From Candidatus Microthrix parvicella Bio17-1 (GTDB lineage Bacteria; Actinomycetota; Acidimicrobiia; Acidimicrobiales; Microtrichaceae): a stretch of DNA of 64,000 nucleotides. Of the stretch, positions 1 through 64,000 are shown one piece after another. The stretch is taken from NCBI RefSeq assembly GCF_000299415.1, contig NZ_AMPG01000006.1, positions 62,001 through 126,000 on the forward strand, read 5' to 3'. A model generated the notes under the pieces. It saw only the letters and a program-made list of their open reading frames with translations, made no database searches and was not told the origin of the DNA. The position numbers were made by a program, and so were the translations under genes. Positions within the stretch are counted from its first letter, which is position 1; each line of letters begins with the position of its first letter.

Positions 1-245
1 CGGATCGGGTAGAGCGCATCAGCGGTCGCAGCGAGTTCGTCGGGTGCTTGGCGACACCGGACGATGTCGGCGCGCAGGTAGCTGAGTGCAGCGACGCGAG
101 AGACCCGACGGTGACCGTGAGCGCCCTGCGTCCGCCGAAACGGGATCTCGCCACTCTTGAGGAGCCGAATCAGGGTCGGCCTCGACCCACCGATCAGGCG
201 CGCGGCCTCCTCGGCCGTGAGGCCATCGCGGCGGTCTTCCGACAA
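1..245 (-). CDS. Excisionase/antitoxin-type helix-turn-helix protein, C-terminus cut by window edge
   Basis: Reading the minus strand gives one open frame that runs off position 1. It contains the residues LTAEEAARLIGGSRPTLIRL followed by LLKSGEIPFRR and GHRRV. This is the usual pattern of MerR-like excisionase-family DNA-binding domains (helix, turn, recognition helix, then a wing ending in an HRR-like motif), often found in antitoxins paired with PIN toxins. No ATG is available. The TTG at 243-245 has a GGAGG about 8 bases upstream and is my chosen start, but the frame stays open further upstream, so the start is uncertain. Any partner toxin would lie outside the window to the left. Confidence 0.55.
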   Translation of the reverse strand, partial: MSEDRRDGLTAEEAARLIGGSRPTLIRLLKSGEIPFRRTQGAHGHRRVSRVAALSYLRADIVRCRQAPDELAATADALYPI

Positions 246-331
246 GAGGACTGCCCTCCAGGCCGCAGTAGACCGACAGCTTCGGAGAGGTTCGATGGGT
301 CGAAGGTGGTCAACCCCTTCGGGGGACAGGA

Positions 332-628
332 TCAGTCGGCGATGAACTGGACCGATTGACGGGCGGCCACCACCGGTTCGACGTGCTCGGTAACCACCGC
401 ACGGTGTGCGGGGTGTGCAAGGTAGGTGCGCCACGCGCGCTCGTCGGCGAACTCTCCGACCAGCGCCAGGGTGGCGTTGTCGTCGCGCAGGCCGAGGTCC
501 TCGCCCACCCGATACGAGAGAATCTCAGGAATCTGGGCGGGGAGCCCACGTAGGGCCTCGACCAGGCCCTTGACCTCGGCCGGGCGGGCGTCGGGGCGGA
601 CCGTCATCAACAGCACGTGGCGGAACAT
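332..628 (-). CDS. Dabb-family (stress-responsive A/B barrel) protein
   Basis: The product is 98 aa and begins MFRHVLLMTVRPDA. It has the ferredoxin-like alpha/beta pattern of the Dabb family: an N-terminal FRHVLL strand, a helix (VKGLVEALRGLPAQIPEI), then a strand with valine-rich core, and a C-terminal HPAHRAVVTEHVEPVV helix. Members are small dimeric proteins, some of them cyclases or stress proteins; the substrate here cannot be told. The start at 626-628 is set by an AAGGA seven bases upstream and by the family's usual N-terminus; the open frame extends upstream without similarity. Its start codon lies only 14 bp from that of the divergent YbaK gene. Confidence 0.82.
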   Translation of the reverse strand: MFRHVLLMTVRPDARPAEVKGLVEALRGLPAQIPEILSYRVGEDLGLRDDNATLALVGEFADERAWRTYLAHPAHRAVVTEHVEPVVAARQSVQFIAD

Positions 629-642
629 GGGAACATCCTTCC

Positions 643-1158
643 ATGACCAACGAAACCTCTGCGACCGCCGACGCGTCTGGAACTGCGACGTCAGGCAGCC
701 TTGCTCGGGTGGCACGGGCTCTTGAGGCTGCCGGTATCGACGCCGAAGTTCGGCACTTCGACGAATCGACACGCACCGCAGCGGATGCTGCCGCGGCGCT
801 CGGAGTGCATCAGGCCCAAATTGCCAAGACACTGGTGTTTTTGGCCGACGGTGAACCCATGGTGGTGGTGATGGGCGGGGATGATCGGGTGGATACTGCG
901 GCGTTGGGCACGGTGCTGAACGGGGCGATGATCGGCCGGGCGGACGCGGACGCTGTGCGCCGCGGCACCGGCTTCGCCATTGGTGGGGTGAGCCCTGCCG
1001 GACTGCCCGGTGGCCTCACCGTGCTGGTCGACCGCTCGTTGAGCGACATCGGGGAGATCTGGGCGGCCGCGGGCACCCCAACGAGCGTGTACCGCACCAG
1101 TTTCACCGAACTGCTGATGGTGACCCGCGGGCGAGAGGTGTCGGTGGCCCAGCAATGA
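643..1158 (+). CDS. YbaK/EbsC-family aminoacyl-tRNA deacylase
   Basis: The 171-aa product matches the YbaK/EbsC (prolyl-tRNA editing) fold. It has VARALEAAGIDAEVRHFDES near the N-terminus, then the typical AADAAAALGVHQAQIAKTLVF segment with the conserved lysine of the editing pocket, then a glycine-rich FAIGGVSPAGLP turn and a VLVDRSL strand. Family members hydrolyse mischarged tRNAs such as Cys-tRNA(Pro). The start ATG follows TCCTTCC without a clear Shine-Dalgarno, so a leaderless or very short-leader transcript is possible. It overlaps the downstream NYN gene by 4 bp (ATGA), implying co-translation. Confidence 0.85.
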   Translation: MTNETSATADASGTATSGSLARVARALEAAGIDAEVRHFDESTRTAADAAAALGVHQAQIAKTLVFLADGEPMVVVMGGDDRVDTAALGTVLNGAMIGRADADAVRRGTGFAIGGVSPAGLPGGLTVLVDRSLSDIGEIWAAAGTPTSVYRTSFTELLMVTRGREVSVAQQ

Positions 1159-1586
1159 CCGAAGGCCCAGCAATGATTGATGATCCGGTGAGCGCAGCGG
1201 TGCCGCTGTGGGTGATCGACGGCAACAACGTGATGGGTTCGGCCGCCGACGGCTGGTGGAACGACCCTGCCGCTGCTGCGGCACGGCTGGCCGAACGGGT
1301 TGGGCGCTGGGCCCGGTCGACCGACGCCTCGCTGGTGCTGGTGTTCGACGGGGCACCCAACGACGCGATCTCTGCAGCGGCCGGCGGCAACCTGGAGGTG
1401 CTGTTTGCCCGCCGGAAGGGTCGTGATGCGGCCGATGACCGCATCGTCGAGGAGGTGGCGGCCCGCTACGCCGAACATCCCCAGACCACCGTGGTCACGT
1501 CCGATCGCGGGCTGATTGCCCGTCTGCCCCCCGGCGTGATCACTGCGGGTGCCGGGCGGTTTTTGCGTTCGCTCACCGAGTTGTAG
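1155..1586 (+). CDS. NYN-domain (YacP-like) putative RNA nuclease
   Basis: The 143-aa protein carries a PIN-like NYN fold. WVIDGNNVMGS at about residues 17-27 supplies the first acidic residue and the DGNN signature. LVLVFDG at about 58-64 supplies another aspartate. A DAADDRIVEEV segment follows, and TVVTSDRGLI near 115 supplies the last aspartate. These four acidic positions form the metal site of YacP/NYN nucleases. Its ATG overlaps the stop of the YbaK gene (ATGA); a second ATG at 1173 is an alternative start. RNA processing or decay is a family-based inference. Confidence 0.8.
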   Translation: MTEGPAMIDDPVSAAVPLWVIDGNNVMGSAADGWWNDPAAAAARLAERVGRWARSTDASLVLVFDGAPNDAISAAAGGNLEVLFARRKGRDAADDRIVEEVAARYAEHPQTTVVTSDRGLIARLPPGVITAGAGRFLRSLTEL

Positions 1587-1610
1587 GTACTCGTAGAGGT
1601 CGGTACGGCT

Positions 1611-2210
1611 TCAGGGAAGAGCGGCACCGAAGGCCAGTGCCATTCGAACCAGGCGTCCTTGACCGCCCGTCATTTCTCCACCGAGTGCCACCGAGATCGC
1701 CTCCTCCGGGGTCACCCACGCAAGGTCGAGCGCGTCCTGAGATGGCGAGCACGGCCCGTCGACCGGAACGACGTAGGCCAGGCTGACTGCGTGCTGGCGA
1801 GGATCGTGAAACCCGGTGATCTCGTGGTCGGGGAAATACTCGACCACCGTGAAGGGCACCACCGACACCGGTAGCAGCGGCTCTGCGTCCGGGCCCAGGT
1901 CCTTGGCCAGATGCCGCAACAGTGCGTCTCGCACCCGTTCGCCGAAGAGCACCCGGCCCGACACCACGGCGCGGCTCATCGAACCGTCGGGCAGCATGCG
2001 CAGCAGCAGGCCCACCTCGACCACCTCGCCCACTGGGTTCACCCGCACGGGCACCGCGTCGACGTACACCATGGGCACCGAATCGCGCGCCGCACCCAAA
2101 CGTTCCGGGCTGAGCCACCCCGACTCGGCCAACGGGCTGCCATGAGCCGAGGGGTGGATCACATCCACCTCCTTGAACGAACCGCCGTCACGAACCGCAC
2201 CTTCGTTCAC
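1611..2210 (-). CDS. NUDIX-like hydrolase, DUF4916 type
   Basis: The 199-aa protein has the segment WLSPERLGAARDSVPMVYVD that is typical of the actinobacterial DUF4916 branch of NUDIX-like proteins. It then has VGLLLRM, a GRVLFGERVRDALLRHL helix standing where the NUDIX box lies, and a C-terminal WVTPEEA. The canonical NUDIX GX5EX7REUXEEXGU box is not clearly preserved, so catalysis is uncertain. The GTG start at 2208-2210 overlaps the TGA of the gene upstream on the same strand (GTGA), so the two are probably co-translated. It is convergent with the NYN gene, with 24 bp between. Confidence 0.75.
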   Translation of the reverse strand: MNEGAVRDGGSFKEVDVIHPSAHGSPLAESGWLSPERLGAARDSVPMVYVDAVPVRVNPVGEVVEVGLLLRMLPDGSMSRAVVSGRVLFGERVRDALLRHLAKDLGPDAEPLLPVSVVPFTVVEYFPDHEITGFHDPRQHAVSLAYVVPVDGPCSPSQDALDLAWVTPEEAISVALGGEMTGGQGRLVRMALAFGAALP

Positions 2211-2659
2211 AGCTCCGGGGAGTCCTCGAAGACCTGATCCCGGTCCTCCTCGATGAGTTCCAAAACCTCCTCGTCGGCGGGCATGACCGCCGGTGCGGCT
2301 TGCTGGTGCGGTTCGACTGCATCTTGCGCCAAAAGGTCGGGCACCTCGGTCAGGCCCAGTTCCTCCCGAACAGAACGCACCACCTCGGCGTCGTCGAGGA
2401 GTCCGGGCTCGAAGTCGTCCTCCAAGACGAAGTACTCGACTGCACCACGCAGAAGTGCACGTTGGTCGTCGTCGAGCTCCTCGGCGTGATCCAGCAGCGC
2501 AGAGATCTGCTTGGCCAACCGGTGGGCACGCGCCGACTCCGGGCTGGCCTCCAATTCGGCCAGTCTGGTGGCGACGCGTTCGCGCAGTTCGGGGATCTGG
2601 GAGACCATCAGGTCATCGGCCAACATCCTGGCTCGGGCGAGTGCAACTTCGGTGGGCAT
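2207..2659 (-). CDS. Conserved-looking acidic protein of unknown function
   Basis: The 150-aa product begins MPTEVALARARMLADDLMVS. I do not recognise the family. It is mostly helical by composition. A charged helix (ARAHRLAKQISALLDHAEEL) is followed by RGAVEYFVLEDDFEPGLLDD and then an acidic C-terminal half rich in Glu and Asp that ends FEDSPEL. There is no signal peptide and no membrane segment. The start at 2657-2659 was chosen because the upstream extension of the frame has no protein-like composition. It is the first gene of a two-gene minus-strand operon with the NUDIX-like gene and is divergent from nei. Confidence 0.7.
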   Translation of the reverse strand: MPTEVALARARMLADDLMVSQIPELRERVATRLAELEASPESARAHRLAKQISALLDHAEELDDDQRALLRGAVEYFVLEDDFEPGLLDDAEVVRSVREELGLTEVPDLLAQDAVEPHQQAAPAVMPADEEVLELIEEDRDQVFEDSPEL

Positions 2660-2784
2660 GGGTGCTCCTGAGTCGGGCCACGCGCTGGCCTCAGTGGTAC
2701 CCGCAGTGCGTCCAGCGCATACGGAGATCTCCAGTTTGTCACGACCGAGGTGGCACGCGTCGCTGTTGCGGGCAGTCTGTTGGG

Positions 2785-3570
2785 ATGCCTGAGGGTGACA
2801 CTCTGTACAAGGCGGCTGCGCGCCTCGCCCCGGCACTCGTCGGTCGGGAACTGACGCGGTTCGAGGCCCCCCGGCTGCAGGGCCTTCGGCCGCGTCCGGG
2901 CGAACGGATTGAGTGGGTGAGGTCTCGGGGTAAGCACCTGCTCATCGCATGCGCCGGGGGGCTGGTGGTGGAAACCCACCTGCAGATGGCAGGGACGTGG
3001 CAGCTGGTGCGCACCGGGGACCGGTGGCCACGTCCCGCCCACCTGCTGCGGTGCCGTCTCGATGTCGACGGGTGGCAGGCGTTGTGCTTCTCGGCCCCTC
3101 AGGTCCGTACCTGGCCGGCAGCCGACGTGGACACTCACCGTTCGCCGTTGGCTCACCTGGGGCCGGACCTGTGTCGGGTCGACGCCGACCTGGACGCAGT
3201 CGTGGGGTTGATGTCCCGATTGGTGGGACCGACCGATGTCGTGGGCGACGTCTTGTTGGACCAGCGCATGTTCTGCGGGGTCGGCAACGTCTACCGAAAC
3301 GAGGTGTGTTGGGCTTTGAGGCTGCACCCCACCACGCCGATGACGCAGCTCGACGACCCCATGCGAAAACGCTCGGTGGCAACATCGGCCCGGCAACTTC
3401 GCTCAAACCTGGGCGCCGGGCCGAGGCGGACCGTGCGTGGAGGGCTGGCGGTCTACGACCGGGCCGGGGCACCGTGTCGACGATGCCAGAGTCGCGTCCA
3501 GACGGGTCGCAGCGGCCTCGGTGATCGGGTGACGTTCTGGTGTCCGTCCTGTCAGCCGACACACCGGTAA
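2785..3570 (+). CDS. nei: Formamidopyrimidine/endonuclease VIII-type DNA glycosylase (Nei2-like)
   Basis: The 261-aa protein starts MPEGDTLYKAAARL, giving the catalytic Pro2-Glu3 pair of the Fpg/Nei family in the variant seen in mycobacterial Nei2. SRGKHLL supplies the beta-elimination lysine. The H2TH DNA-binding segment LLDQRMFCGVGNVYRNEV is present, and a C-terminal zinc finger has CRRC and CPSC pairs about 18 residues apart. The enzyme should excise oxidised pyrimidines and nick the abasic site. The open frame extends about 490 bp upstream, but the MPEGD start is fixed by the chemistry, since the processed N-terminal proline is the nucleophile. Confidence 0.93.
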   Translation: MPEGDTLYKAAARLAPALVGRELTRFEAPRLQGLRPRPGERIEWVRSRGKHLLIACAGGLVVETHLQMAGTWQLVRTGDRWPRPAHLLRCRLDVDGWQALCFSAPQVRTWPAADVDTHRSPLAHLGPDLCRVDADLDAVVGLMSRLVGPTDVVGDVLLDQRMFCGVGNVYRNEVCWALRLHPTTPMTQLDDPMRKRSVATSARQLRSNLGAGPRRTVRGGLAVYDRAGAPCRRCQSRVQTGRSGLGDRVTFWCPSCQPTHR

Positions 3571-3595
3571 CCCCCTGTGTCGTTACCCTGACACG

Positions 3596-4171
3596 GTGAC
3601 GTACGTGACCGTTGAGGAATCCCGGCCGCTCCGATCGTTGAGGCATCGAGCCGTTTTCGGACTGCTGGCCGTGGGTGCCCTCCTCGTTGCCGGATGCGGG
3701 GGTGGTGATCCCACCGGAGCCGGATCGGCCGCCACCGCCGATCAAGGTGGCGCGCCACTGGCGGATGAGGCGACGAGTTCGTTGCTGCTCACCAAGGTCG
3801 TCGACGGCTCCGAGGTGGCCCTGGGTGACGCGGTGGCAAGCGACCGGCCCACGTTGCTGTGGTTTTGGGCACCGCATTGACCGGCGTGTCGGGCTGAGGC
3901 GCCCGAGATCGAGCAGTTGGCTCGAGATCATGGGAATGAGTTGAAGGTGGTGGGGTTGGGCACCCAGGACAGCCTCCCGGAGGCCAAAGAGTTCCAGGAG
4001 GAGTTCAACATCAGCTCCACCGAGCTCCTTTGGGAGGACGGGTTCGATTCGTGGCAGGCCTTGGGTATCAGCGCCCAGCCGGCCGGCATCCTGCTCGACG
4101 CCGATGGCGAGGTGGTGCGGTCGTGGCAGGGGCCGGTGCCGCCTGACGAGGTGCTGGCCGCCCTGGCCTGA
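3596..4171 (+). CDS. Thioredoxin-fold (DsbE/TlpA/MPT53-like) lipoprotein with in-frame TGA, probable selenocysteine
   Basis: One continuous frame from GTG 3596 to the stop at 4171 would encode 191 residues if the TGA at 3878-3880 is read through. Residues about 22-38 form a lipoprotein signal ending LLVAGCGGG. The active site reads FWAP-H-(TGA)-PAC-RAEAPE, so the TGA sits exactly at the first cysteine of CxxC (residue 95), with Cys98 as partner. After it the fold continues with KVVGLGTQD, a GISAQPAGILLD strand carrying the cis-proline, and a closing DGEVV strand. The downstream half has protein-like composition in the same frame. A SECIS-like hairpin starts 9 bases after the TGA. The expected product is an extracytoplasmic thiol(selenol) oxidoreductase. 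The alternative is a nonsense mutation or sequencing error at that codon. Confidence 0.8.
3889..3906 (+). promoter_or_regulatory. Candidate bacterial SECIS hairpin
   Basis: TCGGGC at 3889-3894 and GCCCGA at 3901-3906 form a perfect 6-bp stem around the six-base loop TGAGGC. The loop begins 15 nt after the in-frame TGA (3878-3880), and its second base is G. Known bacterial SECIS elements lie just downstream of the UGA within the coding sequence and have a short stem and a small G-containing apical loop; this one is at the near end of the usual distance. No sel genes are in the window. Confidence 0.5.
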
Positions 4172-4304
4172 ACTGCTGGTTCGTCGGCTGCAACCGCTGC
4201 CCTACCGAGCGACGGCGTGCCGAAACGCATGGGTCGGATGGGTCGCAGATCGAGTTGCTTGACCTACCCGTTTCCCCTGGGTTTTCGTTACGTGTTCGGT
4301 ACAC

Positions 4305-4341
4305 TCGCCTCAGCGTTTTCCAAGAGGAACCGCTGAGGCGA
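4305..4341 (+). promoter_or_regulatory. Strong leader hairpin upstream of the sugar transferase
   Basis: TCGCCTCAGCG (4305-4315) and CGCTGAGGCGA (4331-4341) are perfect 11-bp inverted arms. TTCC and GGAA inside them add four more pairs around an AAGA loop. A -10-like TACACT sits at 4300-4305, though no good -35 is seen. The hairpin ends 23 bp before the ATG of the next gene and has no U-tract, so it is more likely an RNA leader structure or operator than a terminator. Confidence 0.45.
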
Positions 4342-4364
4342 ACCACCCTGGCGGGACGGCGAAC

Positions 4365-5840
4365 ATGACATTTACCATCGGCGCGCGGGCGCCGGATTCT
4401 GTTGATCGGCTGGTCGACTTCGACTTTGATACGCGGCCGTTGCGTCCCTCCGGCTTTGGCGCCAAGGTTTCGTTGGCGACAGCCGATTCGATCACGATGC
4501 TGGTGACCTCCCTCCTGGTGATGGGATTGGTTGCCTGCTTCGGTGACTGGGGGCCGACCTCCTGGCGCAATCATCTGCTGGTGTTGGGCATCTCAGTGCC
4601 CATCTGGCCCACCGTGTTTGTGCAGCACAAGCTGTACACCACCCGCTTTGTCACCCGGCTTTTGGACGAGACGCGGCGAGTGACACACGCCATCTTCATC
4701 GGCGTCGTCGCATTGGTGGTCGTCGCGTCGCTGGCAAAGCTGGACGTTTCGCGGGCCTATCTGGTGGGGCTGCTGGTACTGGGCAACGTGTTCCTTGTCT
4801 CAGAAAGGTTTGCGGCGCGTCGGATCTTTGCCCGTCGCCGCTCGGGTGGGGCGTCGATGAAGCGGGTGCTGGTGGTGGGCACCAGCACGGAGGCGGTCGC
4901 GCTGCATCAGATGTTCAAGGTCGAGAAGCACCTGGGTTATGAGGCGGTGGCCTTCGTTGACGACGATCTGGGTGCCTCCCCTGAGATCGACGGCATTCCG
5001 GTGTTCCGAGACATTGAGGACCTGGTCCCGCTTGCGGATGCCACGTCGGCTCAGGGCGTCGTTATCGCTGCGACGGCGCTGAGCCTGGAACGATCCAACC
5101 ATCTGGTGCGTGAGCTGTCCGAGGCCGGGTTGCACGTCGAGATCACCTGGCCCTTGCGCGACATCGCTTCGCACCGTCTCACGGTTCGGCCGCTCGGCCG
5201 CTTCCCCGTTGCGTATGTGGAGCCGGTGGCCCGCTACGGGTGGCGTCGAGTGGCAAAGCGAACGTTCGACCTGCTGGTGGCCGGCACGGGCCTGATCGTG
5301 GTCTCGCCCGTGCTGGCGGCTGCTGCGATCGCGGTGAAGCTCACCTCGCCCGGGCCGGTGCTGTTTCGTCAAACCCGGGTTGGTCAGTACGCCAGACCGT
5401 TTGAGGTGCTCAAGCTGCGCACGATGGTGCTTGACGCCGAGGCCCGCCTGGCGGCCCTCGGCGAGTTGAACGAGGCCGATGGTCCCATGTTCAAGATGGC
5501 ACACGATCCCCGGATCACTCGGGTTGGCGGGTTTCTGCGGCGCACCTCCCTTGACGAACTCCCGCAGCTGTGGAACGTCGCGCGGGGCCAGATGAGCCTG
5601 GTCGGCCCTCGCCCGGCGCTGCCGTCCGAGATGGTCGAGTGGGACTCGGAGTTGTACAACCGCCTCCGGGTCAAGCCCGGCATCACCGGCATGTGGCAGG
5701 TGAACGGCCGCAGCGGGTCGTCGTTCGCCGACTATCAGCGCCTGGACCTGTATTACGTCGACAACTGGTCGATCCTGGTGGATGTCGGGATTTTGGCAAA
5801 GACCTTGCCCGCCGTGTTGTCGTCGAGGGGTGCCATGTAG
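4365..5840 (+). CDS. Exopolysaccharide polyprenyl-phosphate glycosylphosphotransferase
   Basis: The 491-aa protein has four N-terminal membrane segments (about residues 35-145) and a cytoplasmic Rossmann-like domain starting KRVLVVGTSTEAVALHQMF near residue 166. A further membrane helix (DLLVAGTGLIVVSPVLAAAA) precedes the C-terminal bacterial sugar transferase domain. That domain shows SPGPVLFRQTRVG, FEVLKLRTM, RTSLDELPQLWNV, SLVGPRP and PGITGMWQVNGRS, the hallmarks of WbaP/CpsE-type initiating enzymes. These move a sugar-1-phosphate from a nucleotide sugar to undecaprenyl phosphate to start polysaccharide repeat synthesis. Length and domain order match the family. It is followed after 21 bp by an alpha-galactosidase. 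Confidence 0.92.
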   Translation: MTFTIGARAPDSVDRLVDFDFDTRPLRPSGFGAKVSLATADSITMLVTSLLVMGLVACFGDWGPTSWRNHLLVLGISVPIWPTVFVQHKLYTTRFVTRLLDETRRVTHAIFIGVVALVVVASLAKLDVSRAYLVGLLVLGNVFLVSERFAARRIFARRRSGGASMKRVLVVGTSTEAVALHQMFKVEKHLGYEAVAFVDDDLGASPEIDGIPVFRDIEDLVPLADATSAQGVVIAATALSLERSNHLVRELSEAGLHVEITWPLRDIASHRLTVRPLGRFPVAYVEPVARYGWRRVAKRTFDLLVAGTGLIVVSPVLAAAAIAVKLTSPGPVLFRQTRVGQYARPFEVLKLRTMVLDAEARLAALGELNEADGPMFKMAHDPRITRVGGFLRRTSLDELPQLWNVARGQMSLVGPRPALPSEMVEWDSELYNRLRVKPGITGMWQVNGRSGSSFADYQRLDLYYVDNWSILVDVGILAKTLPAVLSSRGAM

Positions 5841-5861
5841 CGAGGTTCGCTACCGTGCCGC

Positions 5862-7997
5862 ATGGCAGATGACAACGCGGTGGTGGATGGAAGCGCTGTT
5901 CGGGTGGATGCGGGCGGCTGGGGGTTGACCTGGGCCGCCGATGATGCAGGGTGTCTGCGTCAGGTGGGCCTTGGGCCGGAGGGTGCCACGGCCCAACTCG
6001 GCGAGATCCCCCTTGCCCTGTTCCCCGACGCCTACCCGACCTATGGGGGAGGGGACGCCCTCCGCCCGCCCGCCCTGCGAATCACCCACGCCGACGGCAG
6101 CCTCACCACCCGGCTGGTGGTGGAGCACGTGTCCCGCATGGTGGAGCCGGGCGGTGAACACGTGACGATGAGATGCCGCGATGAGCGCTTCCACCTGCAC
6201 GTCGAGCATCACCTGCGTACCCATCCGGCGTCGGGTGTGCTGGAGCAGTGGGTGGAGATCCTTCACGAGGAGCCGGGCCCGGTACGGCTGATGAGCTACG
6301 ACTCGATGTCTCCGTTGCTCCTTGCAAGCCCTGACGCAGAGGTGGTGCAGTTTGTTGGCGGCGGTTGGGCCGATGAGTGGCGTTGGAACGAAGAGGGCTT
6401 GTCACCGGGTACCAAGTCGTTGGCGAGCTTCGGTGGGGTGCAACCCCACCTGCAGGCTGCACCGATGCTGTTGTTATCACCGTCTGGGCCTGGTTCCGAG
6501 CGGTCTGGGGACTCGTTGGGGTGTTCCATCCAGTGGGGGGGCAACACCAGGTTCGACCTGGATGTGCGGCCGAAGGGCGACCTCGCGGCGCCGTCAGAAC
6601 TGCGTTTGCGCTGTGGGGCAAACCCGCTTGGTGCCGAGTACCTGCTGGATCCCGGTGTGCGGTTTGTTGCTCCAGCGGTCGCATGGACCTGGGCGACGAC
6701 CGGTCGGGCGGAGGTGACGCGCCGCTTCCACATCTGGACCCGGGAGCGGGTTCTGCGCGACCCCAACCGGGTTCGGCCAGTGGTTGCGAACAACTGGGAG
6801 GCCACCTTCTTCGACTTCGACGAGGCACGCATTCTTGATCTGATCGATCAGTCCGGCGAGCTTGGCGCCGAAGTGTTTCTGCTGGACGACGGATGGTTTG
6901 GTACCAACCATCCCCGTGACGATGACACCGCAGGGCTTGGTGACTGGGATGTCGACCGGGCAAAGCTTCCCAACGGCCTGGCGCCACTCGCCGACGCAGC
7001 CGCCGCCCGTGGCCTGCGCTTTGGTATCTGGGTGGAGCCGGAGATGGTGAACCCGCTCAGCGAGTTGTATGTCGACCATCCCGACTGGGTGGTGCGGGAC
7101 AGCCGAGAGCCCGCCGAGCACCGCAACCAGTTGGTCCTCGACCCGCTGATCGACGAGGTGCGGGAGTTTGAGGCGTCGGTGGTCGACCGGGCACTGTGCG
7201 ACCCGGGCATCAGCTACGTGAAATGGGACGCCAATCGGCCGATCACCGACCCGGGATCGACCCAACTGGGGCCAGACCGGCAGGCGAACCTGTGGGTCGA
7301 TCAGGTGCATGCCACCTGGGCGGTGATGGACGAGGTGGTGCGACGCCACCCGGAGGTCGAGCTGATGCTGTGCGCCTCAGGTGGTGGCCGTACCGATCAC
7401 GCCACACTCCGTCGCTTTCATGAGTTTTGGACGTCCGACAACACCGATCCGGTGACCCGGGTGCGCATGCAATGGGCCTGCTCGCACTTCTTTCCTGCCG
7501 CTGCGATGGCGGCGCACGTGACCCGTTGGGGAGGTCGGCCAATTCATTTTGGGTGCGCCGTGGCGTTGTCTGGCCGGTTTGGCCTCGATCTCGACCTGTT
7601 GGCGCTCAGCTCCGATGAGTGGGCCGCATGTCGCTCAGCGGTGGCGTTGGCCAAGCGCACCCAACGCCTGGTGCAGCAGGGCCGGCTGGTGCGTCTGGTT
7701 TCGCCGATGGATCGCGCCGATCGTTCTCGTGCCGCACTTGCCTGTATCGATCCTGGCAGCGACGAGACGGTGTTGTTCGCCTACCAGCTGGAGGCATCAA
7801 ACAGGCCGGGCCCGTCGCTGATGCTGGACTGGTTGGATCCTGACGCGACCTACACGGTGACCGAGACCGATCTGGCTGTGGCGGGTGGGGCCGCGGTCAC
7901 CCAACGATCAGGGCGCGAGCTGATCGACGGGTTGGATTGGCAGCTCACCGAGCCTGAGACGGCCAGAGTCTGGGAGATCACACCCGTTCGGGGATGA
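5862..7997 (+). CDS. GH36-type alpha-galactosidase
   Basis: The 711-aa protein has the full GH36 layout: an N-terminal beta-sandwich, then a TIM barrel that starts near residue 310 with VVANNWEATFFDFDEARI. FLLDDGWFG, GIWVEPEMVNP and YVKWDANR follow, with Asp456 as the expected nucleophile, and TSDNTDP supplies Asp526 as acid/base. A small C-terminal beta domain ends the protein. The product should hydrolyse terminal alpha-galactosides in the cytoplasm, as no signal peptide is visible. The start ATG is 21 bp after the sugar transferase stop. Its 3' end overlaps the convergent MenJ-like gene by 20 bp. Confidence 0.92.
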   Translation: MADDNAVVDGSAVRVDAGGWGLTWAADDAGCLRQVGLGPEGATAQLGEIPLALFPDAYPTYGGGDALRPPALRITHADGSLTTRLVVEHVSRMVEPGGEHVTMRCRDERFHLHVEHHLRTHPASGVLEQWVEILHEEPGPVRLMSYDSMSPLLLASPDAEVVQFVGGGWADEWRWNEEGLSPGTKSLASFGGVQPHLQAAPMLLLSPSGPGSERSGDSLGCSIQWGGNTRFDLDVRPKGDLAAPSELRLRCGANPLGAEYLLDPGVRFVAPAVAWTWATTGRAEVTRRFHIWTRERVLRDPNRVRPVVANNWEATFFDFDEARILDLIDQSGELGAEVFLLDDGWFGTNHPRDDDTAGLGDWDVDRAKLPNGLAPLADAAAARGLRFGIWVEPEMVNPLSELYVDHPDWVVRDSREPAEHRNQLVLDPLIDEVREFEASVVDRALCDPGISYVKWDANRPITDPGSTQLGPDRQANLWVDQVHATWAVMDEVVRRHPEVELMLCASGGGRTDHATLRRFHEFWTSDNTDPVTRVRMQWACSHFFPAAAMAAHVTRWGGRPIHFGCAVALSGRFGLDLDLLALSSDEWAACRSAVALAKRTQRLVQQGRLVRLVSPMDRADRSRAALACIDPGSDETVLFAYQLEASNRPGPSLMLDWLDPDATYTVTETDLAVAGGAAVTQRSGRELIDGLDWQLTEPETARVWEITPVRG

Positions 7998-9330
7998 CCC
8001 TGGCGATGGTGGCGGCCGATTTGTAGGCCAGTTCGGCCGCACCCAACTCGTCGGGCCGGAGCAGGTTGGCCATGATCGCCAGCACCCACTCCATCAGTGT
8101 GCGGCTGCGCATCCCAACACGGGTCAACTCCCGCATCAGTACGGGACGGCCGATGATCTTGGCGAAGAGCCGGGCGACCTTGAAGTACAGCCCGTACTCC
8201 TCGTCGAGGAGCGACGGGTACCGTTGCAGCGGAATGGCCGAGCCGCCCTCGATGCACTCTCGCAGCAGTCGGGCGGCCATGCGTCCGGTCTCGTAGGCGT
8301 AGTCGATGCCTTCACCGTTGAACGGGTTGATCGAACCGCCGGCGTCGCCAACCACCAGCCAGTTGGGACCGACCTTGGGGTTGACCGAGCTTCCCATCGG
8401 CAGGCGGCCGCCGGTGGGTGCGGCGATGGGAGCGGTGGGATCGATGCCCCAGTAGTCGGGCAGGGTGTGGGCCCATTCGGTCATCAGGTGGCTGGTGTTC
8501 ACCGACTTGAAGCCCGAAAACGTGGACAGCAATCCGATGCCCACGTTGATGGTGCCGTCCCCGACCGGAAAGATCCAGCCATAACCGGGCACCGAATTGC
8601 CTTGTCGGTCGCGCACATCCAGCGCAGATTCGATCCACGGTTCGTTGTGCAGCGGGCTTTCGAAGTAGCCACGAATGGCCATGCCCATGGGCATGGCCCG
8701 ATTGCGTGCGGTGCCGATGGCCCGGCCGAATCGGCTGTTGGCGCCGTCGGCGATCACCACGAAGTCGCTTCGCAGCTCGTAGGTCTGTCCCGAGGCCTTG
8801 TGCTTGACGGTGGCGCCCATCAACTGGCCACCCTCCATGATCGGAGCGACCGCCTCGGTGCCGGTCAGCAGCACGGCACCCTGGGTGACGGCATTGTTGG
8901 CGACGAAGTTGTCGAGGTCGCAGCGCCGCACCACGTAGCCGTAGTTGGGGTGAATCGGATGGTCGGGCCAGGCGAGTTCCAGCGTGCGGCCGTGGGCAAC
9001 GGTGCGCAACCCGTCGTACTTGTGAAACTCCTCGAGCTTGGAGGCCAGACCCATGTCCTGAAGCTGGGTGACCGCTCTTGGGGTCAGGCCGTCACCGCAG
9101 GTCTTTTCGCGGGGAAAGTCCTTCTTTTCCACTATTGCGACATCCACCCCGGCTTTGGCCAGCCAGTAACCGGTTGCCGCCCCGGCAGGGCCACCGCCGA
9201 TCACCAACACACTGTGACGCCGGCCGCCCTCCCGGGGGATGGCATCGAGATGCGCTGTGTCGCCCACCGATGGTGTTTCAGGCGTGGGAGTGCCGTCCGC
9301 AACGTCCTGCGGGGTAAGCGTGGCGGTCAT
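7978..9330 (-). CDS. FAD-dependent geranylgeranyl/menaquinone reductase (MenJ-like)
   Basis: The 450-aa flavoprotein shows VLVIGGGPAGAATGYWLAKAG (GxGxxG dinucleotide motif, about residues 42-62). It then has KKDFPREKTCGDGLTPRAV, the PxxYxW/Cys-Gly-Asp-Gly region of the geranylgeranyl reductase family, and VIADGANSRFG and VGDAGGSINPFNGEGIDYA, the second FAD motif. Mycobacterial MenJ, which shares the CGDGLTPRAV stretch, saturates one isoprene unit of menaquinone. The respiratory operons next door suggest the same role here, which is inference. An N-terminal extension of about 35 residues precedes the FAD motif. It is co-directional with the cytochrome c gene upstream. Confidence 0.87.
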   Translation of the reverse strand: MTATLTPQDVADGTPTPETPSVGDTAHLDAIPREGGRRHSVLVIGGGPAGAATGYWLAKAGVDVAIVEKKDFPREKTCGDGLTPRAVTQLQDMGLASKLEEFHKYDGLRTVAHGRTLELAWPDHPIHPNYGYVVRRCDLDNFVANNAVTQGAVLLTGTEAVAPIMEGGQLMGATVKHKASGQTYELRSDFVVIADGANSRFGRAIGTARNRAMPMGMAIRGYFESPLHNEPWIESALDVRDRQGNSVPGYGWIFPVGDGTINVGIGLLSTFSGFKSVNTSHLMTEWAHTLPDYWGIDPTAPIAAPTGGRLPMGSSVNPKVGPNWLVVGDAGGSINPFNGEGIDYAYETGRMAARLLRECIEGGSAIPLQRYPSLLDEEYGLYFKVARLFAKIIGRPVLMRELTRVGMRSRTLMEWVLAIMANLLRPDELGAAELAYKSAATIARVIPERV

Positions 9331-9389
9331 GGGATGCTCCAGGCGTCGGGGGAGTGCTCAGCCTGCCTCGGCGGGCGAGTCGAACGCGG

Positions 9390-10136
9390 TCACTCGACCG
9401 GTGGCTCGGCCTCCCAGGCGTCGAGCACCTCGGTGAACTCGGCCTGCTTGTCGGCGAGCAGCGGATCGTCGAGGATCGGCTTCCAGTCGTCGATGTTGAA
9501 CTCCTCGCCCGATTGGGTGCTGCGTTCGTGCAGGACCACGGTGAGGAGTTCGTCGCCGGTCAGGCTGTTCCACGCCGGCATGCCGCCGGCGCCAACGTCC
9601 TTGTTGCCGGCGCCGTACGTGGCGCCCACCTGGCTCTTCCAGCCCTCGGAGCCCAGGAACACCCACTTCACCTGATCAGACGCCTTTGGGAAGGTTGCGA
9701 GTACCGCGCCGCCCGCCATCGCGGGTCCGCTTCCGCCGCCACCGCTTGCTCCGTGACATCCCGCACAGTTGGTGCCGTAGACCTGGGCGCCTTCGGCGAG
9801 AGGGGTGAGCTCGTCCGAGGTGGGCACGTCGTTGGTGAAGGCGAAGATCAGGGCCCAGAGGGGAAGTCCCACCAGCATCACCTGTGCGAAGGCGGGCACC
9901 TTGCGGCGACGCTTTGCTGCGGCCACCCAAGGAAGGTCGGGCTTTGGTGGCTTCGGCGGCGCAGGTGGAGCGGCGGCCGGAATTGGTGCAGGGGATGCCG
10001 CCGAGGAGGTGGCGGGCTGAGCCGTCGCCGTCGGCACGGGGGTGGCGGCTGCGTCGCCTCCGCCGTCGCCACCCAGGCCGAGGGCGGATCGGCGTTCGCG
10101 GCTGCGGGCCAGCAGGTGTTCGGGAATCTCGGTCAC
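9390..10136 (-). CDS. Membrane-anchored monoheme cytochrome c
   Basis: The 248-aa product starts at GTG 10134-10136 as MTEIPEHLLARSRERRSALG, the same N-terminal motif as the subunit IV-type cytochrome b at 12091. A long Ala/Pro-rich linker (about 25-85) leads to one membrane helix (PAFAQVMLVGLPLWALIFAF, about 92-112). A class I cytochrome domain follows with the heme motif CAGCH near residue 121 and a downstream GGMPAW methionine that is a likely sixth ligand. The domain should face outward and carry electrons from the quinol:cytochrome c reductase. The frame is open further upstream (to 10286), but that part has no conserved features. It is divergent from the bc operon. Confidence 0.87.
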   Translation of the reverse strand: MTEIPEHLLARSRERRSALGLGGDGGGDAAATPVPTATAQPATSSAASPAPIPAAAPPAPPKPPKPDLPWVAAAKRRRKVPAFAQVMLVGLPLWALIFAFTNDVPTSDELTPLAEGAQVYGTNCAGCHGASGGGGSGPAMAGGAVLATFPKASDQVKWVFLGSEGWKSQVGATYGAGNKDVGAGGMPAWNSLTGDELLTVVLHERSTQSGEEFNIDDWKPILDDPLLADKQAEFTEVLDAWEAEPPVE

Positions 10137-10308
10137 GGTGGGCCATGTTAGGACCGGTTCCAGAGTCCCACCAATACAGCAGATGGCTGAGAGCGCCAGA
10201 CGCCATGCCTCGGAGGTGGCGCCGCCGGACGGCTCCGGGCGCCATCTGGTGCGGCGGACGCCCACGGTGGTAGACCGACGGGCCATACGTCAGCGCCAAC
10301 GGTGCTCT

Positions 10309-10324
10309 TGTGAGACGATTCACG
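10309..10324. promoter_or_regulatory. Candidate Crp/GlxR-type operator
   Basis: TGTGA (10309-10313), six bases, then TCACG (10320-10324) match nine of ten positions of the Crp-family consensus TGTGA-N6-TCACA. It lies in the 273-bp gap between the divergent cytochrome c gene and the bc/complex I operon, about 85 bp before the first plus-strand gene. Outer arms GCTCTT/AAGAGC extend the palindrome to 10304-10330 with one bulged base. No confident -35/-10 pair was seen. Confidence 0.45.
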
Positions 10325-10409
10325 AAGAGCGTCACCGATCGCTAACATGGCCTCGCGCCATCCCTGTCCCACCTCGTTGAACCCCCACCCTGCCGAACAA
10401 GGAGCATCA

Positions 10410-10835
10410 GTGGTTGCATTCATCTCCACCATCGTGATCCTGGTGCTGCTGATCGCTCCGGTGTTTCCGTACGCCAAGCGTCGACCCGAGGGCACGCCGC
10501 TGACCTGGGGCGAGGCGATGGTCGGCGCCACCTATGTCTTCTTCGTGTTCTTCTGGGCCTACGCGGTGGTTCCCCACCAGTGGCTGACCTACGCCGATGC
10601 AGAACTGGGATGGCGTTCCGACCTGGTGTGGATCGGGCCCAAGGGAACGCTGCTCACGTGGTTCCCGATCGATATTCCGGCCGTGGTGGCCCGCGATGTC
10701 ATCGCCACCCTCATCTATGTGGTCGGACTCGGGTTCAACATTTGGATCTGGGCCTGGTGGCAGAATCGTTCCCAGCGCGAGACCAAGCCGGTGCCCGTGT
10801 CCACGTACGGTCGTCCGCTGGTGAAGAAGGCATGA
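10410..10835 (+). CDS. Small membrane protein of the quinol:cytochrome c reductase operon
   Basis: The 141-aa product starts at GTG 10410, preceded by AAGGAG. It has a first helix FISTIVILVLLIAPVFPYA, a second helix near residues 36-54 (ATYVFFVFFWAYAVVP) and a third near residues 91-115 (VIATLIYVVGLGFNIWIWAWW). A short basic tail ends LVKKA. I do not recognise a family. Its place as the first gene, 4 bp ahead of the ferredoxin and upstream of cytochrome b, argues that it is an accessory subunit of that complex. Confidence 0.75.
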   Translation: MVAFISTIVILVLLIAPVFPYAKRRPEGTPLTWGEAMVGATYVFFVFFWAYAVVPHQWLTYADAELGWRSDLVWIGPKGTLLTWFPIDIPAVVARDVIATLIYVVGLGFNIWIWAWWQNRSQRETKPVPVSTYGRPLVKKA

Positions 10836-10839
10836 CCTC

Positions 10840-11256
10840 ATGGCCGTGACCGACGCCAATCCACCACTTCCCGAGTTCGTTGACGACTACGTGCTCCAGG
10901 AGGTCGACGCCGACTACCTGGGTCGGGCCGTCAAACCCAAGCAGTTCATTCACATCGATCAGTCCGAGTGCATCCTCTGCGAGGGTTGCGTGGACATCTG
11001 TCCGTGGAAGTGCATCCACCTGGTCACCCCGAATGCCATCGAAGAGGCAATCGACACCGAACAGCCCGGCCAGGATCCCTCCGACCAGGTGATGTTCCTT
11101 ATTGACGATGACGTGTGCACGCGTTGCGCACTCTGCGTTGACCGATGCCCGACCGGCGTCATCATCCTCGGCAAGATCGGGGCTCCCGCCGCCGGCGGCG
11201 ACCAACATCAGCGAACCAACGCCCATGGCTACGGCTATGGGATGCGGTTGGGCTGA
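10840..11256 (+). CDS. 2x[4Fe-4S] ferredoxin in the cytochrome bc operon
   Basis: The 138-aa protein carries CILCEGCVDICPWKC at about residues 46-60 and CTRCALCVDRCP at about 93-104, two classic CxxCxxCxxxCP clusters separated by an insert of about 30 residues. Before them comes the segment DADYLGRAVKPKQFIHID. No signal peptide or membrane helix is present, so it should sit on the cytoplasmic face. It lies between a small membrane protein and cytochrome b, an unusual place for a ferredoxin. It may pass low-potential electrons to or from the complex, which is inference. Confidence 0.88.
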   Translation: MAVTDANPPLPEFVDDYVLQEVDADYLGRAVKPKQFIHIDQSECILCEGCVDICPWKCIHLVTPNAIEEAIDTEQPGQDPSDQVMFLIDDDVCTRCALCVDRCPTGVIILGKIGAPAAGGDQHQRTNAHGYGYGMRLG

Positions 11257-11289
11257 ACACCAACGACGACTGAGATCAGGGAGACCTTC

Positions 11290-12075
11290 GTGGCAAAGAC
11301 CATGTCCTCCGGCGGCAATCAAAAGCTCCAAGAGCGGATGACCAAGCTGTGGGCCGACACCCAGGGTTCCCAGGCGTGGAACTCCATCTTCCGCCCGGGC
11401 TCAATTTTTCGAAAGGGCTACTCCGACAGCCCGAGGAACCGCAGCTATGTGGTGATGAACTCGGTGCTCTATCACCTGCACCCTGTGAAGGTGAAGCGTC
11501 ACGCCGTCAAGGTCAGCTACACACTGTGCCTCGGAGGCCTCAGCTTTTTCCTCTTCATCCTGCTGACGGTGACCGGCATCTTCCTGATGTTCTTCTACCG
11601 TCCCACCGCCGCTCAGGCCTGGGGCGACATCTACCAGCTTCAGACTTCGGTCACGTTCGGCCTGCTGGTGAGAAACATGCACAGGTGGGGCGCTCACCTC
11701 ATGGTGTTGTCGGTCTTCCTGCACATGGCACGTGTCTTCTACCACGGCGCGTACAAGGCGCCCCGTGAGTTCAACTGGGTGATTGGCGTCATCTTGTTGA
11801 CCCTGACCCTGCTGCTCAGCTTCACCGGCTACCTGTTGCCGTGGGACCAGCTGGCGCTGTGGGCCGTGACGGTGGGCACCAACATGATGGGCTATACCCC
11901 GGTGTTTGGTCAGCAGGTGCGCTTCGTGCTGCTGGGTGGGGGCGAGATCGGCTCCAATACGCTGCTTCGATGGTACGTATTGCACGTATTATTCTTCCCA
12001 TTCGTCACGGTCATCTTCATGGCCATTCACTTCTGGAGAGTCCGCAAGGACGGCGGCATCTCCGGGCCGCTGTAG
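11290..12075 (+). CDS. Cytochrome b, N-terminal (b6-type) half
   Basis: The 261-aa protein starts at GTG 11290. After an N-terminal amphipathic stretch it has four membrane helices. Heme-binding histidines appear in NMHRWGAHLMVL and FLHMARVFYHG (second helix) and in YVLHVLFFP and MAIHFWRVRKDGG (fourth helix), giving the paired bis-histidine pattern of bH and bL. SFTGYLLPWDQLALWAV is the conserved loop of the Qo side. The length and the stop after helix D show a split cytochrome b, with the second half encoded by the next gene, 15 bp downstream. Confidence 0.93.
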   Translation: MAKTMSSGGNQKLQERMTKLWADTQGSQAWNSIFRPGSIFRKGYSDSPRNRSYVVMNSVLYHLHPVKVKRHAVKVSYTLCLGGLSFFLFILLTVTGIFLMFFYRPTAAQAWGDIYQLQTSVTFGLLVRNMHRWGAHLMVLSVFLHMARVFYHGAYKAPREFNWVIGVILLTLTLLLSFTGYLLPWDQLALWAVTVGTNMMGYTPVFGQQVRFVLLGGGEIGSNTLLRWYVLHVLFFPFVTVIFMAIHFWRVRKDGGISGPL

Positions 12076-12090
12076 GGAAGGGATCCACAC

Positions 12091-12858
12091 ATGACCGAAG
12101 TTCCCGAACATCTCCTGAAGCGGGCACAGGCTGCCCGCGACAAGGCCAAGGCCGAAGCGCCCGCCCCTGCCGCAGACGCAGGCGGCGCCGCCGAGCCTGC
12201 GGGCGACCCGCGTATTCCAGCGCATTTGCTGGAGCGATCGAAGGCGGCCAAGGCGAAAAAGGCGGGTGGCGAGCAGGCGGCCGCAGCGGTTGCCACCACC
12301 GGTGGTGGCACGGCTGTAGCCACGGCCCCTCCGCCCGGTCCACCTACTGCTGCCGGCCCTGGTGGGCACACGCAGCGCCTGCTGACCGTGGTGAAGTCAG
12401 GTTCGATCCAGGACGTCAAGGCCAAGCCGATCGATAAAGTGCACACGTGGCCGCACCTGCTGATCATCGAGTTTGTCGCAGCGCTTCTCGTCACGGCGTT
12501 TCTGTTGATCTTTTCGTGGGTGGTCAATGCGCCGCTGCAGGACCTGGCCAACTTCAACTCGACGCCCAACCCGTCCAAGGCGCCCTGGTATTTCCTCGGG
12601 CTCCAGGAACTGCTGACCATGTTTCACCCGATGGTGGCCGGGGTGACCATTCCAGGCATGGGTATCTTCCTTCTGATCCTGGCGCCTTACATCGACAAGA
12701 ATCCGTCGAACAAGCCGGAGTTCCGCAAGTTCGCGATCGCGCTCATGACCGTGCACTTGATGTTCTGGGGGGTGCTGACCATCATCGGTTCGTTCTTCCG
12801 GGGCCCGGGCTTCAACTTCACGCTGCCATGGCGTGACGGCATCTTCTTCGAGTTCTAA
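12091..12858 (+). CDS. Cytochrome b, C-terminal (subunit IV-type) half with PEHLL-repeat N-terminus
   Basis: The 255-aa protein begins MTEVPEHLLKRAQAARDKAK and repeats a variant, IPAHLLERSKAAKAKK, near residues 41-56, within an Ala/Pro-rich N-terminal arm of about 95 residues. The membrane part has three helices, starting with HLLIIEFVAALLVTAFLLIF. It contains NPSKAPWYFLGLQELL where the PEWY quinol-site motif normally stands, so the usual glutamate is absent. It pairs with the preceding b6-type half. The N-terminal motif is shared with the divergent cytochrome c. Confidence 0.9.
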   Translation: MTEVPEHLLKRAQAARDKAKAEAPAPAADAGGAAEPAGDPRIPAHLLERSKAAKAKKAGGEQAAAAVATTGGGTAVATAPPPGPPTAAGPGGHTQRLLTVVKSGSIQDVKAKPIDKVHTWPHLLIIEFVAALLVTAFLLIFSWVVNAPLQDLANFNSTPNPSKAPWYFLGLQELLTMFHPMVAGVTIPGMGIFLLILAPYIDKNPSNKPEFRKFAIALMTVHLMFWGVLTIIGSFFRGPGFNFTLPWRDGIFFEF

Positions 12859-12914
12859 GCCAGGGTCCCCATCATCGACAGCCCTGAAGCCATCCAGAGA
12901 AAGCGAGTGACGCC

Positions 12915-13772
12915 ATGGGCGTAGTACTAATCGCAATCATCATCTTGGTCGTCTTGGCAGCCGTCATGGTGTTGGCGACGGCGCTGCGACGCAACGGCGA
13001 CCGGGCCATCGGCGATGTCAGTGGTGAGACGCTGCGTTCGGACCGTCGTGGTCGCAAGGCAAAGCACGAGCAGGGGATCCCGGCGGGTCGAATGGTCGAG
13101 CAAAGCGCCGAGATCGAGCGAATCAGCAAGGATCTCGTGCCGTCCTCCAAGGGAGAGGTGGCCGTGTTCACCCCGCCCGACCCCGAGACGATCGGCGTCA
13201 ACCGCCGGCAGTTCCTCAACCGGTCGGCGGTCACGCTGACAGCCTTCAGCGCTGCAACCTTCGGCGCGGCGTCCTTGGTCGCCTACCTGTGGCCGACCGG
13301 ATCCAGCGGGTTCGGCTCGAAGATCAACATGGGCAAAATCGCCGACCTGGAGTCAGCCATCGACAGCGGTGGAGGTTTCCTGTACAAGCCCGAGGCTCGG
13401 GCATGGTTGGTGCGCTACCCCCCCGCCGCGCTCCAAAAGGCTCGTTCCGTGTACAGCGCCCCGGAGTTGGCGGGCATGGAGGACGGGTTGTTGGCCCTGT
13501 ACCAAAAGTGTCCGCACCTCGGCTGCCGCGTGCCCGAGTGCGGTACGTCCAAGTGGTTCGAATGCCCCTGCCACGGCAGTCAGTACAACCAGGTTGGCGA
13601 GAAGAAGGGCGGTCCTGCGCCTCGGGGTATGGACCGCTTCGCCATGGAGGTGACCGGCGGCAACTTTATCGTCAACACCGGCGCCATCATCGAGGGCCCT
13701 CCCATCGGCACCAACACGACCGGCCAGGAGGCCGAGGGCCCACACTGCATCGGCGCCGCCGTCGAGCACTGA
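12915..13772 (+). CDS. Rieske [2Fe-2S] protein of the cytochrome bc complex
   Basis: The 285-aa protein has an N-terminal membrane helix (VVLIAIIILVVLAAVMVLAT). A second segment follows around residues 95-125, starting NRRQFLNRSAVTLTAFSAAT, whose Arg-Arg pair resembles a Tat-type motif. The soluble domain carries CPHLGC near residue 200 and CPCHGS near 217, with both cluster cysteines, both histidines and both disulfide cysteines in place, and a GPAPRGMDRF proline loop. It should shuttle electrons from quinol at the outer face to the cytochrome c subunit. The start ATG follows AAAGCGAGTGACGCC. Confidence 0.94.
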   Translation: MGVVLIAIIILVVLAAVMVLATALRRNGDRAIGDVSGETLRSDRRGRKAKHEQGIPAGRMVEQSAEIERISKDLVPSSKGEVAVFTPPDPETIGVNRRQFLNRSAVTLTAFSAATFGAASLVAYLWPTGSSGFGSKINMGKIADLESAIDSGGGFLYKPEARAWLVRYPPAALQKARSVYSAPELAGMEDGLLALYQKCPHLGCRVPECGTSKWFECPCHGSQYNQVGEKKGGPAPRGMDRFAMEVTGGNFIVNTGAIIEGPPIGTNTTGQEAEGPHCIGAAVEH

Positions 13773-13842
13773 TTTTGCGCAGCGAGGTCCGCTGCCAACA
13801 GGCTGTCCCTGATTCCCCTCACGAGCACGAAAGCACTCACAC

Positions 13843-15225
13843 ATGACGATGCTGCTAGCCCAGCAGACGACGCAACGATCTATCGGCCTCATTGTGCTGG
13901 TAATCGTCGCGCTCGGCGGCGTGGCCTACCTGGTGATCTCGGCACGCAAGGGTCGGGCGGAGGTCGGTTCCGAACTCGAACTGGCCGCCAACCGCAAGCC
14001 GTACCTCGACGATGATGAGCTTGAGACCACGAAGCTCGACCGGTCCCTCTTGGCAGCCGTCGGCCTGCTCCTGCTGATCGCAGTGGCCTTGCCGCTGTAC
14101 TGGTTGGCAGAGCCGGGCCGTCAGGCCGGGGCGGTCAAGGCGTTCGACGAAAAGTTCGTCGAAGCTGGGAGCGTCATCTACACCGAAACCGCTCAGTGCG
14201 TCAACTGTCACGCAGCTGAGGGCGTGGGCGGTGTGGCCTCGTTCGTGGTCACCAACGAGAACGGCGACTTTGTCGACCAGGTGCAGTGGAATGCCCCGGC
14301 GCTCAACACGGTGCTGTGGCGCTTCTCCGTTGAGGAAGTGCGCTACGTCCTCGACTATGGACGACCCGGTACGCCGATGGCGGCCTGGGGACTGCCTGGT
14401 GGTGGCCCCCTGACCGAGCAGCAGATCGACCAGATCATTGATTATCTCTGGTCGGTGCAGCTCACGCCGCAAGAGATGACCGCTGAGGTGGACGATGCGG
14501 TCAAGCAGGTGGATGCAGGTCTGGCCAAGCGGATGGTTGATGTTCGCGCTGAGAACGTGACGAAGGCCAAAGCGTTCAGCAAGGCCGCCGGTACCCAGAA
14601 GACCGTTGCCGACCTGCCGGTCGAGAAGGCCGTGGCGGGTGCCTCGAAGGAGAACGATGCCTTTGTCACGTCACGCCTGAACGAAGCGGACGAGTTGCAA
14701 CTGGGCGAGATCCTCTTCAACCTGCCGACGGCAAGTGGCGCGTACAACTGCGCACGGTGCCACGTTCCCGGCGCCGCCTATGGGCAGGCCGGCAAACCTT
14801 TCGAAAAGCTTGAATACGGAGCCATGGGGCCAAGGTTGCAGGGGATCGAAACCAGGTCCACGCCGCGTGAGCACTTCGAGTTCATCATGTCCGGGTCTGA
14901 GAACGGCGTGAAGTACTTCAGCCGTTCCATCGGCTCTGGCAAGATGCCCGGCTTCGGCCTCAATCCAAATGCCGATGCCGAGGGCGTGCCGCAACTGGGC
15001 CCACTGGGTATGTACGACCCGGCGCAGGTCTGGTCGATCGTCACGTACGAACGCAACCTCGACCGCATCCCAAGCGCCAACCCGGATAAGGCGCCCCAAG
15101 CTTCACCTGACGATCTGGCGGTCGTGAACACCGAGCCACCTCAGGACGCTGCGCCAACCATTGAGGCTGCGCCGGCCCCGGGCGGCGAGCCCGGACCGAC
15201 CACCGAACCCAACCAAGAGGGCTGA
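13843..15225 (+). CDS. Diheme membrane cytochrome c
   Basis: The 460-aa protein has two N-terminal membrane helices (SIGLIVLVIVALGGVAYLVI and AAVGLLLLIAVALPLYWLA). Two heme c motifs follow: CVNCH near residue 119, in a domain with VEEVRYVLDYGRPGTPMAAW, and CARCH near 303, with SGKMPGFGLNPNA as a likely methionine ligand region. A Pro-rich tail ends the protein. It is the probable electron acceptor of the Rieske protein in a quinol:cytochrome c reductase. The stop is 3 bp before the next gene. Confidence 0.9.
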   Translation: MTMLLAQQTTQRSIGLIVLVIVALGGVAYLVISARKGRAEVGSELELAANRKPYLDDDELETTKLDRSLLAAVGLLLLIAVALPLYWLAEPGRQAGAVKAFDEKFVEAGSVIYTETAQCVNCHAAEGVGGVASFVVTNENGDFVDQVQWNAPALNTVLWRFSVEEVRYVLDYGRPGTPMAAWGLPGGGPLTEQQIDQIIDYLWSVQLTPQEMTAEVDDAVKQVDAGLAKRMVDVRAENVTKAKAFSKAAGTQKTVADLPVEKAVAGASKENDAFVTSRLNEADELQLGEILFNLPTASGAYNCARCHVPGAAYGQAGKPFEKLEYGAMGPRLQGIETRSTPREHFEFIMSGSENGVKYFSRSIGSGKMPGFGLNPNADAEGVPQLGPLGMYDPAQVWSIVTYERNLDRIPSANPDKAPQASPDDLAVVNTEPPQDAAPTIEAAPAPGGEPGPTTEPNQEG

Positions 15226-15228
15226 TCC

Positions 15229-16218
15229 ATGTTCTCGCTGATCGCTGCGATCACCTTCGACCCGACCATCCGCGGCATCCTTGTGGTTGCCGTTGCGGTC
15301 ACCGTGCTACCCGGATCGATCTTTATGATCGTCTCCACAAATACCGGCGTGAAGCTGGGCATTTTGATCACCCTTGCTGGTCTCTTTGGCTGGATGTTCC
15401 TCATGAGCTCGGTGTGGTGGATGTATGGCATCGGCTTGAAGGGGCGCGATCCGTCCTGGCAGGCGATCGAAGTCAACATGTCCAGGGACAACGAGCCAAA
15501 GACCGATGGGGTGGGCTCGCTTCCCAGAGAGGAAGACCTGCCGGACCCGCTGGAACTACTGAACCGCTATCCGGATATCAAGGCCGAGGCGATGAAGGAT
15601 CCAGCGTTTAAGGCGCTGGTCGATGGGCAGTCCACCGAGCACCGCCTCACGCTGACCAAGGTGGTCTCGCTCGATTCGCAAATCCGCGATGACCTCAACG
15701 AGGAACTCGGGGGCTGGCGCATCCTGTCCGAACAGGACACCCGACGTGGTGAGACCACTGCGGCGGCGGATTCAGTCCTTGCCTCGGATCGGTCCACCAG
15801 CCTGACCGGCTTCACCGGCACTGCCGACTACTTCGTCGAGGACGTGTTCTACCTCGGTGGCAAGCCGGCGGACGAGCCGATCCTGCCCGGGGACGAGCAG
15901 TCCCTGATCAGTCAGGGCTGGACGCGGTTCCTCTCGATCTTTGAAGTGAAGCACCCCGAGTTGTACTCGGTGGTGACTCTTCGGCAGGCCAAGAACTTTG
16001 AGGTCGACCCTGCCAAACCCCCACCGCCCACGCAGCCTCGCACCGACGTCGATGCCATCTCGGTGGTTCAACTGCGCAACCTTGGTGATAAGCGGTTCGT
16101 GCCGTTCCTGTTCACCATCGTGACCTTCGTGCTCTTCGTGTCTTTCGCCTACCTGCTGCATCATCGAGACAAGGTGGAGATGGCGATGGTGGAAGCACAC
16201 GAGAAGGAGAAGAGCTAA
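15229..16218 (+). CDS. Unknown membrane protein between the bc complex and nuoA
   Basis: The 329-aa protein has two N-terminal membrane helices (GILVVAVAVTVLPGSIFMIV and LGILITLAGLFGWMFLMSSV). A hydrophilic region of about 210 residues follows, with no motif I recognise, and then one C-terminal helix (FVPFLFTIVTFVLFVSFAYLL) and a charged tail. There is no heme or Fe-S motif. The gene is packed tightly, 3 bp after the diheme cytochrome c and 2 bp before nuoA, so it links the two complexes on one transcript. A structural or assembly role is only a guess from position. Confidence 0.8.
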   Translation: MFSLIAAITFDPTIRGILVVAVAVTVLPGSIFMIVSTNTGVKLGILITLAGLFGWMFLMSSVWWMYGIGLKGRDPSWQAIEVNMSRDNEPKTDGVGSLPREEDLPDPLELLNRYPDIKAEAMKDPAFKALVDGQSTEHRLTLTKVVSLDSQIRDDLNEELGGWRILSEQDTRRGETTAAADSVLASDRSTSLTGFTGTADYFVEDVFYLGGKPADEPILPGDEQSLISQGWTRFLSIFEVKHPELYSVVTLRQAKNFEVDPAKPPPPTQPRTDVDAISVVQLRNLGDKRFVPFLFTIVTFVLFVSFAYLLHHRDKVEMAMVEAHEKEKS

Positions 16219-16220
16219 CC

Positions 16221-16673
16221 ATGGGCCAGTTCCTTCCGGTGCTGGCCCTGGTGGTGCTCGGTGCGCTGTTTGCGGGTGTCTCGTCGCTTATGGGCAGGCT
16301 GCTGAACCCGCCCCAGCCCAATCCACGAAAGAACGCTCCTTACGAGTGCGGCATTGTGGATCAGGTCGATACGCCGTCACGCTTTCCAGTGAAGTTCTAT
16401 CTGGTCGCCATGATCTTCATCGTCTTCGACATCGAGATCATCTTTCTCTTCCCATTTACTCAGATCTTCAAGGAACTGGGGGGCTTTGGCCTGGGTGACA
16501 TCTTGCTGTTTTCAGCCACGCTGTTTATCCCGTTCCTGTTCCTTGTTTCCAACGGGGCGTTGGACTGGGGCCCGCTGAAGCGGCGTGGTCACTCCGACAT
16601 TCGGGTTGGAGCCCATCGGACCACCAACACCACCGTGCGCAGGGTTGGCACCGAGGGTCGAGAGGCCGCATGA
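16221..16673 (+). CDS. nuoA: NADH-quinone oxidoreductase subunit A (copy 1)
   Basis: The 150-aa protein has three membrane helices and the family signature: [11 protein letters not shown] (the conserved cysteine loop of ND3), then [20 protein letters not shown] with the acidic residues in the second helix. The C-terminal tail of about 35 residues after [12 protein letters not shown] is longer than usual. It starts the first complex I gene set directly after the bc operon and overlaps nuoB by 4 bp (ATGA). Confidence 0.93.
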
Positions 16674-17251
16674 GCGACAAACTGACGTTTCGCAACGACG
16701 GTATTGCCGGACTGGAACACAACTTCCTGACAGGAAAGTTGGAGGATCTGGTGCAGTGGACACGTACCCGTTCCTCCTGGCCGGCCACCTTCGGCCTCGC
16801 CTGCTGTGCCATCGAGATGATGGCCACAGGCGGCAGCCATTACGACCTGGCTCGATACGGCATGGAGGTGTTCCGGGCGTCTCCCCGGCAGGCCGACATC
16901 ATGATCGTTGCCGGTCGGGTGAGCCAGAAGATGGCCCCTGTCCTTCGCGAGATCTATGACCAGATGATGAACCCCAAATGGGTCATCTCCATGGGTGTGT
17001 GTGCGTCCACCGGCGGCATGTTTAACAACTATGCGCTGGTTCAGGGCGTTGATCAGGTGGTGCCGGTCGACGTCTACGTGCCCGGTTGCCCGCCCGGACC
17101 CGAAACGCTGATGCACGGCATCGAAACCCTCCACGCGTCGATCCGCGCCGGAGAGATCCTGGGCCGACGAGAGCGATACAACGGTGGAGCCAACATTCAT
17201 ATCGATGGGCCCAACCTGCCGCAGGCCGTCACCGTGGCCCCCCGTTCATGA
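16670..17251 (+). CDS. nuoB: NADH-quinone oxidoreductase subunit B (copy 1)
   Basis: The 193-aa protein is the PSST-type subunit that binds cluster N2. [20 protein letters not shown] carries the tandem cysteines, [10 protein letters not shown] the third ligand and [13 protein letters not shown] the fourth. [16 protein letters not shown] is also diagnostic. It overlaps both neighbours by 4 bp (ATGA) and acts in the quinone-binding interface with NuoD. Confidence 0.95.
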
Positions 17252-17727
17252 GCGACAGCGCCTCGACCTCTCATCTCGATTGCCCGGTTGCGGGGACGGG
17301 CCGGCAACAGGTGATCTTCGTGCCCCGTGATCGCCTTCTCGAGGTGGCCAACGCCTTGCGCTCCGAGGGCTACTGGATGTGTGTCGACCTGTGTGGAGTC
17401 GACTATTTGTTGCACTTCGACCGGCAGCTGCCCGTCGAGGTTGTGCCCGAGCGGTTCGAGATGGTGGTCTCGCTGCTCAACCACACCACAGGCACCCGGT
17501 TGCGAATGCGCGTGCAGGTTCCCGAAGACGACCTGGCTGTGCCGAGCCTGATCCGCGTGTGGCCGTCGGTCGACTTTCCCGAGCGTGAAATGTGGGACTT
17601 CTTCGGCATTGAGCCCCAAGGTCACCCAGGCCTCGATCGCATCCTCATGCCAGACAACTGGGAGGGGCACCCGTTGCGTAAGGACTACGCGGTGGGTGAT
17701 ATCCCCGTGCAATTCAAGGAGGCCTGA
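17248..17727 (+). CDS. nuoC: NADH-quinone oxidoreductase subunit C (copy 1)
   Basis: The 159-aa protein is a 30-kDa-type subunit with the C-terminal signature [20 protein letters not shown] followed by [17 protein letters not shown]. The start at 17248 overlaps the nuoB stop (ATGA) and gives the usual family length; the frame is open upstream only as a shadow of nuoB. It shares one base with nuoD (TGATG). Confidence 0.94.
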
Positions 17728-19049
17728 TGACCGCCATCACACCGACGGCTCCGCCGCCCGAGGCCGACAATGCGGGCGGTACCGATCTGGATCACCTGGA
17801 CGCGGCCCGCGCCGAACTGCTTGAGGACGCCTACGTACTGCGCATGACCGAGACGCAGGCCGAGCAGCACTCGGGCCTGACCGACGACCAGCACATGATC
17901 ATGAACCTCGGGCCGCAGCACCCGTCCACCCACGGGGTGTTGCGAGTGGTGCTCGAGTTGGAGGGTGAGATCATTCGTCGCTCCCGTCCGGTGATCGGCT
18001 ACCTCCACACCGGCATGGAGAAGACCGGCGAACAGCTCACCTACCTGCAGGGCCCCACCAACGTCACGCGCATGGACTATGCAAGTCCGCTCTTTAACGA
18101 GACCGTGTTTTCTCTCGCCACCGAGGAACTGCTGGGCATCGAGGTGCCCGAGCGGGCCACCTGGATCCGGACGTTGCTGTGCGAGGTCAACCGGCTCAGC
18201 TCCCACATGCTGTTTCTCGCCACCAACGGGATGGACCTTGGCGCCGTCGGCATGATGCTGTATGGCTGGCGCGAACGCGAAGAAACCCTTCGCTTCCTTG
18301 AGTTCGTCACCGGACTGCGCATGAACCACAACTTCATCCGCCCGGGCGGTGTAGCGGCTGACCTGCCCGATGGCTGGCAGGCCGAGCTGGAGTCTGTGCT
18401 CGACCTCATCCCCGGTCGGCTCCAAGAGTTCGACAAGCTGATGACCGGCCAGCCGATTTGGCGTGAGCGCTTGCAGGGCGTTGGTGTGATCACCGCTGAA
18501 GAGGCGGTCACCCTGGGTGCCACGGGCCCCATCCTGCGTTCCACCGGCTACGCATGGGACCTCCGGCGCGAGCAGCCGTACCTGGCCTACGAGCAACTCG
18601 ATTTTGATGTGATCGTCGGCAGTTATGGGGATTGCTTCGATCGATACGCCATTCGAGTGAACGAAATCCGAGAGTCGATCAAGATTCTCCGCCAGTGCAT
18701 CGACATGATGCCCAAGGGCAACTACAAGGTGCAGAACAAGAAGGTGACCCCGCCGCCCCGGGCCCGAATCGACGAGTCGATGGAAGCGTTGATTCACCAC
18801 TTCAAGATCTACACCGAGGGCTTCAAAGTGCCCGAGGGCGAGGTCTACTGCGCGGTCGAGAGTCCTCGTGGCGAACTGGGTTGCTACCTGGTGTCGGATG
18901 GTTCGGGCACGCCCTATCGAATGCACATTCGAGGACCTTCCTTCCACAACCTGCAGTCGCTCCCGCACCTGATGGGCGACTCGATGATCGCCGACACCGT
19001 GGCGATTATCTCGTCCGTCGACCCGATTATGGGCGAGGTCGACCGCTAA
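17727..19049 (+). CDS. nuoD: NADH-quinone oxidoreductase subunit D (copy 1)
   Basis: The 440-aa protein is the 49-kDa quinone-site subunit. An N-terminal extension of about 55 residues precedes NLGPQHPSTHGVLRVVLELE, HTGMEKTGEQLTYLQ and NVTRMDYASPLFNE, whose arginine is the N2-adjacent residue. The C-terminus reads ADTVAIISSVDPIMGEVDR. It is the last gene before an interruption of about 6.4 kb; nuoE follows only at 25513. Confidence 0.95.
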   Translation: MTAITPTAPPPEADNAGGTDLDHLDAARAELLEDAYVLRMTETQAEQHSGLTDDQHMIMNLGPQHPSTHGVLRVVLELEGEIIRRSRPVIGYLHTGMEKTGEQLTYLQGPTNVTRMDYASPLFNETVFSLATEELLGIEVPERATWIRTLLCEVNRLSSHMLFLATNGMDLGAVGMMLYGWREREETLRFLEFVTGLRMNHNFIRPGGVAADLPDGWQAELESVLDLIPGRLQEFDKLMTGQPIWRERLQGVGVITAEEAVTLGATGPILRSTGYAWDLRREQPYLAYEQLDFDVIVGSYGDCFDRYAIRVNEIRESIKILRQCIDMMPKGNYKVQNKKVTPPPRARIDESMEALIHHFKIYTEGFKVPEGEVYCAVESPRGELGCYLVSDGSGTPYRMHIRGPSFHNLQSLPHLMGDSMIADTVAIISSVDPIMGEVDR

Positions 19050-19104
19050 CTCGCAGGGACGAACCCGTGTTGGGGGCATCAGCGAGACCTGGCGACCGGA
19101 TGTC

Positions 19105-19117
19105 GCGGCGGAGCCGC
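19105..19117. terminator. Weak hairpin between convergent nuoD and a surface-protein gene
   Basis: GCGGC (19105-19109) and GCCGC (19113-19117) form a 5-bp GC stem with a 3-base loop in the 105-bp gap between convergent genes. There is no U-tract, so a terminator role is suggested only by position. Confidence 0.25.
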
Positions 19118-19154
19118 CCGCACGTCGTGCCAGGAGCTGCTCTGAGCCTGGCGG

Positions 19155-20711
19155 TCAGTTCCGGCGGCGTGCGCCGGCCACCAGCAGCAGGCCGACAAAC
19201 AAGAGCGCCACTCCGGCAGCCAGCGCGGCTCCGGCTGAAATGCCGGTATTGGCCAACGCCGAGTTGCCGGCGGTGCCTGCGCTCCCGGCATTCGTTGGCA
19301 GCTGGGCGCCCTGGTTGGCGTAGTTGCTTTGGGCAACGTTGCCGGAAGGTGTCGGTGAGACCGTGGGGGCCGCCGCCGTCATCGGCGCACTGTTGAGGGT
19401 CTGCGTCGACGCCGCGGCTGAAGTGGTGGTGGCGGTGCTGCTGTCTGCCGGTAGTGCCCCTCCCGGTGCCGTCGTTGGTGATGGAAGCGTGGTGGCGGCC
19501 AGGCTCGTGGGCGCGATCGGCGCGGTGGTGGGCACCGTGGGGTCTGTCGGTGGAGCGACAGGAGCGACCGTCGTGGTGCTGCTTGTTGTGTCGACGCTGC
19601 TGCTCGTTGTAGCCACCGAGTTGGTGGTGGTGCTGACGCTGCTGGTCGTTGTATCCACCGAACTGGTGGTGGTGCTGACGGTGCTGGACGTACTGGACGG
19701 GGGCGTCGTTGTCGGCACTGTCGTGACCGCATCGCCCTGTGTCCGGAAGGTCACCAGAATCTGGCCGGTGCGCCCGGCTGCCTCTGCCGCCTGACTGCTG
19801 GTGGCAGTGTCCTTGACCCAGGAGGAGCCGCCGCCGCCGCCACCGGCGCCGTTGCATTGCTCGAAGAACGAGCCGTTGTAGTTGGCACCTCGGGCGCCGC
19901 CCTCGTAACCGCCACCACCGCCGCCACCGGCGGTGGAAGTGCTGCCCGAAGCGATCGAGGTACCTGATTCGCCGTTGGGCCCGCGGGCCGCTGTGGAGTT
20001 CACGCCGCCGTCGCCCCCGATACCCCCGGTCGACAATCCGGCGGTTACCTGACCGTTTCCGCCCTTGGAGCCGGACGGGCCGGACCCGCCGCTCTCTGAC
20101 GTTGACGACCCATTGCCGCCGACGCCGCCACTGCCGGCCTTGGTGGCGGCGCAGGCTGAGATGCCGCCGCCTCCGCCACCCGCGGCAACGACCAGGGCTG
20201 ATGACCGATCGGCACCAGTGCATGCTGGGCCAATGCACACTCCTGATGCGCCGCCGCCGGTGCCGGCGCTGGCGCCGGCACTCTTTACCAGCGTCCACCC
20301 GGTACCGGCGCCGCCACCCTTGCTCCAGCCGCCGGTCGGGCCGACTGGCGATGCACCCGGCCCGTTCTTCCCGTTGGCGCCGGTGCAGCCGGTTGTTGCT
20401 GAAACTGTGGTGCCGGGCGACACCGGGAAGGAAGCAGTGACCGCTCCGCCCGCGCGGCCTTTGCCGGAGTCGCCAGAACTACCTTGGGCGCCGGCGTCGC
20501 CACCCCCTCCACCAACGGCGATGATGTCCAGAGCCACGGTACCGGCAGGCGCAGTGGTGGAATCCATGACGCCGCAGAGCGTGAGTGGAGTCCACTGCGT
20601 GGCCGCTCCGGCTGGTGACACGCCACCAAGGGCCGTGGCAACCAACAGGCCGCCGATCAGCGTGAGGGCCGCCCCGAGCCTGGAGAGGAACTTGTGACCG
20701 GGCTTGTGCAT
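19155..20711 (-). CDS. Glycine-rich surface protein with LANTG sorting signal (paralog 1)
   Basis: The 518-aa protein starts MHKPGHKFLSRLGAALTLIG with a signal peptide ending near SPAGAA. A glycine-rich domain of about 270 residues contains runs such as AVGGGGGDAG and NGAGGGGGGSSW, and begins with a VMDSTTAPAGTVALDIIAVG strand. This resembles the bacterial Gly_rich domain, in which glycine-rich loops sit on a beta core. Next comes a Ser/Thr/Val-rich linker with repeated TTSSVDTT-like units. The C-terminus has ALANTG, a hydrophobic helix and GARRRN, a class E-type (LAxTG) sortase anchor. It is on the opposite strand to nuo and paralogous to the next gene. Its adhesion or matrix role is inferred. 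Confidence 0.85.
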   Translation of the reverse strand: MHKPGHKFLSRLGAALTLIGGLLVATALGGVSPAGAATQWTPLTLCGVMDSTTAPAGTVALDIIAVGGGGGDAGAQGSSGDSGKGRAGGAVTASFPVSPGTTVSATTGCTGANGKNGPGASPVGPTGGWSKGGGAGTGWTLVKSAGASAGTGGGASGVCIGPACTGADRSSALVVAAGGGGGGISACAATKAGSGGVGGNGSSTSESGGSGPSGSKGGNGQVTAGLSTGGIGGDGGVNSTAARGPNGESGTSIASGSTSTAGGGGGGGYEGGARGANYNGSFFEQCNGAGGGGGGSSWVKDTATSSQAAEAAGRTGQILVTFRTQGDAVTTVPTTTPPSSTSSTVSTTTSSVDTTTSSVSTTTNSVATTSSSVDTTSSTTTVAPVAPPTDPTVPTTAPIAPTSLAATTLPSPTTAPGGALPADSSTATTTSAAASTQTLNSAPMTAAAPTVSPTPSGNVAQSNYANQGAQLPTNAGSAGTAGNSALANTGISAGAALAAGVALLFVGLLLVAGARRRN

Positions 20712-20960
20712 GGTTGCTTCCTCAACGACGAGCACGTGAGTGAGTGACGGGCGCCACGTGCGCTCAGGCCTGAAGGTAGCGCACAACCCTTGGGTCGTGC
20801 CTGGTCGAAGCGGACTTCAAGTGGACCAGCACGGCTGGGATGAGTTCGTCCACCCTGTGTTCCTCATGAGAGGCGACGCGGCTGCACCCAGAAGTGGGAA
20901 GAGCACCGAGGTGAACTCACTGGTCCACATCGATGCTCTTCAGTACAAGAGTCCAGCTGG

Positions 20961-22604
20961 CTAGCGGCGGCGTCGCTGCGCCCCCGCCAGCAGCAACCCG
21001 GCCAGAAGCAGCGCCAAGCCTGCGAGGAGGGTGGTGGCGGTTGAATTGCCGGTGTTGGCCAACGCCGGGCTGCCGTAACTTCCCGGGCTGCCACCGTTGG
21101 ATGGCAACTGGGCACTGCCGCCTGCCTGCGGAATGTTGTTGGCAGGCGCCACGTAGTTGTCCGCTGCCGGTGAGGCGGCACCAGGGGGAGTAGGCGACGG
21201 CGTGGCCGTGCCCGGTGTGGGTGGGGGTGTGGGTGTGGGCGTGGGCGTGCTCGGTGAGGGTGTCGGCGTCGAGGAGGTGCTCGGTGGCCCGTTCCTCTCG
21301 GACGGTGAACCGGCGACGGTGGTGGTGCTCTCATCGATCGGGAGTACCGACGGGTCGAGTGCCGACGTGGCTCCCGGTTGGGTGGTGCTGGTGGTTGGTT
21401 CGGTGGTGCTGGTGGTTGGTTCGGTGGTGCTGGTGGTTGGTTCGGTGGTGCTGGTGGTTGCTTGGGTGGTGCTGGTGGTTGCTTGGGTGGTGCTGGTGGT
21501 GCTGGTGGTGCTGGTGGTTGCTTGGGTGGTGCTGGTGGTGCTGGTGGTGCTGGTGGTTGCTTGGGTGGTGCTGGTGGTTGCTTGGGTGGTGCTGGTGGTT
21601 GCTTGGGACGAGGTGGTGGTTACCTGCGGGTCGGCGAAAATCACCGCCACGGCGCCTGTGCCGTTCAACGCGCTCGTCGCAAACGACACGGCGGTGTTGG
21701 AACTCTTGGACCACGACGAGCCACCGCCGGCGCCGCCCCCGGAGCTGCAGCCGAAGTTGGCGCTTTGACCCGCTGCCCCGCCGCGCCATCCGCCTCCGCC
21801 GGCACCACTGGACGCATTCACGCCCAAGCCTCCGGTGCCGTCGTTGGCATTGCCGCCATTGGCTGAACCGGCCGCAGAGTTGACTCCACCCGCCCCGCCT
21901 GCGGCGCTCCCGCCGGCAGCACCATGGGCACTCTCTCCGTCGACCCCGGAGGGGCCTGATCCGCCTCCGGCTGCGGTTGCGCTGCCACTCCCACCGTCAC
22001 CGCCGCGGCCTGCTGCTGCAGCACCGGAGCACTTGTCCAGTCCGGCGCTTCCGCCGCCGCCCGCGACGACCGCGGCCGTAGACGGGTCGAGTGCCGAGCA
22101 GGTACCGCCAACGCACACGGCGCTGGAAGCCCCGCCTGCCCCGGTACCGACGTCGTCCGGGCAGAAGGCGGTGTCGTCAGCGAGCCCCCCGGCGCCGCCC
22201 TTGGACCAACCTGCAGAGGAGGCTGGACGTGTTGGATTGCCGCCGCAATTCGAGCTGGGGAAGTTTCCGCCTTGGCAGCCCACCACAGCGCTGATCGTGG
22301 CTCCCGGGGCGACGGCCACTGTGGCTGTCACCTTCCCCCCGAAACCGGGGTCGGACTTCTCGGTTCCCGATGAGGTGCCCGACCCCGCCGCGCCCGCGCG
22401 GGCGCCCTCAACCTTGATCGTCATCGAGGTGACCCCCGCCGGAACAGTGGTGGTGTCGAACACGCCGCAGGCGGTGGTTGGAGCCCAGAGTGTGACGGCC
22501 CCGGCCGGCACCACGCCGACGAGTGCAGTGGCGGCGAGCAGGCCGCCGATGAGCGCCATCGATGCTCCGACGGCCGACAAGATTTTGCGACGATGAACGC
22601 CCAT
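20961..22604 (-). CDS. Glycine-rich surface protein with LANTG sorting signal (paralog 2)
   Basis: The 547-aa protein starts MGVHRRKILSAVGASMALIG with a signal peptide ending VVPAGA. It then has CGVFDTTTVPAGVTSMTIKV, a strand common to the bacterial Gly_rich domain, and about 260 glycine-rich residues. A Thr/Ser stalk is built from TTSTTQA and TTSTTEP heptads (see the repeat entry). A Pro/Thr-rich segment follows, then ALANTG, a hydrophobic helix and AQRRRR. Signal peptide, domain order and anchor match paralog 1, so the pair arose by tandem duplication. No sortase gene is in the window. It lies 249 bp from paralog 1, a gap with no other recognisable feature. Confidence 0.85.
   Translation of the reverse strand: MGVHRRKILSAVGASMALIGGLLAATALVGVVPAGAVTLWAPTTACGVFDTTTVPAGVTSMTIKVEGARAGAAGSGTSSGTEKSDPGFGGKVTATVAVAPGATISAVVGCQGGNFPSSNCGGNPTRPASSAGWSKGGAGGLADDTAFCPDDVGTGAGGASSAVCVGGTCSALDPSTAAVVAGGGGSAGLDKCSGAAAAGRGGDGGSGSATAAGGGSGPSGVDGESAHGAAGGSAAGGAGGVNSAAGSANGGNANDGTGGLGVNASSGAGGGGWRGGAAGQSANFGCSSGGGAGGGSSWSKSSNTAVSFATSALNGTGAVAVIFADPQVTTTSSQATTSTTQATTSTTQATTSTTSTTSTTQATTSTTSTTSTTQATTSTTQATTSTTEPTTSTTEPTTSTTEPTTSTTQPGATSALDPSVLPIDESTTTVAGSPSERNGPPSTSSTPTPSPSTPTPTPTPPPTPGTATPSPTPPGAASPAADNYVAPANNIPQAGGSAQLPSNGGSPGSYGSPALANTGNSTATTLLAGLALLLAGLLLAGAQRRRR
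21378..21608 (-). repeat. Low-complexity tandem repeats encoding the Thr/Ser stalk
   Basis: On the plus strand the units are GGTGGTGCTGGTGGTTGSTT-like, in 21- and 30-base steps (GGTTCGGTGGTGCTGGTGGTT and GCTTGGGTGGTGCTGGTGGTT). Read on the minus strand they encode TTSTTEP and TTSTTQA heptads with interspersed TTS triplets. The near-identity at DNA level points to recent slippage or expansion, and the repeat number is likely to vary between strains. Confidence 0.85.
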
Positions 22605-22772
22605 GGGTGATTCCCTCCAGCATTGGCGAACTCCAACGGCCCACCGTGCAACATTCACGGTAGTGGTGCGTTTGCATCCAGTCCACCAAGAAATTCAGCG
22701 AGCACGTCTCCAAGCAGCGGTGCCGCAGCCGTACCCGTAGCAAAACTCGATCTCCGGGAAGGACGGAGTCGC

Positions 22773-23717
22773 TCAGCCAGGATGGTGATCAGCCGGCAAC
22801 TGTGCTTGACGGTCGGTCTCGGCCCGACCCGCCAGGAGGGCGCCACCGATCACCAGTACCACTCCGCCCACTGCCAAAGCGTCGACGTGGTCGCCTTGAA
22901 CCACGACTCCCAAACCGAGCGCCACCACGGGGATCAGGTAGGTGATGAACGAGGCTCGAGTGGAGCCGACCCGGCCGACCAGGGTGCCCATAATGAGGAA
23001 GGCCAGGCCGGTTCCAACCAGGCCCAAGACGGCGATGGAGAGGGCTGGAACTACCGCAACGTCGGAGGATGGTAGGCCGACCAAGCCAAATGGGAGCGTC
23101 CAGAGGGTGGCCAAGGCAAGCATTCTGGCCATCAGGGGACGTGAGCCGTAGCGGGCCTGAAGTGGTGCAGCCAGGTTGATCGCCAGCCCGTAACACATGG
23201 TGGCAATGACCACGAGGGCCACCCCCCAGGCCCTGGTGCCGCCGTCGCCCGCCGATGGGATGCTGATGGCCACGACGCCTGCGAACCCGACGGCGACTCC
23301 CAACAGTTGCGCGCCGGAGGTGCGGGTTCGAAAGAAGAGCACCCCGAAGAGCGCCGTGAAGATCGGCATGGCGCCGTTGAGCATGCCGGTGACCGCCGAG
23401 TTGATGTGCTGCTCGGCGATGGGAAACAACGTGAAAGGTATGGCCACCCACAACAACGAAAGTGCCATGACCCGAACCCGATCGCCTGGCTGGGTCCTCA
23501 TGCGCGGCCCGGGGAGCAGGTTGAGTATCAGCGCGCCGAGTCCGACTCGGAGGAGGGTGAGCGTGCCGGGACTGACGGCTTCGAGGCCGATGGAGATGAA
23601 CAGGAACGATGCGCCCCAGATACCTGCAATCGAGAGGAACAGCGCCCAGTCGGTGGCGACGAAGGCTTGACCTGATGACCCGGGTGGGGCCGGCTCGTTG
23701 GGGGGTGGTTGGGGCAT
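22773..23717 (-). CDS. EamA/DMT-family transporter
   Basis: The 314-aa protein has ten membrane helices in two EamA repeats. The first repeat begins WALFLSIAGIWGASFLFISI and includes EAVSPGTLTLLRVGLGALIL. The second begins ARAWGVALVVIATMCYGLAI-like and ends ALAVGGVVLVIGGALLAG. These proteins export metabolites, often amino acids or their derivatives; the substrate here is unknown. The start at 23715-23717 gives the usual family length; the frame is open another 700 bp upstream but is not protein-like. The gene is within the insert that separates nuoD from nuoE. Confidence 0.88.
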   Translation of the reverse strand: MPQPPPNEPAPPGSSGQAFVATDWALFLSIAGIWGASFLFISIGLEAVSPGTLTLLRVGLGALILNLLPGPRMRTQPGDRVRVMALSLLWVAIPFTLFPIAEQHINSAVTGMLNGAMPIFTALFGVLFFRTRTSGAQLLGVAVGFAGVVAISIPSAGDGGTRAWGVALVVIATMCYGLAINLAAPLQARYGSRPLMARMLALATLWTLPFGLVGLPSSDVAVVPALSIAVLGLVGTGLAFLIMGTLVGRVGSTRASFITYLIPVVALGLGVVVQGDHVDALAVGGVVLVIGGALLAGRAETDRQAQLPADHHPG

Positions 23718-23798
23718 CGGCCCATTCTGCCTGCAGCCCTGAGGCCACCACGCCGACCGGATGCTCAGCGTGGGCATCAGGCGGTCGATGGGGTTCTC

Positions 23799-25370
23799 AT
23801 GAAGGCATGGATGCGGCGGACGATTGACCGGCGGCGGCCGGGGCGGCGCGCCGGGTGGGCGGTTGCGCTGGTGACACTGGGACTGTCGGCTGCCTGCACG
23901 CCGGGCATCTTGGAGCAGGGCGAGGCCGGTACCGGCAAGCCGGCACGGGGTGGCGAGCCGACAACGGGCGCCGCGAATCAGGTGCCAGGTGCCGCAACGG
24001 ATTGTCCTGCCACCGATGAGCTTTTCTGCGCAGTGGCGCCTCATGCATTCATCCAGACAGGCGCTCATGGCGATGAGGTAAGCCCCCTGGCGTTGGGGGC
24101 CGGAGCCAAGCCGACGGCTGAGGTGCCGGTGACCCTGAACGGGGTGAACCTGAAGCAGGGCCCATACCGCGAACGTGGGCGGTGGACCGATGACCTGGTG
24201 AACAGCGAACTGCAGTCGATGGGTGCCGACGGCGCTCCGGCCTTTTCGTTGGTGCGGGTGGCGCTGGACTGGCCCCGCTTTCAGTACCGGGCGCCTGACG
24301 GAACGATCAGAATCGATCCTGACGGCTTGGCCGCACTCGATGACCTGATCGACGTTGCCGCCAAGGCCGATATCCACGTGATTCTGGATCTGATCCACGT
24401 GCGAACGCCCGATGGTCCGTGTACAGCGGACCATCGGCTGGCCGGGGCGAAGTGGAATGTGCCCGCGTGGGCGTGGGAAGAGGTCACCGGTGTGGCGCAG
24501 GACGACGACTGCAAGGCCCGTCCCAATGAACTGGGTGACCTGATGGATGAGGTGCTGGTGTTACCCGAGACCACTCGGTTCATCCGCACCATCCTGAAGC
24601 GCTACGACGCGTCGACGGCTCGTGGCCGCAACGTGGTGGCGGTGGAACCGGTGAGCGAGGCGGAGGCGTCTGGCGATGAGACCGGCTCGGCCACCTCGCG
24701 TACCCAACGACTGATCGATGCCGTGTACACCAGGTGGTTGGCGTCGGAGGGCCAGGCGTCGCTGCGCAGTGCCAACTCCACCAAGATCCTCATCCTCAGC
24801 CCTGACAAGGGCGATGCCAGCCTGCAGGGCGTCAACCTGGCACCCATCGCCCTACCAAACGTCGTTTGGTCGCACCACGACTACACGCTTGCTGTGATCG
24901 CCGGATCGGCCGCAGGTCAGGGCTACACCGAGGACGGCTGGGCCAGCTCCCAGATGCAGGACCGATCTGAGGTTCGACGTCCTGGTCGCCCCACCTACGA
25001 CCCCGACCTGGTGTCCTTCGGGCGGCGACTGACCGAGCGGCGCGGCTACCTGGCCCAGATGCAGCGCTGGGCCGCAGCCGGAGGGTTGCCGATCTTCGTC
25101 GGGGAGTACGGCATCCTCACCACGTGTGCGCCCGACGGCAACCTGGCGACGGCCCAGGCCTACGCCAAGGCCAGTCAGGAACTGTACGACGGAGCCCTCG
25201 TTGAGGGGAGAGCCGCGCCGGTGTCGCGCACCTGGTGGCAGCTGTCGATCGGTGGCACATTCGGTGGTGAGTTTGCACTGCTCGCCATCGATGGCCGCAC
25301 CTGTCCCGGAATCGACGATGCCGGCTGGATGCCGGCTGCATTCGACCTCACCGCGGGCCGCATCCGTTAG
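23799..25370 (+). CDS. GH5-like glycoside hydrolase lipoprotein
   Basis: The 523-aa protein has a basic N-terminus and a lipobox TLGLSAAC, so it is probably anchored outside the membrane. A TIM-barrel domain follows: VTLNGVNLKQG, FSLVRVALDWPRFQY, ADIHVILDLIHVRT, NVVAVEPVSEAEAS, LPNVVWSHHDYTL and LPIFVGEYGILTT. The order fits clan A cellulases (GH5). The last motif holds the nucleophile glutamate. The usual NEP of the acid/base strand reads SEA, keeping the glutamate but not the asparagine. Substrate specificity is unknown. The first ATG at 23799 is chosen for the signal sequence; RBS support is weak. Confidence 0.75.
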   Translation: MKAWMRRTIDRRRPGRRAGWAVALVTLGLSAACTPGILEQGEAGTGKPARGGEPTTGAANQVPGAATDCPATDELFCAVAPHAFIQTGAHGDEVSPLALGAGAKPTAEVPVTLNGVNLKQGPYRERGRWTDDLVNSELQSMGADGAPAFSLVRVALDWPRFQYRAPDGTIRIDPDGLAALDDLIDVAAKADIHVILDLIHVRTPDGPCTADHRLAGAKWNVPAWAWEEVTGVAQDDDCKARPNELGDLMDEVLVLPETTRFIRTILKRYDASTARGRNVVAVEPVSEAEASGDETGSATSRTQRLIDAVYTRWLASEGQASLRSANSTKILILSPDKGDASLQGVNLAPIALPNVVWSHHDYTLAVIAGSAAGQGYTEDGWASSQMQDRSEVRRPGRPTYDPDLVSFGRRLTERRGYLAQMQRWAAAGGLPIFVGEYGILTTCAPDGNLATAQAYAKASQELYDGALVEGRAAPVSRTWWQLSIGGTFGGEFALLAIDGRTCPGIDDAGWMPAAFDLTAGRIR

Positions 25371-25512
25371 ACCGAAGACGTCTCGAAGCACGGTGTCGCT
25401 GCCGGCGGTTTTGGTGGGTCGCGATGGCGTCAGTAGCCTTCGACTCAATGCAACCCGACCCGTGGCGGCGCACTCCTTCCTCTCCCGCGACCGGGCAGAG
25501 GCGGGCAACATC

Positions 25513-26154
25513 GTGAGCCGTTTGAGCCCTGAGAACGAGGCGTTGGCGCGAGAGATCATCGCCCGCTACCCACGCCCCAAGTCGGCCGTGATCCCGCTGT
25601 GCCATCTGGTGCAGGAGGAGCACGGCCACCTGACCGACGACGGTATGGCCCACGTCGCCGAACTGGTGGGGGTCACCGCCGCGCAGGTGCAGGGCACGGC
25701 CAGCTTCTACGAGATGTTCAAGCGCCACGAGACCGGTCGTTATGTGTTGGGTATCTGCACCAACATCAGCTGCCTGGTGCTCGGTGGGGCCGAGCTTTTG
25801 GCCCGTGCCGAGGAGCGCCTGGGTATCCGCGCAGGCTCGACCACGGCCGATGGCAGGGTCACGCTGGAAGACACCGAATGTCTGGCGGCGTGCACGGATG
25901 CGCCGATGTGTCAGGTGAACTACCGCTACTTCGGCCAACTTTCGGATGCAGACTTCGACGAACTGCTTGACGACATCGCCTCGGGCGCAATCGACGAGGT
26001 GGTGCCCGCGCACGGCACCCTCGCCCTGGTGCGCCAGCACATCCCCGACGACCGCGTGGCCAACATCGGGCCGCCGGAAATCCAGGTGGCACCGCAGTGG
26101 TTCACCCGCCGCGAGGCCGACCTGGCCCCAACCGATGTCGAGGGTGGCGCCTGA
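25513..26154 (+). CDS. nuoE: NADH-quinone oxidoreductase subunit E
   Basis: The 213-aa protein begins MSRLSPENEALAREIIARYP from GTG 25513. It carries the thioredoxin-like [2Fe-2S] fold of the 24-kDa subunit: AQVQGTASFYEMF, then GICTNISCLVLGG with the CX4C pair and DTECLAACTDAPMCQVN with the CX3C pair. The frame is open far upstream inside the previous gene, but those residues are a shadow. The 142 bp upstream hold no obvious promoter. It shares one base with nuoF (TGATG). Confidence 0.92.
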   Translation: MSRLSPENEALAREIIARYPRPKSAVIPLCHLVQEEHGHLTDDGMAHVAELVGVTAAQVQGTASFYEMFKRHETGRYVLGICTNISCLVLGGAELLARAEERLGIRAGSTTADGRVTLEDTECLAACTDAPMCQVNYRYFGQLSDADFDELLDDIASGAIDEVVPAHGTLALVRQHIPDDRVANIGPPEIQVAPQWFTRREADLAPTDVEGGA

Positions 26155-27560
26155 TGGGCTACCGCAATCACCACTCCACATTCGGTGCGGCCGACGGCAC
26201 CCCCCTGGTGGTGTCGTCCCGTTTCGGTGAGCTCAACGGCCACACGCTTGACGGCTACAAGGACACCGGCAGCTACACCGGCTACGCCGCGCTCAACCAG
26301 ATTCTCTCGATGGCCCCGTCGCAGGTGCTCAGCACCGTGCGCGACGCCACACTGCTGGGGCGAGGAGGCGCCGGGTTTCCCGCGGGCGTCAAATGGGGCT
26401 TCCTGCCCCCCGACGTGCAGCCCCGCTACATCGTGGTCAACGGCGACGAGTCCGAACCGGGCACCTATAAGGATCGCCTCCTCATGGAGCGCGACCCACA
26501 TCAACTGATCGAGGGTTGCCTCATCGCCGCCTATGCGGTGGGGGCCTCGCAGGTCTTTCTGTACGTCCGGGGCGAAATGGCCCATGCGCAGGAGCGCATC
26601 GCCGCCGCCCTCAATGAGGCGTATGCCGCCGGTCTGGTTGGCCGCAACATCGCCGGAACCGACTACTCGGTTGACATCGTCATGGCATGGGGCGCCGGCG
26701 CCTACATCGTCGGCGAGGAGACCGCGCTGATCGAGTCGCTCGAGGGCGAACGGGGTATGCCCCGCTTGAAGCCGCCCTATTTTCCGGCCGCCAAGGGGCT
26801 CTACATGGCTCCGACGATCGTCAACAACGTCGAGACGCTGTCGAACCTGCCGTGGTTGTTCAACCACGGGGTGGAGAACTACCTCAAGACCGGCACCGAG
26901 GCCAGCCCCGGCACCCGCCTGATCGCACTGTCAGGGCACGTGAATCGGCCCGGCGTGTACGAGATACCACAGGGCACGACCACGTTCGAGGACCTGTTCT
27001 ACGGCGAGGATTACGGGCAGGGCATCCGCGACGGCAACCAGTTGAAGATGTTCATCCCCGGCGGTGGCTCCGCTCCCTGGTTCTACCCCGAACAGGTGGG
27101 CATGGCGTTGGAAGGCAGGGCCATCGGCGGCGCCGGGTCGATGCTGGGCTCGGGTGCGATCGTGGTGATGGACGACACCACCGATGCGGTGGCCGCGTGT
27201 TTGCGGCTGGTCCGCTTCTACGCACGCGAGAGTTGCGGCAAGTGCACGCCGTGCCGCGAGGGGACCACCTGGCTGGAACGCATCCTCCGCCGCATCATCG
27301 AGGGTTACGGCCGCCCTTCCGACATCGGGCTGCTCGAGGACGTCGGCGACAACATCTCGCCGGGCCCCTACCCCAATGCGGCATGGGAGGCGGAGGGCCT
27401 GGAGGCCATCCCGTTCCCCCCGAGACAGACCACCATCTGCCCGCTCGGCCCCTCGGCCGTTGCGCCGATCACCTCGGCGCTGCGGCGCTTCCGAGGAGAG
27501 TTCGACGCCTATATCGCTGCTGCGCAGAACGAGTCGCAAGGTGGAGGTGCCCGTGTCTGA
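26154..27560 (+). CDS. nuoF: NADH-quinone oxidoreductase subunit F
   Basis: The 468-aa protein is the NADH- and FMN-binding subunit. LLGRGGAGFPAGVKWGF is the FMN/NADH glycine motif, VNGDESEPGTYKDR is diagnostic, and ESCGKCTPCREGTTW with a later CPLG holds the N3 [4Fe-4S] ligands. Only the first nuo set has this gene. The ATG start is one base into the nuoE stop, and the stop overlaps nuoG by 8 bp. Confidence 0.95.
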   Translation: MGYRNHHSTFGAADGTPLVVSSRFGELNGHTLDGYKDTGSYTGYAALNQILSMAPSQVLSTVRDATLLGRGGAGFPAGVKWGFLPPDVQPRYIVVNGDESEPGTYKDRLLMERDPHQLIEGCLIAAYAVGASQVFLYVRGEMAHAQERIAAALNEAYAAGLVGRNIAGTDYSVDIVMAWGAGAYIVGEETALIESLEGERGMPRLKPPYFPAAKGLYMAPTIVNNVETLSNLPWLFNHGVENYLKTGTEASPGTRLIALSGHVNRPGVYEIPQGTTTFEDLFYGEDYGQGIRDGNQLKMFIPGGGSAPWFYPEQVGMALEGRAIGGAGSMLGSGAIVVMDDTTDAVAACLRLVRFYARESCGKCTPCREGTTWLERILRRIIEGYGRPSDIGLLEDVGDNISPGPYPNAAWEAEGLEAIPFPPRQTTICPLGPSAVAPITSALRRFRGEFDAYIAAAQNESQGGGARV

Positions 27561-30180
27561 GGACCCCAAGGCCGAGGCCGTCGAGGGCTTGGAGGAGGTC
27601 CCGGTTCAGTTGGGTCGTCAACGCCCCACACTGACCCGGTTCGCCCCGGAGAACCCCAAGCCGATCGAGATTACCGACCCGGTGGAGATCACCGTCGACG
27701 GGCGCACGATGACCGTGCAGAACGGCGACCTGCTGATCGACGCGGTCGAGCGCCACGGCGTTTACATCCCCCGGTTCTGCTACCACCCGCGCATGGAGCC
27801 GGTGGGTATGTGCCGTATGTGCCTGGTGGAGATCGAGGGCCCGCGCGGCACGGCGCTGCTGCCCAGCTGTATGCAGCGGGTGTCCGACGGCATGGTGGTG
27901 AACGCCGAGAGCCCCGGAGCGCTGAAGGCCCAGGACGGGGTGATCGAGTACCTCCTGATCAATCACCCGCTCGACTGCCCGGTGTGCGACAAGGGCGGCG
28001 AGTGCCCACTGCAGGACCAGTCGATGGCCTACGGCCCTGGTGAGAGCCGGTTCGTGGAGGAGAAGCGGCACTACGAGAAGCCGATCTCGCTCTCGGAAAC
28101 CGTGTATCTCGATCGCGAGCGTTGCATTCTGTGCGACCGCTGCACGCGGTTTGCCGATGAGGTCGCCGGCGACCCCCTGATCACCTTCATGAACCGGGGC
28201 AACAACACCGAGATCGCCACGTTCCCCGACGAACCTTTTGCGTCGTACTTCTCGGGCAACACGGTGCAGATCTGCCCGGTCGGTGCGCTGACCGCCAAGC
28301 CATACCGATTCAAGGCCCGTCCGTGGGATCTGACCGAGGTGGAGAGCACCTGCACGTCATGCTCGGTGGGCTGCCGCGTCACCGTGCAGTCAAGCCGAGA
28401 CGAACTGCTGCGCCTTCAAGGCGTCGATTCGGACCCCGTCAACTGGGGTTGGCTGTGTGACCGGGGCCGGTTCGGCTTCGAGGCCAACAAGACCGACCGA
28501 ATCCTCCAACCGATGGCGCGTAGCGGTGGCGAACTGGCGCCGGTGCGCTGGTCGGAGGCCTATTCGGCCGCTGTCGCAGCCATCAAATCGTCCCTTGACC
28601 ATGGCGGCCCTGACTCGATCGGGGTGCTCGGAGGTGCCCGGCTGACCAACGAGGCCGCCTACGCCTGGACCAAGCTGGCCAAGGGGGTCTGGGGTACGGA
28701 CAACGTCGACGCACAGTTGGGCGATGGCCTACCCGCAGAGCTGGCACTGGGTCTACCCGCCGCCACCATCGACGACGTGTGCGAGCCCGGCGGCACCGTG
28801 CTGTACCTGGGCCCCGACCCCCGCGAGGAACTGCCGGTGCTGTACCTGCGGTTGCGCCACGCGGTCACCACCGATCGTGTCACGCTGATCAACGCAGCGG
28901 CGGTTCCCGGCAGCCTCGATGGGTTGGCTCGGGTCAGCCTTGGCGTGCCGATGGGTGAGCTGGGCCGCGCCGTTGCCGCACTGCTGGGCGTGGGTTCCGA
29001 ACCGTCAGGATCGGTGAATCCCCAACTGCTGAGCGAAGCGGCCAAGCTGATCGAGGGCGAGGGTCCGCTGCGCGTGGTACTTGGTCGTCGTTCCCTGTCC
29101 GAGGGATACGGCCCGGTCGCCGACGCCGTTGCTGCAATCCGCGAGGCCCGACCTGACGCCACCTTCCTCACTGCGTTGCGGCGTAGCAACGTGCGAGGGG
29201 CACTCGAGCTGGGCATGGCCCCGGGGTTGTTGCCCGGGCGCATGACGCTTGACGCCGGCCGGGACTACTTCTCCGGCTACTGGCACACGGTGCCTGCGAC
29301 CGCGGGCCTGGATGCGGCGGGCATCGTGGAGGCCGCAGCCGATGGCCGGATCAGCACGCTGATCCTGCTGGGGGCCGACCCGATCTCCGACCTGGTTGCC
29401 GACGTGGATGCTGTGGCCGCCCTGGAGCGGGCCACCGTGATCAGCCTTGCCACACACCACTCCGATTCGACGTTGGTGAGCGACGTCGTGCTGCCGGTTT
29501 CGGCACACGGGGAGGTGGGTGGAACCACCGTCAACATGGAGGGCCGGGTGACCGCTCTTGGCCGGCGGGTCACCACTCCCGGGTCCACCAGGGCCGACTG
29601 GGTGATCGCCGCCGAACTTTCTGAGCGCCTGGGCACCGACCTCGGGCTCACCTCGATCGAGGCCATCGATTCAGAGATCGAACACGCCGTGCCCACCTTT
29701 GCGGGGGCCGACCTGGGCAAGCTTGAGGATCCGGGGCGACAGGACGGCGTGGTGGTGCCCATCCTCGATGATGTGGCGTGGACCGAGGCCGGATTGCCCG
29801 ACCGCCTGAGCTTTGAGCCGGGCGATCCAACCCAGGTTCCGGCCATCTCCAGTTACTCGTTGCGCCTGGTGCTCGTGCGGCGGCTCTACGATTCGGGAAC
29901 CATGCTGGATTCCATGCCCTCCAGCCGTCCTCTGACGGTCGCTCCCGAGGCTCGACTGAACCCCGCTGACTTCTCGCCGCTTGGAGTGGACGAGGGCGCC
30001 AACCTCACGCTGAGGACGCCGTCCGGGGCGATCACGGTTCCGGCTCGAAGCGACGAAGCGGTTGCCCGCGGCAACCTGGAGTTGAGCGGAGCAGCGCAGG
30101 CTGGAGCGCTGGCGCTGTGCGATCCGGATGCGCCCCTCACCGAGGTGCGCATCGAAACCGTCGACGGGGGGTTGAGCTAA
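27553..30180 (+). CDS. nuoG: NADH-quinone oxidoreductase subunit G
   Basis: The 875-aa protein has an N-terminal ferredoxin domain with CYHPRMEPVGMCRMC and CPVCDKGGECPLQDQ. Next comes the CILCDRC region with its following cysteine, and then a molybdopterin oxidoreductase-like domain that opens with CTSCSVGCRVTVQ. The rest is the catalytically inert Mo-oxidoreductase-like fold of this subunit. The GTG start at 27553 overlaps nuoF by 8 bp; GTG 27541 is an in-frame alternative. It shares one base with nuoH. Confidence 0.94.
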   Translation: MSEDPKAEAVEGLEEVPVQLGRQRPTLTRFAPENPKPIEITDPVEITVDGRTMTVQNGDLLIDAVERHGVYIPRFCYHPRMEPVGMCRMCLVEIEGPRGTALLPSCMQRVSDGMVVNAESPGALKAQDGVIEYLLINHPLDCPVCDKGGECPLQDQSMAYGPGESRFVEEKRHYEKPISLSETVYLDRERCILCDRCTRFADEVAGDPLITFMNRGNNTEIATFPDEPFASYFSGNTVQICPVGALTAKPYRFKARPWDLTEVESTCTSCSVGCRVTVQSSRDELLRLQGVDSDPVNWGWLCDRGRFGFEANKTDRILQPMARSGGELAPVRWSEAYSAAVAAIKSSLDHGGPDSIGVLGGARLTNEAAYAWTKLAKGVWGTDNVDAQLGDGLPAELALGLPAATIDDVCEPGGTVLYLGPDPREELPVLYLRLRHAVTTDRVTLINAAAVPGSLDGLARVSLGVPMGELGRAVAALLGVGSEPSGSVNPQLLSEAAKLIEGEGPLRVVLGRRSLSEGYGPVADAVAAIREARPDATFLTALRRSNVRGALELGMAPGLLPGRMTLDAGRDYFSGYWHTVPATAGLDAAGIVEAAADGRISTLILLGADPISDLVADVDAVAALERATVISLATHHSDSTLVSDVVLPVSAHGEVGGTTVNMEGRVTALGRRVTTPGSTRADWVIAAELSERLGTDLGLTSIEAIDSEIEHAVPTFAGADLGKLEDPGRQDGVVVPILDDVAWTEAGLPDRLSFEPGDPTQVPAISSYSLRLVLVRRLYDSGTMLDSMPSSRPLTVAPEARLNPADFSPLGVDEGANLTLRTPSGAITVPARSDEAVARGNLELSGAAQAGALALCDPDAPLTEVRIETVDGGLS

Positions 30181-31469
30181 TGGACCCCCTCCTCTCCGGC
30201 AGCTTCGGCTGGGGTGCCGTTGGCATCGTGGCGCTCAAGGCCGTGCTGGCGTTTACGGCGCTTCTGGTGGCCGTGATCCTCATGGTGTGGTTCGAGCGCA
30301 AGTTCATCGGCGACATGCAGAACCGCATCGGTCCCAACAAGGCCGGGCCGTTCGGCCTGCTGCAAACCCTCGCCGATGGCCTCAAGTTGGCCTTCAAGGA
30401 AGATCTACTGCCCGATCGGGCCGATCGCTTCGTCTTTCGCCTGGCCCCGTTTCTGGCGGTGATTCCCGCATTTGGGACGTTCGCGATCGTGCCCCTGGCC
30501 GGAAATTTCAATGACAACAGCGACGGGGTGGTGTCGGTCTTCGGCCAGAAGACGCTGGTCCAGGTGGCCGACCCGCAGTTCGGCATCCTGTTGATGCTCG
30601 CCTTTTCCGGCATCGCCGTGTACGGCGTCATGTTGGCGGGCTGGTCATCCGGCTCGAAGTACCCGTTGCTCGGTTCGGTGCGAGCCTCCGCCCAGATGGT
30701 GTCCTACGAGGCGGCACTGGGTCTCACCGTCGCGTCGGTGCTGCTGATGTCAGGCGTGTTGTCCACCAACGGCATCGTCGCCGGGCAGGCCACCTGGAAC
30801 TGGAACCTGTGGGCCACGGGCGTGGTGCCGTTTGTGGTCTTCCTGATCGCAGTGACCGCCGAGCTCAACCGACCGCCTTTCGATTTCGTCGAGGCCGAAC
30901 AGGAACTGGTCGGCGGGTTCAACACCGAGTACTCGTCGATGCGCTTCGCCATGTTCTATCTGTCCGAGTTCATGAACACGGTCACGATGTCGGCCATCAT
31001 CGTCACCCTGTTCTTCGGTGGCCCGGCAGGACCCACCTTCGGGCTCACCGGCTTTCTTGGATCCTGGCTGATCCCCTTTGCTTGGTTCTTTGCCAAGCTC
31101 GCCGTGTTCCTGTGCGTGTTCGTGTGGTTCCGGGCGACGCTGCCCAGGTTCCGCTACGACCAACTGATGGAGATTGGCTGGAAGCGGATGATCCCGCTTG
31201 CCTTGGGTTGGTTCCTGGTGCTCACCGCAGTGAAGGTGGGCCAGGATCAGGGCTGGAATCTGGTGTCGGTGATAGCTGCCGTGTCGGTGCTGTTGCTGCT
31301 GGGTTGGAGTTCGATCATGGTCGCCTCCAGGGCCGCGTCGGCCCGGCGGGAGGCCGGTCGTCACGACCTGCTTGCCGACTCCGAGGTGGCGCCGCCCGGC
31401 GTCGATCCGTTGGCTGCCGCCCGCAAGCTGAATGCGGTGGGATCCCCGAGTTCGACCGGGAGGCGCTGA
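30180..31469 (+). CDS. nuoH: NADH-quinone oxidoreductase subunit H (copy 1)
   Basis: The 429-aa membrane protein has eight helices and the ND1 signatures WFERKFIGDMQNRIGPNKAG and AELNRPPFDFVEAEQELVGG, then GFNTEYSSMRFA. It forms the quinone chamber with NuoB and NuoD. A C-terminal tail of about 45 polar residues exceeds the family norm and is absent from copy 2. The start ATG shares a base with the nuoG stop. Confidence 0.95.
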   Translation: MDPLLSGSFGWGAVGIVALKAVLAFTALLVAVILMVWFERKFIGDMQNRIGPNKAGPFGLLQTLADGLKLAFKEDLLPDRADRFVFRLAPFLAVIPAFGTFAIVPLAGNFNDNSDGVVSVFGQKTLVQVADPQFGILLMLAFSGIAVYGVMLAGWSSGSKYPLLGSVRASAQMVSYEAALGLTVASVLLMSGVLSTNGIVAGQATWNWNLWATGVVPFVVFLIAVTAELNRPPFDFVEAEQELVGGFNTEYSSMRFAMFYLSEFMNTVTMSAIIVTLFFGGPAGPTFGLTGFLGSWLIPFAWFFAKLAVFLCVFVWFRATLPRFRYDQLMEIGWKRMIPLALGWFLVLTAVKVGQDQGWNLVSVIAAVSVLLLLGWSSIMVASRAASARREAGRHDLLADSEVAPPGVDPLAAARKLNAVGSPSSTGRR

Positions 31470-32158
31470 TGGGGTACCTCGACGGGTTCGCCGTCACCTT
31501 CAAGAAGCTGTTCAAGCGCAGCGATACCGGTCGCATCCTCACGGTGGACTTCCCCAAGGAGAAGACGGCTCGGCCCAACCGGCTTCACGGCCGCCACGTA
31601 CTCAACCGGTACGAGGACGGCATGGAGAAGTGCATCGGCTGCGAACTGTGCGCCGGGGTGTGTCCCGCCAACTGCATTTACGTGCGCGGAGCCGACAATG
31701 ACCCGGACGACCCGACGTCTCCGGGTGAGCGTTTCGGGTTCGTCTACGAGATCAACTATCTGCGCTGCATTCACTGCGATCTGTGCGTCGAGGCCTGCCC
31801 CACCGAGGCGATCACCGAAACCAAGCAGTTCGCGTTCTCCTTCAGCCAGCGTGGCGACGCCATCTACACCAAAGCCGAGCTGTTGACCGACGATAAGGGC
31901 AGGGCACAGCGCCAGCCGTGGGAACTGTGGTCGGGTGAGGAGGACGAGCACACCTCGGCGTGGATGCGTGCCACGTCCCCACAGGGCGATGCCAACTTCG
32001 AGGGCGTGGTCGCCTGGTCGGGCGAGCTTGGCTTCGGAGTGCGTGCACCCGAGCGAGGCCAAGTCGCAGATCGGTCGTCGGGCGAGGACGAGTCCACCGT
32101 TGGCAACCCTGCTTCAGAGGGTCCGGCTGCATCCCACGACGCGGATGGGGCCCACTGA
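31469..32158 (+). CDS. nuoI: NADH-quinone oxidoreductase subunit I (copy 1)
   Basis: The 229-aa protein is the two-cluster (N6a/N6b) subunit, with EKCIGCELCAGVCPANCIYV and LRCIHCDLCVEACPTEAI. After them RSGDAIY-like and WELW segments follow the family, and then a low-complexity acidic tail of about 60 residues (GQVADRSSGEDESTVGNPAS) extends it. It overlaps both neighbours by one base. Confidence 0.94.
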   Translation: MGYLDGFAVTFKKLFKRSDTGRILTVDFPKEKTARPNRLHGRHVLNRYEDGMEKCIGCELCAGVCPANCIYVRGADNDPDDPTSPGERFGFVYEINYLRCIHCDLCVEACPTEAITETKQFAFSFSQRGDAIYTKAELLTDDKGRAQRQPWELWSGEEDEHTSAWMRATSPQGDANFEGVVAWSGELGFGVRAPERGQVADRSSGEDESTVGNPASEGPAASHDADGAH

Positions 32159-32829
32159 TGGTGGAGTTCGTCGTCTTCGCAATTTCTGCCGCCATCGTGT
32201 TGGGCGGTGCGCTCGGAGTGATCGGCTTCCGCAATCCGGTCCACAACGCGCTGTCGCTCATTGCCACCTTGTTTGGCGTAGCCGTGTTGTTCATCGCCCA
32301 GGAGGCCTACTTTCTGGCCGCGGTGCAGATCATCGTCTACGCAGGCGCAATCGTGGTGCTGTTTCTCTTCGTCATCATGCTGGTGGGCGTTGACCGGTTG
32401 GAACGTTTGGACGCCGACACGTTGAAGGGGCAGCAGGTGGCCGCTGCCGTGGTGGGCGGCGCCGTTGCGGTGCTGTCGGTCCTCGTGTTGTTCGCAGGGA
32501 AGGCGGGAGCGCCCCTTGACGCGGCCGTCACCCGGTCGCTCTCGGGTGAACGTGACGTTGAAGGACTCGCGCGTCTGGTGTTCACCGACTATGTGTGGGC
32601 ATTTGAGATCACCTCGGCGTTGCTGGGTATCGCCGTGGTGGCGGCGGTGCTGCTGTCCCGTCGCTCCACAGAGACGCCTCTTGACGCCGCCGACTATCCG
32701 GATGTGATCGATATCTTTGAAGATGACGTGCCGGAGAATCGCCTGGAAGAACTGGGCGATGTTGACGGGAGTCGGTCCGGGGCGGCTGGTTCGGACAACC
32801 TCGTGAGCGACGCGGAGGATCCCCGATGA
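32158..32829 (+). CDS. nuoJ: NADH-quinone oxidoreductase subunit J (copy 1)
   Basis: The 223-aa protein has five membrane helices of the ND6 type, with FLAAVQIIVYAGAIVVLFLF as the signature helix. The C-terminal tail of about 50 residues is acidic. It overlaps nuoK by 4 bp (ATGA). The subunit contributes to the E-channel next to NuoK. Confidence 0.93.
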   Translation: MVEFVVFAISAAIVLGGALGVIGFRNPVHNALSLIATLFGVAVLFIAQEAYFLAAVQIIVYAGAIVVLFLFVIMLVGVDRLERLDADTLKGQQVAAAVVGGAVAVLSVLVLFAGKAGAPLDAAVTRSLSGERDVEGLARLVFTDYVWAFEITSALLGIAVVAAVLLSRRSTETPLDAADYPDVIDIFEDDVPENRLEELGDVDGSRSGAAGSDNLVSDAEDPR

Positions 32830-33152
32830 CGCCGTTGGCCGCCGATCTCGCCATTGGACAGGACGCCTACCTGCTGCTGGGTGCCGGGTTGTTTGCGATC
32901 GGGCTGGTGGGCCTGATGGTTCGCAAGAGCGCGCTGATCATGTTGATGTGCGTCGAGCTGATGCTGAATGCAGTTAATCTCACGCTCGTTTCGTTCAGTC
33001 AAACCTTGAACGACCGGGTGGGACAGATGGTGGTGTTCTTCGTGATGGTGGTGGCTGCCGCCGAGGTGACGGTTGGCCTGGGCTTGATCGTGGCGCTGAT
33101 GCGTCGACGTCCAAACGCCACCGCCGATGACGTCGCGGTATTGCGGGGTTGA
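32826..33152 (+). CDS. nuoK: NADH-quinone oxidoreductase subunit K (copy 1)
   Basis: The 108-aa protein has three helices. MLMCVELMLNAVNLTLV holds the conserved glutamate of helix 2, and VAAAEVTVGLGLIVALMR holds the second glutamate. Size and pattern are standard for ND4L. It starts within the nuoJ stop (ATGA) and ends 4 bp before nuoL. Confidence 0.95.
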   Translation: MTPLAADLAIGQDAYLLLGAGLFAIGLVGLMVRKSALIMLMCVELMLNAVNLTLVSFSQTLNDRVGQMVVFFVMVVAAAEVTVGLGLIVALMRRRPNATADDVAVLRG

Positions 33153-33156
33153 GCTG

Positions 33157-35238
33157 ATGGAACTTGCCGAGCTGATCTGGCTCATTCCCGCCTTCCCGCT
33201 GCTGGGTGTGCTGCTCCTGCTGGCGTTCGGCCCCAAGCTGGGCGAACCACGCTCCGGTTGGCTGGCCACCGTGATGATGGCCGGGTCCTTCGGAGCCACG
33301 GTGTTGGTCTTCGTTGGGCTGTTCGGCATGGACGAGGCGGACCGGTCGGTGACCGTCAACCTGTTCCGTTGGATCCCAGCCGGATCCTTCAGCGTCGATG
33401 TTGGTTTTCTGGCCGACCCGCTGTCGATCACGATGTGTCTGTTCGTTACCGGGGTCGCCACGCTGATCCACCTGTACTCCATCGGGTACATGCATGGAGA
33501 CCCGAAGTTCTCCAAGTTCTTCCTCTACCTCAACCTGTTCGCCTTCTCGATGCTGATGCTGGTCACCGGGTCCAACCTGTTGATCACCTTCCTCGGCTGG
33601 GAGGGTGTGGGTGCGTGCTCGTACTTCCTCGTGTCGTTCTGGCACCGCAGTGAGGTCAACGCTGCGGCCGGTAAGAAGGCGTTCGTGACCAACCGGGTGG
33701 GCGACGTTGGCTTCATGCTGGGCACGTTCCTGGTGTTCACCACCATCGGATCGTTGAACTACCTCGATATCTCGGCAGCGGCGTCCGGTATTGCCGGTAC
33801 GACGGCGGTGGCGATCGGCCTCCTGTTTTTTCTCGGCGCCGCCGGCAAGTCGGCCCAGTTGCCGCTGCTGGTGTGGCTTCCCGACGCGATGGCAGGCCCC
33901 ACTCCGGTGTCCGCGCTGATCCACGCCGCCACCATGGTCACCTCCGGCGTGTACCTGCTGGTGCGGCTCAACCCGGTGTTGGTCAATGCCGCCCTGGCCA
34001 ACGAGGTCATTGCCTGGGTCGGCGCCCTGACCGCCCTCTGGGCCGCCACCGTGGCCCTGGCGCAGAACGACATCAAAAAAGTGCTGGCGTACTCCACCAT
34101 CTCTCAGCTGGGTTACACCTTCTTGGCCGTGGGCACTGGCGCCTACGGCGCAGCGATCTTCCACGTGGTCACCCACGCGTTCTTCAAGGGCCTGCTCTTC
34201 CTGGGCGCCGGCTCGGTGATCCACTCGCTCAACGGTGACCAGGACATGCGTCGCATGGGTGGGTTGCGTAAGTACCTGCCGATCACGTCGACCACCTTCA
34301 TCATCGGTTGGCTCGCGATCGCAGGCGTACCGCCGTTCTCCGGTTTCTGGAGTAAGGACGACATCCTCGCCGGCGCATGGGAGTTTGACGCAGGGGGTAA
34401 GGCGCTCTGGGCCATTGGCCTGCTGACCGCACTGCTCACCGCGTTCTACATGACCCGTCAGGTGATCCTGGTGTTCTTCGGCCCCGAGCGCTTCCGCCCG
34501 GAAACCGTCGAGGCAACCGTTGCCGTCGCCGCCACGGTGGGCGCCGCCGATGCGGGCGCCGCCGAAGGCGCCCAGACCACAGCGTCAGGCGTTTCTCCGA
34601 CCATCCCGGCCTCTGTTGGGGCTTCGCTCGGAGCTGATGCCGAGTGGGGCCTGGTGCCAATCACCGAGCCGCGCGCCGAAGGCATCGGCCTCGGCCCAGA
34701 CGAGGATCCACATGAATCGCCGCCACTGATGCTGATACCCCTGGTGGTGTTGGCAGGCCTTGCGGTCGTCGGAGGGTTACTCAGCCTTCCGTTCACCGAG
34801 AACACCCGCTACCTCGAGCGTTGGCTTGAGCCGGCGCTGGCCCACGGCCATGAGGCGCCGGGTGTCCCAACGCTGATCGCTCTCGCCGGCGGTGCCATCA
34901 TCACGGCGTTGCTCGGCATCGCCGGAGGCTTTGGGGTGTACCTGCTCCGTAAGGCCGACCCGCGTCGGCTCGAGTTGGGGTTCTTCCGCTCTGCCTGGCA
35001 CTACGACGAGGGCCTGTCTTCGTTTGTCGCCGGACCGGGTCGTCGATTCTTCGATGGCCTGGCGGAGTTCGACCGGCAGATCATCGATGGCGCCGTCAAC
35101 GGTCTTGGCCGTCTATCACTGCGTAACGGACGGTTGCTTGGCCTGCTGCAGACCGGCCAGTTGCGCCGATACGTGCTGGGTATGTCGGTTGGTGCCGTTG
35201 CCGTATTGCTGTACTTCGTGACGAGGATGTCGCTCTGA
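33157..35238 (+). CDS. nuoL: NADH-quinone oxidoreductase subunit L (copy 1)
   Basis: The 693-aa antiporter-like subunit shows GWEGVGACSYFLVSFW, LPDAMAGPTPVSALIHAATM, QNDIKKVLAYSTISQLGYTF and HAFFKGLLFLGAGSVIH, the usual ND5 signatures. Near residues 445-525 it has an Ala/Gly-rich polar insert (VEATVAVAATVGAADAGAAE onward) between helices, longer than in most homologues. It overlaps nuoM by one base. Confidence 0.95.
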   Translation: MELAELIWLIPAFPLLGVLLLLAFGPKLGEPRSGWLATVMMAGSFGATVLVFVGLFGMDEADRSVTVNLFRWIPAGSFSVDVGFLADPLSITMCLFVTGVATLIHLYSIGYMHGDPKFSKFFLYLNLFAFSMLMLVTGSNLLITFLGWEGVGACSYFLVSFWHRSEVNAAAGKKAFVTNRVGDVGFMLGTFLVFTTIGSLNYLDISAAASGIAGTTAVAIGLLFFLGAAGKSAQLPLLVWLPDAMAGPTPVSALIHAATMVTSGVYLLVRLNPVLVNAALANEVIAWVGALTALWAATVALAQNDIKKVLAYSTISQLGYTFLAVGTGAYGAAIFHVVTHAFFKGLLFLGAGSVIHSLNGDQDMRRMGGLRKYLPITSTTFIIGWLAIAGVPPFSGFWSKDDILAGAWEFDAGGKALWAIGLLTALLTAFYMTRQVILVFFGPERFRPETVEATVAVAATVGAADAGAAEGAQTTASGVSPTIPASVGASLGADAEWGLVPITEPRAEGIGLGPDEDPHESPPLMLIPLVVLAGLAVVGGLLSLPFTENTRYLERWLEPALAHGHEAPGVPTLIALAGGAIITALLGIAGGFGVYLLRKADPRRLELGFFRSAWHYDEGLSSFVAGPGRRFFDGLAEFDRQIIDGAVNGLGRLSLRNGRLLGLLQTGQLRRYVLGMSVGAVAVLLYFVTRMSL

Positions 35239-36851
35239 TGGCCCCGATGTTTGCCACCTCGACCGTACTCGCCTCGGGTACCGCTGCTCTGCCGGCGCTA
35301 CTGCCGGCGTTGGTGCTGGTGCCCCTGCTGACCGCAGTGATCGTCATGCTGCTGCCGTCCAAGGACGAATCCACGCCCCGCCAGGTGGCGCTGATGGGTG
35401 CGATGGTCACCGCCGCCCTGTCGATCTACCTGCTCACCCAGTTCCAGCGGGGCGAGGCGGGCTACCAGTTTGAGGTGCAGGCCACCTGGGTCGCCGACTG
35501 GGGTATGTCATGGCATTTGGGTGTGGACGGCATTTCGCTGTTCATGGTGGTGCTCACCGCGGTGCTGTACCCAATGAGCATCCTGGGGGCCCGCGCAGGT
35601 CACGCACCCAAGGCGTACTACGCCTGGATGTCGCTCTTGATGGCAGCTTCAATCGGCGCTTTCGTCTCGCTCGACCTGCTGTTGTTCTTCCTCTGCTTCG
35701 AGATGGTGCTCGTGCCGATGTACTTCCTCATCGGACGATGGGGCCACGGCAACGCCACCTACTCGGCCAACAAGTTTTTCCTCTACACCATGTTTGGCTC
35801 GGCCTTCATGCTGGTTGGCCTTCTGTCGCTGGTGTTCCTCAATTCCCAGGCCACCGGTCGTATGACCTTCGACCTGGTCGAACTCACCGCCAGCCAGGCC
35901 ATCTCCACCGATGCAGCCCGGTGGATCTTTGCCAGCTTCGCCATTGCATTTGCGGTGAAGGTGCCCATGTTCCCGGTGCACACCTGGCTACCCGATGCGC
36001 ACACCGATGCGCCCGTCGCCGGGTCGGTCATCCTGGCGGGTGTGCTCTTGAAGTTGGGCGCCTACGGCCTGATTCGCTTTGGTCTGGAACTGTTCCCCGA
36101 GGCCGCCCACTGGGCAACCCCGGTGATCATGACGCTGGCGGTCATCGGCATCATCTACGGCGCGATCGTGGCTGCCATGCAGACCGACTTGAAACGTCTC
36201 GTGGCGTATTCGTCGGTGGCCCACATGGGCTTCATCGTCCTCGGTGTGTTCTCACTCACGGTCATTGGGGTCAACGGCGGCGTGCTGCAGATGTTGAACC
36301 ATGGCATCTCCACGCCCGCGCTGTTCCTCCTCGTCGGCTACATCTACGAGCGCCGCCACACGCGCGATATGAACGAGCTCGGTGGCCTGCAGGTCAAGGC
36401 GCCGGTCCTGGCCGGGTTCTTTATGATCGTGATGCTGAGCTCGGTTGGGCTTCCCGGCCTGAACGGATTCGTCGGCGAGTACCTGTCGATGCTCGGCGCA
36501 TGGCAGACCCATCGATGGTGGGCCGTGGTGGCGGTGTTTGGCGTCATCCTCGCCGCCCTCTACCTCCTCTGGGGCTACCAGCGCGTGTTCCACGGTGAAC
36601 CGGTTGGAGACAACGACACCATGACCGACCTGAAGCTGGGTGAGCGGGGCCTGATGGCCGCCTTCGTCGCCGTGATCGTATTTCTGGGTGTGTACCCCCA
36701 ACCAGTGCTGGATCGCATCAGTCCATCGGTGGAGCGGGTGGTGGTGCAGGTGGAGCGGCACGCCGACTACCGCGCGCCGAAGCCACCTGAGGCGCCTCAG
36801 GTCGCCGACGCACCACAGCACTCCGGCCAGGCCGGGGAGGGTGAAGGATGA
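35238..36851 (+). CDS. nuoM: NADH-quinone oxidoreductase subunit M (copy 1)
   Basis: The 537-aa protein has the ND4 pattern: WHLGVDGISLFMVVLTA, FFLCFEMVLVPMYFLIGRWG with its key glutamate, HTWLPDAHTDAPVAGSVILA and QTDLKRLVAYSSVAHMGF. A polar tail of about 35 residues follows the last helix. It overlaps nuoN by 4 bp (ATGA). Confidence 0.95.
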   Translation: MAPMFATSTVLASGTAALPALLPALVLVPLLTAVIVMLLPSKDESTPRQVALMGAMVTAALSIYLLTQFQRGEAGYQFEVQATWVADWGMSWHLGVDGISLFMVVLTAVLYPMSILGARAGHAPKAYYAWMSLLMAASIGAFVSLDLLLFFLCFEMVLVPMYFLIGRWGHGNATYSANKFFLYTMFGSAFMLVGLLSLVFLNSQATGRMTFDLVELTASQAISTDAARWIFASFAIAFAVKVPMFPVHTWLPDAHTDAPVAGSVILAGVLLKLGAYGLIRFGLELFPEAAHWATPVIMTLAVIGIIYGAIVAAMQTDLKRLVAYSSVAHMGFIVLGVFSLTVIGVNGGVLQMLNHGISTPALFLLVGYIYERRHTRDMNELGGLQVKAPVLAGFFMIVMLSSVGLPGLNGFVGEYLSMLGAWQTHRWWAVVAVFGVILAALYLLWGYQRVFHGEPVGDNDTMTDLKLGERGLMAAFVAVIVFLGVYPQPVLDRISPSVERVVVQVERHADYRAPKPPEAPQVADAPQHSGQAGEGEG

Positions 36852-38410
36852 TTGCCACCGTGCTACAAGGGCTACCCGGTGCAGCAACATCGGCCACCCA
36901 GGCCGGAGCGCCTGCGGTGACGCCCAACGTCACCTGGGGATATCTGGCACCGATCCTGATCATGTTTGGCGGCGCCCTGCTGCTGCTGCTCCTCGGTGCG
37001 CTGATGCCCAACGGGGTACCTCGCCACGTGGCGTCCTTTGGCACCGTCGTCGTGGGCCTTGCGTCGATGGCATCCGGTGTGCCGCTCTGGCTGCGCATCA
37101 TCGACCCCACCCGTGGCCCCACCTCGGCGGTCGCCGGGGCGGTGGGCGTCGACGGATTCTCGGTGTTTGCCTACTGGGTGATCGCTGCCGCAGTGGTGCT
37201 GGTGGCCTTGCTGTTCCACGGTTATCTGGCTCGAGAGGGCCTCGAAGGCGTCGAGCCCTATGCGCTCATGATGTTCTCGGCGGCGGGCGCCATGGTGATG
37301 GCATCGGCCAATGACCTGGTGGTTTTGTTCATCGGTCTGGAAATCCTGTCGCTTGCCGCGTACACGCTCGCCGCCATGCATCGCCGCCGCATCGGCTCGC
37401 TCGAGGCGGGTCTGAAGTACTTCATCCTTGGTGCCGCCGCATCGGCCTTTCTGTTGTACGGCATCGCACTGCTCTACGGCGCCACCGGTACCACCAGCCT
37501 CGGTGCTATGCGCACCTACCTCGACGGTCAGGGGCTGGTCTCCGACAACCTGTTGTTGGGTGGTATTGCCATGGTGATCATCGGGCTCGGTTTCAAGGTG
37601 GCGGCGGTGCCGTTCCACTGGTGGGCGCCCGACGTGTACCAGGGAAGCCCCACCCCGGTGACCGCCTTCATGGCCTCGGCCATCAAGGCGGGTGCGTTTG
37701 CAGGGCTGTTGCGGCTTCTGGTGGTGGCGCTTCCGGCTTACCGGGGCGACTGGCGTCCGGTGATTGAGGTGTTGGCGCTGCTGTCGCTCTTTGGTGGTGC
37801 GTTTGGCGCAATCGTGCAGACCGATGTCAAGCGCATGCTGGCGTACTCGTCGATCAACCACGCCGGGTTCATCCTGGTCGCCGTCGACGCGGCCTCCGCC
37901 CAGGGCATTTCGGCGGCGTTGTTCTACCTGGCCGTGTACTCCCTGATGACCATCGGCGCCTTCGCCGTCGTCACGGTTATCAGCCGTGAGGGCGACGGAC
38001 ACACCTCGCTGGCCGACCTTCGGGGACTTCCGACGGCTCGACCTGCGTTGGCGTTGGCCTTGGTGGTGTTCGTCCTTGCGCAGGCAGGCGTCCCCTTCAC
38101 CGGCGGCTTCTTCGCCAAGTTTGGTGTGATCACTGCGGCAGTCGATGCCGGTCATTGGTGGATGGGGGTGGCCGCCATGGTTTCCGCCGTCGTTTCGGCG
38201 TTCCTCTACCTGCGCATAGTCGGTGCCATGTATTGGCCCTCCGATGAGGCAGAGGACGGCGCGACCCCAGCGGTCACCCGGGCACAGTTGCCGTTTCCCC
38301 GCACCGCCGGCATCGCGCTTGGTCTCTGCCTGGTGGGCGTGTTGATCATCGGCATCTTCCCGGGTTTGATCACCAACCTCACCCGCCAGGCAACCGTCAT
38401 CCTCGGCTGA
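36848..38410 (+). CDS. nuoN: NADH-quinone oxidoreductase subunit N (copy 1)
   Basis: The 520-aa protein is the ND2-type antiporter subunit: FIGLEILSLAAYTLAAMHRR, GSLEAGLKYFILGAAASAF, FHWWAPDVYQGSPTPVTAFM and QTDVKRMLAYSSINHAGFIL. It closes the first complex I operon. A GC hairpin covers its stop codon. Confidence 0.95.
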   Translation: MIATVLQGLPGAATSATQAGAPAVTPNVTWGYLAPILIMFGGALLLLLLGALMPNGVPRHVASFGTVVVGLASMASGVPLWLRIIDPTRGPTSAVAGAVGVDGFSVFAYWVIAAAVVLVALLFHGYLAREGLEGVEPYALMMFSAAGAMVMASANDLVVLFIGLEILSLAAYTLAAMHRRRIGSLEAGLKYFILGAAASAFLLYGIALLYGATGTTSLGAMRTYLDGQGLVSDNLLLGGIAMVIIGLGFKVAAVPFHWWAPDVYQGSPTPVTAFMASAIKAGAFAGLLRLLVVALPAYRGDWRPVIEVLALLSLFGGAFGAIVQTDVKRMLAYSSINHAGFILVAVDAASAQGISAALFYLAVYSLMTIGAFAVVTVISREGDGHTSLADLRGLPTARPALALALVVFVLAQAGVPFTGGFFAKFGVITAAVDAGHWWMGVAAMVSAVVSAFLYLRIVGAMYWPSDEAEDGATPAVTRAQLPFPRTAGIALGLCLVGVLIIGIFPGLITNLTRQATVILG

Positions 38411-38420
38411 GTAGCCGGGG
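38401..38420 (+). terminator. Hairpin over the nuoN stop, candidate terminator
   Basis: CCTCGGCT (38401-38408) and AGCCGGGG (38413-38420) pair over 8 bp (one G-U) around the loop GAGT and include the TGA stop. No U-tract follows, which is common for actinobacterial terminators. The next 200 bp to the FHA gene show no other structure I can name. Confidence 0.35.
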
Positions 38421-38620
38421 GTGCGTGCCCGATATCGACGAAATTGAGACCGTTGCAGTTGTCCGTCGTCGCACGCTGCATCTTCGGCGCATCCTCGCTG
38501 AGGTAAGTGCACCACGGGGGGTGGTGGGCCCGGTAGGTTGAAGTAGCCACGTTGGTGTCCGTCGGGAATCTTTCGGTGGGCGAAGCGTGGACGATATTTC
38601 TCACGAGAGGGGCATCTCAT

Positions 38621-40504
38621 ATGGCGATCAACGGCTATCGCACCATCCCAACCGATGGTGCCGGCGAATTGTTTTCATGGCCTGGATGTGTCGTCCTGGT
38701 CAATCAGGGTTGGGTCGACGGACCGGCATTTGCAGAACGCGTGGCGGCCACCGACCACGAGGACGCAGCCCTCGCATTCCGCGACCTGGCCGGTTGGCTG
38801 CTTGCGCGATCCGGTGATCAGGTGGCCGACTTCGCCGCGGTGCTTCAGACCGGATCGTCGCTGCTGTGCATGGCAGCCGGTGCAGCGGAGGTGGCCCTTG
38901 ACGACGGACGGCGGGTTGCAGCCGACGTGTCCGGCATGTGGGCCCAGTTGGTTTTGCCCAATCGGCCCAGTCAGATTCAGCTTGGCGTCAGTGCCGGCGC
39001 CGCTCCCGATCGGATTGACCTCGAGCACGGGGTGGTGCCGGCGACCGGCGCCATCCTGATCCCGAGGGGCGACGGGCCCACCGTCGACATCGCCGGCGAG
39101 AGCGCATCCCAAGCCGGCGAAACCGACGCCGGCAATGCCAACCGCCCGGCGGAGCCTGGGGACGGGGAACCCGCAAGCGTGACGTCATCGGCGACCGCTC
39201 CGGAGGGTGGCGTCAGCCGACCGCAGGCCGGCGGCGCCCCGAGCGTTGCAGAGGAGGCTCCCATTGACGAGCCCAACCCGACTTTGGCCGTAGCGAGTCC
39301 CGTCCCGGCTCCTGGCAACCTGAGCGAGCCCTCCTCCGGCATGTCGGGTGGTGTCGCTGAGGTCGATTTGGCGGCCATGCCTGCGCCTGACGCAGACGTG
39401 ACCGGCGATCCACGCGGTTCGCCCAGGGCGTCCACCGGAACGGACACCGAACGCGGCCGACATCAGTTGCCCTTCGATGGCGAACTCGATGAGGGTCAGC
39501 CCACCGACGCCGATGGTCTGATCGGCATCGTGAGCGAGGAGCCGGAGTCATCGGGCGGCTCCGGCTCCGCAGCCGTCGAATCCGCCCGACCTGGTCACCC
39601 CCTTGATGGGCCAGAACCAACCGGCGAGCATCGAGCAGCCTCCTCGTTTGGCGAGGAGACGGCGTCGGTGGTCGACGAGCCGTCAAACGCGCCTCCTGAG
39701 CCCGCCGCTGCACCGGCTGCCGGCGAGGCCACAGGTTTGGTCCCCATCGTGACCACCCCGGATGTGCCTGGTTCGGGTATGCCCTCCTCGATGCCCGCCG
39801 AGCCCGAGGTGGCTCCGTCAGCAGGTGACCGCAGCCCTCGCGGGGCCGCAGCGCTCAACAATGAGGCCGACTGGCCACCACCCCCGGCCTGGGCAGGTGG
39901 TGCCCGTGACGACGCGCCGGAAGACGTCGAGCAGCCGGACGACCCCGAGTCCGCCGGGGATTCCGACGCATCAGACGCCTGGGAGGATGATTCATGGTCC
40001 ACCGGTGCCGGCGCCTTTGACGGCGTTGGCGGCGCAGACGCCGATCTGGTCACCTCCAGCGAGGATTCCGGTGACGATTCGAGCGATGCCTCAGGTGACG
40101 ACACCAACGAGCGCGAGTGGGACGCCGATGGTGGCGATGACGACCAGTCGATCCCGCTCCTCCTGTTCGATGACGGCGTGGCCGTGGAGTTGCCCGGCGA
40201 CGTGCTGATTGGTCGTCGGCCCGACCCTGGGGTTCGCGACGACCCGACCAGGCTTCATACCTTGACCATGACCGATGATTCCCAAGCGGTGTCCCGCAAC
40301 CACGTGGAGTTGCGTCGCCGCGACGACGAGGTGTCCATTGTGGACTGCGGCTCGGCCAACGGCACGTTCGTCGAGGCAACCCCGGGCGAACTCACCCGCC
40401 TCGACGCCGAGTCGCCGCACATGCTTCGAGACGGCGAACGGGTGGTGTTTGGCAAGCGGTGGTTTGAATACCGCGCCCCGAGGGGCGCCAACGACGCCGA
40501 CTAA
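38621..40504 (+). CDS. FHA-domain protein with long acidic linker
   Basis: The 627-aa product starts MAINGYRTIPTDGAGELFSW from ATG 38621, with GAGAGGGG eight bases upstream. An N-terminal globular region of about 150 residues has alternating strands and no family I know. About 340 residues of Pro/Ala/Glu/Asp/Ser-rich disordered linker follow. The C-terminal FHA domain (about 515-615) reads DVLIGRRPDP, AVSRNHVELRRRDDEVSIVD and CGSANGTFVE, with the Gly-Arg, Ser-x-x-His and Asn-Gly residues that bind phosphothreonine. The linker holds possible phosphosites. It probably partners the kinase encoded next door on the other strand. TTG 38552 is an in-frame alternative start. Confidence 0.82.
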   Translation: MAINGYRTIPTDGAGELFSWPGCVVLVNQGWVDGPAFAERVAATDHEDAALAFRDLAGWLLARSGDQVADFAAVLQTGSSLLCMAAGAAEVALDDGRRVAADVSGMWAQLVLPNRPSQIQLGVSAGAAPDRIDLEHGVVPATGAILIPRGDGPTVDIAGESASQAGETDAGNANRPAEPGDGEPASVTSSATAPEGGVSRPQAGGAPSVAEEAPIDEPNPTLAVASPVPAPGNLSEPSSGMSGGVAEVDLAAMPAPDADVTGDPRGSPRASTGTDTERGRHQLPFDGELDEGQPTDADGLIGIVSEEPESSGGSGSAAVESARPGHPLDGPEPTGEHRAASSFGEETASVVDEPSNAPPEPAAAPAAGEATGLVPIVTTPDVPGSGMPSSMPAEPEVAPSAGDRSPRGAAALNNEADWPPPPAWAGGARDDAPEDVEQPDDPESAGDSDASDAWEDDSWSTGAGAFDGVGGADADLVTSSEDSGDDSSDASGDDTNEREWDADGGDDDQSIPLLLFDDGVAVELPGDVLIGRRPDPGVRDDPTRLHTLTMTDDSQAVSRNHVELRRRDDEVSIVDCGSANGTFVEATPGELTRLDAESPHMLRDGERVVFGKRWFEYRAPRGANDAD

Positions 40505-40514
40505 CCCGAATCAT

Positions 40515-40550
40515 CCACAGGCCGAGGGGTGAGCGCCTGGAAACCTGTGG
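40515..40550. terminator. Inverted repeat between convergent FHA and kinase genes
   Basis: CCACAGG (40515-40521) and CCTGTGG (40544-40550) are perfect 7-bp arms, with an alternative inner CAGGC/GCCTG stem. The element sits in the 106-bp gap between convergent genes and could end transcription from both sides. There is no U-tract. Confidence 0.35.
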
Positions 40551-40610
40551 TGGAGCGAAGTGCAGGTGAGGCGTGCCTGGGGTGTGTGCGTCCACCACCG
40601 CCGCTGCGAC

Positions 40611-42920
40611 TCAGCGGCTCCAACACAGGGCGGGTGACGGGTCGTCTGGGAGGTCGATGCCGATCACCCGGACGCATGAGGTGACGGCGGCGCCGTCCGA
40701 TCGTTCGCCGGGCGGCAGCCGAAGTGAGGCCTGGTTGGATCGGATGAGTGCTGAATGCGTTGGTCCCGCAATGGAGCCTTTGGGGCCGACGACGCCGAAC
40801 GCGAACGGCCGGTCATCCACCAGCCCTTCGGTGACCGCAAAATCGTCTCGCCGAACCAACCAAGGCCGTCCTTCAAAGCGTCCCGTCACGCGGAGCACGG
40901 CGGACCCCGAGGGGGCGGCACTCAGCGACGCATCCGTCGGACGTGACTCGCTCAGGGGATCGGGAGGCGGGAGCGCCATGGCCGCACGAAGCCCCGCCCG
41001 AGTTTGTGGATCGCTGAGCTCCGGGGGAGCGGGGGATGGGCCCGCCCAGGCCCGAGATACGAGAACGCTCGCCAGGAGCAGCGACGCGACCAGCGACCCC
41101 AAGGCGGTCAGGGCTGTTCCGGAGCGAGGCAACGTTGGCCAGGCAAAGCGCTTGGTAGCGAGTCGAGCCCGGAGATCGACCTGGCCGTGCCCCGTCGGGT
41201 GAGCGGGTGCGTCGTTGTCGTTGAGATGGCAGGGAGTCGGGCGGACCAGCGCTCGAAGGGTGGCGGCGGCCACCGCGGCCCCACCGTTGGGCCGGTCGCA
41301 GGGGTCGGGCGAGAGTTGCGCCATGACCCAGGTCGAGAGTCCGGGGAGGGAGGCCATCGATTGTGGCAACGCAGGCTTGACGCCGCTGAGACGTCGGGCC
41401 ACCAACGCCTCGGTGCCATCGCCGCGCTCCAGAGGTGGGTAACCCTCACCGAGGTGATAGAGCGTTGCGGCAAGGGCGGCCAGGTCGGCGGCCGGGGTGA
41501 GCGCTCCGCCGTCGAGTTGCTCGGGCGGCGCATGTCGAGGTGAACACTCGGGTGAACCCCTCGCTCCGTCCGCACCGGTGACCGAGAAGTCGGCGAGCCG
41601 GACGGCGCCCCAACGGTCAGCCAACAGATTCTGGGGCTTGACGTCGCCATGAACCAACCCTCGGCCATGAAGCACCCCGAGTGCGTCGGCGACCTGGGCA
41701 CCCAGATGGGCCAGTTCGGTGGGACTCCACGGATGATCGGATGCCAATGCTCCGCCCTCGCACCAGCCCAAGACGATCGCCGGTGGTGCGGGCGCCGAGC
41801 CATGCGCGAACAGGTAGCGCTCAACCGAGGCCCGATGCCCGTCGAGGTGCCCCAAAGCCCGCAGTTCACGTTCGAGCGCATCGTTGTTGCGATACTGCTT
41901 CACCACAACGTCACGGGCCAACAGGTGATCCCGTGCCAGCCACACATCGCCGTGGCCGCCTCGAGCCAACCGGCGCAATGGAACGAACCCCTTGGGGAGC
42001 TCGCACCCCGGAGTTGGCTGCAACTCATCGCCCAGGATGGCGGTTCGATCCTCGGCGGTGAGACAGGTGGAGTGGCCGTTCACCCGATCGGCCGCACCCG
42101 CTTCCGTGCCGGTGCTTGAAACCGCGCTGGAGCCGGGTGGGAGGAACCCGTGGCCCTGCCATGAGAGGGTCGACAGTGCCTGGGCCAGTTCCCGAGCTCC
42201 CAACGCCCCACCGGCCGTCGCAGCTGTGGCCCTGCTGAGAAATTGCCGGACCTTGCCGTCGCTCTCGTGCTGGTCGGTGCGGAGCAGCCGGTGGAGCATG
42301 CCGAGCAGCGCGTTCACGTCATCTGGCGGCGTGGCAGTGAGGTGCCCGTGGCACCCGGCGCCAAATGCATCCAGGCGTGTCTTGCCCCAGCGGTCGAGAC
42401 GAATGACGGTGTGGTCGATGGCGCCGTGGACGAGAGGTGGTCGCATCCCGTGGGCATCGGCGAGTACGGATGCAACCTCGGCCCCGATCTGGGCGACGTC
42501 GGCTCCGGCCAGGCCGCCACATGACGCCCCACGCCGAGCGATCAGGCCGGTCAGGGTCGACCCGGCCCAACCCAGCTGAACAGACCCTCGACCGTCGGAG
42601 TCGAGGTGCGCGCTGTGGATGGAAACCACACCCGGGTGTCCATCCAGACGCGCCTGAGCCCGGGCGGCCGCCACCAGCCCGGGCCCGTCGGGTGAGCATC
42701 GAAGCTCCACCGAGTACGGCTCGTCGACGGCCCGATTACGACCCGTGGGCGCGGGCTGATCCGGGACCGGCGCCCTTGGTGCCTCCATGCACCGCCACCT
42801 GGTCCAGTTGGGCGTCGCCTTGATTGCGAGCGGTTCGTTCAGCCGCGTTGGACGTAGATGGCCCGGCGGAGGGGACGGTTCCCAGGCCGGTTGGGCTGAT
42901 GTGGAGGACCCGGAGGTCAC
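40611..42920 (-). CDS. Tandem pseudokinase-Ser/Thr kinase membrane protein
   Basis: The 769-aa protein has two kinase-like regions. The first (about 70-270) keeps the shape of a C-lobe but reads LVHGAIDHTVIRLD and LDAFG where the HRD and DFG motifs stand, so it lacks the catalytic Asp and Asn. The second (about 310-550) has a Gly-rich loop ARGGHGDVWLARD, a VVVKQY lysine near 340, LVHGDVKPQNLLADRWG near 423 and LADFS for DFG, so it is likely active. A membrane helix near 600 leads to an outer C-terminal domain of about 150 residues with no known motif. The GTG start overlaps the upstream gene by 4 bp; ATG 42788 is an alternative. Confidence 0.85.
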   Translation of the reverse strand: MTSGSSTSAQPAWEPSPPPGHLRPTRLNEPLAIKATPNWTRWRCMEAPRAPVPDQPAPTGRNRAVDEPYSVELRCSPDGPGLVAAARAQARLDGHPGVVSIHSAHLDSDGRGSVQLGWAGSTLTGLIARRGASCGGLAGADVAQIGAEVASVLADAHGMRPPLVHGAIDHTVIRLDRWGKTRLDAFGAGCHGHLTATPPDDVNALLGMLHRLLRTDQHESDGKVRQFLSRATAATAGGALGARELAQALSTLSWQGHGFLPPGSSAVSSTGTEAGAADRVNGHSTCLTAEDRTAILGDELQPTPGCELPKGFVPLRRLARGGHGDVWLARDHLLARDVVVKQYRNNDALERELRALGHLDGHRASVERYLFAHGSAPAPPAIVLGWCEGGALASDHPWSPTELAHLGAQVADALGVLHGRGLVHGDVKPQNLLADRWGAVRLADFSVTGADGARGSPECSPRHAPPEQLDGGALTPAADLAALAATLYHLGEGYPPLERGDGTEALVARRLSGVKPALPQSMASLPGLSTWVMAQLSPDPCDRPNGGAAVAAATLRALVRPTPCHLNDNDAPAHPTGHGQVDLRARLATKRFAWPTLPRSGTALTALGSLVASLLLASVLVSRAWAGPSPAPPELSDPQTRAGLRAAMALPPPDPLSESRPTDASLSAAPSGSAVLRVTGRFEGRPWLVRRDDFAVTEGLVDDRPFAFGVVGPKGSIAGPTHSALIRSNQASLRLPPGERSDGAAVTSCVRVIGIDLPDDPSPALCWSR

Positions 42921-43519
42921 CGTGGGGCCGGTGGAAGGTCGGACAACGCCACCCGAAGCGCCTCGGCTGCCCGCTCACCTCCGGCCCGGGCGCTCACCCG
43001 GCAGTGGGGACCAGCCTGCTCGAAGCGAATTTCGACCACCTCCAGCCGCGTGTGGGACCGACGGAAGGCCCACCTGAGCATTCGAACCACCGCTCGTTCC
43101 GGCGGCGCCGGCAGCAGACCCTTGATCAGCGTTTCGTTGGCCTCGATGACGTCCACCCCAAATCGACGCAGGGTGTGCTCGAGTGTTCTGGAGGCGCCAA
43201 CCGGGTTCTCGGTGGTCTCCACCGTGACCGGATGGGGCCCACCCAGGTCGGCCATCCACCACTGCAGCCGATCGGCCCGTCGGTCCCAGTCATCGGCCGG
43301 TTCGGCATCGTCCGGGTCGGGAAACGGGATGAAAGTGACGGCAGGCCCTGGCGGCACCGGCTTGATTCGACGGCGCACCAGCGGAGTGGCGCCCGATGGG
43401 ACGCATGGCCCGATGCGGGGCCGTTGGAAGTCGCGGCCCCCAACGGCCGTCCTGGTGCAGTCGGCATCGGGGTCGGGCACGTTCGACCCGAGGGTGGAAG
43501 TGGTCAGGAGGTCGGTCAC
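42917..43519 (-). CDS. Unknown protein of the kinase/FHA/EssC operon
   Basis: The 200-aa product starts MTDLLTTSTLGSNVPD at GTG 43519. It is soluble, with no signal peptide or known motif. The second half has a mixed alpha/beta pattern (HPVTVETTENP, RTLEHTLRRFGVDVIEANET, SHTRLEVVEIRFEQAG). It overlaps both neighbours by 4 bp (GTGA), so it is made together with the FHA/HTH protein and the kinase. The frame is open upstream only as an antisense-like shadow. I cannot assign a function. Confidence 0.7.
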   Translation of the reverse strand: MTDLLTTSTLGSNVPDPDADCTRTAVGGRDFQRPRIGPCVPSGATPLVRRRIKPVPPGPAVTFIPFPDPDDAEPADDWDRRADRLQWWMADLGGPHPVTVETTENPVGASRTLEHTLRRFGVDVIEANETLIKGLLPAPPERAVVRMLRWAFRRSHTRLEVVEIRFEQAGPHCRVSARAGGERAAEALRVALSDLPPAPR

Positions 43520-44340
43520 GGTCGGGTTCCTGTCGGTTCGTCGAGTAGGGCCAAATCGTCGGGATTCACCAATCGGTGGGTGAGGGCGTGGTTCACCAGG
43601 TTCTGTCGGCGTTTGGAGGCGGTGGTGTCGAGCCCCCCTTGAAGCCCACGTACCCCGTGGCGTGCCAGGCGACCACAGAGGTGATCGAGCTTGCGATTGA
43701 ACTTTGAGAGCGTCCACCCAAGACGCAAGGCCGCCTGTCGGTTGGGTGGCACGGCCACGGGTTCGGCCAGGGGGTCTCTGAGGCGGGGTTCGGCCAGCGC
43801 CGCCAGCAGCGCCCGTTGGTCGTCGTTCAGCGCGAAGACGGCCCACCGCGCGGTGTGGTCCGCCTCGTCGGCCACCGGCTCCGGAGCGATGGGGGACCTG
43901 CCGGTGGTGTCTCCGCCGGCTGGATCGGGACAGGTACCGCGTAGTTCGTAGCGAGCGGGACCGGCCTCCAGGATGACGGCGAAGTCGCCTGGCCACAACG
44001 TGGTCTCAACCCCTGGCGGGAGGACCACCATGGGGCGGCCGACCGCCTCCAAGACCATCAGCGGCAGGTGGGCGCCTTCGTTTTGCAGCCACCAGTGACC
44101 GGCCTCGTGACGAAACCGCCCGGCGACCCGATGCAGGTATCGGTTGGCGTCATCGATGACGCAGTCCGAGTCGCGCCCGAACCCCAGTGATTCGTCACGA
44201 CCGAGCATCCAGGTTTGACCGCAGAACTCCACCTCCAGCCGCAGCTCGGACGTCGCCGTCGAGTGTTCGCAAGGGACGTGCTGGTCGCATCGTCCGGTCG
44301 TGACTGCCCCGCCTGTCATGGTGCCCCCGCTCTTGCTCAC
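43516..44340 (-). CDS. FHA-like domain plus helical DNA-binding-like domain protein
   Basis: The 274-aa protein has an FHA-like beta sandwich at about 30-130. GFGRDSDCVIDD gives the Gly-Arg turn, but NRYLHRVAGRF replaces the usual Ser-x-x-His, so phosphopeptide binding is uncertain. The C-terminal part (FALNDDQRALLAALAEPRLR, RQAALRLGWTLSKFNRKLDH) looks like a winged-helix domain. GTG 44340 is used as start; ATG 44319, with GGGGG six bases upstream, may be better. The stop overlaps the next gene (GTGA). It is in line with the EssC-like gene 142 bp upstream. Confidence 0.75.
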   Translation of the reverse strand: MSKSGGTMTGGAVTTGRCDQHVPCEHSTATSELRLEVEFCGQTWMLGRDESLGFGRDSDCVIDDANRYLHRVAGRFRHEAGHWWLQNEGAHLPLMVLEAVGRPMVVLPPGVETTLWPGDFAVILEAGPARYELRGTCPDPAGGDTTGRSPIAPEPVADEADHTARWAVFALNDDQRALLAALAEPRLRDPLAEPVAVPPNRQAALRLGWTLSKFNRKLDHLCGRLARHGVRGLQGGLDTTASKRRQNLVNHALTHRLVNPDDLALLDEPTGTRP

Positions 44341-44482
44341 TCGCGAGACCCGCCGTCCCGCCGTCGATGGGTCCCACCCCGCGCCGACACATGCATCACA
44401 TCACGAGAACGACCGATGGTCCATGGGTCGCGCAACCCGGGGACAGGGGTTGACCCTCGACCGGTGCGATGGTTCGACCTGC

Positions 44483-47400
44483 TCAGGCGCGTGGCCAGGC
44501 CACCTGCACCGGCCGTGGCTGTGATCCCCTCGAAATGAGGTAGCCGCGGCCCGCCGGCATTGTGAACGGCCGAGCGCGGGGAAGCTCACCGCCCAGGAGC
44601 CGGCCGTCCTCGTCCGGCCCGGGGGCCAGTATCAACCCATGTCCGTGGCCGAGCAGGGAGGTGACCACCGGGTTCCAGCGATCCAGCGATACAGGATCGG
44701 CCGCAAGCGCCACCAGCGGCTTGGAGCCTTGGCTGTGCAGCGTCTCCAGCCACCGGGCGAGCGTCGCCCACCCGTCGTCGTTCAGACGGTGCGCATCGTC
44801 CACTGCCACCAAGGAGACGGCCTGGTCACAGGGATCGGGTGTCGAGCTGTCCGGTGGGAAGGCCAAGACCATGTTCCACAGCGCCGACGGGTCGTTGGGG
44901 TGGGCGTGCCCGATGAGCACCTTGGACCCACCGGTGGCGCCCGGCATGCCGGATGCGTGGGGCATTCCGGCGGCCAGGGCGGTCAGGACGGTCGATCGGC
45001 CGCTCCGAGCTCGACCCAGCACCCAGAATGGGCCGTGGGCGGGCGCAGCAACCGGATGGTCGCGTTCCAGGTCGATTCCCAACATCACACCTTGAATCGT
45101 CCCGAGACGTGCAGAACCTGGGGACCTGTCCGTGTCGACCGGTGCGGAGTCCCAACCGGTCCCAGGCCGCCCCGGTGATGGCAGCCGAAGCTTGGGCGGA
45201 AGAGGCGACACCAGCGGTGCGCCGCCGGCTGCGCCGTGGCGCGGGTCATTTCCCGACTGGTCTCCTCGAAGCCGATCGGGGGCGACCCAGCGCACCTGCA
45301 CCATGGGGCCCTCGTTCGGGTCTGCCTCGCCGCCCAACAGGTGGGCCGCGACGGTGACCAGCCGGCCTCGGCCTGGCGGGGCGTCGGTGGGTGGAGGTCG
45401 GCTGAGCCCCAGGTCCACCTCGGCCTCGGCGCCGGGGAGCGCCAGCAACGACGTGCGTGCTGCACGAACCTCCGGTGGTAGCGCGCCCGGTCGGTTGGCG
45501 CTGATGGCGACGGTCAGCCGGCGGCTTCGTGCCGTGCGGATCACCTCGACCAAACGGGCGAGCCACCCTGAACCTCCCGCCTGTTCCGCCCGGTCCCACA
45601 CGCCTTCCCAACCGTCGATCAACAACAGGCGGGGCGTGGGGTTGCCCTGCTCAAGCCACCAGATCAGCCTGGTCAGCCGCTCGACGTCGCGCACCGCCAC
45701 CATCGCCCCCAAACCAAGGTCGGTCTCGGTGTGCGCGTTGAAGGCACCGACCTGTGATGGCCTGCGGAGAACCGAAGCATCCAACGCAGCCAGGTGCCCG
45801 CCCGCCCCGTCGATGCCCACCACGGCTGCGCCGTCGGAGGCAGCGGTACACGCCAGGGCGCGCAGCGTGGACGTGCGTCCGGAGCCGCCGCCGCCCAGCA
45901 CCACCAGTACGGCCCCGCCTGGGTTCACCGACCACACCGCCCGACGTCGCCTGCGAGGCAGGTCGGCCAACGCCAGCGGCCAGCCTTGAACGGGCCCTGG
46001 GTCATCTCGGCCGCCCAGTTCGCGGTGAGGGTCGCTCAGTTTGTGGGGAAGGGGCTGCAACCACAGGCGTTCGGCGTGCCCGGCGCCGGCCGCGATCAAG
46101 GTGGATCGCACCACGGCGTCAGCCTCGGTTTCGGCCCCCGGGGAGGTGGTCGGCCCTGCGGCGCTCAGGCTGGGTGGCCCATCCAGTGTGAGCGGCAGCA
46201 CCGTCACCGGCGGGCGGCGACCCACCGTCGTCCCCGTGAATGCCACCTGCACGGGTGTGGGTGCTGCGGCACCGATCCGCATGAGTACCCGGCCGGGGGT
46301 TCCGGTCGCCAGGTGCGCGGCAGCCGGGTCGTCCAAAACGTCGATCGATTCCTCTTCGTTGGCCATGCGGGCCACCAGGCGCAGGTTGGTGTTGGCGCGG
46401 ATGGCTTCGGAGATGACGCCTCGGGGTCGCTGCGTGGCCAGCACCAGGTGAATGCCCAGGCTTCTGCCCCGCTGGGCGAGATCGATCAACCCGTCGAGCA
46501 CCGCGGGCGCCTGGCGGGCCAGCGCAGCAAACTCGTCGATCACCAAAACGATCGCCGGGGGAGCCGCCGCCGGGTCCCGAACCTCCAGGGCGGCCAGGTT
46601 CTCAAGCCCGGCACCGGCGAGGATTCGGAGCCGCCGCTCCACCTCGGCCTCCAATCCCAGGCGCAACCGCTGAGCCTCACCCACATCCAGGTCGGTGATC
46701 ATGCCTGCCACGTGGGGTAGCTCGGCGAGGGGACCGATGCCGGTGCCGCCCTTGAAGTCCACGATCACGAAGTTGAGACGCCTGGGTGAATGAGCCATCG
46801 CCAGACCGGCCACCAGCGTGCGCAGGAGCTCACTCTTACCGGCGCCGGTCGTGCCCGCCACCAGCACATGGGGCCCGTCCCGCCGGAGGTCGATTGTGAC
46901 CGGCCCGTCCGGGCCGAGCCCGATCGACGCCGCCAGGGTTCCTTCGATGGCCGCCGGAATCGCCAGCGCCGCCAGCGATACAGCGGCCGGAAGCCCCGCG
47001 CCGGTTCCGGCCCGGTCGCCGTCGCGTCGGGGCGCCAGGTGGTGTGCCAGCCGTTCCAGGCGATCGTCGGGCAGCGACTCCCAACGCACCTGCTTGGGCT
47101 CCGCGCCGGGCACCGACACCACGGTGGCCATGCCCTTCCGAACGGTCGTGACGGTGGCGCTGCATCCAAGCGGGGTGTGGGACGGTCGGCGCTCCAGCCA
47201 CAGCACGTGGATGCCGACAGCGCCCAACCGGCACAACTCGGCCAGGCGGCGCGTCTCGATCAGTCCGCCGACTTCGCCGTCGAGCACGAGCACCAGCGGA
47301 ACCCTGCTGGGTGGCCGATCACCGGGCGAAGTGGTGTTGTGCTGTCGAGCGGCACCGAGCGCGCTCACCGCCGCCACCAGGGTGTGATGTCCGCCGGCGC

Positions 47401-48781
47401 CCGCTGTGGCCGGGCCGTCCAACAGTTCGGCAGCCGATCGGACGTGGGGCAGCGCGGCGACCCATCGCCATTGTCCGGCCCGGTTCGGTTGTACGACGAC
47501 CGCCAGTGCCACGTCCTCGGGGCCGACGGCGGAGGCGAGCTGGGCCACCAACGTTGAGGCCAGGTGGTGGGCGTCGGGGCCGTGCAGCCCGATCGAGCCC
47601 ACCTCTGCCAGGTCCAGGGTGGACACCACGTCCTGACGCCATCGAACGTGAGCGACGGCGTCTCGCGCCTCGTCAAGCAACTCGTTGGGGCCACTCGTCG
47701 GCAGCTCACCGCTGACGGCAGCGTGGGCGTGGGTCAGCCCCAATCTCAGGCGGAGGGCGTCGGGATGCTCGCGCCGTCGCTCCCACAGACGTGCTGACCC
47801 CACCTCGGCCGCCAGCTCCCACTCCGATGGTGGGGGAGCGGCGTGGGCTTCTCGGCGCGCCTCGTCATCAAGTGCTTCGCCCAACTCGACGCAACACCCG
47901 ATCAGGTCGGCCCGCCAGGTCTTCCGGGCCCGGCGATATCCCCGTCGCGCCGACAGGGCGTACTCGAGCGTTCCGGAGGCAAGCAGCAGCGGCGTAAAGA
48001 ACCAGATGAGGTTGCCACTGATACCCCCGCCAAATCCGCCGCCCATCACCATCACCATGGCGAACGCGGCGGTCAGCCCGATGGACAGCCATGGCACCGT
48101 GCCCACCCCGGTGCGCCTCGGTGGTTCCGGTAGGTCCAACACGGGCGGGTTGGGTGTCCAGGAAGGTCGGGGTGGTCGTTGGTGCGACACCGGCGAGGCT
48201 CCCGCAGGCACTTGTCGTGTGGGTGCCACGACCACGAGCTCGCTGTCGCCAATTCGGATGGGAGTTCCCGGCTCGACCGGCACCGACGTCCGGAGCGGCC
48301 TGCCGTCAACCACCACGGCGGCGTCGCCGAGCGTCTCGACCTCCACCAGCGCGTCCCTGCGGGTCAGGCGGACGTGCCGGCGCGACGTTGCAAGGTCGTT
48401 CAGCCGCAGGCCGCAGTCGGCGGCCCGCCCCACCACCAGCGATGCGCCCAGGGGCTCGCGCCTCCCTCGGTCGGGTCCGCGTCGCACCAACACGGTGGTG
48501 GCAGTACCGGCCAGTTTCGGTGGTGGCCGATCCGGGCCGGCCAGTGTCACCACCTGGCCACGGCGCAGGCCGCTTCGCTCCAACGGTGCGTCGGCGGGAA
48601 GTACTCCGGTTGGCGGCTCGATGCCGACGAGTGCAATGTGCCCTTCGTGGTGATGGCCGGGGTTGTCGAGTGCTCGGGCCAACTCGCGCACGGTGGTGCC
48701 GGGCGAGTAGCCCACTCGCAGCGGCTCCGGCCGGGCGCCGTCGTTGCGGTCAAGCCACAGTTCGATCCAGTCCCGGTTCAT
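44483..48781 (-). CDS. EssC/EccC-like FtsK/SpoIIIE ATPase with ubiquitin-like and FHA domains
   Basis: The 1432-aa protein has a possible ubiquitin-like N-terminus (about 3-80: WIELWLDRN, TVRELARALD, LERSGLRRGQVVTLAG). Next is an FHA domain (about 105-195: SLVVGRAADCGLRLNDLATS followed by RRHVRL) and two membrane helices near 230-290. Three P-loop domains follow. The first has VLVAGTTGAGKSELLRTLVA near 640, FVIVDFKGGTGIGPLAELPH and VLVIDEFAALARQ. The second (GGGGSGRTS near 963) and third (GRARSGRST near 1257) have Arg in place of the Walker A Lys. This is the layout of type VII secretion motor proteins. ATG 48781 is chosen because the upstream frame encodes tandem repeats. No WXG100 or EccB/D/E genes are in view. 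Confidence 0.9.
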   Translation of the reverse strand: MNRDWIELWLDRNDGARPEPLRVGYSPGTTVRELARALDNPGHHHEGHIALVGIEPPTGVLPADAPLERSGLRRGQVVTLAGPDRPPPKLAGTATTVLVRRGPDRGRREPLGASLVVGRAADCGLRLNDLATSRRHVRLTRRDALVEVETLGDAAVVVDGRPLRTSVPVEPGTPIRIGDSELVVVAPTRQVPAGASPVSHQRPPRPSWTPNPPVLDLPEPPRRTGVGTVPWLSIGLTAAFAMVMVMGGGFGGGISGNLIWFFTPLLLASGTLEYALSARRGYRRARKTWRADLIGCCVELGEALDDEARREAHAAPPPSEWELAAEVGSARLWERRREHPDALRLRLGLTHAHAAVSGELPTSGPNELLDEARDAVAHVRWRQDVVSTLDLAEVGSIGLHGPDAHHLASTLVAQLASAVGPEDVALAVVVQPNRAGQWRWVAALPHVRSAAELLDGPATAGAGGHHTLVAAVSALGAARQHNTTSPGDRPPSRVPLVLVLDGEVGGLIETRRLAELCRLGAVGIHVLWLERRPSHTPLGCSATVTTVRKGMATVVSVPGAEPKQVRWESLPDDRLERLAHHLAPRRDGDRAGTGAGLPAAVSLAALAIPAAIEGTLAASIGLGPDGPVTIDLRRDGPHVLVAGTTGAGKSELLRTLVAGLAMAHSPRRLNFVIVDFKGGTGIGPLAELPHVAGMITDLDVGEAQRLRLGLEAEVERRLRILAGAGLENLAALEVRDPAAAPPAIVLVIDEFAALARQAPAVLDGLIDLAQRGRSLGIHLVLATQRPRGVISEAIRANTNLRLVARMANEEESIDVLDDPAAAHLATGTPGRVLMRIGAAAPTPVQVAFTGTTVGRRPPVTVLPLTLDGPPSLSAAGPTTSPGAETEADAVVRSTLIAAGAGHAERLWLQPLPHKLSDPHRELGGRDDPGPVQGWPLALADLPRRRRRAVWSVNPGGAVLVVLGGGGSGRTSTLRALACTAASDGAAVVGIDGAGGHLAALDASVLRRPSQVGAFNAHTETDLGLGAMVAVRDVERLTRLIWWLEQGNPTPRLLLIDGWEGVWDRAEQAGGSGWLARLVEVIRTARSRRLTVAISANRPGALPPEVRAARTSLLALPGAEAEVDLGLSRPPPTDAPPGRGRLVTVAAHLLGGEADPNEGPMVQVRWVAPDRLRGDQSGNDPRHGAAGGAPLVSPLPPKLRLPSPGRPGTGWDSAPVDTDRSPGSARLGTIQGVMLGIDLERDHPVAAPAHGPFWVLGRARSGRSTVLTALAAGMPHASGMPGATGGSKVLIGHAHPNDPSALWNMVLAFPPDSSTPDPCDQAVSLVAVDDAHRLNDDGWATLARWLETLHSQGSKPLVALAADPVSLDRWNPVVTSLLGHGHGLILAPGPDEDGRLLGGELPRARPFTMPAGRGYLISRGSQPRPVQVAWPRA

Positions 48782-48800
48782 GACCAGCCGACCCGTTCCG

Positions 48801-48840
48801 TGCCCACTCGCTCGGTGCCCACTCGCTCGGTGCCCCCTCG
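48801..48840 (-). repeat. 15-bp tandem repeat in the leader of the EssC-like gene
   Basis: TGCCCACTCGCTCGG occurs twice head to tail (48801-48815, 48816-48830), followed by a partial copy TGCCCCCTCG. It lies 20 bp upstream of the ATG of the EssC-like gene (minus strand), within its probable leader. Confidence 0.8.
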
Positions 48841-48964
48841 CCGCCACATCCCGTCCAGGGTGATGGCATCGACGACGAAACGCACCGGGTCGCGCGGCCC
48901 GCTGGAGGTTTGCTGGTGCGATGGTCGGCCAACCGGCGCCCATGGACGCGCAGAACGCCGGCAA

Positions 48965-49363
48965 TCAGAAGGCGGTGCCGGTGCGCCAAGGCATCTCCTG
49001 GAGGGTCAGGGTGTTGCCGTCGGGGTCGGCGAACTGGGCGTAGCGCACCCCGCCACCGACATCGTCGATCCGGCCCATCTCGACGCCTCGATCGACCATC
49101 TCCGCTCTGGATGCCTCGATGTCGTTCACCACCAGGTGGAGGCCTCTGATACTGCCCGGCGTCATCTCGACGAGGTTGGGCAGCCCGACGCTGAGGAGAA
49201 TTGAGCAGGCCGATCCCGGCGGGGTGAGTTGGACGATGCGCACACCGTCGGTGGGCGACATGTCGACGTCCACCAGAAAACCGACCTGATCGACGTAGAA
49301 GGCCTTGGCCCGGTCGATGTCGGTGACGGGCACGGGAATCAGTTCAAGTTTCATGTGCATCAT
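48965..49363 (-). CDS. VOC-family (glyoxalase/bleomycin-resistance fold) protein
   Basis: The 132-aa protein reads [20 protein letters not shown] then [15 protein letters not shown], and in the second half [20 protein letters not shown] and [15 protein letters not shown]. The two beta-alpha-beta-beta-beta units, with a His in the second and a Glu near the end, match the VOC fold. The substrate is unknown. The start could be any of three clustered ATGs (49363, 49360, 49354). It is divergent from the second nuo operon. Confidence 0.87.
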
Positions 49364-49372
49364 GGCTTTTTA

Positions 49373-49385
49373 CCGGAATCCGGTC
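49373..49385. promoter_or_regulatory. Short palindrome between the VOC gene and nuoA2
   Basis: ACCGG-AAT-CCGGT is a perfect palindrome with a 3-base centre in the 90-bp gap between divergent genes. It could be an operator for either, but nothing else supports it. Confidence 0.25.
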
Positions 49386-49453
49386 TCGCCGTGGGGAGCG
49401 CGAAGCAGGTCGTCTTTGGTGCCCCCCAGCGGCCGCAAGTAGATTCCCTCATT

Positions 49454-49831
49454 GTGCTGGCCGCCGAATCGGAATTCCTTCGCTCCTACCTGACCGCGGC
49501 GATCATGGGCGCCGTCGGGTTTGGCCTGGTCGCCCTGTTGCTGGGTATCGGAAAGTTGATCCGCCCCTCGCGGGATGTGGGCGACAAGTACGTCACCTAC
49601 GAGTCCGGAGTCAACCCGGTGGGTTGGGCCTGGTCCCAGAGCCAGATTCGGTACTACCTGTTCGCCCTCATGTTCGTGATCTTCGACGTGGAGGCGGTGT
49701 TCATCTTCCCGTGGGCCACCCGCCTGGAGGCCTACGGCCTGTTCGGGTTGGTGGAGATGGCCGCATTCGTCGGTGTGTTGTTGCTGGGTCTTCTGTATGC
49801 CTGGCGAAAGGGAGTGCTGCGATGGGTCTAG
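49454..49831 (+). CDS. nuoA: Complex I subunit A (copy 2)
   Basis: The 125-aa protein has three helices and the ND3 signature [20 protein letters not shown] followed by [20 protein letters not shown]. The cysteine of the E(C)G loop found in copy 1 is replaced by Ser (YESG). The start is GTG 49454; the frame upstream is a shadow of the VOC gene. The stop lies inside nuoB2 (10-bp overlap). It opens the EFG-less operon. Confidence 0.9.
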
Positions 49832-50340
49832 GCCTCGTGGAAGGCGGCAAGATTCCCCAGCCGCTGTCCAAACTGTTCAACATGTCTCGCAAGTACTCGC
49901 TGTGGATGTACCAGTGGGGCCTCGCGTGCTGCGCCATCGAGATGGCCGCCGGCATGGGTGCGCCCCGCTACGACATCATGCGCCTGGGCGTCATCCCGCT
50001 GCCCGCCAGCCCCCGTCAGGCCGACCTGCTGTGCGTGTCGGGCACGCTCACCGACAAGATGTCGCCGGTGGTCAAGCGCCTGTATGACCAGATGCCCGAG
50101 CCCAAGTACGTCATCTCCATGGGGAGCTGCGCCAATGCCGGCGGCCCCTACTGGGACAGCTATTCGGTGACCAAGGGCGTCGATCAGATCATTCCGGTGG
50201 ACGTGTACGTACCTGGCTGCCCACCCCGGCCAGAAGCGCTCCTCGAGGGCGTGGTGCTCCTGCAGGAACGCATTCAGAACGAGGATATGGCCGCCCGCTG
50301 GCGAGGCGACCCGATCACCGTTGACGGTGGTGACCTGTGA
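49822..50340 (+). CDS. nuoB: Complex I subunit B (copy 2)
   Basis: The 172-aa protein has [48 protein letters not shown] and [13 protein letters not shown], so all four N2 ligands are present. It differs widely from copy 1, suggesting old paralogs rather than a recent duplication. ATG 49822 overlaps nuoA2 by 10 bp, and the stop overlaps nuoC2 by 4 bp (GTGA). Confidence 0.94.
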
Positions 50341-51041
50341 GCGACGCCGCCGTTACCGACCAGGCCGAAGAGGAAACCGAGACGGCCGAGCAGGATGAAG
50401 CCCGCGAGGCCCTGGTCGACTCCGTTCGCAGCCACCTGGGCGACGCAGTGGTCGCCTCCGAGGTGATGCCCGGCCTCGATACTCATGTGCGCATCAGCAA
50501 TGAAGCGTGGGGCGAGGCCGCCCAGGTCGTTCGCTATGACCTCGGCTTTCGGTACTTCTGTTTCCTGTCGGTGCTCGACTGGCTGCCGTCCCCGTTCGGG
50601 CGCTACCTGGAGACCGAGCCCGAGACCCTTCAGAAGGCTGCCGCAGCTGCGGGCGACGCCGAACTGACGCCCGGCATCTGTGGCGCCGACCGCCGCTTTC
50701 AGGTCTTTGCCCGGGTGCGCAATCTCACCACCAACCAGATGCTGTGTCTTCGAGCCGACACCACCAGCGACGAGGATCCCATCGCGCCGACCTGGGTCAG
50801 TACCTTCGCCGGTGCCGAGTGGCACGAGCGGGAGGCGTGGGAGATGTTCGGAGTGACCTTTGAGGGCCACCCCGGTTTGAGAAATCTGTATCTGCCCGGT
50901 GATTTCGAAGGTAACCCGCTCCGCAAGGATTTTCCGCTGCTGGCGCGGTTGGTGAAGCCGTGGCCGGGCATCGTGGACGTGGAGCCGATTCCCGCGCCGC
51001 CTGAACCGGACGAGGCGGCGCCCCAGGAGGACGGGTCATGA
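50337..51041 (+). CDS. nuoC: Complex I subunit C (copy 2)
   Basis: The 234-aa protein is longer than copy 1 (159 aa) and has an acidic N-terminus. A polar insert (about residues 90-120) follows [15 protein letters not shown]. The signature [20 protein letters not shown] and [17 protein letters not shown] is intact. GTG start and ATGA end overlaps couple it to nuoB2 and nuoD2. Confidence 0.92.
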
Positions 51042-52210
51042 CGGCCATCACCGATCGGGAAAAACTCAACTACGTCGCCGCCCAGGCGGCCGATGCCCGG
51101 GTCAACATCGAGCTTGAGACCGAGGGCATGACCCTCAACATCGGTCCGCAGCACCCTGTCACCCACGGCACACTGCGAATCGTGGCCAAGCTCGATGGCG
51201 AGCAGGTCATCGCGGCCGAACCGCTGGCCGGCTACATGCACCGGGGCTACGAAAAGCTGACCGAGGTCCGCACCTACCCTCAGATCACCACGCTGGTGAA
51301 CCGCATCGACTGGCTGGGCAGCTTCGCCAACGAGGTGCCGTTCATCCTGGCCGCCGAGCAACTGATGGAGGTGGAGGCGCCTGCTCGTGCGCAGTGGATC
51401 CGCACGATCCTCTTCGAGATGAGCCGCCTCGGGCACATGATCATGTTCCTCGGGGACATGGGTGTGCAGGTGGGTGGCCTGACCGCCATCTTCTACGCCT
51501 TCCGAGACCGTGAGTTCGTGCTCAACCAGGTTGAGGCCGTCACCGGCGGTCGCTTCCACCCCAACTTCGACCGCATCGGCGGGCTGCTCGACGATCTGCC
51601 CAAGGGCTGGATCGCCGAAACCAAGCAGGCCATGGAGAAGGTTCGCAACTTCTGCGACGAGATGGACGATCTGCTCCTCGGCAACGAGATTTTTCAGGAG
51701 CGCACGCGGGGCATCGGCGTGATCCCTCCTGACGTCGCCTTGCAGTACGGGCTCTCGGGCGCCAATGCGCGGGCCTCCGGCATCGACTGGGACATCCGCC
51801 GCGACAACAACGTGGGCCTGGTGTACGACAAGCTCGACTGGAAGGTTTGGACCCACCCCGACGGCGACAGTTTCGCCCGGTATTGGGTGCGCCTCCAGGA
51901 GACCCGCGAGGCCACCAAGATGATCGATCAGCTTTGTGACGGCATTCCGTCCGGGCCGATCATGGCTAAGGTGCCACGAATCATCAAGGTTCCGGCCGGG
52001 GAAGCGTACGTCGCCACCGAGAATCCGCTGGGAGAGATGGGGTATCACGTCGTCTCGAAGGGCGACCTGATGCCGTTCCGGGTCAAGATCCGTTCGGCCA
52101 GCTTCAACAACGTGTCGATTGCGCCGTGGCTGCTGCGGGGCGTTTATGTGCCTGACATCGTCAGCATCATGGCCAGTTTGTATTTCATCCTGGGAGACAT
52201 TGACAAGTGA
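51038..52210 (+). CDS. nuoD: Complex I subunit D (copy 2)
   Basis: The 390-aa protein has [37 protein letters not shown] and [14 protein letters not shown], with the N2-adjacent arginine kept. The C-terminus ends [15 protein letters not shown]. Quinone-site histidine and tyrosine positions look canonical. It lacks the N-terminal extension of copy 1. It is coupled to nuoH2 by a GTGA overlap. Confidence 0.94.
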
Positions 52211-53241
52211 GCACCTTCGCGTTGGAGCTGGCGTATTGGCAACAGACCACCATCCGCGTGCTGGCGGCCACCATCGTGGCCCTCACGCTCACGGCCGCTG
52301 CGGTCTACCTCTACCTGTTCAAGTTCGTGTCGTTCATGCAGAGCCGCTTGGGGCCGATGGAGGCGGGGCCTTTCGGGTCGCTGCAACTGGTGGCCGAGGT
52401 TGGCAAGTGGCTCCAAAAAGAGGACATCACCCCCCGGGATGCCGACAAGCGGCTGTTCCGGTTGGCGCCGTTCCTGGTCCTGGCGTCGGCGTTGCTGCTC
52501 TTCATCGTCATTCCCGCCGGGCCGAACGCCTACGTCGCCAATCTGGGCACGGGCGTCTTCTTCGTGCTGGCCGTGTCCTCAATCGGCACCATCGGCGTGC
52601 TGATCGCCGGGTGGTCCTCGACGTCGAAGTACGCGTTGATCGGTGCGCTGCGAGCGGCCGGTCAGCTGATCGCCTACGAACTGCCGTTGATTCTGGCGGT
52701 GATCGGCGTGGTCATTCAGGCCGGTACGCTGGACATGCAGGGCATCGTGGCCGCTCAGGCCAACGGTGCGATCTTCGGCATCGACTGGATCGGCAACCCC
52801 TACATCTTCACCCAGATCGTTGGCCTGGTGATCTTCCTGGTGGCCATGCAGGCCGAGCTCACCCAGCCTCCGTTCGACATGCCGATCGCTGAATCCGAGG
52901 TGGTGGGCGGTTACATGGTGGAGTACACCGGCGTCCGCTTCCTGATGTTCTTCCTGTCGGAGTTTGCGGCGGCCATCGGCTTCTCGGCCATTGCCTCCAC
53001 CCTGTTCCTCGGCGGCTGGGCGCTGCCCGCATCATGGGGCATCGGCAATGGGGCCTTCCACGTGATCGGCCCGCTGGTGATCTCCACCAAGGTGCTCATC
53101 CTCACCGGCATCGTGTTCTGGGTACGCTTCACCTTCCCTCGCTTCCGTGAGGATCAGTTGCAACGCATCGCCTGGAAGTTTCTGATTCCGGTAGCGCTGG
53201 CCAACATCGCCTTCACGGCGATCCTCAAGGTCGCCTTCTAA
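52207..53241 (+). CDS. nuoH: Complex I subunit H (copy 2)
   Basis: The 344-aa ND1-type protein starts at GTG 52207. It has FVSFMQSRLGPMEAGPFGSL, in which the usual ERKxxxxxQxRxGPN loop is changed (no ERK), and QAELTQPPFDMPIAESEVVG. Eight helices are present. The variant cytoplasmic loop sits at the quinone entry and differs from copy 1. A long gap follows before nuoI2. Confidence 0.93.
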   Translation: MSTFALELAYWQQTTIRVLAATIVALTLTAAAVYLYLFKFVSFMQSRLGPMEAGPFGSLQLVAEVGKWLQKEDITPRDADKRLFRLAPFLVLASALLLFIVIPAGPNAYVANLGTGVFFVLAVSSIGTIGVLIAGWSSTSKYALIGALRAAGQLIAYELPLILAVIGVVIQAGTLDMQGIVAAQANGAIFGIDWIGNPYIFTQIVGLVIFLVAMQAELTQPPFDMPIAESEVVGGYMVEYTGVRFLMFFLSEFAAAIGFSAIASTLFLGGWALPASWGIGNGAFHVIGPLVISTKVLILTGIVFWVRFTFPRFREDQLQRIAWKFLIPVALANIAFTAILKVAF

Positions 53242-53868
53242 CCCGAGGGGCGGCGTCGCCCCACCGGCCTCGCTCCTCGGCGTGGTGGAGCGCAGGCTTG
53301 GGTTGGACTCCCTGGCGTGAGCCGAAATCGTTATGAAATAGCCTCACCCTGCGGGCCAGGCGTACGTCGACGAACTGGTCGCCTCGGTGACGGAGGACGC
53401 GGGGGACGACACCACGTTCCCGTCCGATCAGGTTGAGTGCAGGGTGGGTGACATGGTGGGTGAGATGGTTGATGGCATTGGGGCAGCGAAGTTGAGGAAG
53501 GCCGGCCTGACCGTTTCCGAGGGCGACCCGCTGATGGCCCCGTTGGTTGGCTGCTTGATGCAGGGGCTGCCCCCCGGAGCAACGGGACCAAACGGGGCAA
53601 CCGGCTAGCGGTTCACAGCGACTGGGGCTGTCGCAGCACTCAGTAGAGCAGGCTGTCCGGGCGAAGCGGACGGCATGCGGGGTGGTCGCTTTGCCCGGCA
53701 ACCGGCGGCTTTGCGGCCTCCGGTTTTCGGTGCATCGGAGCCGAGCAGGCTGCGGAATGGCCCGCGCGGGTCCGGTCGTGAAAAGCTCTCGTCTCGTGTT
53801 ACCCCTATCCGATGCGAGCGGAGAGCGATTTGGCAGCGCCTGCCCCGTCCTCCGCTGGGAGTTCTGAC
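53242..53868. other. 627-bp gap splitting the second nuo operon
   Basis: This gap between nuoH2 and nuoI2 is the only long non-nuo stretch in the second operon. It holds one short plus-strand ORF (53387-53608). The rest shows no promoter, RNA gene or repeat I can support. Long minus-strand frames here have no protein-like features. Confidence 0.5.
53387..53608 (+). CDS. Short ORF, possible remnant of a larger secreted protein
   Basis: The 73-aa frame from GTG 53387 reads TEDAGDDTTFPSDQVECRVG, then VDGIGAAKLRKAGLT and a second cysteine in VGCLMQGL. The same frame is open about 45 bases upstream to a TAG (AYVDELVASV), so the protein-like part starts without a good start codon. The two-cysteine helical pattern resembles the C-terminal domain of some actinobacterial secreted proteins. 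It may be a decayed fragment left between nuoH2 and nuoI2. Confidence 0.35.
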   Translation: MTEDAGDDTTFPSDQVECRVGDMVGEMVDGIGAAKLRKAGLTVSEGDPLMAPLVGCLMQGLPPGATGPNGATG

Positions 53869-54426
53869 ATGCCTCCAAAGCCACCGTTGCAGGGTCTGGT
53901 CAAGGGCCTCAAGCTCACCCTTCGTACCGCCATGGAGACGATGTTCCCCGATGGCCCGCTGAAGCCACCCTCGCCGGCCAAAGGTGCCGCCACGGTTCAA
54001 TACCCGCGTGAGAAGGAATCCCCTGCGCCCCGTGCCCGCGGGGTCATCGCCTTGCACGAAGAGAACTGCACCGCCTGCATGCTGTGCGCCCGTGAGTGCC
54101 CGGACTGGTGCATTTACATTGAGGGGCACAAAACGCTGGCTCCACCCCGTCGCCCGGGCGGCAAGCCCCGTTCGGTCAACGATCTCGATCGCTTCGACAT
54201 CGACTACTCGCTCTGCATGTACTGCGGGATCTGCGTCGAGGTGTGCCCCTTCGAAGCACTGTTCTGGACCCCCGAGTACGAGTACTCGGAGGTGCGTATC
54301 GCCGACCTGCTGCACGATAAGGAACGTCTGGGCGAGTGGTTTGAAACCGTCCCCGACTTCGAAAGCTACGAGGCCGGTGCGCAGATGAAGCAGAAGAAGG
54401 TTCCCCGCAAGGAGAGTTCCGAATGA
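53869..54426 (+). CDS. nuoI: Complex I subunit I (copy 2)
   Basis: The 185-aa protein has [20 protein letters not shown] and [20 protein letters not shown], giving the two [4Fe-4S] clusters. The C-terminus follows the family ([18 protein letters not shown]). ATG 53869 is preferred because GGGAG lies seven bases upstream; ATG 53812 is an in-frame alternative. It is shorter than copy 1 and overlaps nuoJ2 by 4 bp (ATGA). Confidence 0.93.
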
Positions 54427-54947
54427 CGACCCTCCTGGCCGACGTTGCCAGCTACTCGGTACCCGTCAACATCGTGTTCGGGTTTATCGCGGCCTTGATG
54501 CTCTACGGGGCCGTGCGCGTGGTCACCACCGAAAACGTGGTGCACGCCGCCTTGTGGCTGGTGGTGGTGTTGGCCGGCATGGGTGGCCTCTACATTCTCT
54601 TGCAGGCCGAGTTCGTGGCCGTCACCCAGTTCATGGTGTACATCGGCGCAATCGTGGTGCTGATCCTCTTCGGCGTCATGCTGACCCGTACGCCGGGGGC
54701 GGAGGGCGTGGAGTCCAACAAGAAGATGGTGCCGATCGGTATCGTCACCGCGCTGCTGCTCTTTTCCGTCATGGCGTATTCGCTGATCGACAGCTTCGGC
54801 AGCGATCAGGTGCGGCCCACCGCCGGCAACCCCACCGAAGAACTGTCGGACGCCATCTTCTCGTCGTACCTCCTGCCCTTCGAGTTGGTGTCGGTGCTGT
54901 TGTTGGCTGCCCTGATCGGGGCCATCGTGCTGGCCCGGAAGGAATAA
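54423..54947 (+). CDS. nuoJ: Complex I subunit J (copy 2)
   Basis: The 174-aa ND6-type protein has five helices and the [20 protein letters not shown] signature. It lacks the acidic tail of copy 1. It lies 4 bp before nuoK2. Confidence 0.93.
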
Positions 54948-54951
54948 GCGG

Positions 54952-55248
54952 ATGCTCGTCAACCAATTCCTTTTGCTGTCCGCCATGCTGTTCTGCATCG
55001 GCGTGTACGGCGTGTTGGTGCGTCGCAACGGCGTCCTGGTGCTGATGTCGATCGAGCTGATCCTCAACTCGGTCAACCTCAACCTGATCGCCTTTGGCGG
55101 CATGCACGGTGTGGACGGGTCGGTGTTTGCCTTGTTCGTCATCGCCGTGGCCGCCGCCGAGGTGGGCGTGGGACTGGCCATCATCATGCTGATCTACCGC
55201 AACAAGGCCAGCGTGGATCTGGACCAACTCGACGAGATGAAGGGGTGA
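54952..55248 (+). CDS. nuoK: Complex I subunit K (copy 2)
   Basis: The 98-aa protein has three helices, with VLMSIELILNSVNLNLIAF and VAAAEVGVGLAIIMLIYR carrying the two conserved glutamates. The ND4L-type size is standard. nuoL2 begins 4 bp downstream. Confidence 0.95.
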   Translation: MLVNQFLLLSAMLFCIGVYGVLVRRNGVLVLMSIELILNSVNLNLIAFGGMHGVDGSVFALFVIAVAAAEVGVGLAIIMLIYRNKASVDLDQLDEMKG

Positions 55249-55252
55249 CGAG

Positions 55253-57490
55253 GTGACCGCCACCATCATGCTCGACAAGGTTTGGCTGCTCCCGGCCATC
55301 ATGTTGGCCAGCTTCCTGGCGATCCTCTTCTTTGGGAAGCGCTCGCCCGGTAAGGGCCACGCCATCGGTATCGCCGCCGTGGGTGTGTGTTGCGCCCTGG
55401 CGTTGGTGACCGCGGGCGAGTGGGTCACCCGCGACACCGGTCATGACGAGGTGACGGCGCTGTCTGACGTCGATTCCGCCTGTTCTCCGGCCGTGGCCAA
55501 GCTGGGCGCCGGTGAGGGTCACTCCGATGGTTCAGGCGAACACGCAATGGCGGCCGACGGCACGCTCGGGGTGGCAGCGCCTGCCGCTCCTTCGGCCGAA
55601 GGCGGCGAAGGCGAGCACTTCACACGGCCGGTGGTGCGTTGTGTCAGTTGGTGGCACTCGGGTGACACCAACATCACGGTGGGCACCCAGGTGGACGGCA
55701 TCGTCGTGATGATGTTGGTGGTGGTCACGCTCATCTCGTTGCTGGTGCACATCTTCTCCACCGATTACGTGCACGGCGACCGCCGCTACACCCACTACTT
55801 CGCGTTCCTCTCGCTGTTCACCGCATCGATGCTCTTCTTCGTGATGTCTCAGAGCACGATCCAGATGATCGTCGGTTGGGAGTTGGTGGGTGTCTGTTCC
55901 TTTGTGCTCATCGGCCACTGGTGGGAGGAGAGACCCAACTCAGATGCGGCGATGAAGGCGTTCCTCACCAACCGCGTGGGCGACATCGGCCTGCTGGTCG
56001 GCATGACCGTCCTGTTCTGGGCGTCGGGCAAGACGTTCAGCATCATGGACATCAACATCGCCGCCACCCGAGGCGCGATCTCGCAGACGGCGATGACCGT
56101 GGTCTCGCTGTCGCTGTTGGCCGCGGTGATGTCGAAGTCGGGCCAGTTCATTCTCCACACCTGGCTGCCCGATGCGATGGCGGGCCCAACGCCGGTGTCG
56201 GCGCTGATCCACGCCGCCACCATGGTGGTCGCCGGTATCTTCATGGTGGCTCGCCTCTACCCCGTCTTCTTCGAGGGACTGTCGATCGCCGGCGGCTCCA
56301 TCAACATGCTGGCGCTTGTTGGTTCGGTCACCGCCGTCCTCGGTGCCCTCCTGGCCTTCGTCCAGAAGGACATCAAGAAGGTGCTGGCGTACTCGACGGT
56401 GTCGCAGTTGGGCTTCATGGTGGCTGCGCTGGGCGTCGGCGCCTGGACCGCCGCCATGTTCCACCTGTTCACCCACGCCTTCTTCAAGGGCTGCCTGTTC
56501 TTGTGCGCCGGGTCGCTCAGCCACGCCTGCCACCACAGCTTCAACATGGTGGACGACATGGGTGGGCTGCGAAAGGTGATGCCCAAGACCTTCTGGGCCT
56601 TCGTGATCTCGGCCGCCAGCCTGGCGGGCATCTTCCCGCTTGCGGGCTTTTGGTCCAAGGACGAGATCCTGGCCGGTACCGGCGGTGTCAACAGCGGGGT
56701 TGGCAGCTACCAGATCGTGCTCGTCGCCCTCATCATCGGTGCCGTTTGCACCGCCGGCTACATGACCCGGGCCATCTGGTACGTGTTCTTTGGCGAGTAT
56801 CGAGGTCACGGCGAGCCGCATGAGTCGGGTCCGCGCATCACGATCCCGCTGATGATCCTGGCCACGCTGGCCGTCGTGGCCGGTTTCGTGAACCTGCCGG
56901 AGAAGATCTTCGTCGAGTTGCCATCCTGGCTCAGCCTTCGCTTCGAGCACGCGGTGGAGCCGGTGGGCCTCTACTTCCCGAACGAATCGACGGACTTCAC
57001 CCACGCCGCGTTCAACCCGGCACTGGCGGGCACGGCCCTGGCGCTTGCGCTGCTCTCAGCCGCCCTGGTCTGGTCGTTTTACACCGGCCGGCTCAAGGCG
57101 TTGCAGGGCTTGGCGGGGCGTAACAAGGCGGCCGGTTTGGGCAAGCGGATCCTGGAGAACAAGTACTACCTGGATTGGCTCTACACCGACATCATCGTTG
57201 GCTTCGTGAAAGGCCCGCTGGCAGGCGCTGCCAACTGGGTCAATCAGCATGTGATCGACGCCGTCGTCAACGGAGCAGGCTCCAACGCCGCCAAGGCGGG
57301 AGAATTCGTCTATCACCGCATCGACCAGAACGTGGTCGATGGCGCTGTCAACGGTGCGGGCATCGCTGCGGGCGCCACCGGCGGCGGCCTGTCCAAGATG
57401 CAGACCGGCAAGGTCCAGCAATACGGCGTGTTGATGTTTGCCGGTGCGGCCATCCTGACCGGCATCCTCGTGGCGGTGCTGACCACATGA
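55253..57490 (+). CDS. nuoL: Complex I subunit L (copy 2)
   Basis: The 745-aa ND5-type protein starts at GTG 55253. It shows GWELVGVCSFVLIGHWWEER, LPDAMAGPTPVSALIHAATM, QKDIKKVLAYSTVSQLGFMV and HAFFKGCLFLCAGSLSHACH. A polar Gly/Ala/Glu/His-rich insert at about 65-130, between the first helices, contains two cysteines (SACSPAV and RCVSWW) and has no counterpart in copy 1. The stop overlaps a small ORF (ATGA). Confidence 0.94.
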   Translation: MTATIMLDKVWLLPAIMLASFLAILFFGKRSPGKGHAIGIAAVGVCCALALVTAGEWVTRDTGHDEVTALSDVDSACSPAVAKLGAGEGHSDGSGEHAMAADGTLGVAAPAAPSAEGGEGEHFTRPVVRCVSWWHSGDTNITVGTQVDGIVVMMLVVVTLISLLVHIFSTDYVHGDRRYTHYFAFLSLFTASMLFFVMSQSTIQMIVGWELVGVCSFVLIGHWWEERPNSDAAMKAFLTNRVGDIGLLVGMTVLFWASGKTFSIMDINIAATRGAISQTAMTVVSLSLLAAVMSKSGQFILHTWLPDAMAGPTPVSALIHAATMVVAGIFMVARLYPVFFEGLSIAGGSINMLALVGSVTAVLGALLAFVQKDIKKVLAYSTVSQLGFMVAALGVGAWTAAMFHLFTHAFFKGCLFLCAGSLSHACHHSFNMVDDMGGLRKVMPKTFWAFVISAASLAGIFPLAGFWSKDEILAGTGGVNSGVGSYQIVLVALIIGAVCTAGYMTRAIWYVFFGEYRGHGEPHESGPRITIPLMILATLAVVAGFVNLPEKIFVELPSWLSLRFEHAVEPVGLYFPNESTDFTHAAFNPALAGTALALALLSAALVWSFYTGRLKALQGLAGRNKAAGLGKRILENKYYLDWLYTDIIVGFVKGPLAGAANWVNQHVIDAVVNGAGSNAAKAGEFVYHRIDQNVVDGAVNGAGIAAGATGGGLSKMQTGKVQQYGVLMFAGAAILTGILVAVLTT

Positions 57491-57621
57491 GCCCGGCCCC
57501 CATCAAGGCGATGATCGCCGAAGCGGCGACCTCACACGCCGCCGCACACCTGTCCCTCGTTCCCCCAGCGGCCCTGCGGTCGCGACGCTTCACCGCCAGT
57601 CACAGGAGATCCACCACATGA
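57487..57621 (+). CDS. Hidden 44-codon ORF coupling nuoL2 and nuoM2
   Basis: The ATG at 57487 overlaps the nuoL2 stop as ATGA, and the TGA at 57619-57621 overlaps the nuoM2 ATG (57618) as ATGA. The peptide starts MSPAPIKAMIAEAATSHAAA and is helical then basic. Double coupling in an operon built on ATGA junctions suggests it is translated, perhaps only to carry ribosomes into nuoM2. No family is recognised. Confidence 0.45.
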   Translation: MSPAPIKAMIAEAATSHAAAHLSLVPPAALRSRRFTASHRRSTT

Positions 57622-59147
57622 CGGACCAGACCTGGGTACTTCCGCTGCTGACCTTCCTCCCCCTTGTTGGGGCGGTGGTCATGATGTTGCTCGTTCCCAA
57701 AGAGGCCGAGAGCACACACAAACTCATCGCTTTGGTGTCGTCGTTGGCCGCCGCCGCCCTGGGTGTGGCCTTGTTCGCAAGCTTCAACTACGACGCTTCC
57801 AAAGACCTGCAGTTCGTCGTTGATCAGGCATGGATTCCCCGCATCGGCAGCCGGTTCATCATGGGGGTCGACGGGATTTCGTTGCCGCTGATCGGCCTGA
57901 CGCTGTTTGTGATCCCTCTGGTGGTCATCTACAGCTGGGACCACATTCCCAATCCGGGTAACCCCAAGGCGTTTCTGTCGCTCATCTTGATCCTCGAAAC
58001 CGGCATGCTCGGTTCGTTCGTCGCACAGGACCTGATCCTGTTCTTCGTGTTCTTCGAGGTCGTGCTGTTGCCGATGTACTTCCTGATCGGGGTGTGGGGC
58101 GGCCCAAATCGCCAGTACGCCGCCATCAAGTTCTTCCTGTACACGTTGTTCGGATCGGCGCTGATGATCGTCAGCTTCATCGCCATCTACTTCCTGTCCG
58201 ATCCGCAGACCTTCGATATGCGGGCGCTGCCGGCGGCGGCGGCTGGCATCTCCAGCGGTGCGGCGCTCTGGATCTTCGGCGGCATGTTCATGGGCTTCGG
58301 CATCAAAGTGCCGATCTTCCCGTTCCATACCTGGCTGCCCGACGCACACACGCAGGCTCCGACGGCGGGTTCGGTGATCCTGGCGGCGCTGATGCTGAAG
58401 CTGGGCACCTACGGATTCATCAGGATCGCCCTGCCGATCCTTCCCGACGCTGCCAAGCAGTGGGCGCCGGTGATCGGCATCCTGGCGGTGATCGGCATCA
58501 TTTACGGTGCGCTCGGCTGCCTGGCCCAGACCGACATGAAGCGACTCATTGCGTTCTCGTCGGTCTCGCACATGGGCTTCATCATGTTGGGTATCGCCTC
58601 CATGAACGACTTTGGCATCAACGCAGCCATCTTCGGCATGGTGGCTCACGGGCTGATCACCGGCATGTTGTTCTTCATCGCCGGGTCGATGAAGGACCGC
58701 TATCACACCCTTGAGATCAAGCGGTTGGGTGGCATGCTGGTTCAGGCGCCCAAGCTGGGTTGGATCCTTGGCTTGTGCACCATGGCTTCGCTCGGTCTGC
58801 CCGGCCTGGCCGGATTCTGGGGCGAGTTCCCCGCCATCCTGGCCGCCTATCAGCCCGCTCCCGGTATCAACCTCGTGCTCTTCCGGACCCTCATGGTGGT
58901 CGCCGCTCTTGGCACCGTGCTGGCAGCCGGCTACCTGCTGTGGCTGTTTCAGCGGACCAGCTTTGGGGTTCCGACCGACGAGTTTGAGAAGGACCCGGCC
59001 ATCGAGGACGTGAAGATGACCGAGTGGATCGCCTGGACCCCGATGATCGTCATGATCGTCGTGCTGGGCTTTGTGCCCGGGTTGATCATGAACATCACCA
59101 ATCCGGCTGCTGGGGCCTTGGCCGCGGCGTTCGGCGTCGGAGGCTGA
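57618..59147 (+). CDS. nuoM: Complex I subunit M (copy 2)
   Basis: The 509-aa ND4-type protein has FIMGVDGISLPLIGLTLFV, FFVFFEVVLLPMYFLIGVWG, HTWLPDAHTQAPTAGSVILA and QTDMKRLIAFSSVSHMGFIM. It lacks the polar tail of copy 1. nuoN2 starts 4 bp downstream. Confidence 0.95.
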   Translation: MTDQTWVLPLLTFLPLVGAVVMMLLVPKEAESTHKLIALVSSLAAAALGVALFASFNYDASKDLQFVVDQAWIPRIGSRFIMGVDGISLPLIGLTLFVIPLVVIYSWDHIPNPGNPKAFLSLILILETGMLGSFVAQDLILFFVFFEVVLLPMYFLIGVWGGPNRQYAAIKFFLYTLFGSALMIVSFIAIYFLSDPQTFDMRALPAAAAGISSGAALWIFGGMFMGFGIKVPIFPFHTWLPDAHTQAPTAGSVILAALMLKLGTYGFIRIALPILPDAAKQWAPVIGILAVIGIIYGALGCLAQTDMKRLIAFSSVSHMGFIMLGIASMNDFGINAAIFGMVAHGLITGMLFFIAGSMKDRYHTLEIKRLGGMLVQAPKLGWILGLCTMASLGLPGLAGFWGEFPAILAAYQPAPGINLVLFRTLMVVAALGTVLAAGYLLWLFQRTSFGVPTDEFEKDPAIEDVKMTEWIAWTPMIVMIVVLGFVPGLIMNITNPAAGALAAAFGVGG

Positions 59148-59151
59148 TCTC

Positions 59152-60666
59152 GTGCTCGCTTCGCTCATCGGCCAGGGCGCCGAGTTCGTCACCCCCACCA
59201 TCGATTGGCATGCGATTGCGCCCGAGTTGGTGCTGGCGGCGGTTGCGTTGGGAATTGTGCTGCTCGACTCGGTGCTGTTGGAACGGGCGAAGCCGCTCAT
59301 TCCCGGCATTGCCGGCCTGGGGTTCCTGGCTGCCCTGATCCCGGTGTTGACGTTGGCCACTGCCTCGCCGGAGATACGCAGCACCTTTGATGGCGCGTTC
59401 GTCATCAACAACCGGGCGCTGGCGCTCAAGGTGCTGTTCCTCGTCACCGGCTACATCGTGGTGTTGCTGTCCACCAAGTACGTGGCGGAGGGCGACTACT
59501 GGGAGAGCGAGTACTACGCGCTCATGATGTGCTCGGTGTTGGGCATGTCCGTGATGGCATCGGCCACCGACCTGATCACCATCTTCATCGCGTTGGAGCT
59601 CCTGTCGATTCCGGCCTACATGCTTGCCGGTTGGCGGAAGCGGGACACCAAATCCAACGAGGCGGGGCTGAAGTACTACCTGATGGGCGTCTTCGCCACC
59701 GGCATCTTCCTCTACGGCTTCAGCCTGCTCTACGGCGTGTCGGGCTCCACCAACCTCGGCGAGATTTCCAGAGCGATCGGCAAGGGCGATGCGCCCAGCT
59801 CGATCGTGGTGGTGGCGCTGGTACTCAGCATTATCGGGTTTGGCTTCAAGGTGTCAGCGGTTCCGTTCCATGCGTGGGCGCCCGACACCTACGAGGGTGC
59901 TCCCACCCCGATCACCGCCTTTCTCGCGGTGGCGTCCAAGGCCGCCGGTTTCGCCGCGCTGATTCAGCTGGTGTTCATTGGCTTCGCGGAGCGGGCCGAT
60001 GTGGTCCAGCCGCTGATGTTCATCCTGGCGGCGCTGTCGATGACCGTGGGCAACCTGATTGCTATCCGCCAGACCAACGTGGTGCGCATGCTCGCCTACT
60101 CCGGCATCGGACAGGCCGGATACATCCTTGCCTGCTTCGCCGTGTATGAGGCCAACCCCGAGCTCGCCGTGTCTGCGATCGTCAGTTACCTCTTGATTTA
60201 TGCGGCCATGAACCTGGGTGCATTCGCCTGCGTCATCGCGATCGCCCGCAAGACCGGCTCCGCTGAGCGCGACTCGATGCGTGGGCTGTTCTCCTATGCC
60301 CCGGGTGTGGCGGTCATGTTCACCCTGTTCCTTGCCTCGCTGGTGGGTATTCCGCCGCTGGGTGGCTGGTACGCCAAGTTCTCGGTGTGGAACGCACTGA
60401 TCGGTGCGGGCACGGGCATGGGCTATGCGCTTGCGGTGATCATGGCGGTCAACACTGCGATCGCCGCCTATTACTACATGGCCGTCGCCCACGCGATGTG
60501 GTTCGACGATGCGCCGGACGGCGACGTCACCCCGTTCAAGGTGCCTGTCAACCCGGTGGCGGCCATCGCCATCTGCTTGGTTGTCACCCTGGTGGCGGGT
60601 GTGTTGCCCGACCTGATCACCAAGATGTCCACCGTTCCTGCGCTTGCTGCCGGGCTGGGCGGATAG
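59152..60666 (+). CDS. nuoN: Complex I subunit N (copy 2)
   Basis: The 504-aa ND2-type protein starts at GTG 59152. It shows FIALELLSIPAYMLAGWRKR, SNEAGLKYYLMGVFATGIFL, FHAWAPDTYEGAPTPITAFL and QTNVVRMLAYSGIGQAGYIL. It closes the second complex I operon, directly before the MidA-like gene. Confidence 0.95.
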   Translation: MLASLIGQGAEFVTPTIDWHAIAPELVLAAVALGIVLLDSVLLERAKPLIPGIAGLGFLAALIPVLTLATASPEIRSTFDGAFVINNRALALKVLFLVTGYIVVLLSTKYVAEGDYWESEYYALMMCSVLGMSVMASATDLITIFIALELLSIPAYMLAGWRKRDTKSNEAGLKYYLMGVFATGIFLYGFSLLYGVSGSTNLGEISRAIGKGDAPSSIVVVALVLSIIGFGFKVSAVPFHAWAPDTYEGAPTPITAFLAVASKAAGFAALIQLVFIGFAERADVVQPLMFILAALSMTVGNLIAIRQTNVVRMLAYSGIGQAGYILACFAVYEANPELAVSAIVSYLLIYAAMNLGAFACVIAIARKTGSAERDSMRGLFSYAPGVAVMFTLFLASLVGIPPLGGWYAKFSVWNALIGAGTGMGYALAVIMAVNTAIAAYYYMAVAHAMWFDDAPDGDVTPFKVPVNPVAAIAICLVVTLVAGVLPDLITKMSTVPALAAGLGG

Positions 60667-60676
60667 CCACCAACCA

Positions 60677-61828
60677 TTGATCCAAGCCCCGGGCGGCCCG
60701 ACGAGCACACATCGGGCTCTCGGCGCCCATGCGGCGCTGATCGAGGCTGTGGTCCGCTCTGGCGGACTGCGTTTCGATGCGCTGTGGGAGTTGGCGCTGT
60801 ACGAGCCGGGCATTGGCTTCTACGAGACGGGCGGGGCGGCGGGTCGACGGGCCGACTTCCTCACCAGCGTTGAGCTTGGCCCGCTGTTTGGTGCCTGCAT
60901 CGCCCGGCGGGTGGACCAGGCATGGAACGCTGCCGGTCGTCCGGACACCTGGACGTTGGTGGATGCGGGTGCGGGTCCGGGCACGCTGGTACGTGCTGTG
61001 CTGGCAGCTCAGCCGGAGTGCGTTGGTGCGCTTGAAGTGGTGCTGGTGGAGCGTTCTGCGCGCCAACGCGCCGGGCACGCCGACCTGATCGGGTGGGCCG
61101 CCGACCGTGAGGTCGCGGTCCGATCACAGGCCGGCCTGCCCGAAGGCGTGGCCGGCGTGATCGTGGCCAACGAATTGCTGGACAACCTGCCCGCCCGAGT
61201 CGTCCAGCGTCACGGCGGCCAGGTCCAGGAGTTGTGGGTGGCGCCGGGAGGCGTGGCTCCAGCCTTCGAGAGGCCGGGGATCCCTGCGGCCGGCTCCGAA
61301 CTGGAGCTGACCTGGCGACCGATGGTTGGCGATGATGCCGCGGCGTTGGCTGCATGCGAGTGGTGGGACAACGTGCCGGATGATGCACCGGTGCCTTGGA
61401 GCGCAGGTGCGGCCGAGTGGGTTGCCGAAGCGCAGAGGCGGCTCGCCTCGGGCATCCTGGTGGTGGTGGATTACGGGGCTCGTACCAGCGCTGAGGTTGC
61501 CGGCCGTGACGGTTGGCTGCGGACCTACGCCCAGGGTGCTGTTGGGACGGATCCGTTGGAGAACTTGGGGGGTCGCGACCTCACCACGGACGTCCCGTTC
61601 GACCAGTTGCCGCAACCGGATCGCCTGGTCACCCAGGCTGACGCCCTGGTTTGTTGGGGGATCGACCAGTTGGTCGCGGCCGCTTCGGCGCGCCTGGCAG
61701 CGCGGCCCGACGCTGCCTTGGACCTGGCTCGGGCCCGAGACATCTCGCTGCTCAACGAGGCCCCGACGCTGGTTGACAGCGCTGGTCTCGGTGCCTTCCT
61801 GGTTGCCGAATGGGGCGCTGGTGGATAG
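60677..61828 (+). CDS. MidA/NDUFAF7-type SAM-dependent methyltransferase
   Basis: The protein of about 383 aa has LRFDALWELALYEPGIGFYE and RRADFLTSVELGPLFGACIA. The SAM-binding LVDAGAGPGTLVRAVLAAQP, GVIVANELLDNLPARVVQRH and ILVVVDYG are the set seen in COG1565. In mitochondria the family member NDUFAF7 dimethylates an arginine of the NuoD homologue during complex I assembly. The gene follows nuoN2 by about 10 bp, so a like role is plausible. The start is uncertain: TTG 60677 is used, and TTG 60644, inside nuoN2, is also in frame. Confidence 0.87.
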   Translation: MIQAPGGPTSTHRALGAHAALIEAVVRSGGLRFDALWELALYEPGIGFYETGGAAGRRADFLTSVELGPLFGACIARRVDQAWNAAGRPDTWTLVDAGAGPGTLVRAVLAAQPECVGALEVVLVERSARQRAGHADLIGWAADREVAVRSQAGLPEGVAGVIVANELLDNLPARVVQRHGGQVQELWVAPGGVAPAFERPGIPAAGSELELTWRPMVGDDAAALAACEWWDNVPDDAPVPWSAGAAEWVAEAQRRLASGILVVVDYGARTSAEVAGRDGWLRTYAQGAVGTDPLENLGGRDLTTDVPFDQLPQPDRLVTQADALVCWGIDQLVAAASARLAARPDAALDLARARDISLLNEAPTLVDSAGLGAFLVAEWGAGG

Positions 61829-61862
61829 GTCGCGGCCCCCAGGCCCCCACGGACGGTCCACG

Positions 61863-63626
61863 GTGAACGCGCTACGACGCCGTGGCCTGTTGGTGGTGAT
61901 GCTGGGGCTGGCGGTGTCCGCCGTGCTTGGTTGGGCGACACCCGCCGGTGCCCACGCCGACCTCATCTCCACCACGCCCACCCAGGGCTCCACCGTGGTG
62001 GAGGCCCCGCCGGTGCTGGTGATGACCTACTCGGAGCGGGTTAAGGTCAGCAGCGACGGGGTTCGGCTGTTGGACCCCACGGGTACGCCGGTGTCGGGTA
62101 TCTCGGCGTCCGCCAAGGGCCCCGAGGTGCGCATCGGTATTCCCGACCTCACTGAGCAGGGCACCTACACCGTCGATTGGAAGGCCGTGTCTGCCGACGG
62201 CCACCCCCTTCGAGGCGCATGGGTGTTCAACCTGGGCGTCGAGGGCGGCGGTGCCGACGTGGCGTTGGGGACCACCGGGCAGTCGCCGTTGATCGCCGCG
62301 CTCTCCGCCGCGGGGCGCTCGCTGGCGTTCGTGGCCATGTTCGTGCTGGCCGGGCAGTTGTTGTGGGCGGGCGTGGCCCGCTGGGGGCCGTTGGCGGCGT
62401 TGGCCTGGGCGGGCACGGTGTTGGTGGTGATCGCCGAGCTGTGGAGCGCCATCGCCGGAGGGGCGAGCGGCCCCGTGGACGCGCTCGGCACGGTGCTGGG
62501 CACCTCCAGCGGACGGTTCCTGGCCGCCACCGTCCTGTTGGTGGGCTACGGCCACCTGATGTGCGCCCTCGGCAGGCTCGATTCGCGTGCGCTGGGCGTG
62601 GTCTGGACCTGCGCCGTGGTGGCGGCGGCGCTGGTGGGCCATGCCACGGTGGTCGACCCGGTGTTGCTCAGCATCTTCGGCACCGTGGGTCACGTGACGG
62701 CGGCGGCGATCTGGGTGTCGGCCTTGGTGTGGACGGCCGGCGTGCTGCCGGGGCCCGTCCGGCGATGGAGGTTGGAGTCGGCGCCGGGCCCCGGCGACGA
62801 CGAGGAGGGCGAGCGCGGCGCTGCCGGGCGAGACGGCAACACGCCGACGCCGGGGTGCTCCGCAACCGAGGGTCACTGGGAGTTGCTCCACCGGGCGATT
62901 CGGTTCTCCCCGTGGGGCCTGGGAGCGGTGGTGGTGCTCCTGGGCACGGGCGTCGCCATGCTGCTGGTGCGTGTCCACGGCCCTTCCGGATTGGTCACCT
63001 CCGGATATGGCCTGCTCGGGGTCGCCAAGCTGGTCGTCCTCGCGGCGGCGGTCGCACTTGCGGCCCGCAACAAGTGGTGGCTGATCCCCAGATTGGCCCG
63101 CGCCTTTCCCGGGCTCGCTCCCGAGGGCGCCGATGCCAAGGACGCCCAGCGGTCCGCCCGGGCGCTGCAGCGGGCGGTTCAGGCCGAGATGGTGCTGCTC
63201 ACCGTCGCCGTGGTGCTCGGCGGCGTGCTTGGGGCGACGGCGCCGCCGCCCGAAGTGTCCGCCGCGTCGAACGACCCGGGCACGGCGGTCGCCTCGGACA
63301 CATTCAGCGACGTGGCCGACTTCGGTCCGTACCAGGCTCAGATTCAGATGTCACCGGTTCGGGTGGGTCCCACCGTGGCTCACGTGACCGTGGTCGACCC
63401 GACTGGACCTCCGCCCGAGGATCTGTCCGAGCTGACCGTGAGCTTTGCGCTCCCGTCAGCGGATCTGGGCCCGATCGAGCCTGAACTGATTGAATTGAAT
63501 CCTAGTCACGTGATAGCGGACGACGTGCCGTTGACCTCCCCGGGTGAGTGGATGGTCACCGTGGACGCACGTCGGGGAACCGCCGAGTTCCTGCGAGCCA
63601 CCTTTCAGGTGGACATCGGCGGCTGA
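61863..63626 (+). CDS. CopC-CopD fusion copper protein with C-terminal YtkA-like domain
   Basis: The 587-aa protein starts at GTG 61863 with a signal peptide ending TPAGAHADL; the mature N-terminal His is the copper ligand typical of CopC. The CopC domain (about 30-125) includes SADGHPLRGAWVFNLG. Eight membrane helices of CopD type follow (about 145-420), starting GRSLAFVAMFVLAGQLLWAG. A long polar loop (GDDEEGERGAAGRDGNTPTP) lies between helices. The last 120 residues form an outer beta domain like YtkA/FixH. A role in copper uptake, perhaps for oxidase assembly, fits the respiratory context. GTG 61819 is an alternative start. Confidence 0.87.
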   Translation: MNALRRRGLLVVMLGLAVSAVLGWATPAGAHADLISTTPTQGSTVVEAPPVLVMTYSERVKVSSDGVRLLDPTGTPVSGISASAKGPEVRIGIPDLTEQGTYTVDWKAVSADGHPLRGAWVFNLGVEGGGADVALGTTGQSPLIAALSAAGRSLAFVAMFVLAGQLLWAGVARWGPLAALAWAGTVLVVIAELWSAIAGGASGPVDALGTVLGTSSGRFLAATVLLVGYGHLMCALGRLDSRALGVVWTCAVVAAALVGHATVVDPVLLSIFGTVGHVTAAAIWVSALVWTAGVLPGPVRRWRLESAPGPGDDEEGERGAAGRDGNTPTPGCSATEGHWELLHRAIRFSPWGLGAVVVLLGTGVAMLLVRVHGPSGLVTSGYGLLGVAKLVVLAAAVALAARNKWWLIPRLARAFPGLAPEGADAKDAQRSARALQRAVQAEMVLLTVAVVLGGVLGATAPPPEVSAASNDPGTAVASDTFSDVADFGPYQAQIQMSPVRVGPTVAHVTVVDPTGPPPEDLSELTVSFALPSADLGPIEPELIELNPSHVIADDVPLTSPGEWMVTVDARRGTAEFLRATFQVDIGG

Positions 63627-63784
63627 GCACCCGGCAATTGCAGATGGACGACCTGCCTGGTTCAGTCCTGAGCGGTGTTTAAAGCATTTCGTACAGTATA
63701 CGATCTATTGGTAGATATGGGTGCATTCCCCCTTCTTTGGGCGGGGCCTTGCATTTTCAGTTGGTATCGGGCAGATTCAAAGAC

Positions 63785-64000
63785 ATGGATACAACCCAGC
63801 CAGGAGTTGCCGGTCGCCTCGGTCGAACCATCGGGGGAATTGGGCGGACCAGGCCCGGGGCGCTGCAGCGTTTCCGGCTTGGACGCGGGGTACGGATCGC
63901 TGCCGCGTTGATGTTGGTGCTGGGCACGCTGGCCGGCACGCAGCAAACGGCGGGCGCTGTTCCAGGAGATACGTCCAACGCCGAGGGCCAGTTTCTGTCG
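63785..64000 (+). CDS. Secreted protein, N-terminal part, cut by window edge
   Basis: The frame starts at ATG 63785 (MDTTQPGVAGRLGRTIGGIG) and runs open through position 64000. A basic N-region and the hydrophobic segment RIAAALMLVLGTLAGTQQTA, followed by GAVPGDTSNAEGQFLS, form a signal peptide with cleavage near AGA. The AEGQFLS start of the mature part resembles secreted actinobacterial proteins with choice-of-anchor domains, but too little is visible to name it. The 158 bp upstream are unusually AT-rich (63677-63720) and could hold its promoter. Confidence 0.65.
   Translation, partial: MDTTQPGVAGRLGRTIGGIGRTRPGALQRFRLGRGVRIAAALMLVLGTLAGTQQTAGAVPGDTSNAEGQFLS

Follow-up and report, generated by a model that had tools for sequence, protein, structure and literature searches.

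The gene at positions 3596-4171 of the window (the whole 64-kb stretch of DNA analysed here) seems at first to be cut short by a stop codon, but it is almost certainly intact, with this codon translated as selenocysteine (Sec); many related bacteria, most of them uncultured, have it too. Judged from its sequence and from those of its relatives, it very probably encodes a selenoprotein of the DsbF/ResA type. A previous sequence-only reading had proposed a probable new selenoprotein at this place, and for this gene the proposal appears right, on the combined grounds of the sel genes, the TGA/Cys column in homologues and the SECIS hairpin. A broader picture can be drawn, to which I give about even chances: the gene would belong to a predicted exported, lipid-anchored family ('Sec-DsbF') with its own conserved SECIS, found in 19 family codes of one actinobacterial order (Acidimicrobiales, to judge by the titles of matching records), with scattered members in the rest of the phylum, frequently as tandem copies, and for which I found no curated model. 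On this view Sec would be ancestral in the family, with several later changes to Cys, mostly in genomes that lack the Sec machinery; the family would also be a main user of Sec besides SelD and would provide these bacteria with redox chemistry based on selenium on the outer side of the membrane.

The frame, whose coordinates were confirmed, encodes 191 residues if the TGA is translated, and the TGA at 3878-3880 is its sole interruption. In the read-through protein, a lipoprotein-type signal (LLVAGC) is followed by a linker and by a thioredoxin-like domain with the active site FWAPH-U-PAC, and the translation bears out that the TGA occupies the first position of the CxxC motif. The 96 further residues and the proline in the cis-Pro position (SAQPAG) that had been described are present, as is the lipobox behind the lipoprotein claim, from which lipid anchoring is predicted; LVAGC with Cys34 has the form of a lipobox. 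The features are listed in Table 1.

Table 1: Features of the recoded gene and its surroundings, in window coordinates.
Feature	Position	Strand	Basis or remark
ORF with Fapy-DNA glycosylase (MutM/Nei type) domains, upstream neighbour outside the system	2293-3570	+	Pfam on the window's ORF
Whole gene: predicted exported redoxin/TlpA-like oxidoreductase, TGA as putative Sec, 191 residues	3596-4171	+	GTG start at 3596 assumed
Predicted lipoprotein signal peptide	3596-3694	+	hydrophobic stretch FGLLAVGALLVAG preceding Cys34
Cys34, predicted to be lipid-anchored, lipobox LVAGC	3695-3697	+	sequence motif
TGA, putative selenocysteine, residue 95, nucleophilic position of UxxC	3878-3880	+	homologue column, selA co-occurrence
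Cys98 codon, resolving residue of UPAC	3887-3889	+	invariant column in alignment A3 (45 proteins)
Hairpin of the sequence-only reading, 6 bp, 6-base loop, possible but unconserved as a structure	3889-3906	+	pairing counts, fold
SECIS hairpin TCGAGC-AGTTG-GCTCGA, loop 3915-3919, G at loop position 2, then U	3909-3925	+	covariation
Pro162, cis-proline position of the thioredoxin fold (SAQPAG)	4079-4081	+	sequence, A3 alignment

The intact frame had also been taken to make a chance nonsense mutation unlikely. This part of the argument does not hold by itself, since the window is GC-rich and contains 74 TGAs with 90 or more open codons both before and after them, so that openness around a TGA is weak evidence alone; two of these 74, TGA 3878 included, lie in a UxxC or CxxU setting. 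What does hold is that the TGA column is kept in homologues, and it is homology, not the openness of the frame, that I regard as the decisive evidence for recoding.

Among the loci fetched, the active-site column contains TGA in 74 distinct genes (this one included) and Cys in 13, a ratio that is not a frequency because TGA rows were favoured when the loci were selected. These genes derive from 95 candidate sites, of which 87 are distinct after removal of identical DNA; L097, L117 and L262 stand outside the 74, as they were missed by the regular expressions, but a looser one finds TGA in the same motif. The half of the gene past the TGA shows no degradation, with 94-117 open residues in 86 of the 87 distinct sites and 218 in the last (L049). 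One homologous match (L264, in G237) carries one TGA and one TAG and gave no countable site; it is possibly a degraded copy. In several families, TGA genes occur as tandem copies ∼0.6-1.7 kb apart (L056, L057, L058, L060, L061, L069-L075, L053/L098, L106), and in family f35 the C-terminal half of one tandem copy is, by eye, often altered. The cis-proline is missing in some relatives, for instance L086, L103, L104, L110, L111 and L114, which retain UxxC and have NS replacing QP at this position; such members possibly have a different substrate or function.

Within the family, all 33 genomes have a thioredoxin-like match at E 0.001, and five (G000, G001, G002, G013 and G020) have selA. In 30 family loci, the active-site TGA is found in the gene itself, in G002 (FWAPYULSC) and in G001 (FWAPWUSFC), while the others read have Cys; the TGA in the G003 match is simply the stop that ends the frame, and G005 has one more TGA row according to the match listing, its codon column being unread. 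In the order, represented by 397 genomes, the family is matched in 135 at 1e-14 and selA in 236 at 1e-20 (232 above the cut-off). Among the 108 genomes with a best row listed, 94 have one in-frame TGA and 14 have none, the same-column TGA having been read directly for the fetched loci and the call resting in other genomes on one in-frame TGA within the match; the other 27 of the 135 are unclassed for TGA, including G001, which is of the TGA type by its locus. The 94 TGA-type genomes are spread over 19 family codes, where the codes listed run up to f59, and the expectation that such a protein would be unusual for this group does not survive, given one in-frame TGA in at least 94 of 397 genomes of the order.

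The TGA form follows the Sec machinery: selA is matched in 91 of the 94 TGA-type genomes versus 2 of the 14 others (Fisher p 1.4e-11, uncorrected for relatedness). The TGA-type genomes without a selA match are G197, G320 and G392 (83, 93 and 73% complete), while G013 and G020 keep selA despite Cys in this protein (L020, L021, L076, L077). A rapidly built tree with 72 TGA and 13 Cys rows (85 in all) requires 4 state changes and has the Cys rows nested among the TGA rows. The tree has a midpoint root only and 33 of its 82 inner branches are weak, so that an older Sec and a derived Cys are suggested by it at most.

The genome around the window (4.2 Mb, 13 contigs, 95% complete) contains selA, selB, selD and tRNA-Sec, all above their cut-offs. 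The tRNA-Sec scores 67.8 bits against a cut-off of 47, with anticodon tca (ARAGORN), and selA (394.5 bits) and selB (262.6 bits) lie side by side on contig C4. The selB open frame has 630 codons, and the profile aligned only at positions 2-342 of 581, for which reason the SECIS-binding part of SelB went unrecognised. These calls are limited to matches above the cut-off; at E 0.001, the tRNA-Sec, selB and selD searches match 14 of 14 control genomes, and above the cut-off they match 5, 2 and 2 of the 14, respectively. The selD gene (345.6 bits; L254, G000:C3:23101-24048) itself has one in-frame TGA, at locus positions 1531-1533, in HGAGUACKLG, so that a second gene of the genome appears to use Sec and SelD is probably also a selenoprotein here. 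SelD is tabled with a UxxK motif in the accessible part of PMC13188914, and the TGA of this selD sits at that U.

A covariance model of the hairpin region (R1), run against this genome, returned the gene itself as top match (63 bits), as it must by construction because the model includes the gene's own sequence. Of 13 further matches (E 0.014 and up), the seven inspected (L121-L124, L127, L130, L133) include no convincing in-frame TGA gene, so that no third selenoprotein was found by this model. In the 64-kb window, neither an Rfam scan at gathering thresholds nor ARAGORN gave matches, and PADLOC gave none.

Evidence for a SECIS element comes from a gap-free alignment of 63 distinct TGA segments, each starting with the TGA and 54 bases long; its columns 32-37 pair with 43-48, corresponding to 3909-3914 and 3920-3925 of the window. 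In this helix 93.9% of the 378 cells are paired. Two-sided changes occur in 4 of the 6 pairs, a number reached in 1 of 500 shuffles, and counted by cell there are 16 such changes, where shuffling gives 1.7 on average and none of 500 shuffles reaches 16. Slid versions of the helix pair in 14.6-43.9% of cells. The shuffles ignore relatedness while the slid controls preserve it, and the helix has an advantage over the slid controls because it was picked on these same sequences. All six pairs form in 50 of the 63 segments, five in 9, and two or three in 4 (L033, L094, L118, L119); the loop reads (A/G)GTTN in 59 segments, and its G is invariant in all 63. Among the 13 Cys homologues, pairing at these columns is 32.1%, the level of shuffled sequences, and the hairpin is absent.

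The sequence-only reading had described another structure, a 6-bp stem with a 6-base loop at the ninth base past the TGA, and had proposed a search for a bacterial SECIS in the region. The stem exists, at 3889-3906, but is not a conserved element, and the bacterial-type SECIS that was found is a different hairpin, starting 20 bases further on. As a SECIS candidate the former was rejected: it is paired in 57.9% of cells over the 63 TGA segments, versus 59.5% in a neighbouring register, and does not appear in the minimum-energy structure predicted for the 54-nt segment of the window itself.

The hairpin at 3909-3925 agrees in geometry (6 bp, 5-base loop AGTTG, 34 bases past the TGA) with the bacterial SECIS model given in the accessible part of PMC13188914, which has a loop of 3-9 bases, a stem of 4-16 bp, a G in the first two loop positions, a distance of 16-37 bases past the UGA and a limit of -7.5 kcal/mol. 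For the 54 nt of the window that begin with the TGA, the minimum-energy fold has -23.6 kcal/mol (z -2.36; 5 of 200 shuffles do as well) and contains the hairpin. RNAalifold on all 63 TGA segments gives a weak consensus (-1.23 kcal/mol, 4 of 6 pairs), maybe because four divergent rows misfit the hairpin.

I also scanned GTDB genomes with the DNA pattern TGA-N6-TGY-N6-GAR-N12-GAGCAGTTNGCTC, in which nothing upstream of the TGA is fixed, and obtained at least 133 matches in at least 120 stretches. Among the 133 matches listed, 132 lie in frame in the UxxC motif of the family (123 by regular expression, 9 by eye); the exception, L178, is titled Acetobacteraceae and is not recognisably of the family. 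Among the 80 of 120 stretches with titles listed, and excluding L178, the names are those of Acidimicrobi- taxa, Ilumatobacter or its family, actinobacteria, an unnamed bacterium and Ferrithrix, presumably an acidimicrobiid. At 4 of the 123 regular-expression sites there are just 3, 24, 51 and 75 open residues past the TGA, before a stop or the end of the locus. The TGA followed by GAGCAGTTNGCTC forms a SECIS signature able to find more members. Among 396 genomes sampled from the phylum, the family is matched in 17 at 1e-16; 10 of the 17 are outside the order, and five of these have a TGA row. The TGA is within a UxxC motif in all four of the five that were read (L259, L261, L262, L263), the fifth being G563, and L261 retains the hairpin stem, with C-G replacing A-U.

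These results bear on the simplest alternative, in which the TGA either arose by nonsense mutation from a Cys codon, in what is now a pseudogene, or is a sequencing error at one base. A single base separates TGA from TGC or TGT, TGAs in open frames are common across the window, and a degraded-looking relative exists in L264, but an accident of this kind would have to recur at the same codon in 74 distinct genes with an open downstream half, would not account for a covarying hairpin that TGA genes have and Cys genes lack, nor for a TGA form that tracks selA, and I consider it extremely improbable. UGA can also be misread in bacteria, so the codon could be thought of as a leaky stop read as Trp, Cys or another residue, or as the end of a deliberate short product, with no selenium involved. 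The position of the TGA at the redox site, its co-occurrence with the Sec machinery and the SECIS, and the presence of Cys as the replacement in the homologues read make this highly improbable too.

With the TGA taken as Sec, SelB would bring Sec-tRNA to the UGA at 3878, guided by the hairpin at 3909-3925, and the product would be a lipoprotein of 191 residues, presumably exported and anchored outside the cytoplasmic membrane. Exported proteins or small oxidants may be the substrates of thiol-disulfide (selenenylsulfide) exchange at its UxxC pair, with electrons most likely supplied by a CcdA/DsbD-type membrane transporter. The genome has four DsbD_TM/CcdA matches above the cut-off, none of which adjoins the gene, and no VKOR match at E 0.001, where the control search matches 3 of 14 genomes, Corynebacterium glutamicum included. 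Sec chemistry favours fast reduction and resistance to over-oxidation, and an Se-S bond is usually more reducing than an S-S bond. On these grounds I favour an extracytoplasmic protein that is fed by CcdA and acts as a reductant or in repair, a role that seems somewhat more probable than that of an oxidant, with the direction of electron flow itself being presumptive.

As an oxidant, the selenoprotein would introduce disulfides into exported proteins, like DsbE/DsbF of M. tuberculosis, and be re-oxidised by a DsbB-like or other partner. The same absence of a VKOR match, the four CcdA/DsbD-type matches and the reducing character generally expected of an Se-S bond count against this possibility, which I hold to be a serious though minority one. 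It draws its strength from the nearest solved relatives by sequence (3ios, 1lu4): according to the accessible part of PMC3853704, M. tuberculosis DsbE and DsbF oxidised hirudin in vitro but failed to reduce insulin, a result that speaks against a reductant role here, and DsbD-like proteins are their presumed partners. A main role as a peroxidase-like surface scavenger (Redoxin/Prx-like) is unlikely for the selenoprotein. Its best family matches are indeed Redoxin and AhpC-TSA of Pfam, and PrxQ and Tpx chains are among its structural neighbours, but DsbF, DsbE and ResA are ranked first by both sequence profile and structure, and its Sec is in a UxxC motif, versus the TxxU tabled for peroxiredoxin in the accessible part of PMC13188914.

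The gene had been placed next to respiratory genes, which is not the case: its neighbours are the glycosylase-domain ORF upstream and, downstream, a sugar transferase and then a melibiase, and the four NADH dehydrogenase genes tested are ∼23-34 kb away. An ORF of the same BLAST cluster as the upstream one is adjacent to the homologue in G002 (L099) and ∼2.6 kb off in G065 (L087). Elsewhere, genes for gcvT, a MerR regulator, a bifunctional nuclease, an FHA protein or chorismate synthase are near the homologue in 5 or 6 of 21 stretches; such neighbour ORF clusters each occur in 4 to 6 stretches, and Pfam was run on one representative per cluster. This setting was noted in several families, at L081, L084, L088 and L090-L093. 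The recurrent neighbours point to no pathway, suggesting a conserved place without a clear functional link.

Standard gene calling takes the TGA as the end of such genes and thereby drops the active site, and the protein, which many actinobacterial genomes carry, is therefore probably missed or split in databases. The gene shows where these bacteria may spend selenium, and its relatives offer naturally occurring swaps between Sec and Cys that follow the Sec machinery. Ilumatobacter nonamiensis YM16-303 (L207), which encodes the family, is named as a strain and carries no 'MAG' label, so that direct tests would be possible if it can be obtained. In the literature search, which covers few subscription papers, the family is unnamed in the titles and abstract starts among the matches listed, and 'selenoprotein(s)' gave no match together with Microthrix or Ilumatobacter and two papers together with Acidimicrobi-.

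By Pfam, the protein matches Redoxin (PF08534) at 45.3 bits (cut-off 26.6), AhpC-TSA at 36.5 (cut-off 26) and others; 17 NCBIfam models match up to E 0.1, none at its cut-off. The predicted structure of residues 35-191 has a mean pLDDT of 90.8 and a pTM of 0.83. The best PDB relatives by sequence are M. tuberculosis DsbF (3ios, E 3.1e-16) and DsbE (1lu4, 6.4e-13), and the two are nearest by profile, by single sequence and by Foldseek; VIA-align gives a tie between 1st9 (ResA, Z 18.6), 3ios (18.6) and 1lu4 (18.5). The model thus supports a ResA/TlpA-type fold, closest in sequence to actinobacterial DsbF/DsbE.

Among known systems, DsbF and DsbE/MPT53 of M. tuberculosis likewise consist of a single thioredoxin-like domain, with 26-30% identity to the protein here in structural alignments, and DsbF has Cys (WFWAPWCPTC) where this protein would have Sec. 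Its best match among solved structures and its single domain place it with DsbF/DsbE, and its lipobox suggests that it is exported. The group of Bacillus ResA, CcmG/DsbE and TlpA shares the fold (Z 16.7-18.6 for ResA and CcmG chains), and these ResA and CcmG chains are 15-26% identical to it. TIGR00385 (dsbE/CcmG, NCBIfam) matches 43 of the 45 members of A3 at E 0.001; the protein here scores 38.9 bits, below the cut-off of 123.15. NF041054 ('ResA-like WAxxUGC') describes by its name a ResA-like protein with Sec, as proposed here, but its name gives a different active-site motif, and the score is 18.1 bits versus a cut-off of 300. NF047660 (HUIPC thioredoxin-like selenoprotein) is absent from the NCBIfam matches up to E 0.1, in a library that may lack the model.

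The closest description is found in the accessible part of PMC13188914, whose Table 1 has a 'Redoxin family protein' with PF08534 and UxxC (representative HEU0032618.1). This is probably the 'Prx-like 3, pfam08534, UxxC' listed, next to 'Trx-like 1, COG0526', in the available part of a 2008 ocean survey (PMC2398784), as the shared reference and Pfam family suggest. The protein here has both PF08534 and UxxC (HUPAC), a likeness at the level of Pfam family and motif; the lipoprotein form, the likeness to DsbF and the present SECIS are not mentioned for that protein in the accessible part of PMC13188914. Since UxxC redoxin selenoproteins are already catalogued there, the gene would be a new and widespread addition to an existing class.
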